Origin: Prochloraceae cyanobacterium
Lineage (GTDB): Bacteria; Cyanobacteriota; Cyanobacteriia; Cyanobacteriales; JASJDA01
Assembly: GCA_030065755.1 (NCBI GenBank)
Contig: JASJDA010000007.1
Coordinates: forward strand, 1 to 54,767
DNA: 54,767 bases
Direction: 5' to 3'
This document shows, one piece after another, positions 1-54,767 of the stretch. Below the pieces are notes generated by a model. That model searched no databases and was not told the origin of the DNA. It saw only the letters and a program-made list of their open reading frames with translations. A program made the position numbers and the translations under genes. The stretch's first letter is position 1, and each line of letters opens with the position of its first letter.

Positions 1-898
1 GTCTAAAAGAAGAAGGACTCATTCCTGTATGCTTTTTAAAAAAGCGGGAAAAATGACCTGGTTCTTTAAAACCCAGTCGATCGGCAATTTCTTGGATTGA
101 AAGAGGCGATCGCGATAGGATAGCTTTGGCTTCTGCGATAACTTTTTCTGCAATCCAATTATTAACTGATTTACCGGTTTTACTTTTAATTACTGTACTC
201 AGATAGCTAGGATTTAAATATTGAGCTTCAGCATAGTCGCGAACTTGGTATAAAATATCTATATTTCCACCTCTCAAATCTCGAAAGTGTTTCTCAAGGT
301 TTTGTTTAAAAGTAAGCACGATCTGGGAACTACTATCTGACTCGTTAAGAGGATCGTAAGTACGCCAAAAGTTTTCTTTTATTTTTAGTAGTAATACCAC
401 CATTAAGCTAGCAATAATCTTAAATTTATAGGCTGAATTGCTTTGGTATTCTTTTATAAGCTGATTCCCTAAACGATCGAATTCTTGAAATATCTCCCGA
501 TCGGGATACTGAGGAGGGGCGACTTCAGCAATTAGAAAGGGAAATTCATTAAATATATCTTCCCGCGCGTATTGTTTCAGAAACGACTCGGCGAAAGTAA
601 TTATAAAGCCTTTGGCTAATTCCTTAATTTCAAATCCCTTGACGTGACCTGGATTAGTAAAATAAATAGTATTAGGTTTAGTCTCATAAGTATTATTATC
701 GATAATAAACTTTCCTCTTCCACTATTCATGATGACGATCGAGTAGTAGTTAGCCCGAAATAGTGGCGATTTTACTGGTACGTCGCCATGAACTTCTTCT
801 AAAGAATGAATAGTAAAGTCAACTTCTTGTTGTAAAGTTTTTCCCGTAGAGGCATAAAACTCTGCCATTGAATTGTAAATTGAGATCGATTCAGTCAT
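1..898 (-). CDS. AraC-family transcriptional regulator (partial, runs off the window)
   Basis: About 299 residues can be read from an ATG at 898 down to the left edge; the C-terminus lies outside the window. The N-terminal part (about residues 1-150) reads like a cupin-type effector domain, with phrases such as SGRGKFIIDNNTYET and NPGHVKGFEI. The last 90 or so residues are the double helix-turn-helix of the AraC family: DYAEAQYLNPSYLSTVIKSK, then SIQEIADRLGF and GHFSRFFKKHTGMSPSSFR. It should be a cytoplasmic DNA-binding activator. It is divergent from the HEAT-repeat gene, with about 150 bases between them. Its effector and targets cannot be read from the sequence. Confidence 0.9.
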   Translation of the reverse strand, partial: MTESISIYNSMAEFYASTGKTLQQEVDFTIHSLEEVHGDVPVKSPLFRANYYSIVIMNSGRGKFIIDNNTYETKPNTIYFTNPGHVKGFEIKELAKGFIITFAESFLKQYAREDIFNEFPFLIAEVAPPQYPDREIFQEFDRLGNQLIKEYQSNSAYKFKIIASLMVVLLLKIKENFWRTYDPLNESDSSSQIVLTFKQNLEKHFRDLRGGNIDILYQVRDYAEAQYLNPSYLSTVIKSKTGKSVNNWIAEKVIAEAKAILSRSPLSIQEIADRLGFKEPGHFSRFFKKHTGMSPSSFR

Positions 899-1048
899 TG
901 ATTTGATTCATATATAGATGTTGTTGATATACTTCGTTCCTAAACTCCTAAATTTACTACTCATTATGTTTTATTTTATAAGTATAAACGATCGCAAAAA
1001 AGAACGGGCAGAAAATAGCAAATATCCAATATATAACCATTAATAAAA

Positions 1049-2128
1049 ATGGACAAATCTCTAGAATTAAGTTTAGAAAATTTAGCAACAGGGAACTTTG
1101 AAACTCGTTGGCAAGCGGCAAAAATAATATCGACATGGGGAGAAGCAGCTATTGCTCCCGTCTTAGAGCTATTAGAAGCCGAAGAACAAGATATAGAATT
1201 GTCCTGGTTTATTGCTCGTATTTTAGGAGAATTAGATAGCCCATTGGCCTTGAAAACATTAATTAATTTGCTGGTTAGCACGGAAAATGACGATGTCAAA
1301 ATAATGGCAGCTACAGCACTTGCTAATTTTAAAGAAAAAGCGATCGCACCTTTTTGTGAGTTACTAAAACAAGATCGATGGCGACTTTTAGCAGTACGAT
1401 CGCTAGCTTCTATAAACCATCCAGAGGCGATCGAACCCCTTCTAACTGCACTAACAGATCCCCAACCAGTGGTCAGAGCCACTACCCTAGCTGCTTTAAG
1501 TAATTTCACTGATGACAAAATTTGCTATTTTATGGTAAAGGCTTTAGAAGATCCCAGTCCAGAAGTGCGCAAACAAGCAATTATTGGTTTGAGTAGGTTT
1601 AAAAAGTTACCCAATCTAATAGAATTGCTACAAAAAAGATTGAAAGACGAGGATCTCAGGGTATCTCGACAAGCAGCAATAGCTTTGAGTAGCTGCAAAA
1701 CTGAAACAGCGATCGAAATTCTTTTGCAAACTTTCTTATCCTCTACAACACCCGTAGAATTACAAATGGAAATAGCGCGATCGTTATCGTGGGTAGAAAC
1801 AAAAGAAGCCCTTGTATCTCTGCAAACAGCTATAATAACAATTCAAAATAACCAATCTACAAACCTATTATTAGCAAAAGAGATTATCCTAGTTTTAGGA
1901 AGGATAGAAACAACAGATTTAAAACCGATCGCGGCTTCTATTTTAAGCAATCTATTAACTTCTAAAAATCCAGTTTTCCAACACTCAGAAATTAAACAAG
2001 CAATTGCTTTAGGGTTGGGTCAACTAGGAGTAGTAAAGGAAAGAGAAAGTTTAAAACAATTATTGAAAGACGAGGATGCTAAAGTCAGACTACATGCTAA
2101 CGCAGCCTTGAAAAAAATTAGTCAGTAA
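1049..2128 (+). CDS. HEAT-repeat protein
   Basis: A 359-residue soluble protein built almost wholly of alpha-helical HEAT-type repeats of about 30 residues (for example EAIEPLLTALTDPQPVVRAT and RESLKQLLKDEDAKVRLHAN). There is no signal peptide or membrane segment. Such proteins act as scaffolds; in cyanobacteria some HEAT/PBS-lyase-like proteins attach bilins to phycobiliproteins. Nothing here shows lyase activity, so the function stays open. The ATG at 1049 follows a short AT-rich leader. It ends about 70 bases before ntcB on the same strand and could be cotranscribed with it. Confidence 0.8.
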   Translation: MDKSLELSLENLATGNFETRWQAAKIISTWGEAAIAPVLELLEAEEQDIELSWFIARILGELDSPLALKTLINLLVSTENDDVKIMAATALANFKEKAIAPFCELLKQDRWRLLAVRSLASINHPEAIEPLLTALTDPQPVVRATTLAALSNFTDDKICYFMVKALEDPSPEVRKQAIIGLSRFKKLPNLIELLQKRLKDEDLRVSRQAAIALSSCKTETAIEILLQTFLSSTTPVELQMEIARSLSWVETKEALVSLQTAIITIQNNQSTNLLLAKEIILVLGRIETTDLKPIAASILSNLLTSKNPVFQHSEIKQAIALGLGQLGVVKERESLKQLLKDEDAKVRLHANAALKKISQ

Positions 2129-2163
2129 TTGTATCGAAAAGTACCAATTAAGTATAAAATTTG

Positions 2164-2185
2164 TTGTACCTTAGTAAGAATACAA
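2164..2185 (+). promoter_or_regulatory. Inverted-repeat motif upstream of ntcB (candidate LysR-type operator)
   Basis: TTGTA and TACAA form an inverted repeat around a 12-base centre, 16 bases before the ntcB ATG. LysR-type regulators commonly bind interrupted dyads near their own promoters, so this may be an autoregulatory site. It is not an NtcA site, which would be GTA-N8-TAC. Short AT-rich dyads also occur by chance. Confidence 0.3.
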
Positions 2186-2201
2186 AAAAAGCAACGATCG
2201 A

Positions 2202-3116
2202 ATGCGGATAGAGCAGGTTCGAGCCTTCTTAACTGTTGTAGAAACAGGAAATTTTCAACAAGCAGCGAAAAAGTGTAAGATAACTCAATCAACTATTTCT
2301 CGACAAATACAAGCTCTAGAAACTGAGTTAGGGACTTCCCTATTACATCGTACAGCTAAAGTCAAGCTTACTGTTGCTGGAGAACTTTTTTTACCTCGCG
2401 CCCGTAAAATAGATCGAGAATGGCAGCTTGCTAAATCAGAAATTACAGAATTATTGTCGGGGAAACAGCAAGAGTTGTGCGTAGCTGTAATACCCTCTAT
2501 TTGTGCTTTTTATTTACCTCCAGTTTTAGATAGTTTTATTAGCAAATATCCTCAAGTACAATTGCGAGTTACTTGTTTGGGAAGCGAGCGAGCAATTAAA
2601 GTATTGCGGGATGGTTTAGTAGATGCAGCGATCGTCATGCAAAGCAATCTTTTCAAACCCAGTTCCGAAATTGTATTAGACGATCTATACTCGGAATCGA
2701 TCGTCGTCTTACTGTCTTCTCGTCATCCTCTGGCTAAATGCAAATATATTACTCCAGAAAAATTAATTGAATATCCTCAGATAATCTTTAAAGAAGGGTA
2801 TGCTATGCAAACTCTAGTAAGAGATTATTTCGATCGCTTGGGAGCAAAATTAAATGCTGTTTTAGAATTAAACAGTATCGATGCTTTTCGCGGTGCGATC
2901 CGTCACAGCAACTGGTTAGCACTCTTACCCCAATCAGCCATACTAGATATTAAAAACGACTTAGATTTAACAGTACGTCCTTTATCGCAGCCAGTCCCCA
3001 TACGTCAAACAATTTTAGTGACGACTCAAGACAGACTTGAAATACCCCCAATTCAATATTTTCGTCAATTAGTGTTGGAATTTGTTAAGCCAAAAGTAGA
3101 TTTAATAGCTATTTGA
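2202..3116 (+). CDS. ntcB: LysR-family transcriptional regulator, NtcB type
   Basis: A 304-residue LysR regulator. Residues 1-60 are the winged helix-turn-helix (FLTVVETGNFQQAAKKC, TQSTISRQIQALE). From about residue 90 comes the periplasmic-binding-like co-inducer domain, with LRVTCLGSERAIKVLRDGLV and NSIDAFRGAIRHSNWLALLP. From memory this pattern closely matches cyanobacterial NtcB, the nitrite-responsive activator of nitrate-assimilation genes that works with NtcA. The CnaT-like gene nearby supports the call, since ntcB and cnaT are neighbours in heterocyst-forming cyanobacteria. No nirA, nrt or narB gene is in this window. The stop codon overlaps an IS200/IS605-like end. A paralogous LysR regulator is the main alternative. 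Confidence 0.72.
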   Translation: MRIEQVRAFLTVVETGNFQQAAKKCKITQSTISRQIQALETELGTSLLHRTAKVKLTVAGELFLPRARKIDREWQLAKSEITELLSGKQQELCVAVIPSICAFYLPPVLDSFISKYPQVQLRVTCLGSERAIKVLRDGLVDAAIVMQSNLFKPSSEIVLDDLYSESIVVLLSSRHPLAKCKYITPEKLIEYPQIIFKEGYAMQTLVRDYFDRLGAKLNAVLELNSIDAFRGAIRHSNWLALLPQSAILDIKNDLDLTVRPLSQPVPIRQTILVTTQDRLEIPPIQYFRQLVLEFVKPKVDLIAI

Positions 3117-3175
3117 CATCCTCCCACCGCTAAACCCTCGTTACCTCGCGCTATAGCGGGTGATTCCTAAACCTC
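3112..3175 (-). mobile_element. Solitary IS200/IS605-type right-end-like sequence
   Basis: Read on the minus strand, this short segment runs from GGAATCACCCGCTATAGC through a structured stretch to AGCGGTGGGAGGATGTCAA. That resembles the right end found after tnpB in many cyanobacterial IS200/IS605 elements, where a GC hairpin precedes GAGGATGTCA. No tnpA or tnpB gene is present nearby, so it is at most a solo end or MITE-like relic. Its outer edge overlaps the ntcB stop codon. The identification rests on remembered patterns. Confidence 0.45.
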
Positions 3176-3221
3176 CAGAGACGGGAGAATGTAACTAACT
3201 ATTCCCCCGTTATTGTTGTGA

Positions 3222-5726
3222 CTAAGAAGCCTTATTATAAATCCACTCCAAATGCAAACATTTTTGCAAGTTAAAGAACAGCTCTTCTTCACTAATAGGT
3301 TTATATAAAACAGCTTCGCAATTGAGGTACTTACTCATTTCTTGAGTTATCGAACTAGCTGTAATAATAATTATGGGAATGTCTTTAATGTCGGAGGTAC
3401 TGCGCAGTTCTTTTGCCGATATAAAGCCAGTTTTGACGGGCATAAATAGATCGAGTAAAATCAGATCTGGTTTAAAAAAAGAAGCTAGCGACAGCATTTG
3501 TTTGCCGTTAGTTGCAGTTTTGACTTCAAATCCTATTGGTTTAAGCATTTTAACCAATAAATCCCGATGTTCTTTCTTATCATCCACAATTAGCAGCTTG
3601 CGACGCTTACCTCCGTAATTTAATATTTTCTTGACCGATTTTTGTTGCGGTATAGTAGGAGTTTCTACTATAGGAAAAATTATATTAAACGAGAAGGTAG
3701 ATCCAGATCCTAATCGACTTTTAACCATAAGTTTTCCTCCCATTACCTCTACCAATTGCTTGCTCAGGGCTAAGCCTAAACCAGTACCCGCAGATCTAGA
3801 TTGACTATCGCCAATTTGTTCAAAGGGTTGGAAGATTTTTTGTAATTCTTGGGAATTCATCCCCACACCAGTATCTATCACTTCAAAACAAAGCTTTTGT
3901 TGGGACATTTCTTCTCCCCATTCTTGGCGATCGTCGATCTCAGTAACTTTTAAAATGACCTCTCCGTAAACAGTAAATTTAACTGCATTACTCAACAGAT
4001 TAATTAATACTTGTCGCAGCCTCATTTCATCTGCGACAATGTTAGTCGGTAATTTACCTTCAATATTTAAACTAAGGTCGAGTTTTTTTTCTGCAGCCCA
4101 TATTTTGGCAATAGCAATTATTTCATCCAGAAACTTTTGCAAGTTAATCGATCTGGTATTGAGTTCTATCTTGCCAGCATTAGTTTTGGAAAAATCCAAA
4201 ATATCATTAATCAAAGTTAGTAAGTGGGTTCCGCTTTGCTGAATGATTTGTAAATCTTCGATTTGCCTTTGATTTAAGTTTGTATCTCCCTGTATTATTT
4301 TTAGATAACCTAAAATGCTATTGAGAGGACTGCGAAATTCGTGGCTGATATTAGCAAAAAAGAGGTCTTTGCTTCGAGAAGCAGCTTCAAGAGCTTCTAT
4401 TGTTAATTTCAGTTCAGTATTGTGAGTTTCTTGCTGGCGCGACTTTTCGGCTAAGTTAATCTCGGAAGCAACTATACTGTCAGCCATTTGATTGAATTGA
4501 TCGGTCAGTTCTCCCATTTCATCAGTAGCAAGTACTTCTCCCCGCATCTGACGATTACCTGCGCTAAAAGCTCGTGTTACTCGCTGCAAATTTTTTACTG
4601 GTTTAACTATCGCTTGTCCGAGAAGTATTGCTAAAACTATGTCAGCAAACAAAGCAAGTAGGGAGAAAAAACTCTGTTGTTGCAGGCTATCTCTTAGCAG
4701 ACCGTCCAAAGTGTTCTCAGAACTTCCCCGCACCAAAATCGCTACTGATTGTCCAGCAGAGTTGGGTATAGCAAAAGCTGCCATCGTGTAACATTTAGGA
4801 GACCAAGGCAAGGGTATCGTGCTACAAGATTCCCCTTCAAGATTTAAGCGCGTAGAAACAACTGTATCTGGTCGGTCGGCTGCTGCGTACAGTAGATCCC
4901 AATTAGGTAAGGGTACGAACTTTTGTGCATTTGCCAGCGTATTTACTTTGATTTCTTCTAAAGATGTAGTCAGTGAAAATGTTTCATTTGCGTCCCTTTG
5001 ATAAACTGCAGCGTAACCGCCATCAAAAGCTTGGAGGGTTTTTTCTACGATCGCCATTTTATGATTGACTATGTCTCCTGAAACCAAAGCTCCTACTACA
5101 TTGTCAGTGTCAGGGTCCTTTACTGGCGTTACCGTATAGCGAATTAAAGAATTTCTCGCTGTAAATCCCTGTGGTAAGGGGGGATTTTCCGCTTCTAGCT
5201 CTGACTTTGTGACGATTTCGCTGCTCTTGATTTGCTTGCCAGAAAGTAACACTTTAGATACTAAGCCGTTGGGGTCAAATAAATCTCCTTGTCGGTTTGC
5301 ATTCGCACCGATAATAATCCGTCGGTCTTTTGCTACCAAGGTTGCGTACTCTATGTTTCTGGCTTCGATTTCATTTTGTAGAATCTGTTTGACTTGGTTT
5401 TGTAGATCTGGACTCAGTTGGTTCCCGTCACTATAAGCTTTTGCTGCTGCAATAACTGCCGCATTATCTGATTGACCGCGAAAACCAAATCCCATCTGAT
5501 TGATTTTGATGTTGTAATTGATTTGAGCGACCGTCAATTCTGATTTAGCTTGATTGACTAACTGAGCTCGACCAGCAGTGATAATTAAGTAAGAGCCAAT
5601 TCCAACTAAGCCAATTACTGAGATGACTTCTGAAGTAAACAAACCTAACAGTTGTTTATATCGGATCGGCAGATTGTAGAAGCTTTTCAGCAACCGCGCG
5701 TATGGGGATGAAGATTTTAAAAACAT
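3222..5726 (-). CDS. Membrane-bound hybrid sensor histidine kinase (Cache-HAMP-HisKA-HATPase-REC)
   Basis: An 834-residue hybrid kinase. A membrane segment at about 28-50 is followed by a large extracytoplasmic sensor of double-Cache type to about residue 330. A second membrane segment at about 345-370, a HAMP domain with a short coiled coil, HisKA with phospho-acceptor H462 in ISHEFRSPLN, and the ATPase with DTGVGM and GTGLGLALS follow. The C-terminal receiver has LLIVDD and phospho-acceptor D759 in LLDLFMP. It presumably senses a small extracellular solute and relays phosphate to an unlinked output. The gene lies between ntcB and cnaT, convergent with ntcB, and is divergent from cnaT across about 240 bases. 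Ligand and partner are unknown. Confidence 0.93.
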   Translation of the reverse strand: MFLKSSSPYARLLKSFYNLPIRYKQLLGLFTSEVISVIGLVGIGSYLIITAGRAQLVNQAKSELTVAQINYNIKINQMGFGFRGQSDNAAVIAAAKAYSDGNQLSPDLQNQVKQILQNEIEARNIEYATLVAKDRRIIIGANANRQGDLFDPNGLVSKVLLSGKQIKSSEIVTKSELEAENPPLPQGFTARNSLIRYTVTPVKDPDTDNVVGALVSGDIVNHKMAIVEKTLQAFDGGYAAVYQRDANETFSLTTSLEEIKVNTLANAQKFVPLPNWDLLYAAADRPDTVVSTRLNLEGESCSTIPLPWSPKCYTMAAFAIPNSAGQSVAILVRGSSENTLDGLLRDSLQQQSFFSLLALFADIVLAILLGQAIVKPVKNLQRVTRAFSAGNRQMRGEVLATDEMGELTDQFNQMADSIVASEINLAEKSRQQETHNTELKLTIEALEAASRSKDLFFANISHEFRSPLNSILGYLKIIQGDTNLNQRQIEDLQIIQQSGTHLLTLINDILDFSKTNAGKIELNTRSINLQKFLDEIIAIAKIWAAEKKLDLSLNIEGKLPTNIVADEMRLRQVLINLLSNAVKFTVYGEVILKVTEIDDRQEWGEEMSQQKLCFEVIDTGVGMNSQELQKIFQPFEQIGDSQSRSAGTGLGLALSKQLVEVMGGKLMVKSRLGSGSTFSFNIIFPIVETPTIPQQKSVKKILNYGGKRRKLLIVDDKKEHRDLLVKMLKPIGFEVKTATNGKQMLSLASFFKPDLILLDLFMPVKTGFISAKELRSTSDIKDIPIIIITASSITQEMSKYLNCEAVLYKPISEEELFFNLQKCLHLEWIYNKAS

Positions 5727-5963
5727 TATTAATAAAACTACTATAGTGAAAAATAAAGAAAGAATTAAATCTTTTCTTTATTGAAAGATTGTGCAATAAA
5801 ACATAACAAAAGTCAATGATTAATTTAAAAAAATATTAAATATCTACAAGTTCGATCGCAAGCCATTTGTTTGAGAGTCGATCGAGCCATTAAAATGTTA
5901 CGAAATGCTTGAGTATATGTGGCGAATACTGTTTTAGAATTAAACAAAAGATTTAATAGCAGT

Positions 5964-7007
5964 ATGAGCCGAGAATTTAGAGAACTTTTACGTAAAATTG
6001 GTAGCGGAACTCATACTGGCAAAAATCTCGCTCGCAGCGAAGCAGCAGCAGCAGCCAGAATGATGTTATTGCAAGAAGCTACACCAGCCCAGATAGGAGC
6101 GTTTTTAATAGCACACAGGATTAAAAGACCCACTGGGGAAGAATTGGCTGGAATGCTGGATGCTTACGACGAACTAGGAGCAAATATAGCCCCAATTGAA
6201 TCTTCAAAAAGAGTTATGGTGTTGAGTTCTCCTTACGACGGACGCTCGCGCACCGCACCCCTAAGTATACTAACCGCATTAATTCTGGCAACAGTCGGCT
6301 GTCCTGTGTTAATGCACGGAGGCGATCGAATGCCAACTAAAGAAGGTTTACCATTAATCTCTATTTGGCAAGGTTTGGGAGTAGATTGGACTAAATTATC
6401 TTTAGAGCAAGTGCGCCAAATTTTAGCAACTGAGGGCTTGGGTTTCGTCTATCTGCCCAAATCTTTCCCACTAGCTCAACAACTAGTAACATATCGAGAC
6501 CAAATTGGCAAGCGTCCCCCTTTAGCTACCTTAGAATTAATTTGGTCCCCTTATCGTGGAGACTGTCATATTGTAACGGGTTTCGTTCATCCTCCTACCG
6601 AATTGATGATGAGAGAAGCCCTTGCTTTGAGAGGAGTTTCTCGGTTAACTACAGTAAAAGGATTAGAAGGTAGTTGCGACTTACCCAGCGATCGCACTGC
6701 TATTATCGGTTTAACTAATCCCTCTAATACTGGAGAAAATTTTCAAAGACTAAATTTAAATCCTCGTCATTATGGTTTAAATTCTCAAAATATTCCTCTA
6801 GAAGCTACAGATAAATTAGTGAAAAATATTCTTACTCTAATTGAGGGTAAATCTTCTTCTTGGCTCCCTGCTATTATTTGGAATGGAGCATTTTATCTGT
6901 GGCGTAGTGGTGTTTGTTCCGATATAAAAGAGGCGATCGAGCTGGTTAAAATTTTGCTAAGTGAAGGAAAACTACAGCACAAATTAAAAGCACTTCAAAA
7001 AATTTGA
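5964..7007 (+). CDS. cnaT: Anthranilate phosphoribosyltransferase-like protein, CnaT type
   Basis: A 347-residue protein of the TrpD/nucleoside phosphorylase class III fold. The helical N-terminal part has TPAQIGAFLIAHRIKRPTGEEL. The catalytic-like part has a glycine-poor loop around VLSSPYDGRSRTAPLS where true TrpD enzymes carry a Gly-rich phosphoribosyl-pyrophosphate loop, so a tryptophan-synthesis role is doubtful. From memory it matches CnaT, needed for expression of the nitrate-assimilation operon in Anabaena. The frame extends upstream to a GTG at 5919, but family members begin at MSREFRELL-like sequence, so I chose the ATG at 5964. No strong ribosome-binding site precedes either start. 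Confidence 0.7.
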   Translation: MSREFRELLRKIGSGTHTGKNLARSEAAAAARMMLLQEATPAQIGAFLIAHRIKRPTGEELAGMLDAYDELGANIAPIESSKRVMVLSSPYDGRSRTAPLSILTALILATVGCPVLMHGGDRMPTKEGLPLISIWQGLGVDWTKLSLEQVRQILATEGLGFVYLPKSFPLAQQLVTYRDQIGKRPPLATLELIWSPYRGDCHIVTGFVHPPTELMMREALALRGVSRLTTVKGLEGSCDLPSDRTAIIGLTNPSNTGENFQRLNLNPRHYGLNSQNIPLEATDKLVKNILTLIEGKSSSWLPAIIWNGAFYLWRSGVCSDIKEAIELVKILLSEGKLQHKLKALQKI

Positions 7008-7423
7008 ATACAATACTACACGAGCTTTTTAGGTTTTAAATTTGATTATTTTTGCTGTCAAATACCTCTCGCACCGCTATGCCGATCCCTTCGGGATCGC
7101 GCTTCGTTTAAGCATAACTACATCGAAAGAGCCGGTTGACCACGCTTAACCATTAGAGATTTGGGTTCGGGGATGAATTATGGAAAAAAAGTCTACAAAG
7201 GCTTCTAGAAATAATTCTTCACAGAAAAATAAAGCTTTTAGTGCTAGTGACCCCTAATTATATAGGTTCCTTATAACCCGTCTCAATTCATTTTTGAATT
7301 AACTATTCTTCCAAGATAAAAGTTAGAGTTAGCAATTTTAACGAGTCGCTACAGGTACATCTACATTCAGCTAGGATCGAGAAACAAGAGATTGTTCAAG
7401 TATAACAAGGGAAGAAAATCAAA
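7008..7423. other. Intergenic region after cnaT
   Basis: It holds a small GC-rich hairpin at 7083-7099 (CGATCCC, loop TTC, GGGATCG) without a T-run, resembling a dispersed palindrome more than a terminator. It also holds the very short ORF listed at 7180-7257. The last 150 bases carry the leader of the next gene. I see no RNA gene. Confidence 0.5.
7180..7257 (+). CDS. Possible 25-residue basic peptide
   Basis: An ATG follows a GGGG-containing stretch by 6 bases and encodes a hydrophilic, lysine/serine-rich 25-residue peptide beginning MEKKSTKASRNN and ending ASDP. There is no signal or membrane segment. It lies alone between cnaT and the next plus-strand gene. It may be a chance ORF; only conservation would decide. 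Confidence 0.22.
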   Translation: MEKKSTKASRNNSSQKNKAFSASDP

Positions 7424-7759
7424 ATGTTTAAATCTTTTTGTCTGAGAGTTTTGCAGTTGGTTGTTTTAACGCTGCTCCTCGCTCAAATAACTTTTAGTAG
7501 CGCCCTAGCTGAAGAAACCCGCTCGCTAAATGAAACGAGTCCACCATCTCCAGCAATAGAAAATGGTAGCGAAGTTCAAATCCCTAATGGTTCTCAACAA
7601 GTCGTCGATGACAAAAGCACTGTTTCCCCTAAGACTCAAGTGCGAGAATCGACGAGTTCACCTAGTCGCTCTCAAGTGAAGCGGCCCGCCGATCCTTACG
7701 CTAAGTATTATAAGTACATCAAAAAATTCAATGAGGAAGTGTACGGAAAAAAGGGCTGA
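7424..7759 (+). CDS. Small secreted protein of unknown function
   Basis: A 111-residue protein with an N-terminal signal peptide (hydrophobic core LQLVVLTLLLAQITFSSALA, likely cut after ALA). The middle is low-complexity and Ser/Pro/Thr-rich, and the C-terminus is basic and aromatic (DPYAKYYKYIKKFNEEVYGKKG). AAGGGA lies 12 bases before the ATG. It should be periplasmic or secreted. It is convergent with the multicopper oxidase gene, with only 13 bases between the ends. I do not recognise the family. Confidence 0.65.
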   Translation: MFKSFCLRVLQLVVLTLLLAQITFSSALAEETRSLNETSPPSPAIENGSEVQIPNGSQQVVDDKSTVSPKTQVRESTSSPSRSQVKRPADPYAKYYKYIKKFNEEVYGKKG

Positions 7760-7772
7760 GAGCCTAAAATCC

Positions 7773-9392
7773 CTAAAGCGGTTGCATCTCTGATATGGGT
7801 TGAGGTGGGGCGGAAAAAGGGCTATCTCCATTCTTACCCACTTCAAACAGACTCATCATCGAGTGGTCTTCATGGACTAAATTATGGCAGTGAAACATAT
7901 ATTTGCCTTCAATGTGCTCGCCATTACGCGTGCTAAACCTAGCAATGACTCGTACTGTCTCAAAGTGACCCACTCGAAAGACATCTTTCCAACCTCGCTC
8001 GTAGGATCGAGGAGAGCGACCGTTGCGATCGAGAATTTGCCAGTCCGTAAAATGAATGTGTACGGGATGGTCCCAGCCACCCTGGTTAACTAGTTTCCAA
8101 ATTTCGATCGCACCTGGTTCGGGATTGGCATCAACTCGGTTTTTGTTCCAGATTTTGCCATTGATCGTCCAATTTCGGCCACGTCCGAAGACGAAAGTGC
8201 GGAGGGGTACCTCTTGTCCGGAAGGAATTTTATCAATCAAGGGTTCAAAATCTCGTAGATGGTCAGGCAAATCGCTGTCATCAGGCTCTGACAGTTCCAC
8301 ATCAAAACGCATGATGGTCTGTACGCGAGTATCTTTGTCAAAATTACTGTTTGATTGAATTGAAGGATTTCTCAGGAATACTTGGGTGTGGAGCGGATAT
8401 TGAGCAAAATCGATGATAAACTCATAACGCTCAGCTGGAAAAAGCTGTAGAGTTTTTAGAGGCGATTCTAATTCCACTGGCTCGCTGAGTAAACCACAAT
8501 CGGTTCCAATCACAAACAACTTATCGCCCCTAGTTAATTTATTCTCTTCCTTACTCAAAACTAGTTGGTAAGAGCGTGAAGTGGAGGCGTTAAGAACTCG
8601 GAAGCGGTATTTACGCCTAGCTACTTTCATATAAGGCCAAGGGACTCCATTCACTAAGATAACATCAGCATAAAGTCCTTGTTGGTTTCGATCGTTGAAG
8701 ATTAAGCGATTATCATCGCTGGCGAATCTCAGATCCTGAAGAATTAAAGGAACATCATACTTACCTTTGGGTAAGTTAAGCTGACGCTCTTCTTCATCTT
8801 CCACAATATACATACCTGCTAAACCCATATACACATTCCGCGAAGTTCGATCGATGGCATGATCGTGGTACCAAATTGTAGCGGCGCGATCGTTAGGATA
8901 AAAGTAATCTTTAAAATAACCTGGAAGGCTCAGATCCTCAGCATGACCGTCGTACTGAGGCAGTGAAGCCATACCGTGTAGGTGAACAGTGGTAGAGATA
9001 GGTACTTCCTCTCCTTCTTCGAGAGTTGTGCCCAACTGATTAATAAAACGGATTAGAGATGAACGACCCCGATCTTCGTCTCGAAAACCTCCTCGCTGCC
9101 TGATGATGGGGCCAGGAATCATGCCCTCATAACCCCAGATTTGAGTTTTTTCCCCAGGCAAAATTTTAACTTGATTTTTGCGCATTGTTATTTGGTAAAT
9201 ATCAATGGGGCGATCGCCACCCTCATAACTGCGTATCGGCTTGAGAACGGGCGGCATCTGGAAAGGACGCTTAAAGCGATCGATTTGCGGGCTCGATTGA
9301 GCCCAAGCCTCACTAGGAAAATCCTGGGATAATAAAAGACCTCCACCCCCTATCAATCCAAGTTTGATTGCCTCTCGTCTAGTAATTTTCAT
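7773..9392 (-). CDS. Tat-exported multicopper oxidase (laccase/bilirubin oxidase/CotA-like)
   Basis: A 539-residue multicopper oxidase. The N-terminus carries a twin-arginine signal (TRREAIKLGL, hydrophobic core, cleavage near EAWAQ), so the enzyme should be exported folded. All four copper-ligand clusters are visible: HLHG, WYHDHA, HPVHIH and the C-terminal HCHNLVHEDHSMM, which holds the type 1 ligands and an axial methionine. Length and order fit three-domain CotA/bilirubin oxidase-like enzymes, which oxidise phenols, bilins or metal ions and reduce oxygen to water. The substrate cannot be read from the sequence. It is convergent with the small secreted protein gene, and other oxidase genes lie just downstream in the window. 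Confidence 0.95.
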   Translation of the reverse strand: MKITRREAIKLGLIGGGGLLLSQDFPSEAWAQSSPQIDRFKRPFQMPPVLKPIRSYEGGDRPIDIYQITMRKNQVKILPGEKTQIWGYEGMIPGPIIRQRGGFRDEDRGRSSLIRFINQLGTTLEEGEEVPISTTVHLHGMASLPQYDGHAEDLSLPGYFKDYFYPNDRAATIWYHDHAIDRTSRNVYMGLAGMYIVEDEEERQLNLPKGKYDVPLILQDLRFASDDNRLIFNDRNQQGLYADVILVNGVPWPYMKVARRKYRFRVLNASTSRSYQLVLSKEENKLTRGDKLFVIGTDCGLLSEPVELESPLKTLQLFPAERYEFIIDFAQYPLHTQVFLRNPSIQSNSNFDKDTRVQTIMRFDVELSEPDDSDLPDHLRDFEPLIDKIPSGQEVPLRTFVFGRGRNWTINGKIWNKNRVDANPEPGAIEIWKLVNQGGWDHPVHIHFTDWQILDRNGRSPRSYERGWKDVFRVGHFETVRVIARFSTRNGEHIEGKYMFHCHNLVHEDHSMMSLFEVGKNGDSPFSAPPQPISEMQPL

Positions 9393-9551
9393 GTTTTTGT
9401 CTCCTAAGATGTGTCGGCTAAATACAAAATTGATAATTTTAAGTTTCTAGGTAGTACTTCAGAGTTTGCCTTAACTATTACGACAGGTCGTCAAATTTCG
9501 TAAAAATTCTTCACAAAAGCAGCTTGCAGGGTGACAACATCCCTAAAGGTG

Positions 9552-9721
9552 AATGCCGCGCTCGCTCTTGAGTAAAATCCAGAACTGATAGGGAATTGGG
9601 GGACGGGGAAACTGGGAGATTGGCTGATAGGTTTTCTCCTCGATCGAGAATTTTTGTTGCATTTAACTTTCTCCCCGTCTCCCTATCAAAACAAGGGTTT
9701 GAGCTTAACGAGCGCGGCATT
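9552..9721. repeat. Imperfect 170-bp palindromic element (MITE-like candidate)
   Basis: Perfect 13-bp inverted repeats (AATGCCGCGCTCG at 9552-9564 and its complement at 9709-9721) bound the segment. Internal arms are also partly complementary around TGATAGGG and CCCTATCA. The centre carries G-rich strings typical of cyanobacterial intergenic repeats. No target duplication was seen. A minus-strand open frame here has no protein-like character. Confidence 0.45.
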
Positions 9722-9726
9722 TAGGT

Positions 9727-10416
9727 TTAATTAGTCAAGAGTTGCCTACTTATTGCTGCTTTCTGCCAATCGGAAATAGCTCCTTCATTGTCCCCTAATT
9801 GGCGACGAGCAAATGCACGGTGGCGGTAAGCATAAGCTGAATTAGGGTTAATTTTAAGTGCCTTTGTGAAATCGGCGGCAGCCCGTTGGCTATCTCCGAG
9901 TTCTAAACGAGCTAGACCTCGATTAATGTAAGCATCAGCGGAATTAGGATTGAAGTTGAGAACTTCGGTGAAATCAGCTACTGCTCCTCGAAGGTATCCT
10001 AGTTGCAAACGAGCTAGCCCTCGTACTTGAAGTCCCTCGGTATAAGCATTTTTAAAACGGGGAGAGTTTTCCAGTCGGCGTTGAGCTACTCCCCGATGGT
10101 AGTAAGCTTCTGCTAAATTTGGGTCGATTGAAAGAGCTTGATTAAAGTCCGCTATCGCTCCTCTTAAGTTACCACTGCTACTCTTGTATATCCCTCGTTG
10201 GAGCAAGTTTTCAGCAGTAACTAATTCTAACTGGGTTCTGAAAAGCGAACCAGTGTACCTTGAATGCTGTTGAGCTACGCTAGGAGCTGCAGGCATTAGA
10301 AACATAGCAGTCAAACCCACTAGAATAATGCTTGAGTAAACTTTTTTCCCTACTTCAGCAAAGAGATGATTGTGGAGCTTGCTACTAGGAAGCTGACCTT
10401 TGAATGCAATACTCAT
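9727..10416 (-). CDS. Secreted or membrane-anchored TPR protein
   Basis: A 229-residue protein. An N-terminal hydrophobic stretch (SSIILVGLTAMFLMPAAPSVA) ends in a signal-peptidase-like site, so the rest should be periplasmic. From about residue 75 to the end there are at least three tetratricopeptide repeats in the cyanobacterial style, for example GAIADFNQALSIDPNLAEAY and AAADFTKALKINPNSAYAY. TPR proteins bind other proteins; no partner is evident. It points the same way as the multicopper oxidase but is separated by over 300 bases and a palindromic element. Confidence 0.85.
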   Translation of the reverse strand: MSIAFKGQLPSSKLHNHLFAEVGKKVYSSIILVGLTAMFLMPAAPSVAQQHSRYTGSLFRTQLELVTAENLLQRGIYKSSSGNLRGAIADFNQALSIDPNLAEAYYHRGVAQRRLENSPRFKNAYTEGLQVRGLARLQLGYLRGAVADFTEVLNFNPNSADAYINRGLARLELGDSQRAAADFTKALKINPNSAYAYRHRAFARRQLGDNEGAISDWQKAAISRQLLTN

Positions 10417-11434
10417 ATGACCCTCCCTGGTGCGGTAAGTCTCCAGATATCAAGAAAAATCAGCCGACCCTTGCTTAACTTTTAATTTTTATTGATTATT
10501 AATAATGCATAGCCCTTGCTCGACCGATCGATGTCTCATTGGAAATTCCCCCACCCATTGCTTTTGAAAAAGCTATAATCAAATCGCCTTTCAAAATTCA
10601 CTCCTTAACTTGAGTTATTGAGGAAGTATTTGTCTAGGCTTACTTTTATTCTAAACAAAAGGTTGACAATTTGTTAGCTCTTTTCGTGGGTATTTCTATG
10701 TAGTGGAAAATTTTCGATCGCTTTTTTATTAGTACCTATGTTCTTAGATCGAGAGATGGCTCAAATTGCTGATAATAATTCCTATGTAGTGGAAATGGAA
10801 TAACAGTTTTATAAGCTTCCTAAAAATCCGTATAAGCAACAGCACCTTGTCGGCATACAGTGTTTCTTCAAATGTTTATTTTTAATAAGAAATTCCTCAT
10901 AAAGTAGATAACCTATCCCACCAACCGATAAGTTAATGATAAGGACTTACTTATTAAAAATAGATTTATTCTCGGTAAAGAGTTTCATGATTTTTTAGCT
11001 GATTCTCTAGATCGATCGCCAATATAAAAGCCAACGCTTGGTGCGTTCTAACTCGTAGGAAACCTCCGAGGGAGTGCCCCGTAATTTCTCTATTCGCTCG
11101 ATCGCTAACCATCAAAAAGTTTGGTCTAATTTCAGAGACTTCATCGAGAGGCAAGTAGGTACCGATCCAGTTATCAGTAACAACCAACCCGAATCATAAA
11201 GTTATCAGTGGCTGAATCCCTGGAGGGACAACCGACCAACAACAAACTGATTTTACCCATATACGTGAAGATGATAGGAGGCGAATATTTCTTTGTTCCA
11301 AGTCTCAGTTTTCTCAATACAATAGCTGATTGATTTGAAGATAAAAATAATTTTGACTTAACCAGACAAGCAAAAACACAATCAGTAAATAAATCATAAG
11401 TTTTTCTAGTGGAATACATAAAGGAATAAAATTC
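10417..11434. other. Long gene-poor region with possible gene scraps
   Basis: No convincing full gene is present. A 14-base direct repeat (CTATGTAGTGGAAA) occurs at 10696 and 10782. A minus-strand frame at 10966-11187 reads protein-like (WIGTYLPLDEVSEIRPNFL) but has only a TTG start just after a stop, so it may be a truncated remnant. On the plus strand 11208-11333 encodes 41 protein-like residues from a GTG, including MIGGEYFFVPSLSFL. A 21-residue ORF lies at 10738-10803. The last part contains the leader of the peroxidase gene, with AAGGA before its ATG. Confidence 0.35.
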
Positions 11435-13198
11435 ATGAATGTCAATACTAAGAACCTAGTCGTAATCTACGAACACGCCAATTATCAAGGAGAAAATCAA
11501 AGCTTAAGCGAAGGAAAATACAATCTCGCAGATATCAACATTGGTAACGATAAATTAAGTTCGATTAGGATTCCATATGGAATAAAAGTCACCTTATTTG
11601 AACACATAAACTTTCGAGGTCGAAGGAAAACTTTTACCACAAACACCAAATATGTAGGAGATGATTTTAACGATTTAACCTCATCATTAACAATAGAGAA
11701 GCAAAAGATCTGTACAGGTCATGGAAATATAGGTAATTGTGCCACAACTGCAGAAGAAAGAGAATTAGAATCTCCTTTTTCCCGTTTATTTGACAGATCC
11801 GATCTAACTTACAACGCACACGCTATCTCGCTTTTGGCTGGCGCTCTCGGCCCGATGCAAGAAAGCCCGACAAATAATTCGTTTAAACCTTCGATACAAG
11901 CAGGTTTCACCTTCCTCGGTCAATTTATCGACCACGACATGACTGAATTTAGGGTGCTTGACGAAGAAGGTAAATTTGTAGATAAAAATCCTACTATTGG
12001 AGTTAGACAAAGAGTAGCACCAGAAGAAAATCCTACATCTACTAATGGCAGAAGTAGTCGTCTGGATCTCGACTCTGTTTACGGGCTTTTTGGAGAAACC
12101 AATCCAGAACTTTTTGACGATAATGGCTTTTTTATTCTCGGAGACGCTCGACGAAGTAACGGAAAAGGCGAACGAGATATTCAAAGAAATACAGATTTCG
12201 GCGACGGTCGCCGAATAGCCGATCCGCGAAACGATGAGAATAAGATTATCGTGCAGTTGCATACTCTCTTCATGCGTCTGCATAATAAAATTCATGCCAA
12301 TAATGGCGGAGACATAAAAAGTCCTGGCTTTACCGAGAGCAAAAAAACAGTACAACAGATATATCGTCAGATCGTATTCTGCGATTATTTACCTCGTATC
12401 GTTACCACCAAAGTTATCAATAACGTCAAACAAGCAATCAAGGAGGGTAAAAGTTTTTATCAGCAAATGAACCGTGAAGTAAACCGAGCTCTAGAAAGCG
12501 AGAAACCTTTAGTAGCAATGCCAGTAGAGTTTGCTCACGCTGTTTTTCGATTGGGTCATTCTCAATTGCTGGATTTCTATCGACTTAACACAAACAATGT
12601 CTTTCCTTTATTTGCCACTTCACTGACAGGACAACAAACTGACCTGCGAGGTAACGAACAAATTACAGAAGAAACACAAATCGATTGGTCCTTTTTCTTT
12701 GGAGAAAGGGCACAACTGGGAAGACCTTTAGATACGAAACTGCCTCCATCTGTATTTCGTTTACCCCCTCCAGCGATTACCGAACCCCCTATTTCTTTAG
12801 CCGAACGCAACATTTTGAGGGGAATTGATTTTGGCTTGCCTGGCGGTCAAGAAGTTGCCGTAAGTTTGCGTCAGCTTTACGGTCAAATTGAGCTAGTACC
12901 ACCACAATTCCTCGGTATTCCCAAAGATATTTCAGAAATAGAGCCTAGTTTAGAGGTCAATACTCCCCTGTGGTATTACATTCTTAAAGAGGCAGAAGTT
13001 TTAAACCTTCAAAACTCTCAACTAGGTGAAGTTGGAGGGTATATAGTAGCAGAAACTATTCTCGGTTCTCTTGCTGAATCTGGTTTTGAATTTAATATTA
13101 GTTGCCCTAACTCTCTCGAAAAATCAGCAAATATTAACAACCCAAAAGAAATTTTTTCGCTAGTAAATTTGTTGAGTTTTTTAGGAGAGATTAATTGA
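11435..13198 (+). CDS. Beta/gamma-crystallin domain fused to an animal-type heme peroxidase
   Basis: A 587-residue fusion without a signal peptide. Residues about 7-90 form a beta/gamma-crystallin domain of two Greek keys, with calcium-site motifs NDKLSS and NDLTSS. The rest is a peroxidase-cyclooxygenase superfamily domain. Distal residues Q163, D166 and H167 (QFIDHDM), R265 and E268 (DPRNDEN) and proximal H375 (RLGHSQL) align with myeloperoxidase Gln91, Asp94, His95, Arg239, Glu242 and His336. The position equivalent to myeloperoxidase Met243 is Asn269, so the sulfonium link should be absent while both ester-forming acids are kept. It likely oxidises halides, thiocyanate or phenols with peroxide. 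AAGGA precedes the ATG. Confidence 0.93.
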   Translation: MNVNTKNLVVIYEHANYQGENQSLSEGKYNLADINIGNDKLSSIRIPYGIKVTLFEHINFRGRRKTFTTNTKYVGDDFNDLTSSLTIEKQKICTGHGNIGNCATTAEERELESPFSRLFDRSDLTYNAHAISLLAGALGPMQESPTNNSFKPSIQAGFTFLGQFIDHDMTEFRVLDEEGKFVDKNPTIGVRQRVAPEENPTSTNGRSSRLDLDSVYGLFGETNPELFDDNGFFILGDARRSNGKGERDIQRNTDFGDGRRIADPRNDENKIIVQLHTLFMRLHNKIHANNGGDIKSPGFTESKKTVQQIYRQIVFCDYLPRIVTTKVINNVKQAIKEGKSFYQQMNREVNRALESEKPLVAMPVEFAHAVFRLGHSQLLDFYRLNTNNVFPLFATSLTGQQTDLRGNEQITEETQIDWSFFFGERAQLGRPLDTKLPPSVFRLPPPAITEPPISLAERNILRGIDFGLPGGQEVAVSLRQLYGQIELVPPQFLGIPKDISEIEPSLEVNTPLWYYILKEAEVLNLQNSQLGEVGGYIVAETILGSLAESGFEFNISCPNSLEKSANINNPKEIFSLVNLLSFLGEIN

Positions 13199-13258
13199 AT
13201 ACTTAGCAAGTCTCGCTCGATCTCCTGACCGAGGCTGTTGCCTGGAAGGGAAGAGAGA

Positions 13259-13310
13259 AAGGGGAACAGAAAATACCTTTTCCCTGTTCCCCTTAACTCT
13301 AAGCTTTTTT
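13259..13310 (+). terminator. Likely intrinsic terminator of the peroxidase gene
   Basis: An 11-bp perfect stem (AAGGGGAACAG at 13259-13269 and its complement at 13284-13294) sits 60 bases after the stop codon. A run of six T residues follows ten or so bases later. The gap before the T-run makes it imperfect. Confidence 0.5.
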
Positions 13311-13501
13311 GAAGATACGATTAGTAATTACCAGGATTTCATATAAAATTATAAGTTAAGTACCTGGACAAAAATTATACAATTGATTTATTAAAAAAAA
13401 TGTTTTTTGCTTGACAAAGTAACTTGTTATTACGAAAATTAATAATAAGAAAGTAACAATAAAACTATCAAATTCACTGCTATTCAAAAAATTTCAGAAT
13501 A

Positions 13502-13633
13502 TTACCTCATTAAAGAATAAATATCTCCAGGTTGCAAATTTTTTGTTAATAACAGAGAATGTTGATTTTCAATAGGTCTGACTCCAGCACTCAATAGCAC
13601 GCGCTGTCTTTTTTCTAATAGGGTAAATTGGGT
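13502..13633 (-). pseudogene. C-terminal gene remnant of unknown family
   Basis: A 43-codon stretch with no start codon, bounded upstream by a TAG, reads as convincing protein on the minus strand: QFTLLEKRQRVLLSAGV, then RPIENQHSLLLTKNLQPGD and YSLMR. This looks like the tail of a larger protein whose front has been lost or degraded. I do not recognise the family. It lies in the otherwise empty gap between the peroxidase gene and the 771-residue protein gene, which suggests past rearrangement there. Confidence 0.4.
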
Positions 13634-13744
13634 CTAGTTAGCTTAGAATTTTGTCAATTAAATTAATTTACCTGTCAACGAAAAATTTACACCTAGCAAT
13701 ATTTTGCTTGCCAACATAAATATAAATATGAAGGAAAAATAGTG

Positions 13745-16060
13745 ATGAGCTTAATCGACGATGTAAAGGCAATATGTGACCGACTTGCACCCCTAGGGTG
13801 GAGAAATTTACTGTTAACTGTAACTAACAATGAACTTGACATTTTGCAGCCAACGAGTGATGCCTTAAAAGCTGCTTTGACTAACCCTCTTAAGACGATC
13901 GATCGCTCGACGAGAGGGTTTGAGGATTTTCATCCTAATGGGGAACAGGCGATCGCAGGTGGTAGTCCTGCCAAAAGTCTGCTTTATCACGCTTTGGCAT
14001 CCCCGAATGTTCGCCCAACTGCATCGGGAACTTCATCCTCGACAGCAACAGATTATGCGACCCTTGCAGAACTCGATACGATCGAAAATTTTATTTATAG
14101 CCTAGTTGCGGATCGAGAGGATCTAGAGAATACTTTTGTGGCTGTGTTTGCTTATCAGTATCGCGTCGCTAGTCGTACCTCACATCTGAGGCATGCCGAT
14201 CTTGCCTACTCTCGCACTGGTGTGGCACGGGTTGGTACAACACAATATTACTACGACCCTTCGCGGCGCAGTTTTTGGGTTATTCCTGAAGGTGGTGAAG
14301 ATGCTCTCCCAGTGCTGCCTGCGCGCTACGGTGTTTTTCTTGCTCGTAAAGCTAAACCAGGAGCTGCTGGCTCTGTTCAAGGAGGTCATAGCGGCAATGC
14401 CGACGATGATTTTTTCTTTCCGGTGCATAAATTATTTGTTGGAAGAGAATGTTTGCAGGGCCAAAACCTAGACATTAACTTTCTCGAATTCCATCGCAAT
14501 GAAAAACTCCGAATGACACATACGCTTTCAGTATCTGATGGCGGTATTCCTGTGCCCTCTGGTTTCGACATTTCTAAAATTCCATACGTTCGGGATTCTA
14601 ATAACGGCGGTAATTTAGTATCTTTGCAAACGATAGGATCTTCTGTCCTGATTGTGCCGAAACCTGGAGCTAATTTGGTTCGTACGGTGGCACAGAAAAA
14701 TACAGTCTCGAATACCGAGCAATTAGTTTATTTTGTTGTTCCACAAACACGCAGTATTCGAGGGCGCTCAACTCGCTACAGGGAATCAACTTTAGAAATT
14801 CCTGCATTTGAGTCCAATCCAGGTGAATTTGGCGATCGTCTTGCTCCCGAATACGTGAATATCCGGCACGAAGTTGACCCCAACGGACCAGCCACTCAAA
14901 CCCCAAAAGATTTGAACAATTTAAGCAAGGATGATTTTGAGAATGCGATGCGCAAAGGGGGATATGCAGCAGCGCATTTCACTGATGATTCCTGTGATGG
15001 ATGCCTTGAAGCTGTTGTAACTGGTCTTACGATGGATGTTGTTGGCAATGTTTCGGCCTTTTCATTAATTACCGCACCAGATTTCTTCCCACTTGCCGAC
15101 CAGTTCGAGGTAGAAACTGACCCAACAATCATACGAGTAGAACCTCTCTCTAAAGGAAGATTGCCTGTAAACTCTTCTCTCCCTCGCCCCAGCGCTCCAA
15201 TGTCATTTGCTTTCGATCGAAGTGACAAAACAGTCACAGCAATTGTAGGCGCCTTTGCAGTCGGGGCACCAGTTTCAATCGCTGGATTCCCTAATCGTGC
15301 GATTAGCTTCTTGCCCGATGCGGCCTCTAATGTCTTTGCTCCTGGCTGGGATACTTCCCGAAGTCGCGACGCACTAGGAGCGTTTCTCACCAGTTCAGGC
15401 CTTGGGTCGCCATTCCCAGAAGACGCTAAACTTTGTGCAGCACTGGCCTCTTTCTGGCCAGCAGTTGCGCCAGATAACGGACGAACCTTTGGGAACGAAA
15501 ACTCTTCTGGTAACAGAGGCTTGGGCAATCAGCTCCCGATGCTCGATAAAGAACTCGGGTTTCATCCCGATCACGCACGGGTAAAATCCGGTGAATTGAG
15601 CTCCTATCGTGGATGGGACGGAGAATTTGGCCCCTTCTTTGAAGAGGTCGGCACAACGCTTCATGTGAACTATGTCGCCATTGAACGCTCAGATTATGTG
15701 AGCCAAGCATTAGCTGGGCATATTCGGGTGTCTCTTACTGCCGAAGTGCAAAGTGAAGAGCTAATAGCTCGCAATCAGGCTCTTGAAACTTGTCAGAGTA
15801 TTTTGGGTGTGGGACTTTCAGGGGAATGTCTGGTTGTGTTTCGCGAGGTTAACGACTGGGCTTCATTTGGTCGTGGCGTTCCCCAGTTGAATGGCGGAGG
15901 CTACTTGTTGGAATTTGCCGAACTAACAGGTGAGCGAAAACCGACTTCAGAAATCGTGCGTGTACGCAAAAAAGTGCAAAAGCAGCACATTTGTCAGGTT
16001 GGTACCAATGGTATTGCCTACAAAAATGGGGATGCGGCTTTTACTTTTCATCCGTTCTGA
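13745..16060 (+). CDS. Large uncharacterised protein paired with a LodB-like flavoprotein (candidate quinone-cofactor enzyme)
   Basis: A 771-residue soluble protein with no signal peptide. I do not recognise a named family. The ATG at 13745 is nine bases after AAGGA; an in-frame GTG lies one codon upstream. The N-terminus reads SLIDDVKAICDRLAPLGW. A stretch near residue 155 (TGVARVGTTQYYY) faintly recalls the N-terminal ARVG region of LodA-type oxidases. Cys564 and Trp571 lie close together in LCAALASFWPAVAPD, and a CDGC motif occurs near residue 419. The LodA signature around its modified Trp was not found. The next gene, 33 bases on, encodes a LodB-like protein, which makes a post-translationally made quinone cofactor plausible but unproven. 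Confidence 0.8.
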   Translation: MSLIDDVKAICDRLAPLGWRNLLLTVTNNELDILQPTSDALKAALTNPLKTIDRSTRGFEDFHPNGEQAIAGGSPAKSLLYHALASPNVRPTASGTSSSTATDYATLAELDTIENFIYSLVADREDLENTFVAVFAYQYRVASRTSHLRHADLAYSRTGVARVGTTQYYYDPSRRSFWVIPEGGEDALPVLPARYGVFLARKAKPGAAGSVQGGHSGNADDDFFFPVHKLFVGRECLQGQNLDINFLEFHRNEKLRMTHTLSVSDGGIPVPSGFDISKIPYVRDSNNGGNLVSLQTIGSSVLIVPKPGANLVRTVAQKNTVSNTEQLVYFVVPQTRSIRGRSTRYRESTLEIPAFESNPGEFGDRLAPEYVNIRHEVDPNGPATQTPKDLNNLSKDDFENAMRKGGYAAAHFTDDSCDGCLEAVVTGLTMDVVGNVSAFSLITAPDFFPLADQFEVETDPTIIRVEPLSKGRLPVNSSLPRPSAPMSFAFDRSDKTVTAIVGAFAVGAPVSIAGFPNRAISFLPDAASNVFAPGWDTSRSRDALGAFLTSSGLGSPFPEDAKLCAALASFWPAVAPDNGRTFGNENSSGNRGLGNQLPMLDKELGFHPDHARVKSGELSSYRGWDGEFGPFFEEVGTTLHVNYVAIERSDYVSQALAGHIRVSLTAEVQSEELIARNQALETCQSILGVGLSGECLVVFREVNDWASFGRGVPQLNGGGYLLEFAELTGERKPTSEIVRVRKKVQKQHICQVGTNGIAYKNGDAAFTFHPF

Positions 16061-16093
16061 TTTATGTTGGCGATTTCTTTAAGGTAACTGGCC

Positions 16094-17086
16094 GTGGAAA
16101 AAGTAGATATCATAGTCCTTGGAGCAGGTCCCGCTGGTTGTGCTGCCTCGATTCGTTGTCGTCAAGCTGGTTTAAGCGTCGTTATGTTCGACGCTAATTC
16201 TGAGCCAAAAATATCTCCTGGAGAAACATTGCATCCAGGAGTTGAACCATTACTGAAGCAATTGGGTGTTTTTGACCAAATTCTTCAAGCGGGTTTCCGA
16301 AGGCATCGTGGAATCTGGCTGAAACGCGGCGATCTAAGTCAATTTTTGCCTTATGGTGAAGATATAAACGGTCCTTGGTTGGGGTTTCAAGCAGAGCGAA
16401 GAACGCTACATCGAATTCTCCAGCAGGCTGCCGTTGATTTAGAGGTAAGGCTAATTCGGAAAACTCGCCCTGAAGCAGTTATTCTCGAAGAGAATCGAGT
16501 GACAGGAGTAATGGTTGATGGCAATTACTTCCATGCCACTTGGACAGTTGATGCTACAGGGCGTTCTGCATGGCTAGCACGAGAGTTAAAACTGCCAGCA
16601 ATTATATGCTCTCCGCCCCTTGGCGTTCGATTTGGGTGGCGCAACGAAGAAATTGCTGGTTTTGAGGGTCAACCCTCCTTGGCTTTTCGCTTTGATGGAT
16701 GGGACTGGCAAGCACCCTTAGCAGGAAATCAAACCGCTTGGGTCGAACTGCGAATCGGGGAATTGGGAGAGGGATCTCCTGGGGGGGTTAATTTGACCTG
16801 GCAATGGCGCTCGGAGTGCGCAGGTCCTGGTTTTTTCCTGCTTGGGGATGCAGCTGCAACACTAGATCCTTCCTCGTCCCATGGGGTACTTACCGCTCTA
16901 ATGAGCGGAATCTTCTTTGGCCATCTTGTGGAAAATTACCACCGCAAAGGGGTCAATGAGGCAGTTATTATCGAAGTATATCGAAAATGGTTGTACTTGC
17001 AGTTTGAACAAGATCGAAGACGCTTGCGTCAGCACTACGCAAATTCACCAGCAGGTCAACGTTTTATTAACCAGAGTTCATATTAG
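16094..17086 (+). CDS. FAD-dependent oxidoreductase, LodB/tryptophan halogenase-like
   Basis: A 330-residue flavoprotein. The dinucleotide-binding motif is at the N-terminus (VLGAGPAGCAASIRCRQAG), followed by SPGETLHPGVEPLLKQLG and the second FAD motif in FFLLGDAAATLDPSSSHGVL. This pattern fits the flavin monooxygenase/halogenase group that includes LodB and GoxB. Those proteins hydroxylate a tryptophan of their partner oxidase during assembly of cysteine tryptophylquinone. The halogenase WxWxIP motif was not seen, so chlorination is unlikely. The start is GTG, with AAGG nine bases upstream. It lies 33 bases after the 771-residue protein gene, on the same strand, so the two are probably one transcript. 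Confidence 0.85.
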   Translation: MEKVDIIVLGAGPAGCAASIRCRQAGLSVVMFDANSEPKISPGETLHPGVEPLLKQLGVFDQILQAGFRRHRGIWLKRGDLSQFLPYGEDINGPWLGFQAERRTLHRILQQAAVDLEVRLIRKTRPEAVILEENRVTGVMVDGNYFHATWTVDATGRSAWLARELKLPAIICSPPLGVRFGWRNEEIAGFEGQPSLAFRFDGWDWQAPLAGNQTAWVELRIGELGEGSPGGVNLTWQWRSECAGPGFFLLGDAAATLDPSSSHGVLTALMSGIFFGHLVENYHRKGVNEAVIIEVYRKWLYLQFEQDRRRLRQHYANSPAGQRFINQSSY

Positions 17087-17264
17087 GACGGGATTCGACG
17101 ACAGCTTTTGAAAATAACTCAGCTAGTACAGTTTTAAAAGAGTCGAATTAGCGATCGTTATATTTACGAGTACTTATTACTGAAAATATTTCAGTAATTT
17201 AACGAATGACTGTGATGATAAACGAGGGGCAAAATTGAATTAATACTACATAAGATCGAGAGCT

Positions 17265-17381
17265 ATGGAACAACAAGATAATTTTACCGAAATTCTTTTC
17301 TGGATATTGGGTGCATTTGCTATCCCCATTTTTATCGCCGGTTTTTACCATCTTAACAACTTAATTTCTATTTATATTTAG
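17265..17381 (+). CDS. 38-residue single-pass membrane protein
   Basis: An ATG starts a 38-codon ORF beginning MEQQDNFTEILFWILG. Residues about 10-30 form one clear membrane helix, with a short polar N-terminus and a short C-terminal tail. Cyanobacteria have many such tiny membrane subunits in photosynthetic and NDH-1 complexes, and the size fits, but I cannot match it to a named one. Hairpins follow within 30 and 125 bases, consistent with an independent short transcript. There is no strong ribosome-binding site. Confidence 0.45.
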   Translation: MEQQDNFTEILFWILGAFAIPIFIAGFYHLNNLISIYI

Positions 17382-17501
17382 AATTAAGCTTGAGAAAGTT
17401 TTACCATAAGTGAGGTTATTTGTATAGCTCCTATAACAAACTATAAAAGTAATCCTCACTTCGACTACCTGTTTGGCAACGGTGACAACTATAACTAATT
17501 T

Positions 17502-17553
17502 AAAAGTCTATACTTTTTCAGACCTTTTTTCTATACTTATTAGACTTTTTTTT
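17502..17553 (+). terminator. Possible terminator after the 38-residue ORF
   Basis: AAAAGTCTA at 17502-17510 is complementary to TAGACTTTT at 17541-17549, and the T-run continues to 17553. The loop is about 30 bases, long for an intrinsic terminator, and the stem is AT-rich. Confidence 0.3.
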
Positions 17554-17862
17554 CACCGATAAATTTTTTAAATAGGTCGAGAGTAAAAGCAAGAAGATAT
17601 ATAGCGATCGGTAAATTGTCAAAATAAGAGTGAAGATAGACCAGGTATTTTGTATTGATGGAATAACTTTAATGGTTTTTTATATTCCTAGAGCTGGTTG
17701 GGAATGCTAGTGTTTTAATAGTCAGGGATAAGTCGATCGACATCTTGGTACTTTTTGTCGTCCGAAAAAAGCTAGTGAAGTTGGTCGAGAATGGGTTGAA
17801 GCGATCTCCAAGGGAGCGATCGTGCGCGTACTCAGTCAATCAGCAATAGTACTTACAAAAAC

Positions 17863-18099
17863 TTAAGCATTTCTAGATAAAAAAGTCAAAATTTTGATAT
17901 TTGTAAAGGAAACTGCTCCCAAGACCAAAAAGACAATAAGTATTTCTCTGTAGTTAGGAAAAGTCTTCGTACTTTCTTGAGATTGAATTTGAAGATTTTT
18001 TTGAACATTTTCTGCTTTAACAGGTAAGATAAATGAACTAGTTAATATTGTTAGCCCAGTTAGAGTGAGAATTAAAGATTTAGTTATTTGTTTAGACAT
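17863..18099 (-). CDS. Small exported protein with C-terminal membrane helix
   Basis: A 78-residue protein. An N-terminal signal-like segment (LILTLTGLTILTSSFILPVKA, probable cleavage after VKA) is followed by a polar Gln/Ser-rich part and a second hydrophobic stretch at about residues 52-70 (EILIVFLVLGAVSFTNIKIL). It should be a periplasm-facing protein anchored at its C-terminus. AAAGGAAATG gives a good ribosome-binding site at the chosen start. No family is recognised and it stands alone. Confidence 0.55.
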   Translation of the reverse strand: MSKQITKSLILTLTGLTILTSSFILPVKAENVQKNLQIQSQESTKTFPNYREILIVFLVLGAVSFTNIKILTFLSRNA

Positions 18100-18603
18100 T
18101 TCCTTTCTCTAAAAGTCTCAATATCTTATTATTGCTTCTTAAAGGAGTTTTGTAAGTAAGAAAAAGTATGAAAAAGTATAGACAAAAGTATGAAAAACTA
18201 TGTGCGAGACCTAAGTAGATCTGGTGGCGATCGCCATCATATTTTAACACGATCGCTACTTACTCCGATCTCAATTTCCTTAAAATAGTGAACCTGTTTG
18301 GTTGAAACTTTAGGTCACTTTGCTGCTGTGCGTGTTAACCATACTCTGTCCCTTAACTTTGCCGAACGGGAATAACTGAAATCACATCATTAGAACTCTT
18401 GCAAAAGTATCGATCGATCTATAAACAAGTATTCACGATATATCTATATTACTTAGTTTTTCTGAAGTTAATGATACTTATTTAGACAAATAAGTAAAAA
18501 TATACATTTTATCATTATTCTATTGCTATATGTAAAATTTGGTCATTAAATAGTGATCGGATTCACCGTACCAGAGCGCGATCGCTATTTTATAATTAAA
18601 TAA
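18100..18603. other. Gene-free, AT-rich region with a repeat-like motif
   Basis: CTCTTGCAAAAGTATC at 18396-18411 recurs exactly at 54544-54559 near the right edge and may be a trace of a dispersed element. A short start-less plus-strand frame just before it (ETLGHFAAVRVNHTLSLNFA, ending in a stop near 18378) reads protein-like. No complete gene or RNA was seen. Confidence 0.35.
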
Positions 18604-18669
18604 TCTTCTTTTTCTAACTTAATTCCAGAACATAAATGTGAATTATATGTTTGGTTAATAGATAGTGGT

Positions 18670-19110
18670 TTGCCTCATGAAGTGGCTATTAGATTACGAG
18701 AACTAATTACATTTACCCAAAAAATTGGCAGTAAAGTATTTGCTGTTGGCAAAATAATTCTGCTGAAAATTATTGAATTTGTCAAAGTACATCCTCGGTT
18801 AGTTACAGGTATTGGTTTAGGAGTTGCTATAGGAGCTGCCGTACAATTTTTAGTAAATACTGTTCCATTTATAGGACTAATTTTAGCACCATTAGCAGGA
18901 GCATTAACCGCAGCTTTTGGGATAGTGATTTTTGGGATAGCTGGACACAGATTAGACAAACGCGATCGAGGAAAGGAACTATCTAGCGGAATTATAGGAA
19001 TTGCTGAGGACATTGTGGAAATAGCCCAGGCTTTTTTTGAATTTATTGCTGATGTTTTCAATACTGTTTTTAAATACCTTATAACAGCTTCAAATCATTT
19101 AATTAATTAA
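18670..19110 (+). CDS. Hydrophobic Gly/Ala-rich membrane protein
   Basis: At least 146 residues, with two strongly hydrophobic glycine-rich stretches (TGIGLGVAIGAAVQFLV, then FIGLILAPLAGALTAAFGIV) likely to be a membrane hairpin. A basic patch (HRLDKRDRGKE) and an amphipathic helical C-terminus follow. The listed start is a TTG without a good ribosome-binding site. The frame stays open and protein-like back to 18604 (IPEHKCELYVWLIDSGLPHE), so the true start is uncertain or the 5' end is lost. The next gene, 20 bases downstream, encodes a similar kind of protein. Function unknown. Confidence 0.55.
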   Translation: MPHEVAIRLRELITFTQKIGSKVFAVGKIILLKIIEFVKVHPRLVTGIGLGVAIGAAVQFLVNTVPFIGLILAPLAGALTAAFGIVIFGIAGHRLDKRDRGKELSSGIIGIAEDIVEIAQAFFEFIADVFNTVFKYLITASNHLIN

Positions 19111-19130
19111 TATCTGGAGTAGTTACTACT

Positions 19131-19667
19131 ATGTCGGAAAAGAAAACTGTAACTAAAGAAAAAATTCTCAAAGCAATAGAGGCATTAGAAAAAAATCCTG
19201 TTGATAAGGTAGGAATTTTGGCTGATATTGGAATTGGTGTTGTCGGAGCTGCTGGTGCTGGTGCTGCTGTTTTTGCTTTTGGAGGTACATCGATTTTGTT
19301 TGGATTGATAACAGTAGCACCGCCAGTGGGATTAGTAGTTGGAGGTGCAGCTTTAGGTGCTGCTGCACTTGTAGGGGCAAAAAAAATATTATTTGACGGC
19401 ACATTTACAGAAGGTAAAAAAGCAGAAATGCTCGAAAATTTAAAAGAGCAGTTACGAGGAATTGAAGCTAAAGAAAAAGCCTCTAAACTAAGCGATAATG
19501 ATAAAACAAAATTCATCATATCCTTGAAAGAACCAGTAAAACTTAACCTAATTAATGCTGAGAAAGCTCAACAATTAATTGCTGCTGTAGAAAATGGGAA
19601 AATGTCAATACAAGACGCAATTAAGCTAGTAGAAGATTTGGTTGAATCTACCCCTTCAAAGAAGTAA
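19131..19667 (+). CDS. Glycine-zipper-like membrane protein
   Basis: A 178-residue protein. A charged N-terminal helix (about 1-28) precedes a long Gly/Ala-rich hydrophobic region at about 30-85, with GIGVVGAAGAGAAVFAFGG and VGLVVGGAALGAAALVGAK, likely two membrane helices packed by glycine zippers. The C-terminal half is charged and helical. It lies 20 bases after the previous hydrophobic protein gene and both are probably one operon ending at the terminator after 19705. Such hairpins occur in pore-forming and membrane-remodelling proteins, but nothing here proves either role. Confidence 0.7.
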   Translation: MSEKKTVTKEKILKAIEALEKNPVDKVGILADIGIGVVGAAGAGAAVFAFGGTSILFGLITVAPPVGLVVGGAALGAAALVGAKKILFDGTFTEGKKAEMLENLKEQLRGIEAKEKASKLSDNDKTKFIISLKEPVKLNLINAEKAQQLIAAVENGKMSIQDAIKLVEDLVESTPSKK

Positions 19668-19704
19668 CAAGTATTACTCTCTAGATAAATCTAGTAATTT
19701 ATAG

Positions 19705-19739
19705 GTAGCCATTCCTCGAGACGGGTTTGGCTACTTTTT
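19705..19739 (+). terminator. Intrinsic terminator after the two hydrophobic protein genes
   Basis: GTAGCCA (19705-19711) pairs with TGGCTAC (19728-19734), followed at once by TTTTT. It is 37 bases after the stop codon of the upstream gene, on the right strand. Confidence 0.7.
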
Positions 19740-19920
19740 CCATCCAGGGAACGATCGCCTCGTCGAAGTTAAGATTGTCAATATCTTAGAATTATCCGAT
19801 AAATTGGACCATTATTTCAATATCGGCGCGATCGACTGGCTTGAAAGTAGTTTTTATTGGATACAATAATCTAGACTGACTTGGTCGAAAGCTACTTACA
19901 CCTTATTCTGGAGTGACGAA

Positions 19921-21543
19921 ATGAGCTTAGAGTCTTTATTCGCTCAAAGCGCACCTGCGGCGATCTCGTCTCTGACGAGGCACTTCGCGATCGCCGAAAA
20001 TTCTTCGATCGAGCAAAGTTTAGAGCAATTTTTAATCGTTCTGTCCGTATCCTTAAGCGTTGCTACGATTTCCAAGATTTCTAGCTGGTTTCGCCAAATT
20101 CCTTACACCCTGTTGCTAGTAATTGTAGGTTTGTGCTTAGCATTCGTAGATATTCGACTGGTAAATCTCTCCCCAGAATTGATTCTAGAAATATTTCTCC
20201 CCCCGCTGTTATTTGAAGCAGCATGGAATATTCGTTGGCGAGATTTGCAAAAAAATTGGTTACCAGTGGTTCTATTTGCTGTGATCGGGGTAATTATTTC
20301 TGTGGTGGGAGTAGCTTTTTCCCTGAGTCAATTCACTTCCCTATCTCTGTCGATCGCTTTACTGGTAGGTGCTTCTCTTTCAGCAACAGATCCGGTTTCG
20401 GTGGTTGCTTTATTTAGAGAACTTGGCGCTAGCAAGCGCTTGACAATCTTAATGGAAGGAGAGAGTTTATTCAATGATGGAGTAGCGGTTGTAGCTTTTG
20501 TCTTGTTGGTAGGAATACCCTTGGGAACCCAAGATTTTTCGATTACTATAACTATTACTCGTTTCTTTGCTTTTGTCGGTATCGGTATTGCTACTGGTTG
20601 TCTAGTTGGTTTTGGTATTTCTTATCTAACCCAGCGCTTCGATTTACCTTTAGTCGAACAGTCACTCACTCTAGTTTCTGCTTACGGGACTTATCTAATT
20701 ACTGAAGAATTAGGGGGGTCTGGGGTAATTGGAGTTGTGACCGTAGGAATAATTTTGGGCAATTTGGGTTCTCGCATTGGTATGAACCCTCGCACCAGGT
20801 TGCTAGTTTCTGAATTTTGGGATTTTTTGGCATTTTTTGTCAATTCGATCGTCTTCTTGTTGATTGGCGACCAAATTAGATTTTCTAGCTTAGCCAATAA
20901 TATAAATCTGATTGTAGTGGCGATCGCCTCTGTAGTTGTGACTAGAGGAATTTCTATCTATCTTTTAGGGAATTTCAGTAACTTATTTACCGAGGCTAAA
21001 ATAAGTTGGGAGGAACAAATTATTTTGTGGTGGGGTGGTTTAAGAGGTTCTGTTTCTATTGCTGTTGCTTTAAGCGTACCTGTTTTATTGCCAGGAAGAC
21101 AAGAGATTATCGATACTGTCTTTGGGGTGGTATTGTTTACTTTGTTAGTTCAGGGTTTGACAACTAAGTGGTTTCTCACCAAACTCAATCTAATTGGCGA
21201 CCAACCGCTGCGTCAGGAATATTCAGAATTATTGGCTCGCAGAATTGCGCTCAAACGAGTACTAGATTATCTTAGTAAATTAGACATGTCTCCAGATATA
21301 GATTCAGAGTTTTATCGCTACGAACAAGAATTGGTCAAAGGACAACTCGAAAGCGTAGAAGAGAAAATTCAAAAGCTACAACAGGAATATTCTCAGTTGC
21401 GATCGCTCGATATGGAACTGTTACGGGAACAACTTTTAGATATTGAAGCTGATACTTACGCTGAGTTGATACGTGGGGGACGTTTGAATAAAAATCTTTC
21501 TCCTCTCCTACAAGAAATCCTCGCCTCTGCATCAGAAAAATAG
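19921..21543 (+). CDS. Na+/H+ antiporter of the CPA1 (NhaP/NHE) family
   Basis: A 540-residue polytopic membrane protein with about 12 helices up to residue 420, then a charged cytoplasmic coiled-coil tail. CPA1 landmarks are present: FLPPLLFEAAW, SATDPVSVVALFRELGASK and EGESLFNDGVAVVAF, where the ND pair holds the conserved cation-binding aspartate. GGLRGSVSIAVALS is the typical arginine-bearing late helix. It exchanges sodium or another cation for protons across the plasma membrane for pH and salt homeostasis. Cyanobacteria carry several such antiporters. The ATG at 19921 has GGAG six bases upstream. It is transcribed apart from its neighbours. Confidence 0.93.
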   Translation: MSLESLFAQSAPAAISSLTRHFAIAENSSIEQSLEQFLIVLSVSLSVATISKISSWFRQIPYTLLLVIVGLCLAFVDIRLVNLSPELILEIFLPPLLFEAAWNIRWRDLQKNWLPVVLFAVIGVIISVVGVAFSLSQFTSLSLSIALLVGASLSATDPVSVVALFRELGASKRLTILMEGESLFNDGVAVVAFVLLVGIPLGTQDFSITITITRFFAFVGIGIATGCLVGFGISYLTQRFDLPLVEQSLTLVSAYGTYLITEELGGSGVIGVVTVGIILGNLGSRIGMNPRTRLLVSEFWDFLAFFVNSIVFLLIGDQIRFSSLANNINLIVVAIASVVVTRGISIYLLGNFSNLFTEAKISWEEQIILWWGGLRGSVSIAVALSVPVLLPGRQEIIDTVFGVVLFTLLVQGLTTKWFLTKLNLIGDQPLRQEYSELLARRIALKRVLDYLSKLDMSPDIDSEFYRYEQELVKGQLESVEEKIQKLQQEYSQLRSLDMELLREQLLDIEADTYAELIRGGRLNKNLSPLLQEILASASEK

Positions 21544-21587
21544 TAGTAAAAAAAAGGGATTAGGAATCGAACTTAACAGATCGAAAT

Positions 21588-23591
21588 TCAACCTTGATTC
21601 TTCATCCCAGTCCAAGACGCAACTAACGAGAAAATTGGCTCGACTTGTTGGTGAAGACTATTTGCTGTGTCTGCGCTTTGACCGAGTTTGCTGATTTTCT
21701 TAGTCATTGCTTCGAGACTTAGTTTGATCTGCTCTAGATCGGGATCGGGTTCTTTTAATTCTTGTTTGACTGGGATCAAATAGGCGACAATCTTATTTTT
21801 CTCTTTCTCTGACAGTGGAGATGTAGCGATCGCTTCTTCTAAGAGTGCAATTAGTTGAATAACTTCAGAGAGCGAAAAGACTTTGTCTTGCGGAACATTT
21901 CGATCGATAATATTGGCACTTTTTAACTCTCTTTGGGAATAAAAACTAGAATCCTGTAATACTGTTCTCAGCATAGTGGATAGCTGCTTAATACGAGGGT
22001 CTTTTTCTGCGATCGATTTCTTGTATTCTTTGGACTCATCAGTTCTAATTTTGTTGTAGATTTCAAAATATTCTAAAGTTAATCTAGGATGGGCAACTTC
22101 TTCTGATGAGGATACTCTAAGCATTATCTTATCTTTTCCCAAGCGTTCTATTGATAAGATTTCTAGATTAGCTTCGGGGTTATTTTCTGCTAGGAGCTTA
22201 AAAGAGATAGCAATGGCATCGGGATCGACATTACTATTGTGATAAAAGTCGATACTATCAAATTGAGGTGAAATCCAGACAGTAAAATCCCCATTTTTAA
22301 ATTCTTCTTCCCAATTAGGGGGTTGGCGACAAGGATTGAGATCTTTAATACTTGGCAAACGCATGAAGACGTATTGGCATTTAATTTCATCGAGTTTAGT
22401 ATTAGCGGTAAGACTCCTTTTTTCGATCGTGGCTCCAGTTAAGATCGCTCCAGTTAAATCTGTTCCATCTAGTTCTGTTTGTATTAGCTTAGCTCCCGAT
22501 AAATTGGCTTTTTGTAGATTAGCTTCTCTTAGATCGGCACCGATAAAACTAGCATTAGTTAAATTAGCTCCTTTTAGGTTAACTCCTCGTAAATTACAGA
22601 GATCGAAGTTTTGATTTTTTCCCTGACCGTAAACTAACAATTTCTGCACCCTAGGATTTTGAAGATAACTCGAACCAAGACGCACTCGATCTAGTAGATA
22701 AGTTCTTTTCCAACAGGTACGAATAACAGTTGCATATCTGATATCTGTACTTTTAAGCTTTGCTGCTGTAAAGTCAACATCAGTTAAGTCAGCACTGCGA
22801 AAGCTAGTTCCACCAATTGCAGCAAAAGCAATGGCTACTTTGCGAATTAAAGCATATTTTTCATTCCCGTTGAGAGCTTGCCATGCAATATAAGCGGTGA
22901 GAAAGGTTATAATCAAAGCTAAAATTTCAGTTTCAGCGATAGCAATAGCTCCAGCGATCGCAAATACTGCAGCAAAGGCTACTGCTCCGCTAATAGCTCC
23001 CGCTCCTGCAAAGACTCCGGCTCCAGTTCCTGCTACGACAAAAGCTCCTCCTACCGCTCCCGCTACGGCAAAAACAAAAGCTTCCGCAAAGGCAATAGAA
23101 AACACTCCCACTCCCACTACCGTTCCTGCTATGGCAAATACTATAGCTACAGTGAAAGCAAAAGCCACTAAACCTAGCCCAATCCCTTGGCGAATTGTCA
23201 CAAAAAAGAAGATAATTAGTACTATTAGACTAACCCAGCCTGTAATCTGATCCTCTAAAGTTCTGGGTTCAAAGATTTGGGCAACCAAATAACCTGCCCG
23301 TGCTGAGAAAAACCCTGATATTAATGAGAGAAACCAAGAGCTTAAAACTAACAAAGTTGCCCAACGTCTTTCCAATCCAGCTACCGCTCTTTGAAAATTG
23401 GCATTCTTTAGATCGGCATTACTAAAATTAGCACTTCTGATATCGCAATCACTAAAATTGGCTTGTGCTAATTTTTCCCCTTTCAGATTTGCCCCTCTGA
23501 GATTGGGTTTGATGTCGGAATTTTCTTTACGCCAACGATTCCAAGTCTCAATTCCTTGCTTTAGAATTTTTAAATGCCGTCGGTTAGCCAT
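21588..23591 (-). CDS. Membrane-embedded pentapeptide-repeat protein
   Basis: A 667-residue protein of unusual layout. Pentapeptide repeats at about 28-70 (LRGANLKGEKLAQANFSDCD) are followed by two membrane helices and an extreme Ala/Gly/Val/Phe-rich region at about 130-225 (FVVAGTGAGVFAGAGAISGA). A second block of pentapeptide repeats lies at about 255-400 (LRGVNLKGANLTNASFIGAD). The last 240 residues are soluble and mostly helical, without a recognised domain. Pentapeptide repeats fold as a right-handed beta-helix and often mediate protein contacts. The hydrophobic low-complexity core may form packed membrane helices. It converges with the antiporter gene; function unknown. Confidence 0.85.
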   Translation of the reverse strand: MANRRHLKILKQGIETWNRWRKENSDIKPNLRGANLKGEKLAQANFSDCDIRSANFSNADLKNANFQRAVAGLERRWATLLVLSSWFLSLISGFFSARAGYLVAQIFEPRTLEDQITGWVSLIVLIIFFFVTIRQGIGLGLVAFAFTVAIVFAIAGTVVGVGVFSIAFAEAFVFAVAGAVGGAFVVAGTGAGVFAGAGAISGAVAFAAVFAIAGAIAIAETEILALIITFLTAYIAWQALNGNEKYALIRKVAIAFAAIGGTSFRSADLTDVDFTAAKLKSTDIRYATVIRTCWKRTYLLDRVRLGSSYLQNPRVQKLLVYGQGKNQNFDLCNLRGVNLKGANLTNASFIGADLREANLQKANLSGAKLIQTELDGTDLTGAILTGATIEKRSLTANTKLDEIKCQYVFMRLPSIKDLNPCRQPPNWEEEFKNGDFTVWISPQFDSIDFYHNSNVDPDAIAISFKLLAENNPEANLEILSIERLGKDKIMLRVSSSEEVAHPRLTLEYFEIYNKIRTDESKEYKKSIAEKDPRIKQLSTMLRTVLQDSSFYSQRELKSANIIDRNVPQDKVFSLSEVIQLIALLEEAIATSPLSEKEKNKIVAYLIPVKQELKEPDPDLEQIKLSLEAMTKKISKLGQSADTANSLHQQVEPIFSLVASWTGMKNQG

Positions 23592-24368
23592 AGCTTATGC
23601 CCTCGGAGTTTATTGATAAAAAATTATTAAAAGTCGAATGCGATCGGCGATCGGCGATCGCCTAAAACAAGCAAAGTTTAACCGGTCCTTGCGAATGGTC
23701 AAAGCTTAATTGCTATTCTCGCCAGTAAGTTCATATTTTTTTGACCAATATTTCTCAAACCGATCCTCCCAGAGACGGCGACATTCAAAGTACTGCAACT
23801 CTTGCCCTGACTTAATTCAGCACCAGTTATAATATTAATGTATATTTTAGGTTTTCTTCTTCTACAACTTTTGCATTCCCACTTTCTCAAAACTTTATTC
23901 CTAGATTTCTAGCGACAAACTCATTCATTTTGGGGATTAACTTTGAGTGGTTTTTAATTTTACGAGCTTTTTAGTATAAGGCTAATATTTGTTATATTAA
24001 TTTCCTTCTCTCGATCGAGATTATAAAGATTTAATGAATTTACGATTGTTTATAATCAAATATTTTACGATATCTCAAGATGAAACTAGATGTGAGGACT
24101 CAATTCTGTAATCGCTCCTAATTTAGTAACTATATTGCAATTACTAATTGTCAATTGTCGAGTAACTTCTCCCCGAACAAAATTCTTGCTATGCTGCTTT
24201 CTGTTTTTTTAGTAATTTTAAACACTAGAGAGTTCGATCGCAACAGAAACACTTTGCAATTAGAACGAGCAAAATCGTTCTAGGGGTGAAAAAGATGCGT
24301 CTGAGAGTAGTATTGTTCATTATTCTTATATTGTTTTAATTTGAGAAAATAGTGACTAGTCTTTTTTT
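23592..24368. other. Intergenic region with repeats and a hairpin
   Basis: Three overlapping HIP1-like units lie at 23640-23662. A frameshifted gene remnant is listed at 23706-23890. A perfect 8-bp hairpin (TAGAACGA, loop GCAAAA, TCGTTCTA) sits at 24261-24282, about 90 bases before the exonuclease gene and without a T-run, so it could be a regulatory leader or a palindrome. The rest is AT-rich and shows nothing I can name. Confidence 0.4.
23706..23890 (-). pseudogene. Possible frameshifted small gene
   Basis: On the minus strand the frame starting at 23890 reads MRKWECKSCRRRKPKIYINI and TGAELSQG, with a CxxC pair. Where it stops looking like protein, the neighbouring frame continues convincingly as GQELQYFECRRLWEDRFEKY and ends in KYELTGENSN, with its stop at 23706-23708. 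One single-base frameshift near 23810 would join them into a small Cys-containing protein of about 62 residues. It may be a decayed gene or a sequencing error. Family not recognised. Confidence 0.35.
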
Positions 24369-24920
24369 ATGAGAATTACTCAGGATTACTATCTAATCGT
24401 TGATGTTGAAGCCACCTGTGCTAATGACAATTCTATTCCTCGTCAAAGAATGGAAATTATTGAAATTGGAGCTGTAATACTTAACTCAAAAACTCTTCAA
24501 TTAGAAAGTGAGTATCAGAGCTTTATTAAGCCTATATTGCATCCTCTACTAACTGAGTTTTGTAAGTCTCTTACCTCTATCTCGCAGCAAGACGTTGAAG
24601 TTGCTCCTCTTTTCCCAGACGCTCTAAAAGAATTCCAGTCTTGGTTTTACCCTTTTGGGAGCTATATCTTCTGTTCTTGGGGAGACTACGATCGAAATCA
24701 ATTTAAGCAGGATTGTACCCTACATGGTGTTGGCTATCCATTTCCAGGAGGACATCTAAATCTCAAGAAAGCATTTTCTGTAGCTACAGGGTCTAAAAAG
24801 AAATTTGGAATGACTGGGGCTTTGGAGAAACTGGGTATTGAGCTTGAAGGGGTACACCACCGAGGTATAGATGACGCTAAGAACATTGCCCGTATTGTTC
24901 GAGCAATTTTATCGTCTTAG
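24369..24920 (+). CDS. DEDDh 3'-5' exonuclease family protein (ERI-1/DnaQ-like)
   Basis: A 183-residue single-domain exonuclease. The first metal-binding motif is DVEAT (D12, E14) near the N-terminus, the second aspartate is in SWGDYDRNQF, and the last motif HHRGIDDAKNIARI supplies the catalytic His and Asp. This arrangement fits the DEDDh superfamily, and the short length with GALEKLGI resembles the ERI-1/KapD-like branch that trims RNA or DNA ends using two metal ions. It should be cytoplasmic. The substrate is not known. The ATG follows a T-rich leader without a clear ribosome-binding site. Confidence 0.88.
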   Translation: MRITQDYYLIVDVEATCANDNSIPRQRMEIIEIGAVILNSKTLQLESEYQSFIKPILHPLLTEFCKSLTSISQQDVEVAPLFPDALKEFQSWFYPFGSYIFCSWGDYDRNQFKQDCTLHGVGYPFPGGHLNLKKAFSVATGSKKKFGMTGALEKLGIELEGVHHRGIDDAKNIARIVRAILSS

Positions 24921-25002
24921 CCACGGTCTACGATCGACCCATCCGCGCTTTTTGGTCTAGTAATGAAATAAAATTATTAAAAAATATTACGACTAGATCT
25001 CA

Positions 25003-25995
25003 ATGAATTTGTTTGTTTGGTTTCTTGCAATTCTCCTGACCCTAGTGACTTTGGGCATTATCTTCTATTTCATTACGGCTCGTCGTTACCAATCCTCTGA
25101 TTCTGTAGCAAATTCTTACGACCAATGGACTGATGACGGTATTTTAGAATACTACTGGGGCGAACACATACACTTAGGTCATTATGGTTCCCCACCACAA
25201 CGAAAAGATTTTATCGCTGCCAAAATTGACTTCGTGCATGAAATGGTTAAATGGGGGGAGCTAGATAAATTACCTCGCGGTACCACCGTTTTAGATGTTG
25301 GCTGTGGAATTGGAGGAAGCAGCCGCATTTTAGCCCAAGATTACGGTTTTGCCGTCACAGGTGTTACCATCAGCCCCCAACAAGTCCAACGAGCCCAGGA
25401 GTTAACTCCTGAAGGACTTGACGCCAAGTTTGAGGTGGATGATGCGATGAAACTTTCTTTCCCAGATGCTAGTTTTGACGTGGTTTGGTCAATTGAAGCT
25501 GGTCCCCACATGCCAGATAAAGCCGTTTTTGCTCGCGAGTTGATGAGAGTAATTAAACCTGGTGGAGTGCTGGTTGTAGCTGATTGGAATCAAAGGGACG
25601 ATCGCCAAAAACCCCTCAATTTTTGGGAAAAACCAGTCATGCGACAACTATTAGATCAGTGGTCTCATCCTGCTTTTGCCAGCATCGAACAATTCTCCGA
25701 ACTTTTAGCCGAGACAGGATTTGTTGAGGGAGAAGTAACAACTGCTGACTGGACGAAAGAAACCCTACCGTCTTGGATAGATACCATTTGGCAGGGAGTA
25801 ATTCGACCCCAGGGATGGTTGCGTTTTGGTCTATCTGGTTTCATTAAATCGGTGCGAGAAGTACCGACCATACTTCTAATGCGTTTGGGATTCGGCACGG
25901 GTCTTTGCCGATTCGGCATGTTCCGCGCAGTAAGAGGTAATTCAGTGCCAGAATCGACAGAAACAGTTGCTAGCGAAGTAATCCTAAACAAGTAA
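25003..25995 (+). CDS. MPBQ/MSBQ methyltransferase (plastoquinone and tocopherol synthesis)
   Basis: A 330-residue SAM-dependent methyltransferase with an N-terminal membrane anchor (residues about 3-24). The SAM site is VLDVGCGIGGSSRIL, followed by GVTISPQQVQRAQELTP and SIEAGPHMPDK. From memory it closely matches Synechocystis Sll0418, including YQSSDSVANSYDQWTDDGI and IKSVREVPTILLMRLGFG. That enzyme methylates 2-methyl-6-phytyl- and 2-methyl-6-solanesyl-benzoquinol, serving vitamin E and plastoquinone synthesis at the membrane. Gamma-tocopherol methyltransferase is a related alternative, but it lacks this N-terminal anchor. It stands as a single gene. Confidence 0.92.
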   Translation: MNLFVWFLAILLTLVTLGIIFYFITARRYQSSDSVANSYDQWTDDGILEYYWGEHIHLGHYGSPPQRKDFIAAKIDFVHEMVKWGELDKLPRGTTVLDVGCGIGGSSRILAQDYGFAVTGVTISPQQVQRAQELTPEGLDAKFEVDDAMKLSFPDASFDVVWSIEAGPHMPDKAVFARELMRVIKPGGVLVVADWNQRDDRQKPLNFWEKPVMRQLLDQWSHPAFASIEQFSELLAETGFVEGEVTTADWTKETLPSWIDTIWQGVIRPQGWLRFGLSGFIKSVREVPTILLMRLGFGTGLCRFGMFRAVRGNSVPESTETVASEVILNK

Positions 25996-26091
25996 GGATG
26001 AATTGCGATCGGGTCGAGAAATTATCGCCTTTAGGTAATAATTTCTCCCCGTCACGTGTAGCATTCGATGAAGAGAATCGATCTTAAAAGG

Positions 26092-27621
26092 TCAAGAATC
26101 TTTACTAATAGGTTTAATAGGTTCGCGACCGTAAAGATAGATTAGATATTTGAGATGACCGCTTACGTCCTGATTAAAAGCTTCCGAGCGACAGCGCCAA
26201 CTCCAATTACCTTCAGCCGTACCTGGTTGATTCATTTTCGCATTGCCACCTAAACCGAGGACATCTTGAAAAGGAAATACGGCTAAATTAGCTACAGAAC
26301 CCAAAGCTAGGCGAATCAGACTCCAATGAATTCCATCAGGACATACACAACCTAAATAATCCGTTACCCTGGCTTGTTCTTCGGGCGATCGCTCGTAAAA
26401 CCAACCCACCGTTGTATTGTTGTCGTGAGTACCTGTATAAACTACGCAGTTACGATTGACGTAATTGTAGGGTAAAAAAGGATTAGCGCGATCGCTATCA
26501 AAGGCAAACTGCAGGATTTTCATCCCTGGGAATTTAAATTTGTCTCGCAAAGCTTCTACTTCTGGGGTTATTACCCCCAAATCTTCCGCTACGATCGGCA
26601 GGTCGTCCCCTAACTTTTCTTTGAGAATTGTAAAGAAAGCTTCTCCTGGGGCTTCGATCCATTCCCCATTCATTGCTGTTTCTTCTCCTTCGGGGACTCC
26701 CCAAAAAGATTCAAAGGCTCTAAAGTGGTCGATGCGCATTATATCTACATATTCGAGCATTCCTTCAATGCGCTTTATCCACCATTGAAATTTAGTTTTC
26801 TTGAGTTTTTTCCAATCGTAAACGGGATTGCCCCAAAGCTGACCTGTTTCGCTGAAATAGTCTGGGGGAACCCCCGCCATTAATGCGGGTTCTCCAGTTT
26901 TAGGATCGAGGCGAAATATATCTCGATGGGACCAAACATCTACGCTATCGTGAGCGACGTAGATGGGAATATCGCCGAATATTTTAATTCCCAGTTCGTT
27001 AGCATATTTTTTCAGTTTCGTCCACTGACGAAAAAATTCATACTGAAGAAATTTATGAAATAAAATCCGATCGCTGAGGCGATCGCTCCACTGTTCGATC
27101 GCTTTAGATTTTCGTGTAGCGATCTCTTCATCCCATTTATGCCAGCTTGCACCGTTCTGGTCTTCTTTTATTGCCATAAATAAGGCATAGTCGTCTAACC
27201 AATAGGTGTGGCGATCGCAAAATTCTTTAAATTCTTTTTGTTTTTTCTTTGTTGCTTGGGCTTTAAAATTCTCGAAAGCTACTTTGAGTAGAGGTATTTT
27301 AGTTTGAATTACTAAATCGTAGTCTACGCGATCGAGAGGAAAGTCTGGTAAGTTGTCTAAGTCGTGTTGTGCGAGTAACTCATCTTCAAGCAGTTTTTCT
27401 GGACTAATCAGCAAAGGATTACCTGCTAGAGCTGAATATGATAGATATGGCGAGTTACCGTAGCCTGTAGGCCCTAAAGGTAATATTTGCCAAACCTGCT
27501 GATAGCTTTCGGACAAAAAATCAATAAAGTGATAAGCTTCTTTACCTAAGTCTCCAATGCCAAACCTACTTGGTAAAGATGTTGGATGTAGTAATATACC
27601 ACTCGATCGATTGCGAAACAT
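26092..27621 (-). CDS. malQ: 4-alpha-glucanotransferase (disproportionating enzyme)
   Basis: A 509-residue GH77 enzyme. The N-terminus is typical (SGILLHPTSLPSRFGIGDLG). The nucleophile aspartate lies in IMRIDHFRAFESFW, the acid/base glutamate in PIVAEDLG and the third catalytic aspartate in YTGTHDNNT. The enzyme transfers alpha-1,4-glucan segments between glucans and takes part in glycogen and maltodextrin turnover in the cytoplasm. Length and motifs fit the bacterial/plant D-enzyme type without extra domains. A minus-strand terminator about 120 bases upstream separates it from the chemotaxis operon. Confidence 0.96.
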   Translation of the reverse strand: MFRNRSSGILLHPTSLPSRFGIGDLGKEAYHFIDFLSESYQQVWQILPLGPTGYGNSPYLSYSALAGNPLLISPEKLLEDELLAQHDLDNLPDFPLDRVDYDLVIQTKIPLLKVAFENFKAQATKKKQKEFKEFCDRHTYWLDDYALFMAIKEDQNGASWHKWDEEIATRKSKAIEQWSDRLSDRILFHKFLQYEFFRQWTKLKKYANELGIKIFGDIPIYVAHDSVDVWSHRDIFRLDPKTGEPALMAGVPPDYFSETGQLWGNPVYDWKKLKKTKFQWWIKRIEGMLEYVDIMRIDHFRAFESFWGVPEGEETAMNGEWIEAPGEAFFTILKEKLGDDLPIVAEDLGVITPEVEALRDKFKFPGMKILQFAFDSDRANPFLPYNYVNRNCVVYTGTHDNNTTVGWFYERSPEEQARVTDYLGCVCPDGIHWSLIRLALGSVANLAVFPFQDVLGLGGNAKMNQPGTAEGNWSWRCRSEAFNQDVSGHLKYLIYLYGREPIKPISKDS

Positions 27622-27740
27622 AGGCTTTGTTCCTTTGTCATTATTTGTCCGTAAGAGTTTAGGCAGCTGCCAACTCTCTTTTTAATAGCTTACAGTTAAT
27701 TGCCACGGGGAAGGGTAGAAGGGGAAAGGGGGAAAGGAAA

Positions 27741-27762
27741 TAAAAAATCCCAATCGGGATTT
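27741..27762 (-). terminator. Terminator of the chemotaxis operon
   Basis: Read on the minus strand, AAATCCC and GGGATTT form a perfect 7-bp stem with a 4-base loop, followed by TTTA. It lies about 210 bases after the CheA stop codon and before malQ, so it should end the long upstream operon. Confidence 0.6.
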
Positions 27763-27779
27763 GGCTGTCACCAGATTGT

Positions 27780-27861
27780 TACCTAAAACTGGTTAAATAG
27801 ACTATAGAAGCATAGAACCCAATCCTGAAAGGTCGCCTCGTGCAGGCGACACTTTTTTTTT
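27780..27861 (+). ncRNA. Candidate small RNA ending at an orphan intrinsic terminator
   Basis: GTCGCCT (27832-27838), loop CGTGC and AGGCGAC (27844-27850) form a perfect stem followed by nine T residues at 27853-27861. This is a textbook terminator on the plus strand, but no plus-strand gene lies upstream within several kilobases; both neighbours are on the minus strand. A TTGTTA and a GACTAT/TATAGA element at about 27776-27806 could serve as a promoter, giving a transcript of roughly 50-60 bases. The exact 5' end is a guess. Confidence 0.4.
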
Positions 27862-27944
27862 ATCTTCTTCCCGCCATAAGGCTTCAAGTCAATCTAAGAC
27901 TACCTACACTGCAACTGTAGAGTTGGGGGACTTTTTATCCCAGG

Positions 27945-27972
27945 GATAACTGATAACTGATAACTGATGACT
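27945..27972. repeat. Heptamer tandem repeat next to the CheA stop codon
   Basis: Four head-to-tail copies of GATAACT, the last one GATGACT, abut the stop codon of the CheA gene. Short heptamer repeats of this kind are common in cyanobacterial genomes. Confidence 0.8.
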
Positions 27973-27973
27973 G

Positions 27974-30900
27974 TTAAAGCTTCAATGAACCTAACAAAGA
28001 GTTTACTCTAGAGATCAACTCAGGTGTAGAAAAGCCTTTAGTAAGATAATCTGTGGCACCTAAGCGACTCGCCTCTTTACCCCACTCCTCTGAGAGTCGG
28101 GAAGAAATAACCAAAATGGGAATATTTATTCCTGTCTCTCGACAATGAGAGATAAGAGAGAAGCCGTCCATATTTGGCATCTCAATATCAGTAATTATCA
28201 AGTCCGGACGAGGATTTGTTTGCAGCCAATTCCACGCTTCCATTCCGTCATTAAAAGTACGAATGATATAGCCATAAGCAGCGAGACTTGCTTCGATCCT
28301 CCGGCGCACGAGGGCAGCGTCGTCTATAACTAGAATAGTTCGCTCGTGCGGATTTTTTTCTTGGTTAGGTTCTGACGATCGAACCTTAACCTCAGTTTTA
28401 CAGGGACTGTCCAACAAACGTTCTGCTAGGATGGTAGCCTCTAAAACTGGAATTAAAGAACCATCCGCTATTAAGCTAACACCCATTAACCCTTCTGGAG
28501 AAATCAGCGGTTCTGGTATTGGTTTGACGAGTAGATCTGATTGCTCTAACAATTCGTCAGCCATGAGCCAAACACCTTTTTGCGAGTCTTTAGGAGAGCG
28601 AATATACAGGCAAATAGCTGTTTCGTCTAACAGGCGACCTCTAGAGCTTGGGTAGAAATATTCTATTAAATCGTAACCTGGAACTGAATTCGTTTCAGCT
28701 TCAATTATCCAGGAGTATAAATAATTAGATTCTTTTATCTGAGTTGTCTTGAGTTTATCTAATATAGTAGCGGTGGCAATTTCTTCTGTGGGTATAGCCA
28801 AAGTGCGATCGGCAGTTTTGAGCAATAAGCACGGGACTAATAGGTGAGGAACTGGAAAGTTAAATCGAAAAGTAGTTCCTTTACCAACAGAAGTATTGAG
28901 GCTAATTTTCCCTCCTAAACAAGCAACGCGATTGGCAACCACGTCCATACCGACACCTCGCCCAGATATATCGCTTACTTGAGATTGGCTACTGAACCCT
29001 GGTTGACAAATTACCGCTAATAGTTGTTCAGAAGTTTGAGTTTTGGTTAGTGGCAATCCCATGGTTTTGGCTTTAGCTTCAATTGAGCTGGGGTCAATTC
29101 CCCCACCATCATCTTGCAGGTCTAGCGTGTAATAATTGCCTCGGCGTTTGAGAGAGAGATTAATAGTACCTCGTTCTGGCTTACCTTTAGCAATTCTTTC
29201 CTCAGCAGATTCCAAGCCGTGATCGTAAGCATTGCGAATTAAGTGGAGTAATGCTGGTTCCAAAGTTCTAGCTACTCCCACTTCCAGTTCAATTTTTTCT
29301 CCTTTAACGACTAATTGAGCTGGTTTACCGTAACGGTTAGTTAAATCTCGCAAGATTGCTTTAGCTCGAAAAGTTAAATTTCGGAAAGGAACCAGGCGAC
29401 TATCTTCAACAGTTTGTTGCAATCTGAGGACGTTGGTCTCTAGATTTTGTAAACTCTCAGTAGTTTGTTTTGCTGTTTTTTCTGCTTCTGCTCCCAATTC
29501 TGCCAAACGCAAATTCATCTCTAATAGACGATTTACGATCGTGTAACCCTGGCGATAGCGTTCTGGAGTTGGACCAGATTCATCTAGGGAATTGCTGTCA
29601 AAGTTGTTTAACAAAGCGTAATCATCTTGCAGTTGCCGCAACCGAGTGATTTGCTCTACTCCTTCTCTGGCTATGTCAACTAGTTGAGTTAAGTAACTCT
29701 GTATATTTTGATAAAAGCTTTGGGTAGTGCGAGTATTTAGTAGAGTTTCAATTAGATATTTAGCAGAGAGATCTAGTCGTTCTAGAGGAACTGGAATCTG
29801 TATATTTTCTATATAGGTGTTTTTATTTGGCTGTTTCGCCTCGATCGCAGATGAGGATTGCTCGACCTTTTTAGAAACAGAGGTCTTCTCTATCTCTTTT
29901 TTGGGTTGCTCTAGTTTAACTTCTGCAGGCGGATTGATTTGCTCTAATAGTTCTCCGGCTAAATTTATGTCATCTAATTCTAAAGAAGTAGAGGGACTGA
30001 TTTGGTCTAATAGTTCTCCAGCTATATTTATGTCATCTAATTCTAGAGAGATGGTGTTTTCTTGAGTTAACTCGGCAGCTTCATCGAAATCGAGGGAATT
30101 TATCGCATCTAATTCTAGAGAGATGGTGTTTTCTTGAGTTAACTTAGCAGCTTCATCGAAATCGAGAGAATTTATCGCATCTAACTCTAAAGAGATAGTA
30201 TTTGCTTGAGTTAACTCGGCAGCTTCATCAAAATCGAGGGAATTTATCGCATCTAATTCTAAAGAAATGGTATTGTCTTGAGTTAATTCGGCAGCTTTAT
30301 CAAAACTGTCATCTTCTATTGAATCGAATTCGTCTAGCAAATCAAAAGCTAGAGTCAGATTGCTTTGTTCTTTTTCTACTCGCTCAGTCGAAATAAGTCC
30401 GTCTTTTGTATCTCGATGGAGACTAGCAGATGAAAGTTCGACACTCGACCAGTCAAAATCTATAGATTTCCCACCTTGTTTGGCACAGTTTTTGAGAGCA
30501 TCAAATAAAACAAACCAGCCCGATCGCCAAAACTCATTTTCTTTGCGAGTAAATAAGATCTTGCTCTTAGCTAAGAGTTCGAGCCATCCAGAGGCGAACT
30601 CTAAATCTTGGCCAATTTGCTGCAATTGTCTCACGAGTTGTCGAGCTAGATCCACTGTGGAAGATTGCACGGTACCTGTTGCAGGCAATTTTTCTATTGC
30701 CATCTCCAGGTCTAGTATTACTAGATCGAAACCGTGTTCGACAAATTCATGCTGCAGCCTTTGCTGCTCATTTGCTTCTGGAAAGTAATTATTTTGAATT
30801 TGTTCGTGTAATACTCGGATTCTTTGAACTGTTGGAGCGGCTGTCGTGTTTTCCTCTTCTGGGAGAGAAATAGTACTCGCTAAAAGTTCTCCTGCTTCGA

Positions 30901-31246
30901 GTAACATCTGTTGTAGCTGGCAGTCTTCTAGGGGAGGTGCTGGATCTAGATAGCGTAAATCTGAAAGTAGATCTTCGAGTACAGTTGCTACCTGTAAAAT
31001 AGCTTCTGCACCAACTGTAACCGCTCCTCCTTTAATAGTATGGATAGAACGATAGATAGCTTGAATATCTGTCTTCCACGAAGGTGCTTTCAGCGCTTCT
31101 ACTATGTCTAAATAGGTTTGTAGATACTTCTGCGTATCTACCTCAAACATACTCCGCAGCTCTTGCTGCAGTTGGGCTTCAACCAGATCCGAGTTATTGG
31201 TTGGTTCCTCTGCTTCAGGATATGGAATAGCTTCGCTTGCAGACAT
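27974..31246 (-). CDS. CheA-type hybrid histidine kinase with receiver domain (Tax/Pil type)
   Basis: A 1090-residue kinase. An N-terminal Hpt domain carries phosphorylatable H69 (SIHTIKGG). A long acidic linker at about 305-445 contains near-identical 24-residue repeats (FDEAAELTQANTISLELDAI). The dimerisation region, ATPase domain (LIRNAYDHGLESAEER, SGRGVGMDVVANRV), CheW-like domain and C-terminal receiver (phospho-acceptor D1020 in IITDIEMP) follow. It takes signals from the two upstream chemoreceptors through CheW and passes phosphate to the operon's regulators, in cyanobacteria usually to steer type IV pili in phototaxis. It is the last gene of a tightly spaced minus-strand operon. Confidence 0.95.
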   Translation of the reverse strand: MSASEAIPYPEAEEPTNNSDLVEAQLQQELRSMFEVDTQKYLQTYLDIVEALKAPSWKTDIQAIYRSIHTIKGGAVTVGAEAILQVATVLEDLLSDLRYLDPAPPLEDCQLQQMLLEAGELLASTISLPEEENTTAAPTVQRIRVLHEQIQNNYFPEANEQQRLQHEFVEHGFDLVILDLEMAIEKLPATGTVQSSTVDLARQLVRQLQQIGQDLEFASGWLELLAKSKILFTRKENEFWRSGWFVLFDALKNCAKQGGKSIDFDWSSVELSSASLHRDTKDGLISTERVEKEQSNLTLAFDLLDEFDSIEDDSFDKAAELTQDNTISLELDAINSLDFDEAAELTQANTISLELDAINSLDFDEAAKLTQENTISLELDAINSLDFDEAAELTQENTISLELDDINIAGELLDQISPSTSLELDDINLAGELLEQINPPAEVKLEQPKKEIEKTSVSKKVEQSSSAIEAKQPNKNTYIENIQIPVPLERLDLSAKYLIETLLNTRTTQSFYQNIQSYLTQLVDIAREGVEQITRLRQLQDDYALLNNFDSNSLDESGPTPERYRQGYTIVNRLLEMNLRLAELGAEAEKTAKQTTESLQNLETNVLRLQQTVEDSRLVPFRNLTFRAKAILRDLTNRYGKPAQLVVKGEKIELEVGVARTLEPALLHLIRNAYDHGLESAEERIAKGKPERGTINLSLKRRGNYYTLDLQDDGGGIDPSSIEAKAKTMGLPLTKTQTSEQLLAVICQPGFSSQSQVSDISGRGVGMDVVANRVACLGGKISLNTSVGKGTTFRFNFPVPHLLVPCLLLKTADRTLAIPTEEIATATILDKLKTTQIKESNYLYSWIIEAETNSVPGYDLIEYFYPSSRGRLLDETAICLYIRSPKDSQKGVWLMADELLEQSDLLVKPIPEPLISPEGLMGVSLIADGSLIPVLEATILAERLLDSPCKTEVKVRSSEPNQEKNPHERTILVIDDAALVRRRIEASLAAYGYIIRTFNDGMEAWNWLQTNPRPDLIITDIEMPNMDGFSLISHCRETGINIPILVISSRLSEEWGKEASRLGATDYLTKGFSTPELISRVNSLLGSLKL
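30055..30320 (-). repeat. 72-bp tandem repeats inside the CheA gene
   Basis: About four near-identical 72-bp units encode a 24-residue acidic repeat (DEAAELTQ, then NTISLELDAINSLDF) in the linker between Hpt and dimerisation domains. Two shorter degenerate units (ISLELDDINIAGELLDQI and SLELDDINLAGELLEQI) follow. The period is a whole number of codons, so copy-number change keeps the frame. Confidence 0.85.
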
Positions 31247-31309
31247 TGCTTTCTCTATCTAATCAAATAACTTAGGGGACATTTTTTGCTCTCAGCAAAC
31301 TAATATTTA

Positions 31310-33640
31310 TTATTTATTTTCTTTTGTAGCTTCGTCAGCGTATTCAGCTTCTGCAGATAAAACTTTGAAGAATTCTATCGATTCTAATAGATTGCTCGCC
31401 ATTTCTCCCATGGAACTCGATTGCGATCGAGTGATAGAGCTTTGATGCTCTGTTTTTTTTGCCACCGCAGCAATTGCGGATATAGATTGCAAAGTTGTTT
31501 GAGCCGCTTTAGCGATCGCGCTACTGGATGTAGTCACTTGTTGTGCTACCTGAGCCACTCGTTCGGTAACTGAATCTATCTGGTCGAAAGCCTGACGAGA
31601 GCTATCTACTCCTTGCGTGAAATCGTTTACTAGTCTAGTAATTTCTCGAACATCTCGATTGAGTCCAGAACCTACGGTTTGAATGCGATCCGATCTTTGT
31701 TTTAGTACTATCAAACTTTGATTAGTTTGGACTGCTAGGTCGCTGACTTGTTTAGCTAATACTTCAAATTCGCGAGTAACGCTGGCAAATTGTTCTGGAT
31801 CTTGTTGCCCAGAGGCGCGAGATGCCAGCATAGAGGCATTTAAAGCTAGTACGCGGGTTTGAGCTGCTAAACGTTTCTGGTCTTTGGTGAACTGAGCCGC
31901 TTGTTGGATAAAATCTATTAAGGTTTCAGTTCTTTTAACTATTTGTTCTGTTCCTTCTTGAAGGGTAGCCATACCAATATTCATGCTTGCTAGTTCTTTT
32001 TGACCCCCTGCAACTGCTTTTTGTGCTTTTTGTACTGCTTCATCTGCTGCCAATGCTTGCTCTGCGGCATCTTGAGATAAGTTGTTGACGTATGCCATCA
32101 GAGACTGTACTTCGCCTACTGACTCGGTTTGTTCTTGTGCTTGGCTGGCAGTTGCCACTGCTGCGTTTTCTAATTCTTGTGCTTTCTGACTGACTTCTTT
32201 AGCCGTAGAGAGTACTTCATATATCGCAGTAGCAAATTTTTCGATCGAGCGGTTTAAACTGTCAGCCACTACACCGGTAATTCTTTCGTTAACCTCAGCC
32301 TTTACGGTTAAATCTCCAGCTTCCAAAGTGGATACTGTATCTAGAATATAACTGACGTCTTCTTCTAAAATATCTGTTTCTTTGGCAATGCGCTCGTTTT
32401 TTTGCTGTAACTCTATGGCCTTTTCTTGCAAGTCTCCCAGAAGTTGCTGAATTTTGTCTGCCATTCTGTTTATATTGGCATTCAAAATTCCCACTTCGTT
32501 AGAGCTTTCAATAGGTAAGCGAATGTCTAAATCTCCTTGTCCGATTTTTTCTACTGCAACTGCTGCCTTTTGTATTGGTTCTATGGCTCGGTTAGCAAGT
32601 ACTGCAGCAATTATACCTACCACAATAGCTACAGATAAACTACCTCCAATCAAGGTGTAGGCAAGTCGAAACTGAATCATATAAGCATCTCTTACACCAG
32701 TGAGCAAAAAGCCGTCCCACTCGAGATTGGGAAATCCTCGATCGGGCTGTAAAGCTGCATAACCTGCTAAAACGTTTCGCTTTTCCAACGACTCGTAAGT
32801 CTCTACCACTCTATTTTGTCTAGTCGCTCGCAGTTCTGGGAAGATTTGCAAGTGTTTTTCTGCCTTGTCCCCTGGTCCAGCTTTGTCATTAGTAACAAAA
32901 ACTATGCCAGCTTTATCTACTAGGTGATAGGTGATGGATGTTTTAGAGCCAAATTCTCTAAGTACTTCTTCAAACTTGCTTGCAGGCATTCTCGCTCTTA
33001 CTATGCCAATAATTTTGCTAGTAATTGAGTCGCGAACTGGACTGGCAAAGTAAATAACTTGTTCGTTGGTTGTTATATCGGTCTTGGGCTGGGAAATATA
33101 AGGCTTTCCTGACTGCAGCACTTGTTGAAAGTAGCTTTGCTCCTTGTGATTTTGGGCGATCGTTCCCTGAGAAGATATCAGCTCATTCCCATCTAAATCT
33201 ATAAAAGCAATACTATCGTAATACTCGTATATTTGAATATATTCTGTCAATTCCCTAGCTTGCTGAGCTGCAGAAGTAACTTTTCTGACGTTTGGATCTT
33301 TAAAAATAGATAGGTTAGATAGAACTTGAATTTCTTTGTAACGTTCGAGGGTGAATGCCTCGACTTTTTCCATCATTAAACTGATGTCAAGTTTTTTTCT
33401 TTCTTTTATTTCGTTTTCGACTATTGTGTCTGCCGACCAGTAAGCAATTCCTCCAATTGCCATTACGGGTATGGTTCCGATTGCTACTGCAAAGAGGGTA
33501 GCTTTTATTCTCAGACCAAATCTGTCTCGTTTGCGAAGTTTTTCTGGTAAAGAACTAAAACCAGAATCTGTCCCAGTTGGGGGGGTAATTTTCTCGCGAT
33601 CGGATGATGGTTTTGGCTTTGGGGAAAATACTGTGGGCAT
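31310..33640 (-). CDS. Methyl-accepting chemotaxis protein (PilJ/TaxD-like)
   Basis: A 776-residue chemoreceptor. A short cytoplasmic start leads to a membrane helix at about 47-70, an extracytoplasmic Cache sensor (YDSIAFIDLDGNELISSQG, VIYFASPVRDS) to about 325, and a second membrane helix at about 330-352. A HAMP domain, a second HAMP-like helical unit (DTVSTLEAGDLTVKAEVNER) and the signalling domain follow. The hairpin tip region reads VLALNASMLASRASGQQDPEQF, typical of pilus-linked receptors. It should signal through the operon's CheW to CheA. It lies 64 bases before the CheA gene; the ligand is unknown. Confidence 0.93.
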   Translation of the reverse strand: MPTVFSPKPKPSSDREKITPPTGTDSGFSSLPEKLRKRDRFGLRIKATLFAVAIGTIPVMAIGGIAYWSADTIVENEIKERKKLDISLMMEKVEAFTLERYKEIQVLSNLSIFKDPNVRKVTSAAQQARELTEYIQIYEYYDSIAFIDLDGNELISSQGTIAQNHKEQSYFQQVLQSGKPYISQPKTDITTNEQVIYFASPVRDSITSKIIGIVRARMPASKFEEVLREFGSKTSITYHLVDKAGIVFVTNDKAGPGDKAEKHLQIFPELRATRQNRVVETYESLEKRNVLAGYAALQPDRGFPNLEWDGFLLTGVRDAYMIQFRLAYTLIGGSLSVAIVVGIIAAVLANRAIEPIQKAAVAVEKIGQGDLDIRLPIESSNEVGILNANINRMADKIQQLLGDLQEKAIELQQKNERIAKETDILEEDVSYILDTVSTLEAGDLTVKAEVNERITGVVADSLNRSIEKFATAIYEVLSTAKEVSQKAQELENAAVATASQAQEQTESVGEVQSLMAYVNNLSQDAAEQALAADEAVQKAQKAVAGGQKELASMNIGMATLQEGTEQIVKRTETLIDFIQQAAQFTKDQKRLAAQTRVLALNASMLASRASGQQDPEQFASVTREFEVLAKQVSDLAVQTNQSLIVLKQRSDRIQTVGSGLNRDVREITRLVNDFTQGVDSSRQAFDQIDSVTERVAQVAQQVTTSSSAIAKAAQTTLQSISAIAAVAKKTEHQSSITRSQSSSMGEMASNLLESIEFFKVLSAEAEYADEATKENK

Positions 33641-33696
33641 GGTATGAAGTTACTGATAATAATTAATTTCAAACTACTAAACATATTAAAAGAGCC

Positions 33697-36594
33697 TTAG
33701 TTTTGAGATATGGATGTATCTGGCTCGGAAACACTTGTTTCTGTATTGTTATTTTCTGTATACTCTATCGAATCTGGTTCTAATAATTCTTGTAAAGGTA
33801 GTTCTGGTAGGCTGAAAAAATCAATGGTTTTCAGCATCTGATCCGATAGACTGTCCACAGTTTCCGATCGGCTTTGGCTATTTACGGTCAGTTTTGCTAT
33901 CTTGGCAGCTAAATTGGCAATGTCTTCCATAACCTCAGCAGTGCATTGAGCTGCTGCAACTATTTCTTCACTGGACTTGACCACAACTCTCTCTGACTGC
34001 ACTGCTTCTCTGTTTACTGACTGAACTGTATCGAAGACTTGGCTGGACTTTTCTATACCTTTGGTAAACTCTTTCATCAATTCCCCTAGGTTTTGTACGT
34101 CTGAATCAACAGCAGAAACTACTTTGTGAATTTGACTGCTGCGCTGTTCGAGAATTGTCAGACCGTCGTTGGTTTGGTGAGCCAGATTGCTGACCTGATT
34201 GGCGATCGACTCAAATTCTCTGGCTACTACTGCAAATTGCCTGGGATCTCTTTGTTCGGCTGCTCTAGCAGCCACTAGAGAAGCATTCATAGCTAGTACC
34301 TGAGTTAGAGAGGCAATATGGCTTTGTTCCTGCACGAATTGATCTGCTAGTCCGACAAATTCTCCTAGAGTTTTCATCTGCTGTACGATGCGATCGTTAC
34401 TTTGCTGTAGAGTGCCAATACCTTGAGTTAGTTCTCCAAGTAAGTTGTGTCCTCGATCCACAGCAGTTTCGAGGTTAGAGAGGGATTGATTAGTCGTCTG
34501 GATTTGCTCTGCTGATTCAGTGGCAATTTTTTCTACCTTTTGGCCCAAGTCTAATACTTGCATAACTCCTTTAACTTGTAGTTCGGCGCTGCCTGCTAAC
34601 TTTGATGCTAGCTTTTTTTGAACTCTGCTATTTTCTCGAACTTCTTGAGCGGTGTTTAATATTTGAACTAGCACCCAAGCCATGCCTTCGGTTAACCGGT
34701 TTAAGGTATCTGCTACTAAACCCGTGATCCGATCGCTGACCTCAGCTTTGACGGTCAAATCTCCTTCTTCTAAATGAGAGACCACATCTAGTAGGTGTGC
34801 TACTTCATTTTGAATAAATTCACTTTCTATGGAGAGGGAGAGCAAACTGGCTACTGAGTTCATAAACGTCTGTTCCTCGGTAGTCCACTGACGGGGTGTT
34901 TCTTGGTTTTCGCAACGAACAAATCCCTGAGTCTGACCTGAGGCATTTCGCACGGGTACGTTTAACATTGACGCAATTTGGGGAGGAATTTTTTCTAACT
35001 CTGGTAGTTCGCTAACTATGGGATTTTTTTCAGTATTGTCAATGGCAATAATTTCCCCAAGCTCTAAAGCCTCAAAATATTTGGGTAAATCTTCAGCTTT
35101 AAGTATTTGTTCTTCTGAATGTTGTTGCGATTTGCGATTGTAGCGATCGAGGCACGTCAGAGTAGTGTGAGATTTGTCGTAGAGCCATATACTGGCTACA
35201 TCTACAGAAAGGGTGGCGGCGATCGTTTTGGTGAAAGCTTTAGCAGCTTCTTTGGCGTTTCCTTCGATCAATACTTCGTTGCGAACTAAGTCTAATAACT
35301 TGGAGACTACTTTGTTGCGCAAACTCAAGTTTTCTGAATTTTGTTGCAATTTTCCTAATAGCTGCTGAATTTTGTCCGCCATACTGTTGGTATTGGCAGC
35401 CAAAGTTGACAGTTCGTCAGAACCTTTGACGGGTAAACGAAATCCCAAATCTCCCTGACCAATTTTTTTGACGGTTGTTGAGGCTTCTAAGATCGGTTTG
35501 ACGCTTTCATTAGCTATGTAGGCAACAATTGCCATTACCAAAATCGTGGTAATGAGAGTTCCCACAATAAAAGTATTTCCTAATTCTTGCTGCGCGGCAA
35601 ATGCTTCTTCGAGTTCGGTTTCTACCAGCACCGACCACTCCAAATTTGATAAGTTAGCAATTGGATTGGGAATTGCTGAAAACCCTATTAACTCTTGTTC
35701 TCCGTCTATTTCATCTACTGTTGTAAATGCTCCTGATTTTCCCTTTGAGCTTTCCTCAGCTAACATGGGAAAAATTTCATCGGCTTTAGTAGTTCGAGCG
35801 CTGGATTCCCCGTCCTCTGGCTCCTGGTCTTTTTGTTCGTCTTTTTCGTCCTCGTTTATCAGTGAAAGGAAAATATGTCCTCTCTTGTCCACCAGATGTA
35901 TGTGACCCAATTTTTCCACGTCGCTGAATAATTCTTTAATACCAGCTAGGGAAATTCGGGTTCTGACAACTCCAATAACTTCATTGCTGAAACTATCTTT
36001 AATGGGAGCGGCAATATAAACTACTTTTTCTCTGAGTTGTTTAAAAGACTGAGGCTGAGAAATGAAGGCGCTGCCTTTGATAGCTTCTTGAAAATATCGA
36101 TCGTCTTTATGGTTTATATGCTCTGCATCCCCAGTTACAGCTATATTATTACCCTCTCGATCGATAAAGGCGATGCTGTCGTAGATTTTTCCGTAGTAGG
36201 AGAGATATCTATCTAGGAGTTCTTTCTTTTGGAGGACTGTGGTGCCTTCGCGCAATTCTTTATTGACTAAAATAGGTTGTTGTGATAAGGCTACAATATC
36301 GCCATAGCGCTCGAACACGAAGCCGCTCGTTCTCTCTGCGAGAATTTCTGCTGTGACTTTTTGCTTATTTTGAACTTCATTATTGAGCCGGCGATCGGCG
36401 ATCCAGTAGCTCATAGCGCCAATAACTACTACGGGTACGACGCTAATCACTACAGCGATCGCCGTAGCCTTGAAACGCAAGCTAGACAAAAACCCGCTTC
36501 CGCTCCAACCCGAGTTTCCCTGAGTTTGGGGAGAAGTATTCTTTGATGTAGATTTTAATATAGTTTCTTTCTTCATTGAATTGTATCTACTCAT
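33697..36594 (-). CDS. Methyl-accepting chemotaxis protein with GAF domain (PilJ/TaxD-like)
   Basis: A 965-residue chemoreceptor, a paralog of the following one. A membrane helix at about 43-68, a Cache sensor (YDSIAFIDREGNNIAVTGD), a second membrane helix at about 340-362 and a HAMP domain are followed by a GAF domain at about 435-590 (SVDVASIWLYDKSHTTLTCLD). GAF domains bind small ligands or bilins, but I see no clear cysteine-centred bilin motif. Then come a second HAMP-like unit (EEGDLTVKAEVSDRITGLV) and the signalling domain with VLAMNASLVAARAAEQRDPRQ. An acidic insert near residues 255-275 (DEDEKDEQKDQEPEDGE) lies in the sensor domain. Ligand unknown. Confidence 0.93.
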   Translation of the reverse strand: MSRYNSMKKETILKSTSKNTSPQTQGNSGWSGSGFLSSLRFKATAIAVVISVVPVVVIGAMSYWIADRRLNNEVQNKQKVTAEILAERTSGFVFERYGDIVALSQQPILVNKELREGTTVLQKKELLDRYLSYYGKIYDSIAFIDREGNNIAVTGDAEHINHKDDRYFQEAIKGSAFISQPQSFKQLREKVVYIAAPIKDSFSNEVIGVVRTRISLAGIKELFSDVEKLGHIHLVDKRGHIFLSLINEDEKDEQKDQEPEDGESSARTTKADEIFPMLAEESSKGKSGAFTTVDEIDGEQELIGFSAIPNPIANLSNLEWSVLVETELEEAFAAQQELGNTFIVGTLITTILVMAIVAYIANESVKPILEASTTVKKIGQGDLGFRLPVKGSDELSTLAANTNSMADKIQQLLGKLQQNSENLSLRNKVVSKLLDLVRNEVLIEGNAKEAAKAFTKTIAATLSVDVASIWLYDKSHTTLTCLDRYNRKSQQHSEEQILKAEDLPKYFEALELGEIIAIDNTEKNPIVSELPELEKIPPQIASMLNVPVRNASGQTQGFVRCENQETPRQWTTEEQTFMNSVASLLSLSIESEFIQNEVAHLLDVVSHLEEGDLTVKAEVSDRITGLVADTLNRLTEGMAWVLVQILNTAQEVRENSRVQKKLASKLAGSAELQVKGVMQVLDLGQKVEKIATESAEQIQTTNQSLSNLETAVDRGHNLLGELTQGIGTLQQSNDRIVQQMKTLGEFVGLADQFVQEQSHIASLTQVLAMNASLVAARAAEQRDPRQFAVVAREFESIANQVSNLAHQTNDGLTILEQRSSQIHKVVSAVDSDVQNLGELMKEFTKGIEKSSQVFDTVQSVNREAVQSERVVVKSSEEIVAAAQCTAEVMEDIANLAAKIAKLTVNSQSRSETVDSLSDQMLKTIDFFSLPELPLQELLEPDSIEYTENNNTETSVSEPDTSISQN

Positions 36595-36637
36595 ATCTAA
36601 CGGAAGAACAATTATTTTTTTGCAAGCTTCTCACTAC

Positions 36638-37084
36638 CTAAAAACACGCCGAGTTAGGCTGCCAAACTCGTTCGGGAATATCTTGAGGAGCGAAAATTCG
36701 ATACTTTGAGTTTGAAACAGATATTGCCTCTACCGAAACACTACCAATTATTCCCTCGACTACTATTCCTACTCCAGCAATATTTCCTGCTTGTTCGTTC
36801 AAACGGACAGCTATTAAGGTTTCTTTCATTAGTTTCGACTCCATCTGTATTGTTGTTTCTATTTCTCGTGCGAATTCTAATGAAATTAGGGGAATAATAC
36901 TACCTTGATGGTGAACTACTCCTAGAATTAGACTGTCGTACATTGACAAAGGCAGTAGTTGCTTTCTGTTAACAACAATAATCTCGGCAACTATCTTTGA
37001 GGGAAAGGCTAGCTCCTGTTTGCCACAGCGAGTAAGAATACATCGATTTTGTAATGATAGAGAAATATCCTTTTGCGATGTCAT
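36638..37084 (-). CDS. CheW-like adaptor
   Basis: A 148-residue single-domain CheW protein. The beta-rich core reads FPSKIVAEIIVVNRKQLLPL, SLILGVVHHQGSIIPLISLEF and IVVEGIIGSVSVEAISVS. It should bridge the two receptors to CheA at the membrane arrays. It lies 38 bases after the CheY-like gene and 44 before the first receptor gene, in the same transcript. The ATG at 37084 overlaps no neighbour. Confidence 0.88.
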   Translation of the reverse strand: MTSQKDISLSLQNRCILTRCGKQELAFPSKIVAEIIVVNRKQLLPLSMYDSLILGVVHHQGSIIPLISLEFAREIETTIQMESKLMKETLIAVRLNEQAGNIAGVGIVVEGIIGSVSVEAISVSNSKYRIFAPQDIPERVWQPNSACF

Positions 37085-37121
37085 AAATATTATTGAATAA
37101 TAACAATATTATTAAATTAAT

Positions 37122-37478
37122 TTAAACTTTTTCGATGAGTTGGGCGAGAGTTTTTCGATTGGCTGGTTTGATCAAATATTCATTAGCTCCAGCTCGCTTG
37201 AGACCGTACTTAATTTCTAAAGAGGATCTCTTACCAGAATAAATGACAACGTGTTGCTTTGCTGTCGATTGATTGCTTCGCAGGGTTCTCAGAAATTTAT
37301 AGCCATCTTGTTCTGGCATGACAATATCTAAAAACACGGAGTTATATTTACCTGTAGCAATTAGTTCGACGAGACCTTTGGTACTGTCGCTTTGATCGAC
37401 TTCGTGACCCATTCTTTCTAATAATGAGCTTAGAAGTCGTCTATCTATGGGATTATCGTCAACAATTAAAAAACGCAC
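37122..37478 (-). CDS. Single-domain response regulator (CheY/PilH/TaxP2-like)
   Basis: A 118-residue receiver domain. The acidic pocket is D7-D8 (LIVDDNP), the phospho-acceptor is D51 (FLDIVMP) and the conserved lysine is in YLIKPAN. There is no output domain, so it likely acts by protein contact or as a phosphate sink, as PilH/CheY do in pilus-type systems. The start is GTG, closely preceded by GAGAAG. It is the second gene of the operon. Confidence 0.93.
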   Translation of the reverse strand: MRFLIVDDNPIDRRLLSSLLERMGHEVDQSDSTKGLVELIATGKYNSVFLDIVMPEQDGYKFLRTLRSNQSTAKQHVVIYSGKRSSLEIKYGLKRAGANEYLIKPANRKTLAQLIEKV

Positions 37479-37527
37479 CTTCTCTTATTCCTCTTTTCTG
37501 GTTTTCCTAGTGAAAATTTTACCGATT

Positions 37528-38742
37528 TTATTCAACTTGCGTTGGCGTTTCGAATTTTGGGACTAATTCCTCAAGTATTGCCCTCAGTTCGGTTTGGAAT
37601 TGTTTTGTTTCTGTAGTAGCTAAAGGTTTAGTGAGAAATCGGCAATTACTCCACTGAGCGCGCCACTTGTTAGAAAGCTTATTTTCAGCAGTTAAAATTA
37701 CTAGGGGAATTGATGCTATTTGAGGTTTTCTACGAATTACTTTAACCAAGTCAAAACCGGACACTGTTGGCATATTAATATCGATAAAAATAACTGCAGG
37801 ACGAGAACGAGCGATCTTTTCAATAGCAGTTTGCGGATTGTAGGAAGATTCTACTGTATAGCCCCAATTAGTAACTAAATTTTCAAAACGTTTTATTAAT
37901 ATGGGCGAGTCGTCAACGATAAAAATTTCCCTTCCTTTAGTTGCCGATTGAGAGTTTGTGGTGTTTTTTGAAGGATTAATTAGGGTAACGAGTTTGTTAT
38001 GAACAAATGGAGCAAAAACTTTGGCAATGTCTAAAGAGTCCTTAGCCAAAGCTATAGCGATCGACTCTAAAGTTTTTCCACTTTTAACTAAGCTGTACAG
38101 GCGCTGTTTTTGTTTCACTGTTAAATTAGAGCTGCTAACCATTTCAGCGTTAACTATGGGAATACTATTCATAGAAGGAATTACCGTCTTTAGTTGCCGC
38201 CACAATAAATGTCGCTGACTGGCAATATCTATCAACTCAGCTAAATTGAAACCTTCGATCGGCGCAGTGAAGTCAATTTGAGATGTAGGTAAAAATTGCG
38301 CTTCTCCCGCTCGACTGAATAAACAAGCATCAAAATCTGACAAGATTTTCAGCTTCACTGCTTCTATTGCTTCAGGAGGAGTTAGCAAACCGGCTGTTTG
38401 CATTATGGTCAGCAATCGATCGAGTGGAACAGTTCGAGCGGAGTTTAATTTTTGCTCTAGATTTAAAAGAGCCTGCTTGACGCTACTCTTTCGCAATGAA
38501 GGTACGTAACGCTGCAAAGTTAGGAGAAAATTTTTCCACGAAAGTTTCTCATTCCCCGTAAAAACAACTCTTCCCTCTGACACCATTACATACCAAAATG
38601 CTCCACTTTCCTTCATTACAGGATTCTTAAACTTGTGCTGCCAATACCCTGTAGATTTTGTTTGGCCGATTTGTTTTAGTTTTTCTGGTAACTCGCCTAC
38701 TTGAAACGAGAAGCTATTAGAATTAGATATTGGTGGGAACAT
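37528..38742 (-). CDS. PatA-like response regulator (TaxP1/PilG-like)
   Basis: A 404-residue protein. The N-terminal 250 residues form the cyanobacterial PatA-type region (PATAN and following helices; LSWKNFLLTLQRYVPSLRKS, LDRLLTIMQTAGLLTPPEA). The C-terminal receiver starts with IFIVDDSP and has phospho-acceptor D321 (FIDINMP) and KPLA. Proteins of this class head phototaxis operons and control type IV pilus polarity or motor proteins. It is the first gene of the minus-strand chemotaxis operon, and the ATG at 38742 has no other candidate nearby. Confidence 0.9.
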   Translation of the reverse strand: MFPPISNSNSFSFQVGELPEKLKQIGQTKSTGYWQHKFKNPVMKESGAFWYVMVSEGRVVFTGNEKLSWKNFLLTLQRYVPSLRKSSVKQALLNLEQKLNSARTVPLDRLLTIMQTAGLLTPPEAIEAVKLKILSDFDACLFSRAGEAQFLPTSQIDFTAPIEGFNLAELIDIASQRHLLWRQLKTVIPSMNSIPIVNAEMVSSSNLTVKQKQRLYSLVKSGKTLESIAIALAKDSLDIAKVFAPFVHNKLVTLINPSKNTTNSQSATKGREIFIVDDSPILIKRFENLVTNWGYTVESSYNPQTAIEKIARSRPAVIFIDINMPTVSGFDLVKVIRRKPQIASIPLVILTAENKLSNKWRAQWSNCRFLTKPLATTETKQFQTELRAILEELVPKFETPTQVE

Positions 38743-38929
38743 AGTTCGACTAACTAATGATTAGGTGTTCTTCTGTTTCGGGACTAATTTGACGGATCGC
38801 GCTCGAAATAAAATACTAGTTTGATAGACCATTTTTATCTTTGAGGTATCCAGATATACTTAATAATCTCGTAGTATTTTTATTTGAGGGTTTCAATGTT
38901 AAGGAAATCTATCTTAAATTATCTCTTTA

Positions 38930-39583
38930 TTATTCAGCTAAAACCAGCCAATTTTGCAACTCTTCCCATCCCAAGCCTTTCCGAACTATACTAGGTTCGT
39001 CTGTAGTAAAATCCAAAATTGTAGAGACTTCAAAACCAGGCTCGGAATCGTCGTCAATAATAATATCTACTAATTTGTCGAGAGCGTCAAATAGTCGAGG
39101 CTTTTCTAAGCCAACCGTAGGGAATTCTCCTTCCTCATCGAGTAAATGAGCAGAAGTAGAAATAATCGGATTTCCCAGAGATTGTAATAATGTTTGACAG
39201 ATGGGACGATCGGGAACGCGAATTCCAGTAGTTTTACGGTTCGGACTCATTACCAGCTTAGGAACTAATTTGGTCGCTGGTAATAAAAAAGTATATGGTC
39301 CTGGAATTAAACGTTTCATAATGCGGTATGCTCGGTCTGTTACCCATGCGTATTTAGAAATATTAGATAAAGAAGGACACAAAAATGTTAGAGGCTTATC
39401 ATTAGATATCTGTTTGATATTCCTAACTCGCTCTAGTGCTGATTTTACATTGAGATCGCAACCAATGGCATAAACAGTATCTGTGGGATAGAGCATTACA
39501 GCACCTTTTTTAAGCGCCTCAGTAATTTTGTCTATGCGATTTTGCTGGGGATTTTGTGGATGAAGGGAGTAGAGAGTTGCCAT
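38930..39583 (-). CDS. Sua5/YciO/YrdC family threonylcarbamoyl-AMP synthase-like protein
   Basis: A 217-residue protein of the YrdC fold. Diagnostic stretches are [55 protein letters not shown] and NPIISTSAH. Enzymes of this group make threonylcarbamoyl-AMP from threonine, bicarbonate and ATP for the t6A modification of tRNAs; the YciO branch has uncertain activity, so no symbol is given. I chose the ATG at 39583 over an upstream TTG at 39595. It is divergent from larC, with only about 31 bases between start codons, so their promoters must overlap. Confidence 0.9.
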
Positions 39584-39614
39584 AGAAGATGTCAAAATTC
39601 ACAAAGTTACGTAC

Positions 39615-40826
39615 ATGAAAAAGTTGGCTTATTTACAATGTCCGACGGGAATTGCTGGGGATATGTGTTTGGGAGCGCTAGTAGATGCAGGTGTACCCTT
39701 AGAATATTTAATTGAGAAACTAGAGGGTTTGGGTCTACAAAACGAGTATCGCCTAAGACAAGAAAAAGTTACTCGTCAAGGTCAACTAGCTACAAAAATT
39801 CACGTCGATTTACATAACATTAAAAAGCATCACCGACATTTACCGGAAATTGAAAACATAATTCTTGATGCTAATTTACCAGCAAAAGCATCGAAGTGGA
39901 GTTTGGAGGTGTTCGGTCAATTAGCGATCGCAGAAGGTGCAGTACACGGTATCGAACCGGAAAAAGTCCACTTCCACGAAGTCGGCGCTACTGATGCTAT
40001 TGTAGATATTGTCGGCACTTGTTTGGGTTTGGATTGGCTAGAAGTTGACGAGTTACAATGTTCTTCTCTACCTACGGGTGGGGGGACTGTAAAAGCTGCT
40101 CACGGACAATTGCCCGTCCCAGTTCCAGCAGTGTTAAAGTTGTGGGAGTCCCGACAAGTACCAGTTTACAGTAATGGCATTGAAAAGGAACTGGTAACGC
40201 CTACTGGGGCTGCGATCGCTACTACTCTTGCTACTCGTTTCGGTACCCCTCCAGCTATGACGGTTAAACGCATCGGTTTGGGTGCGGGTTCTAAGGATTT
40301 ACCTATCCCCAATATACTCCGACTTTGGCTGGGAGAAGAAATAATTGAGCAGACGATCGAAGTTTCAGCAGGAAAATTAGAGACAATTTCTGTATTAGAG
40401 ACACAAATAGACGACATGAGTCCCCAGGCGATCGCTTACACCTGCGAACAATTATTTGAAGCGGGTGCGGTGGATGTTTTTACTGTGGCGATCGGCATGA
40501 AAAAATCTCGTCCAGCAATACTCTTAACTGTCATTTGTCCCCCAGAAAAAGTTATGAACTGCGAAACGGTTATGTTTCGCGAAACTACGACTTTAGGTAT
40601 CCGTCGTTTGAATTCTACGCGATCGATCCTACAACGGGAAATACAACCAGTAGAAACAGAATACGGCACGGTCAGAGTAAAAATAGCAACTAATGGCAAA
40701 GAAATTATCAACGTACAGCCAGAATATGAAGACTGCGCTCAATTAGCCAGGAAATACGAGCGGCCATTGCATCAAATCCATAAAATAGCTTTAGATACCT
40801 GGTACGAATCAAATCGTCTTCTTTGA
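39615..40826 (+). CDS. larC: Nickel-pincer cofactor biosynthesis protein LarC
   Basis: A 403-residue protein of the former DUF111 family. Family landmarks are [57 protein letters not shown] and [14 protein letters not shown]. LarC is the CTP-dependent nickel insertase that makes the nickel-pincer nucleotide of lactate racemase. In cyanobacteria larC often occurs without larA nearby, as here, so the recipient enzyme is unclear. It is a single uninterrupted frame, unlike the split or frameshifted larC of lactobacilli. Confidence 0.92.
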
Positions 40827-41048
40827 AAACAAATCTTGCTACTCCTGAAAAGCACCTTGTTATTGAATTAATAAGCTAACCCCCATAACTGGGGATAACT
40901 TTAAACTATTTGAAGTTATCCCAAATTCCTGAATTATGGCTACATATATTTCTCCCTCTCTCCCCCTCTCCCCCCTCTCCCTTTCATCATCCGTAGCCAA
41001 CATAAGGGAAATTGCTATTAGGTAAGAGGTCGCTGGAGAACAAATTTC

Positions 41049-41150
41049 ATGCCCCAGCCTCTTGACTTTTCTCAACAGGACTGGTTTGATTGGGATTTGA
41101 TAGAAATTTATCTAGAGTCTTATTCAGCTTTAATAATAAAAGGGCGATAG
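41049..41150 (+). CDS. 33-residue acidic ORF just upstream of pipX
   Basis: An ATG ten bases after GGAGA starts a 33-codon ORF with a clearly protein-like, acidic and aromatic sequence: MPQPLDFSQQDWFDWDLIEI, then YLESYSALI. There is no signal peptide. It ends 45 bases before the pipX ATG on the same strand and may be cotranscribed with pipX-pipY. It is too short for routine annotation. I know of no named family, though conservation next to pipX would make it a real small protein. Confidence 0.45.
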   Translation: MPQPLDFSQQDWFDWDLIEIYLESYSALIIKGR

Positions 41151-41195
41151 TCGCTACGATGCTTCCTTACTCCTGTGTTATTTTCGTGAATCTTG

Positions 41196-41468
41196 ATGAA
41201 CAGTGAAACCTATCTCAATCATCCAACCTTCGGTCTGCTATATAAAATCTGCTCGGTTGAAAATAACCAAGAGTTATTTACTACTCTATATGCCCAACGT
41301 CTATTTTTCCTCGTAACAATTAATTCAGAAAACATTAGTTTTGAACCAATTAGTCGATCGGACGCTCGTTTGATAGTAGAAAGCCGCTTGCGCCAGCTAC
41401 TTCGCACGGGAGCTTCTAAAGAAGTATACAAACAGCTTAATGGCATTTATCAGCGCACATTCCAGTAA
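41196..41468 (+). CDS. pipX: PipX, PII-interacting coactivator of NtcA
   Basis: A 90-residue protein matching cyanobacterial PipX. The Tudor-like N-terminal fold carries LYAQRLFFLVT and FEPISRSDARLIVESRLRQL, and the C-terminal helices follow. PipX binds either NtcA, boosting transcription when 2-oxoglutarate is high (nitrogen shortage), or PII when nitrogen is ample. The ATG at 41196 is one codon inside an open frame that begins with TTG; the ATG fits the family start MNxExYLNHPTFG. The PLP-protein gene pipY follows directly, as in other cyanobacteria. Confidence 0.96.
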   Translation: MNSETYLNHPTFGLLYKICSVENNQELFTTLYAQRLFFLVTINSENISFEPISRSDARLIVESRLRQLLRTGASKEVYKQLNGIYQRTFQ

Positions 41469-41484
41469 TTTCACTCCTCCATAT

Positions 41485-42162
41485 ATGACTGGCTTAATTG
41501 CTCAACGCATTAACCAAATTCGCCAACAAATACCTTCGCGGGTTCGTCTAATTGCTGTTACCAAGCAGGTGTCAGTAGAAGCAATACGAGAGGCTTATGA
41601 GGCTGGGATTAGGGATTTTGCTGAAAATCGCATTCAAGAAGCTTTACCCAAACAAAAGCAATTAGAGGATTTACCCGATATTTGCTGGCATTTTATCGGT
41701 CACTTACAAGCTAATAAAGCCCAAAAAGCTCTAGAACATTTTGAGTGGATCCACTCGGTTGACAGCCTCAAACTCGCTCGACGTCTAGATCGCTTGGCAG
41801 ATAGTCTACCGAGTAAACCTAAAGTCTGTCTCCAAGTTAAAATCTTAAGCGATCCCAAAAAATATGGTTTTTCTGTTTCTGAATTATTAGCAGCATTATC
41901 AGAATTAGAGCGATGCGATCGTCTCAATATCCGAGGTTTGATGACAATTCTCCCTTTGGGATTATCTCGATCGGAAACACTAGCAGCTTTTCAAGCTACT
42001 CGCTCTTTAGCTGAAAAAATTAAACAGCAAAACTTGTCAAATTTAGTTTTTGAAGAATTATCTATGGGTATGTCAGCAGATTACTTACTGGCGATCGAAG
42101 CTGGAGCCACCATAATTCGGTTAGGACGTATTATTTTTGGAGAAAGACAGGGAAAGATTTAA
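41485..42162 (+). CDS. pipY: YggS/PROSC-family PLP-binding protein (PipY)
   Basis: A 225-residue single-domain fold-type III PLP protein. The cofactor lysine is in LIAVTKQVS, and HFIGHLQANKAQKAL, SMGMSADYLLAIEAGATIIRLG and IFGER are family marks. These proteins buffer pyridoxal phosphate and affect amino-acid balance; in cyanobacteria PipY is functionally linked to PipX. An upstream ATG at 41440 inside pipX would add 15 residues; the ATG at 41485, 17 bases after the pipX stop, fits the family's usual N-terminus better. Neither has a strong ribosome-binding site, so coupling to pipX is likely. Confidence 0.93.
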   Translation: MTGLIAQRINQIRQQIPSRVRLIAVTKQVSVEAIREAYEAGIRDFAENRIQEALPKQKQLEDLPDICWHFIGHLQANKAQKALEHFEWIHSVDSLKLARRLDRLADSLPSKPKVCLQVKILSDPKKYGFSVSELLAALSELERCDRLNIRGLMTILPLGLSRSETLAAFQATRSLAEKIKQQNLSNLVFEELSMGMSADYLLAIEAGATIIRLGRIIFGERQGKI

Positions 42163-42462
42163 ACTTTCAAGTTACATTATATTACGAAAAGCTCTTCCGA
42201 GGAACATTTTCACCCACTATATGTAATCATCTTGAACGCGACCGAACATTGGGAATAATGACTACCCCAGAAGATAACTTTGACTTGGTATATATTTGAG
42301 CTTGCCTAACACTCAATTATATTATAAAGTCATTTCGTTAAGGCAGGAGCGGAAAACTTTATTCGTTCTTACCCTATTTGCGAGTTTCTCTGAAAATAAG
42401 TCGTCTGCAACCTGTTGAGAGGTTTCCCACCTTAAAATGAACTCGTTAAGGAAACTGGTACT
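42163..42462. other. Intergenic leader before sepF
   Basis: About 300 bases without a credible ORF. The only distinct element is the AAGGA ribosome-binding site at about 42449, ten bases before the GTG of sepF. No hairpin with a T-run was seen. Confidence 0.4.
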
Positions 42463-43098
42463 GTGAATACAATTTTGACGAAGCTAAAAGATTTCGTCGG
42501 TTTAAATGAAGAAGATTACGAATACTACGAAGAAGAAGTAGCTGAGGAAAATTATCAAACCTCTCCCCAGCAAGAAATTCAACAGCGATCTCAAAGAGAG
42601 CCGCTACGCGGTGCGCAGCAAGAAGAAGAACGAATTAATCGCCGACGGACAAGAGAACGCAATCGAGAAACTATCAGTGCAGGAGTAGAAGCAGCCATGA
42701 CACGTAATGCGAACAGAAGTAATGTGATTGGAATGCCAGGAATTGCTAATAGTGTTTCAGAAGTGGTGATTATAGAACCCCATTCTTTTGAAGAAATGCC
42801 TCAAGTCATACAGACACTGCGGGAACGCAGATCTGTGGTCTTAAATCTCAATACCATGGATCCAGAAGAAGCTCAAAGAGCTGTAGATTTTGTCGCTGGG
42901 GGTACTTATGCTCTCGACGGTCATCAGGAGAGAATTGGAGAAAGTATCTTCTTATTTGCTCCAAGCTGCGTTAAAGTTAGCACCTTCTCCGGAATAATCA
43001 ATGAAATAACTCCTCCACAGCCAGAAACCCCTCCTCGTCAAACAGCACCAGTAGCTACTCACGGTTGGGCTCCAGATGCAACTCGCATAGCTCAGTAG
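42463..43098 (+). CDS. sepF: Cell division protein SepF
   Basis: A 211-residue SepF/Cdv2 protein. The N-terminal amphipathic membrane-binding helix ([20 protein letters not shown]) and a charged Glu/Arg-rich linker lead to the SepF domain at about 100-180 ([50 protein letters not shown]). It tethers FtsZ to the membrane at the division site. It starts with GTG, well placed after AAGGA. The pipX-pipY-sepF-proC order is a common cyanobacterial arrangement. Confidence 0.95.
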
Positions 43099-43125
43099 AC
43101 TTGTTGCAGAAGTCAGGGAAGCAGG

Positions 43126-43146
43126 GGTCAGAGGTCAGAGGTCAGA
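43126..43146. repeat. Three tandem GGTCAGA heptamers
   Basis: Three exact head-to-tail copies of GGTCAGA lie between sepF and proC, followed by G-rich and C-rich strings that can partly pair. This is a typical cyanobacterial short tandem repeat. Confidence 0.8.
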
Positions 43147-43272
43147 AGGGGAAGTTGAAGTTGAAAATAAATTGTCTTTCCATTTCTCCTCATCTCCCCA
43201 TACTTCTTCCCACATCCCCCTTCCCCTTTAATCATTATCTGTTGTCACAGCTATAGGAGCCTCACTTATTCC

Positions 43273-44076
43273 GTGAAATTAGGTGTAATTGGAGGTGGGG
43301 TTATGGGAGAAGCTCTCCTATCCCGTCTCATCGATCGACAAATTTATTCGCCAGAAGAAGTACTGGTGAGCGATCCGGTAGCGCAACGAAGAGATTTTTT
43401 ACAGCAGAAATATCATATCCAGGTAAGTGGAGATAACCAGGATGCTATTGCTGCTTCGGAGGTTCTATTATTAGCTGTTAAACCCCAATTGTTAGATGCG
43501 GTAGTGGCTGGTTTAGCTGGGGGAATTGGGGATGCCGAGAGCAAGCCTTTGGTAATCTCTATTTTAGCTGGGGTGCCTCTAAAAAGGTTGGAAGCCGCTT
43601 TTCCCTCTCTACCAGTAATTAGAGCAATGCCGAATACTCCGGCTACTGTAGGAGCATCCATGAGCGCGATCGCACCAGGTCAAGGGGTAGAGGAAAAGCA
43701 TATTGCTCTGGCAAAGTCAATATTTCAAGCAGTGGGTGAAGTGCTGGAAGTACCTGAATACCTGATGGATGCCGTTACAGGTCTTTCGGGATCGGGACCA
43801 GCTTACGTAGCAATAGCGATTGAAGCTTTAGCAGATGGAGGGGTAGCCGCAGGATTGCCTCGCACGATCGCTTCTCAATTGGCTATACAAACAGTAATAG
43901 GAACTGCACAACTGGTTAAGGAATCTGGAGTTCATCCAGCACAATTGAAAGACCGCGTAACTAGTCCTGGAGGTACTACTATTGCTGGGGTAGCAGCTTT
44001 AGAAAAGGCTGGTTTTCGCAATGCTTTAATTGAAGCTGTGGTAGCAGCTTATCGACGATCTCAAGAATTAGCTTAA
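43273..44076 (+). CDS. proC: Pyrroline-5-carboxylate reductase
   Basis: A 267-residue enzyme making proline from pyrroline-5-carboxylate with NAD(P)H. The Rossmann motif is at the N-terminus (LGVIGGGVMGEALLSRL), VLLLAVKPQ follows, and the C-terminal dimer domain carries the signature VTGLSGSGPAYVAIAIEALADGG in pieces and VTSPGGTTIAGVAALE. It starts at GTG, preceded by AGGAG. Length is normal for the family. It ends 34 bases before the convergent amt gene. Confidence 0.96.
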   Translation: MKLGVIGGGVMGEALLSRLIDRQIYSPEEVLVSDPVAQRRDFLQQKYHIQVSGDNQDAIAASEVLLLAVKPQLLDAVVAGLAGGIGDAESKPLVISILAGVPLKRLEAAFPSLPVIRAMPNTPATVGASMSAIAPGQGVEEKHIALAKSIFQAVGEVLEVPEYLMDAVTGLSGSGPAYVAIAIEALADGGVAAGLPRTIASQLAIQTVIGTAQLVKESGVHPAQLKDRVTSPGGTTIAGVAALEKAGFRNALIEAVVAAYRRSQELA

Positions 44077-44110
44077 AAGCGAAGAAGCCTATGGTGAAAC
44101 CGTGGGTAGT

Positions 44111-45664
44111 TCACGGATTGTAAAAAACTCCATCACTACCATTAATCTCGTCAGCTTCTGATACTCTCATTCCTTTTCTAGCAATTGTTATGAGAGACAA
44201 ATTGCGATTATTATTCTCAAGTTCTCCTATAGGTTCGTTTCCGCTTATCCATTCATTTAATTCATTTAAATAGTATAGAAAAATCCCAATTAACAGCCAA
44301 GCAATTAAACTAAATATAGCTGTGGTCGCGCAAACAATTAACCAGCCAATAAATTGATAAAGAGTTTGAGCAAGAGGGTTCTCGTGTAACCCAGCCGCAG
44401 CATAAATTAGAGAATCATTATTACTAAAAATACCTACAGCAATAGTCCCCCAAAATCCGCAGAAAAGATGAACGGGAATAGCCCCTACTGGATCGTCAAT
44501 CTTCCAGATTTCTAGAAATAGTTCTCCTACTAAAACAAAAACTCCACTAATAGCACCAATAACAAATGCACTTCTCAAATCGACAAAAGCTGAAGATGCT
44601 GTAATCCCAACCAAACCACCTAAAATACCGTTAATAATTGAGGAAAGACTGGGTTTACCTACTATTATGGGACTCAAAAATACAGAAAAAATGCCACCTG
44701 CTGATGCTGCTATCATAGTAGTTATAACAATGTGAGGTATGTATTCTACTTCGGTAGTAGATCCTCCATTAAAACCAAACCAACCCAGCCATAAAATTAT
44801 ACATCCTAAAGTGGCAAAACCTAAATTATCGGGAGAAAAACTTTGTTTTTCGCTCCCTTCAAATATATCTGAATTAACATTATATCCAAAACGACCTTGT
44901 CGCGGTTTTAATAGTATAGCCCCTACTAATCCAGCCATACCCCCTACAGTATGAACTACAGTTGAACCGGCAAAATCGCGAAATTTAAAAGCTTGAATTA
45001 GCCAGCCATAGTGACTCCAAACCCAATGACCAGTTAGAGGATAACAAAACCCAACTAGTAAAAAACTAAAGAGAATAAATGCCCAAAATTTTACTCTTTC
45101 TGCTACAGCACCAGAAACAATAGTGGCACTAATTCCGGCAAAAGCTAATTGAAAGAAAAATAAGGCAGCAAAAGAGCGATCGGGCCAATCTTGTTGCAGA
45201 CAAGTAAAGCCAGATGGAGGAAATTCTTGCTGGATAAATTGAGTAAATAAAATTTCAAAAAATAATCCTTGTTGCCCAATAAAGCTGACAATATTGTTAT
45301 CTTTATTAGGGCAACTATAACCCATGCCGTCACTAAACATAAAGGCAAAGCCAAATATCCAAAAAGCTAAAGTGGCTACGCAAAAAACCATAATATTTTT
45401 TGCTAAAACATTAGTAGCATTTTTGCGACGGCAAAACCCAGCTTCTAACATAGCAAAGCCAGCATTCATAAAAAATACGAAAGAGCCAGCCACTAATAGC
45501 CAGAGGTTAGAAAGAAAAGAATAATTTTCAATAGTACTATCTCGCGCTGTTGCCGTGCTAGAGGATAGTATTAAAATGACGATCGCGCCTAAAGATAAGT
45601 AAAAGTACCAAGACCAATTTTTCCAGTGTCTTTTTACCTTCCCCCGTCGTCGATATTTAAACAT
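44111..45664 (-). CDS. amt: Ammonium transporter (Amt family)
   Basis: A 517-residue polytopic protein with a basic N-terminus and a first hydrophobic segment (about 19-40) that is probably a signal, then 11 helices. The twin pore histidines are in DFAGSTVVHTVGG and GAIPVHLFCGFWG. FVFFMNAGFAMLEAGFCRRKNA is the usual second signature. It takes up ammonium at the plasma membrane. The C-terminal tail is longer and less like the standard GlnK-binding tail, so PII control is not evident from the sequence. It is convergent with proC and divergent from the methyltransferase gene. Confidence 0.95.
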   Translation of the reverse strand: MFKYRRRGKVKRHWKNWSWYFYLSLGAIVILILSSSTATARDSTIENYSFLSNLWLLVAGSFVFFMNAGFAMLEAGFCRRKNATNVLAKNIMVFCVATLAFWIFGFAFMFSDGMGYSCPNKDNNIVSFIGQQGLFFEILFTQFIQQEFPPSGFTCLQQDWPDRSFAALFFFQLAFAGISATIVSGAVAERVKFWAFILFSFLLVGFCYPLTGHWVWSHYGWLIQAFKFRDFAGSTVVHTVGGMAGLVGAILLKPRQGRFGYNVNSDIFEGSEKQSFSPDNLGFATLGCIILWLGWFGFNGGSTTEVEYIPHIVITTMIAASAGGIFSVFLSPIIVGKPSLSSIINGILGGLVGITASSAFVDLRSAFVIGAISGVFVLVGELFLEIWKIDDPVGAIPVHLFCGFWGTIAVGIFSNNDSLIYAAAGLHENPLAQTLYQFIGWLIVCATTAIFSLIAWLLIGIFLYYLNELNEWISGNEPIGELENNNRNLSLITIARKGMRVSEADEINGSDGVFYNP

Positions 45665-45768
45665 ATTGAATTAATGTTTCTTGAGTTTATTTGTGTTGAG
45701 TTAGAGACGTTTAGATATTAATATATATCATATTACAAAATAATAGTTTCATTACAACTAAATCGCAA

Positions 45769-46986
45769 ATGACAACTGAAAATATACCAGAACAAAATAA
45801 TTCTCATTCTCTACTCCTACAAAGGATAATAGCCGATCGCATTAAAAATTCCCCACAACAAAGGATTAGTTTTGCTGATTATATGGATTTGGTCTTGTAT
45901 CATCCAGAACGCGGTTATTACAGTTCTGGAACTGTTAAGATTGGCTCCGAAGGAGGAGACTTTTTTACTTCCCCTTATCTGGGTGCAGATTTTGGAGAAT
46001 TATTAGCCGAACAGTTTATAGAAATGTGGGCGATCGCGGGAAAACCCGCACCTTTTACCATAGTAGAAATGGGGGCAGGACAAGGAATATTAGCAGATGA
46101 TATATTAAACTACTTACAGCATTGTTGTAAAGATCTGCTCGACGTTCTCGAATACGCGATCGTCGAACAATCGGAAGGTTTGATCGAGCAACAGCAAAAA
46201 ATATTACAAAAATGGCTTGACAAAAAGACAAATATATGTTGGAAGTCTTGGGCTGAAATTCCAGAATCTTCCCTAGTCGGTTGCTGCTTTTCCAACGAAT
46301 TAGTCGATGCTTTACCAGTACATCAAATTACGATCGATCGGGGAAAAATTAAAGAAATTTACGTCACAATTGGTTCGGAAGGATTGGTAGAAGTTGAAGG
46401 AGATCCTTCGACTGCTGGGCTGGAAGAGTATTTTAAATTAGTAGAAATCGATTTACCTTCAGAAGCTTATGCTGACGGTTATCGCACTGAGGTAAATTTA
46501 GCCGCCCTCAATTGGCTGACAACGGTTGCTAATCGTTTAAAGTGGGGATATGTTTTGACTGTAGATTACGGCTATACTGCGCAAAAATATTATCACCCCC
46601 AGCGCAGTCAAGGAACCTTACAGTGCTATTACAATCATCGCCGTCACAACAATCCTTATAGTTTTATCGGAAACCAAGATATTACCGCTCATGTAGATTT
46701 TACAGCTTTAGAGCGCCAAGGAGAATTGTGCGGGTTGGAGAAGATTGGATTTACCAAGCAGGGTATGTTTTTAATGGCGTTGGGATTAGGCGATCGCCTG
46801 GCGGAACTTTCTAGTGGTAAATTTAATTTTATGGAGGTGCTAAAGCGTAGGGATGCACTCCATCAATTAATCGATCCTACTGGATTAGGTGGATTTGGGG
46901 TTTTAGTTCAGGGTAAAGGTTTGAGTGAGGAGCAAAAAGAGCGATCGCTTCAAGGTTTGACTACGCCACAGATGGGCGCTCTTTGA
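45769..46986 (+). CDS. SAM-dependent methyltransferase of the MidA/NDUFAF7 family
   Basis: A 405-residue protein of the former DUF185 family. Typical stretches are ISFADYMDLVLYHPERGYYS, GDFFTSPYLGADFGELLAEQ, IVEMGAGQGILADDIL (the SAM-binding motif), FSNELVDALPVHQI and VLTVDYGY. Mitochondrial NDUFAF7 methylates an arginine of a complex I subunit; by analogy this may act on NDH-1, but the bacterial substrate is not established. The last 37 bases overlap the opposite-strand fragment at 46950-47408. Confidence 0.88.
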   Translation: MTTENIPEQNNSHSLLLQRIIADRIKNSPQQRISFADYMDLVLYHPERGYYSSGTVKIGSEGGDFFTSPYLGADFGELLAEQFIEMWAIAGKPAPFTIVEMGAGQGILADDILNYLQHCCKDLLDVLEYAIVEQSEGLIEQQQKILQKWLDKKTNICWKSWAEIPESSLVGCCFSNELVDALPVHQITIDRGKIKEIYVTIGSEGLVEVEGDPSTAGLEEYFKLVEIDLPSEAYADGYRTEVNLAALNWLTTVANRLKWGYVLTVDYGYTAQKYYHPQRSQGTLQCYYNHRRHNNPYSFIGNQDITAHVDFTALERQGELCGLEKIGFTKQGMFLMALGLGDRLAELSSGKFNFMEVLKRRDALHQLIDPTGLGGFGVLVQGKGLSEEQKERSLQGLTTPQMGAL

Positions 46987-47408
46987 GTACAAGGAAAATA
47001 AATGCTAGTCGTCCAACTTTCTAAATCTGGTGCTAACCTGATTAACTTTGATGAAATTTCATCTGTTACCCATAAAACTAAGGGAAAGTGGAAATTTTTG
47101 CGAAATTCTTCTCGTACCTGGTTAGCTGAAATTATTAGCCGCTCGATATCTTTGACAGATTCTAAACCAAATACCATCACTGCTGATGGCTGTTCTTCCT
47201 TTAGTTGCTTTTGGATAGTCGAGTAAAGTTTATTGACTGATGTATCGAGAAACACCTTTTGGATTTGTAGCGAGGGTAGTTTGTGCAGCCGTTCCCCTAT
47301 TTGCTTTTGCAAGGGAAGGTAATTGCAGCGAGCTAAAATTAGAGAAAATTGCCCCTCAGACATCTGAATTGCCCATATTAACTCCTGTAGGGACCGATCG
47401 CTAATCAT
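46950..47408 (-). pseudogene. Truncated copy of the N-terminal domain of the large WD40 ATPase
   Basis: 152 codons, of which about 140 align plainly with residues 1-145 of the 1644-residue protein encoded at 48015-52949: both have FALILARCNY or FSLILARCNY, PSAVMVFGLES, FPVVLWVTDE or FPLVLWVTDE and a D-ESWTT stretch. The likeness stops right after ESWTTSIYF or so, and the last dozen residues are read from the antisense of the methyltransferase gene end. The rest of the large protein is missing. It is therefore a truncated gene fragment, though the domain could in principle still be made alone. Confidence 0.8.
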
Positions 47409-47599
47409 TAAAATTAATCATGAGTGTAAGTTGCTTGTTTGAGCTACAATTGAATTAGGGATAAGTCTTGAATTAAAGGCTTAGGATTGAATATTCCCAG
47501 AGCTACTTTTATAGACTTCCCAATTTAATCTGGAAAAGAAGCATATTCTTTTGGATCTTAAGATAGAAGTTTAACGGATTTTGGAAAAGGAGGGAAGCA

Positions 47600-47815
47600 A
47601 TGAATTTTAAGATTTTAACACCTATTGCGATCGCAGGAGTTTGCGCCGCGATCGCTACTGAGGTAGCAGCTATAGAAGCCGTTGCTCCAAATGTCAGCTC
47701 TCGCTCTTACTATGCTGAGGATTCTTTATCAGAGAACATTCCCCAATCTAAATACGACATAACTGAGAGATATCAATCTCGGTACTTCTGTAATCCCCCA
47801 AGACCATGCGGATGA
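47600..47815 (+). CDS. Small exported protein
   Basis: A 71-residue protein with an N-terminal signal peptide (ILTPIAIAGVCAAIATEVAA, cleavage near EVAA) and a short mature part of about 45 residues ending in RYFCNPPRPCG, with two cysteines close to the C-terminus. GGAGGGA precedes the ATG by 6 bases, a strong ribosome-binding site. It stands alone between the truncated fragment and the WD40 ATPase gene. No family recognised. Confidence 0.6.
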   Translation: MNFKILTPIAIAGVCAAIATEVAAIEAVAPNVSSRSYYAEDSLSENIPQSKYDITERYQSRYFCNPPRPCG

Positions 47816-48014
47816 AATGATAAAGAGAAGACAAGCTTGCCAGTGCCCTTATCGCACGGCGTAGGCTTAAAATGATGACTCAACTTCCAGAAACACTGAA
47901 ACGAGAGTCAGGAATCTCGTAGAAGTAGCAACTCCCATTTATAATTAGTTTCGTAGTTACTCCGCGAGCTAAAGCTACGCAGCTTTTCTATCCCCGTGTT
48001 ATTTTTGTGAATAT

Positions 48015-51000
48015 CTATTCAAGAGTTGTTATTTCATCACAAAGTTCTTTATCTTCTTCTTTGACGTTAGGATTGTTTTTCAGATAATTGCGTATGCGAT
48101 CGCAGGCGCGACGGAGTAAATAATTAAGAGAATTATCTTGATTAAACTTGTACAACAAGCTGCTTACATTCCAAAAACTAACTCTATTAGCCTCATCAGT
48201 AGACCAAATGATTTTACTGTCCCGACTGAAATTAAGGGACACTACAGATTCAGAACCTATCTCTAGAGTGGCGAGCAAAAATCCGTCACGGTTCCATATT
48301 TTTACTGTACCGTCCCTACTCCCAGAAGCAAACATTTGACCTTCTGGATGAAAACTAAGGTCATAAATACTCTTCTTATGTCCTATTATTGGTGAAGTAA
48401 CGGCTTCTTGCCAGGAATCACCTTCATTCTTCCAGAGTTTGATAGAACCATTAGCAGTAGCAGCGGTAATGAGCTGACCCAGGGGGTCAAAACTGACCGA
48501 GGAAAATCCACTCCCATCACCTTTAAGGGGAGGATTAGTAGGAATTAGTTTGCCTTCAGGAGTCCAAAGTTTTACTGTATTGTCATCACTAGCTGAGGCG
48601 ATCGTCTTACCGTCTGGGCTGAAGCTGATGTCGTTAATTAAACCAGTATGATCTTTGAGAGTGTGTAGGAGTTTCCCCTCCCAATCCCAGATATTTAGAG
48701 TCTTATCATCACTTGCGGTGGCAATTAACTGGTCATCTGGGCTAAAACTTACACTCCAAACTGAATCATGATGGAAGAGAGTTTGGAGTAATTTTCCATC
48801 TTTACTCCAAATTTTTACAGTTTTGTCATTACTAGCAGAGGCGATCCTCTCACCGTCATGACTAAAACGCACATTATTTACTTTGGCTGTATGCCCCGTG
48901 AAGGTATTTAGTTTTTTACCCGTTTTTCGACTCCAAAGTATCACATTGTTGTTACTAGCAGAAGCGATAGTCTGACTGTCGGGACTAAAACTAACACCAG
49001 AAACCTTATATTCTGGTTGGAAGACTGCAGGCACAAGACCAACATTCCAAAGCCTGACGGTAAAATCGCTACTAGCAGAAGCGATTTTACCGTCAGGAGT
49101 GAAACTAACTTGGTTAACGGTACCCCTATGACCGTAAATAGTCGATTTTAAACTGCCGCCGCGAGTCCAGAGTTTAATGGTGTCGTCTCTACCAGCAGAG
49201 GCAATTGTCTGACCATCAGGGCTAAAGCTGACGCTTTTGACCTCCTTTTCATGTCCCTTCAAAGTTTTGAGAAAAGTACCATCGCGTTTCCAAAGTTTAA
49301 CAGTTCGATCGGCACTAGCTGTGGCAATTATTTGTTTATCTGGTTCTTTTTCGGGGCTAAAACTCACACTCCAAACAGTCCCTTCGTGTCCTTTCAAAGT
49401 ATTAATTAATTCTCCGTCAATACTCCAGAGTTTTACTGTCTTATCCTGACTAGATGAAGCGATCGAGTTGCCATCAGGGCTAAAACTTACGCTATAAACC
49501 TCCTTTTCATGCCCACTCAAGGTGTTGAGTAAAGTTCCCTCGCTGTTCCAGAGTTTAACGGTTTTATCAGCACTAGCTGTGGCAATTTTCTGGCCATCAG
49601 GCCTGAAACTTACCCATTTGACCTCCCCTTGATGTCCCCTCAAGGTGTTGAGTAAAGTTCCCTCGCTGTTCGAGAGTTTAACAGTTTTATCAGCACTGGC
49701 GGTGGCAATTATTTCACCATCTGGGCTGAAAGTGACGCACCATACTTGATTCTGAGCTTTATCCTGATTGGCTTGGGGTTTTTCAAGAATTTTGATGAAT
49801 TTTCCATGACGATCCCAGAGTTTGACATTTCCGTCATAACTAGCCGTCGCAATTAGCTCATTATCAGGGCTGAGACTTACACTTAAGAAAGAAGCTGAAA
49901 CCTCTTCTAAGCGATTGCGTTCTTTGATTAGGTTGACTGCTTCGCTCAGGTTATTTAATGTGTTTTTCTCGATCTCGGATGTTATTTCTTTATTCAGTAA
50001 TTCTAATTCTTTGCCTGCTTTGACTATACTTACTAATGCGTCAAGCTGATTATTTTGAGACTTATGCAATAGATATTCTAAATTTAGATTAGCTAGACCT
50101 ACCTGTTTTTTCTGAGCTTCTGCAATTTCCGTTTGAGCTTTTGCGTTTCTCCACTGCGATATTGTCATAGCTGATAGTATCAGGAGCAAAAAGCTTACCA
50201 CTCCTGCACCTATTAGTTGTTGTTTTTGACGACGAGTACGATCCTGTGCATCTTGCAGTTGTCGTGCCAAAAGTTTGGTTTGAGCCTGTTGCTTTTCTGC
50301 TTGAGCCTTTTGTTTTTCTACTTCAGCCTTTTGTTTTTCTACTTCAGCTTTTTGTCGTTGTTTTTTCTCCTCTTCAAATTTTGCCTTTAACTCTTGTAAC
50401 TTGGGTAATTGTTGTTCGCGAATCAAAGAAACAAGATAATCGTGAACCAGCTGATAGCGATCGACCGGAATTCCTCGTAAAAGTAACACCAATCCTGAAT
50501 TCACAAAAATTTCTAACACTAGAGTCAACTTTTCTGCTTCTTCGGCAAATTCTTCTGCTAATTCCTTTAATTCTCTTTCTAACTGAGCGCGTGTTTTAGG
50601 TGGGCGGATGTCATTTTCCTCGGTCAGCAAAAACAAGACCAATTCTGCAGCATTTTGATTGTCGGGGCCGCAGTTTTTGACTACTTCTTGGAGATAGTTT
50701 TGTATTAGTTTCTTTTTGGGACCGTATTGCCTATACTCCTCCAATGTCCTGATTTTCTTTTCTTGTAGCTGAGTACCCACCACCTGTAACTCAATTGGAC
50801 GCACCTTCTCTGATTCGTTAGTGAGATCTTCTACCAACTTCTCAACTAAAGCGTGTTCTAAATAAAACTGGGCTTGTTTAGTTAGGCTGAGAATGATAGA
50901 TTTCGCATCTTCTGGAGAAAAATTATCAATATGATAGAGAATGCTTTTATCTAGAATGTTATTTTCGATGGCATCCAGCTTAACCTCGCGAGTTAATAAC

Positions 51001-52949
51001 AATAATGAGTGGAGACGATCCTCCCGTAAGGAAATGATAATCTTCAAATAATTAATCTTAAGACATTCGCGAAAGAACTCAGCAAAGGATTTTAGTTGTT
51101 CTCGATTTTGGTAACTAAAGAAAAAATCTTCAAATTCGTCAAAAATTAGAACAGTAAGTAGATGGCGACTTTCATCATTCTCCCGTAAATGCTCCAACAA
51201 TGCTGAATGTTCCAACGGAATTGAGATTGGCGGGTTGGCATCCTCCCAGTTTCCTAATTTTCTAACCAACACCTCTGCTAGAGATTGCCCTAGTAGTTCC
51301 CTCTCCCAATCATCGTAAAATCTGAGCAAAATTGGTAAAACATCGCGGGAGCCAATTGGTTTTTCTTTCAAAGCTGGAATTAACCCAGCCTCCATCAAGG
51401 AACTTTTGCCTACTCCCGACTGACCGTAAATCACGGTTAGCTTGTGCTGAGTCTCAGCAATTCGCTTCCTTAATTCCTGAATATGACCTTTCCGCTCGTC
51501 GGAACTGTCGATCTCCTCAGCTACTGTTTCTTGCTGTTTGGGGCTTCCTAGGAAACGCTTAGGTTTGAGTCGAACAGCACCGATAAAAGCACGCCGACCA
51601 TACTCATATTCAATTGAACGCCTCTCTTGTCTGATTTCAAAAGCTTTTAGATATTTTTTACTCTCTAAGTAAAGCCTTCGCAACTCGTCTAGAATCTGAA
51701 TATAAAGCTGCACATTATTCTCAGGAGCGATGTTTTTAGCTCTTTTTAGATTAGCGATCGCTTCTGAGTGCTGATTCAACTTATGCTGCGATCGTGCCAA
51801 AATTAACAGCACATATAAACCTTGATGTTGCCAATCTTCCTTGGGAACCTCTTCTAAAATTGAGAGTGCTTCCTTAGCCAACTTTAGAGCTTTTTCAACA
51901 GATTGTTTTTTCTCCAAAGCCACTTCAGCTAAAAAACCATAATCTTGAGCCAAATGCAATGAAGTGCCATAAGTTTTATGCAACAGCTGGGATTTTTCAG
52001 CCTCTACTTGCAATACATCCCAATTTTCCTGCATTCGCAGTACTTCCAGTAGCTTATTAATAAACTTGGCTACTAAATCTCGACGCTCTGCTCGATCGAA
52101 AACATTAAGGCATTGCTTAAAATCAGACTCTGCTTTGTTCCAATGGCTAGAACTATTGGAGCGATCGAGTTCAGCATTGCGATAATGACACAACCCCATG
52201 TGAAACAGTAGCGCTCCCTTACGCAACAGATGGTTGCTTTGTTGCCAAAAAACCAAGCTTGGCTGATACTGCTTTAAAGCATCTTTTATCTTGTCCCTGG
52301 TGTAGGCATCTCGACCTCGGGCAAATTGCAAGCAGGCTTGTAGATCGTCAGTCAATTTTCTGCCAGATTTGTTTAAATCCCTTAAAGCTGAGTTAATTTC
52401 TCGATCTTGAGAACCGAAAATATTTTCATTGGAGGGAAAACTATCGGCACCTGTCTCTAAAACTACTGAAAATAATTGCTCAGCGTAATACCTCAGAGCT
52501 TCAAGCAGTTCGTCAGGAGCTAATTGAAACACAATTCTTGTAGTCCAACTCTCGAAATCAGGTGCTATGCGAATAAACTTCCGCACAATCTCATCTGTCA
52601 CCCATAAAACCACAGGGAAGCGAAAATTTTGGCGAAATTTATCCCGCATTTGGTTTATTGAAGTCAAAAGCTCCTTGATGTCGATCGCCGACTCTAAGCC
52701 AAAGACCATCACCGCTGAAGGCTGTTTATCTTTAAATTTTTCTCTTAGCTTGCTGTAGAGATTATTGTCTGACTTATGTAAATCCAGCTTTTTGATTTTC
52801 ACAGGGCAAATTTTTGTTAGCTCCTGGACTATTTGCTTTCTTAAGTTACCGTAGTTGCAGCGAGCCAAAATTAAGGCAAATTGTCCCTTGTACTTCTCAA
52901 TTGCCCATGCCAACTCCTGCAAAGACTGCTGGTTATCATCTTGACTCAT
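48015..52949 (-). CDS. Large STAND-type ATPase with TPR-like region, membrane segment and 14 WD40 repeats
   Basis: A 1644-residue protein. Residues 1-155 form a domain without a P-loop (FALILARCNY, PSAVMVFGLES, FPVVLWVTDE), seen elsewhere in cyanobacterial ATPases. A helical TPR-like region spans about 230-460. The ATPase has Walker A G509-S516 (GQSGVGKS, K515) and Walker B in VLIFDEFEDFFF near 605. A Lys/Gln-rich coiled coil at 855-910 leads to one membrane segment at about 912-935. From about 1005 to 1610 I count 14 WD40 repeats, enough for two seven-bladed propellers. This resembles NACHT/STAND signalling proteins in which the propeller senses a ligand. The start overlaps the stop of the upstream ATPase gene. 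Confidence 0.93.
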   Translation of the reverse strand: MSQDDNQQSLQELAWAIEKYKGQFALILARCNYGNLRKQIVQELTKICPVKIKKLDLHKSDNNLYSKLREKFKDKQPSAVMVFGLESAIDIKELLTSINQMRDKFRQNFRFPVVLWVTDEIVRKFIRIAPDFESWTTRIVFQLAPDELLEALRYYAEQLFSVVLETGADSFPSNENIFGSQDREINSALRDLNKSGRKLTDDLQACLQFARGRDAYTRDKIKDALKQYQPSLVFWQQSNHLLRKGALLFHMGLCHYRNAELDRSNSSSHWNKAESDFKQCLNVFDRAERRDLVAKFINKLLEVLRMQENWDVLQVEAEKSQLLHKTYGTSLHLAQDYGFLAEVALEKKQSVEKALKLAKEALSILEEVPKEDWQHQGLYVLLILARSQHKLNQHSEAIANLKRAKNIAPENNVQLYIQILDELRRLYLESKKYLKAFEIRQERRSIEYEYGRRAFIGAVRLKPKRFLGSPKQQETVAEEIDSSDERKGHIQELRKRIAETQHKLTVIYGQSGVGKSSLMEAGLIPALKEKPIGSRDVLPILLRFYDDWERELLGQSLAEVLVRKLGNWEDANPPISIPLEHSALLEHLRENDESRHLLTVLIFDEFEDFFFSYQNREQLKSFAEFFRECLKINYLKIIISLREDRLHSLLLLTREVKLDAIENNILDKSILYHIDNFSPEDAKSIILSLTKQAQFYLEHALVEKLVEDLTNESEKVRPIELQVVGTQLQEKKIRTLEEYRQYGPKKKLIQNYLQEVVKNCGPDNQNAAELVLFLLTEENDIRPPKTRAQLERELKELAEEFAEEAEKLTLVLEIFVNSGLVLLLRGIPVDRYQLVHDYLVSLIREQQLPKLQELKAKFEEEKKQRQKAEVEKQKAEVEKQKAQAEKQQAQTKLLARQLQDAQDRTRRQKQQLIGAGVVSFLLLILSAMTISQWRNAKAQTEIAEAQKKQVGLANLNLEYLLHKSQNNQLDALVSIVKAGKELELLNKEITSEIEKNTLNNLSEAVNLIKERNRLEEVSASFLSVSLSPDNELIATASYDGNVKLWDRHGKFIKILEKPQANQDKAQNQVWCVTFSPDGEIIATASADKTVKLSNSEGTLLNTLRGHQGEVKWVSFRPDGQKIATASADKTVKLWNSEGTLLNTLSGHEKEVYSVSFSPDGNSIASSSQDKTVKLWSIDGELINTLKGHEGTVWSVSFSPEKEPDKQIIATASADRTVKLWKRDGTFLKTLKGHEKEVKSVSFSPDGQTIASAGRDDTIKLWTRGGSLKSTIYGHRGTVNQVSFTPDGKIASASSDFTVRLWNVGLVPAVFQPEYKVSGVSFSPDSQTIASASNNNVILWSRKTGKKLNTFTGHTAKVNNVRFSHDGERIASASNDKTVKIWSKDGKLLQTLFHHDSVWSVSFSPDDQLIATASDDKTLNIWDWEGKLLHTLKDHTGLINDISFSPDGKTIASASDDNTVKLWTPEGKLIPTNPPLKGDGSGFSSVSFDPLGQLITAATANGSIKLWKNEGDSWQEAVTSPIIGHKKSIYDLSFHPEGQMFASGSRDGTVKIWNRDGFLLATLEIGSESVVSLNFSRDSKIIWSTDEANRVSFWNVSSLLYKFNQDNSLNYLLRRACDRIRNYLKNNPNVKEEDKELCDEITTLE

Positions 52950-54256
52950 TACTTTAACTCCTTAGCTTCAGCCAAAATCGGATTAATGTCGAACCACAAT
53001 TCGTCCTTGTAGTGGTACTCATAAACGAACATACTTCGGATTAGTGTTTTATATCCTTCATCTCCACCCACCTTTTTTTCCTTAACTACTTTGCTTAGTA
53101 AGCCCCACTCACGATCGTCAACTGCTAAGATTCGCTCATTTCGATAGGCTCGAATCACCTCTTCTAAAGTTTGACGAGAGATGGGCAACCCTCTTTGTTT
53201 TCTGATAGAGTCGTTGACGAACCGCAGTAAATTTCGCACGTGACCACCACTGTACTTACACAAGCAGTCTAAAGTCTCAGGACTGTCAAAAATTTCTGTA
53301 ATCTTCTCTAGACGCTTTTTTTTATCCATATCGGGGAAAGCTCTAGCTAAAACCATCTGCCGCAGTTGCTTTATCCCCTCAGCACACTCACTACCATTGG
53401 CAAACTTTACTGGTACCATGGGCAATACCTTGGGGTCTGCTCTAAACTTCTGAGTCAAGGTGTCGAAATCATTGGAAAACCTTAACGCCAGAGGCATCGT
53501 ATAAACTAAATGACAGTTGAGAGTGCGTAACTGTTCGGCTCGATCGACAAACAGATATTCATGCTGAGATCTTCCCCAGGGTTTGGCGATACTATCGACT
53601 TTCTCAAGATTATCGACGATCGTCACTAATCCTTTTTTATGTTGCTGCTTTAGCTTCCTGATGGCTGGTTCTAATAATTCCTTGTTAATTCCCCTTATAA
53701 GCTCTCTGGTTTGCGGCTCTATATATCCTCTTAACTTTTCCCGAAGCCTAGGACTAGCTTTAGTCTCAGCTGTAATTTCTGCAATTCCTAGAGATAATTT
53801 CGCCTCGATATTTGTTGAGATTTGGAAACGATCTTTGATTTCAGCAAATAGATTTTTAAAGTATCCCGATCGCAGACTAATGCCACTCTCCTCAAGACTT
53901 TCGCTAACTCGACGGGCGATCGCTAGCAAAATATCACTTACGTCTACATCCCCTAACTCTAGCTCCTCAAAAGAATCAAAGTAGACTACGTGAAATCCTT
54001 CCTGCTCTAAATCAGCCTTCAGCCGTAGCAATTCTGTAGATTTACCACAGCCGATATGTCCTGTAAATAGCTGACAAGTAGGTTCGTCTGGCGAGCCAAA
54101 AATAGGATGGGCGATTTTATCCTTTAAGTCTTCTATAATCTGACCACCCCGCACGGAGGAAAAATCTATATAATACTTCTTGTCTTCTTCAGGATTATTT
54201 ATAAATAAAGTATTGCCTGGATTGGTTGCTTGAAAAAATTTCTTGACATCCAGCAT
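52949..54256 (-). CDS. AAA/P-loop ATPase coupled to the WD40 ATPase
   Basis: A 435-residue P-loop ATPase. Walker A is G66-T74 (GHIGCGKST), followed by ELLRLKADLEQEGFHVVYFD; Walker B is in LVTIVDNLEKVDS near 210. The C-terminal half has the helical SGGHVRNLLRFVNDS pattern of ORC/Cdc6-like or STAND-like ATPases. No effector domain is visible. The ATG at 54256 is eight bases after GGGGGA; an in-frame GTG at 54271 overlaps that site and is less likely. The stop TAA and the next gene's ATG share one base, so translation is coupled. The pair should act together; the function is unknown. Confidence 0.88.
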   Translation of the reverse strand: MLDVKKFFQATNPGNTLFINNPEEDKKYYIDFSSVRGGQIIEDLKDKIAHPIFGSPDEPTCQLFTGHIGCGKSTELLRLKADLEQEGFHVVYFDSFEELELGDVDVSDILLAIARRVSESLEESGISLRSGYFKNLFAEIKDRFQISTNIEAKLSLGIAEITAETKASPRLREKLRGYIEPQTRELIRGINKELLEPAIRKLKQQHKKGLVTIVDNLEKVDSIAKPWGRSQHEYLFVDRAEQLRTLNCHLVYTMPLALRFSNDFDTLTQKFRADPKVLPMVPVKFANGSECAEGIKQLRQMVLARAFPDMDKKKRLEKITEIFDSPETLDCLCKYSGGHVRNLLRFVNDSIRKQRGLPISRQTLEEVIRAYRNERILAVDDREWGLLSKVVKEKKVGGDEGYKTLIRSMFVYEYHYKDELWFDINPILAEAKELK

Positions 54257-54572
54257 AATTAATTCCCCCACTTGCTCCCTCTACTGAGAACAGCTGCAAA
54301 AATATTTGATATTCTTTTTAAATGCTCTCAGATTATAAATACAACATCACTGTCTTTATTTCCGAATTAATAAACACTTTGTGATACTGATTACTTGGTA
54401 GTGGGAATCAACTCTTTGGAGCGTTAAGGAGAATTTGAGTTAAAGTATATCGACGATCGAGACTAACCTGCTCAATTAAAACCCTTTGCGATCGTAGTGA
54501 ATGTGCGGCTCAATTATCCTCAATTAGACCCACCTCAATAGACCTCTTGCAAAAGTATCAATTGCTGCGAGG

Positions 54573-54603
54573 TAGGGAATAGGGAATAGGGAATAGGGAA
54601 TAG
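54573..54603. repeat. Four tandem TAGGGAA heptamers
   Basis: Four exact TAGGGAA copies plus a partial TAG. This is a typical cyanobacterial short tandem repeat in a non-coding stretch. Confidence 0.85.
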
Positions 54604-54667
54604 TCAAAAGTTTCGACCATTCCTTAGTCCCTTTATAAACGCGTGACTCTTTGCCGAAAGATGAATC

Positions 54668-54751
54668 TATTTTTACAGGGAACCCCTCTATAGCGATAAG
54701 TTAATTACGAAGCGACCTCGGTTAAAACAAAAGGGGTTCCCTGTAAAAATA
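54668..54751. repeat. Perfect 20-bp inverted repeat with a 44-base spacer
   Basis: TATTTTTACAGGGAACCCCT at 54668-54687 is exactly complementary to 54732-54751. The 44-base spacer carries no ORF. It could be a small MITE-like or REP-like element, the ends of a decayed insertion sequence, or a strong bidirectional hairpin. Confidence 0.85.
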
Positions 54752-54767
54752 AAAACATTGGAAGCCT

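Follow-up and report, generated by a model that had tools for sequence, protein, structure and literature searches.

Few classes of enzymes with protein-derived quinones are known. The lysine oxidase LodA and the glycine oxidase GoxA build their quinone cofactor from a tryptophan of their own chain. In LodA, the cysteine tryptophylquinone (CTQ) cofactor is formed by Cys516 and Trp581, and a published survey of the LodA family relied on BLASTP (PMC4417212). In QHNDH the same cofactor is derived from Cys37 and Trp43, at a spacing of 6, with Asp33, Cys37 and Trp43 following the same D-x3-C...W order (PMC7876137). These residues lie in QhpC, a gamma subunit of ∼9 kDa that carries radical-SAM crosslinks and belongs to a haem enzyme, and the flavoprotein QhpG is needed for CTQ in QHNDH. 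The genes of the LodA/GoxA oxidases (Pfam LodA_C, PF18417) are directly followed by a flavoprotein gene, encoding LodB or GoxB.

Here we describe a gene pair from a Prochloraceae cyanobacterium, located on a stretch of 54,767 nucleotides of contig JASJDA010000007.1 (the window). We consider it likely that the large protein of the pair, P0001, is a deeply divergent quinoprotein of the LodA/GoxA superfamily, and that the flavoprotein, P0002, is its dedicated LodB-like maturase.

Layout and distribution of the gene pair

An earlier, sequence-only reading of the window had described a large open reading frame followed 33 bases later by a flavoprotein gene, and both frames are present as claimed, on the same strand. 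P0001 (771 residues) begins with ATG at 13745, although an in-frame GTG at 13742 would lengthen it by one residue; P0002 (330 residues) begins with GTG at 16094. The coordinates below include the stop codons of both genes. Cys564 and Trp571 in LCAALASFWPAVAPD, the CDGC motif (residues 417-420) and the ARVG stretch (161-164), all singled out in the same reading, are likewise found in P0001. The features of the locus are as follows.

11435..13198, + strand: haem peroxidase, animal-type, with an N-terminal beta/gamma-crystallin domain (Pfam An_peroxidase, 2.1e-15)
13745..16060, + strand: P0001, putative quinoprotein, predicted divergent LodA-superfamily oxidase (open reading frame, homologues in 13 other genomes, LodA profile homology)
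14225..14236, + strand: ARVG motif, P0001 residues 161-164, matching LodA IGIARVGN (hhalign hit 2)
14984..15001, + strand: DDSCDG, residues 414-419, the start of the segment DDxxDG...AFSLITAPDFFP that matches LodA (hhalign hit 1)
15335..15352, + strand: FAPGWD, residues 531-536, probably equivalent to FxPGxE of LodA (weak sub-hit in hhalign, E 0.17; PDB sequences)
15410..15436, + strand: PFPEDAKLC, residues 556-564, with Asp560 and Cys564, predicted to correspond to LodA Asp512 and Cys516 (alignment, invariance)
15452..15475, + strand: FWPAVAPD, residues 570-577, with Trp571, predicted CTQ tryptophan corresponding to LodA Trp581 (alignment, conservation)
16094..17086, + strand: P0002, FAD protein of LodB/GoxB/QhpG type, predicted maturase (profile matches, adjacency, own clade)

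The P0001 family is rare but spread over several bacterial phyla. Homologues were found in 13 further genomes (14 in total) of cyanobacteria, proteobacteria and planctomycetes, in a search that took in 386 cyanobacterial genomes, plasmids, a collection of genomes at species level, and additional proteobacteria and planctomycetes. Matches occurred in four of the 386 cyanobacterial genomes, one of them as a short remnant only, and in a proteobacterial-phylum sample of 398 genomes the sole match was the starting genome; the viral contigs searched contained no relatives. The remnant (L004 1492-1590, genome G125) comprises about 30 residues, HADLCFSRTGVARVG, within an 82-residue frame, and is apparently a decayed copy. 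Another family member is carried by the conjugative Acaryochloris plasmid pREC1 (L029 6001-8409), where it is annotated as a hypothetical protein. A literature search that reached few subscription papers returned no description of this branch.

Pairwise identity among family members ranges from ∼28% to 86%. The closest relative of P0001 is encoded by a gammaproteobacterial MAG (71% identity), whereas the cyanobacterial relatives are more distant (38-50%), which suggests horizontal transfer of the gene. Base composition is unconvincing as further evidence of transfer, insofar that GC content is 0.48 vs 0.40 yet third-position GC is ordinary.

Remote similarity to LodA and the candidate cofactor residues

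Unlike the LodA/GoxA oxidases, P0001 is not detected by Pfam or NCBIfam (zero matches even at E 5) or by significant BLAST hits, none of 10 family members tested matched the Pfam LodA models, and searches of PADLOC, PHROGs and PDB gave nothing beyond chance. Two chance-level candidates were discarded: aminopeptidase N from PDB for P0001 (E 0.4) and RSE1 for the family profile (E 1.5).

Comparison by hhalign with a set of 18 LodA-family proteins, gathered by the Pfam LodA_C model and from plasmids, returned three matches that do not overlap and that have the same order in both proteins. The first joins P0001 residues 414-449 to LodA DDxSDGPV...AWVVVAPPxYAP (E 1.8e-4, score 45.9), the second TGVARVG to IGIARVGN (E 9e-3, score 32.4), and the third GSPFPEDAKLCA...FWPAVAP to PWQxDxxxC...WPAxxP (E 0.17). 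P0001 and LodA/GoxA accordingly share collinear ARVG, DDxxDG, (A/P)PxF/YxP and D-x3-C...WPAxxP motifs. The individual matches are not strong, and the hhalign probability is only 48%. In 200 column-shuffled profiles, however, single scores reached a maximum of 24.2, which is exceeded by both the first and the second hit, and the collinear score sum was at most 43.9 as against 116.8 for the real comparison; the latter sum counts a fourth, insignificant hit if collinear, and the three named hits alone give 100.2. When the C-terminal region was compared alone, the Cys/Trp segment was matched at E 0.0065, and a score as high came up in 3 of 500 shuffles. Weak BLAST matches fall on the same segments as the profile matches.

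Taken as a comparison of sequences, this is good evidence, short of proof, that P0001 is remotely homologous to LodA. It could be argued that P0001 is unrelated, that its likeness to LodA arose by chance or convergence, and that P0002, though encoded in the same operon, is a monooxygenase or halogenase of the ordinary kind that acts on small molecules. The lack of significant single-sequence similarity and the weak individual E-values would fit such a view, as would the low confidence of AlphaFold, which with 8 sequences in each run gave unusable models (mean pLDDT 37 for full P0001 and 32 for residues 378-690). We nevertheless regard it as very unlikely, given three same-order matches that lie far above the shuffles and fall on the CTQ residues, and given the lasting adjacency across phyla and the dedicated flavoprotein clade presented below.

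The supposed lack of a LodA signature in the large protein has to be revised, as a degenerate form, D-x3-C...(F/W)WPAxxP, is retained, too faint for Pfam or BLAST to pick up. From the earlier suggestion of a divergent or new class of peptidyl-quinone oxidase we retain the first half: P0001 would represent a divergent LodA branch with its own maturase lineage, and since the resemblance to LodA extends along much of the protein, "divergent class" describes it better than "new system". The layout differs from that of LodA by ∼150 extra residues at the N-terminus, ∼200 residues after the tryptophan, and a shorter distance between DDxxDG and the cysteine.

The positions of LodA were fixed by aligning a Pseudoalteromonas protein with the PDB entry 2YMW (numbering offset 20), which places Asp512 and Cys516 in PWQADFFNC and Trp581 at the second W of YWWPPQSP. 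In the alignment their counterparts are Asp560, Cys564 and Trp571 of P0001, so that P0001 carries a cysteine and a tryptophan at the CTQ positions; the PWQxDxxxC of LodA/GoxA is replaced by PFPEDxKxC in the P0001 family. Of all 30-residue stretches in P0001, that at 553-582 is the most conserved, and it comprises this segment. Each of the 14 family sequences that span the region has Asp560, four residues ahead of the cysteine, as well as Cys564 and Trp571; Cys564 is the only cysteine among the invariant positions. The pair proposed by the sequence-only reading was thus well chosen, being both invariant and aligned to the CTQ pair of LodA. The CDGC cysteines fared differently: they vary among the homologues, in which DxxxxG (D414...G419) is conserved instead, and this rules them out as a metal or disulfide site.

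The spacing between cysteine and tryptophan is 7 in P0001 and 65 in LodA. A spacing as short as that in P0001 is found in one protein of the LodA family (L014). The D-x3-C...W order is also common to P0001 and QhpC, although P0001 is a single, large protein, beside which we saw no QHNDH-type haem-enzyme or radical-SAM genes. In the FxPG motif, the weakest alignment of all, P0001 has Ala532 where LodA has cysteine (CPG) and GoxA has histidine (HPG); the substrate of P0001 may therefore differ from those of LodA and GoxA.

The flavoprotein and its association with P0001

The identification of the flavoprotein, originally made from motifs, is borne out by profile searches, in which QhpG, GoxB and LodB were among the best named models. 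The best NCBIfam match of P0002 was QhpG (2.5e-27, 95.9 bits, curated cut-off 240), followed by GoxB (2.7e-23, 82.6 bits, cut-off 400); LodB was matched as well (3.6e-12, 46.0 bits, cut-off 400), and P0002 is thus far below the cut-offs of all three. P0002 belongs to the same FAD superfamily as LodB and GoxB (NF038171, NF038174), has the N-terminal FAD motif and the GDAA..DP motif in common with them, and like theirs its gene adjoins that of the quinoprotein, here a predicted one. It differs from them in its low scores, its shorter length and its position in a separate clade.

A P0002 homologue lies immediately downstream of the P0001 homologue in 13 of the 14 genomes (the window and 12 others), which bears out the proposed co-occurrence. 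The remaining copy is that of the Acaryochloris plasmid, where no flavoprotein was found on the 393-kb record, the search being of the plasmid only. A maximum-likelihood tree was built from 24 flavoproteins without an outgroup and is hence unrooted; in it, a branch with 100/100 support splits the 13 partners of the P0001 family from 11 LodB proteins that accompany ordinary LodA genes, and the P0002 group falls outside the clade of the latter. Distances within the P0001 family correlate with those of the flavoproteins (r 0.86, a value never attained in 5000 permutations), a correlation that shared ancestry of the pair as one unit would also produce.

Besides maturases, the relatives of P0002 include halogenases. 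This adds to another view of the locus, namely that the fold of P0001 is related to that of LodA and that the flavoprotein does modify P0001, but to a product other than CTQ: a mono- or dihydroxylated tryptophan, a halogenated tryptophan, or a quinone at Trp535 or Trp624. Both of these tryptophans are also invariant in the family alignment, and the Cys-Trp spacing is far below that of LodA. Short spacings are known, however, in QHNDH and in L014, the two top named families of P0002 are CTQ maturases, and the sole invariant cysteine, together with Trp571, aligns on the CTQ pair. We therefore find a product other than CTQ quite unlikely, and favor the reading of P0001 as a CTQ quinoprotein of LodA ancestry with P0002 as its maturase.

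Neighbouring genes, predicted reaction and implications

According to the favored reading, P0002 would complete the oxidation of Trp571 to the o-quinone after translation, and Cys564 would form a thioether to the Trp571 indole, giving cysteine tryptophylquinone. Asp560 would be the neighbouring acid, like Asp512 in LodA and Asp678 in GoxA. Mature P0001 is probably an amine or amino-acid oxidase: with O2 as oxidant, a primary amine or an amino acid would be converted to an aldehyde or a ketoacid, with release of ammonia and H2O2.

The haem peroxidase gene (PF03098) has the same orientation as P0001 and lies 546 bp upstream of it; no second PF03098 match was found in the 8.46-Mb genome. In the window genome the peroxidase may use or remove the H2O2 formed. 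Related peroxidases adjoin the pair in two other genomes, in one of which both peroxidase copies do so. The remaining family members have different neighbours, and the peroxidase is consequently not a constant partner. Near the member on the Acaryochloris plasmid there are genes for a DyP peroxidase and a lipase.

The peroxidase neighbours in three genomes also bear on the possibility that P0001 is a LodA-like quinoprotein that does not oxidise free amino acids, but instead targets amines in proteins or peptides, or else partners the peroxidase in a redox or structural role. The large additional N- and C-terminal regions of P0001 and the altered FxPG position, with alanine in place of histidine or cysteine, point in the same direction. 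To our knowledge, however, all characterised members of the LodA superfamily are amino-acid oxidases, and we consider this possibility unlikely. For P0001 as an H2O2-producing oxidase one may go further and propose, tentatively and at somewhat less than even chances, an undescribed class of CTQ quinoproteins, rare and widely scattered, in which nothing of LodA but the catalytic residues and a few motifs is preserved. Such a class would act on a new substrate, be served by a maturase lineage of its own, and in some genomes form an H2O2-producing and H2O2-using pair with a haem peroxidase.

Two further observations concern the surroundings of LodA-type genes. A ferritin-like gene lies directly upstream of a LodA gene on plasmid p3 of Azospirillum brasilense (L036 1-554); ferritin-like genes beside LodA have been reported for fungal loci. 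The window also contains a multicopper oxidase gene (Cu-oxidase_2/3) at 7773-9392 on the - strand, and multicopper oxidases have been reported near some LodA operons (PMC4417212).

Elsewhere in the genome of the window (C145 and C348) there are two ordinary LodA-family genes (L012 and L013), each with a LodB-like flavoprotein. Together with the pair described here, they would make three predicted CTQ systems in one genome, and these can be compared in a single organism. The P0001 branch is one to which BLASTP is blind at significance. Its distant alignment shrinks the constants of the LodA family to D-x3-C...WPA, DDxxDG and ARVG, and so provides a test of which residues are needed for CTQ formation. 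Likewise, a maturase lineage that has changed alongside its partner is a natural point of comparison for the way in which LodB-type flavoproteins recognize a single target.
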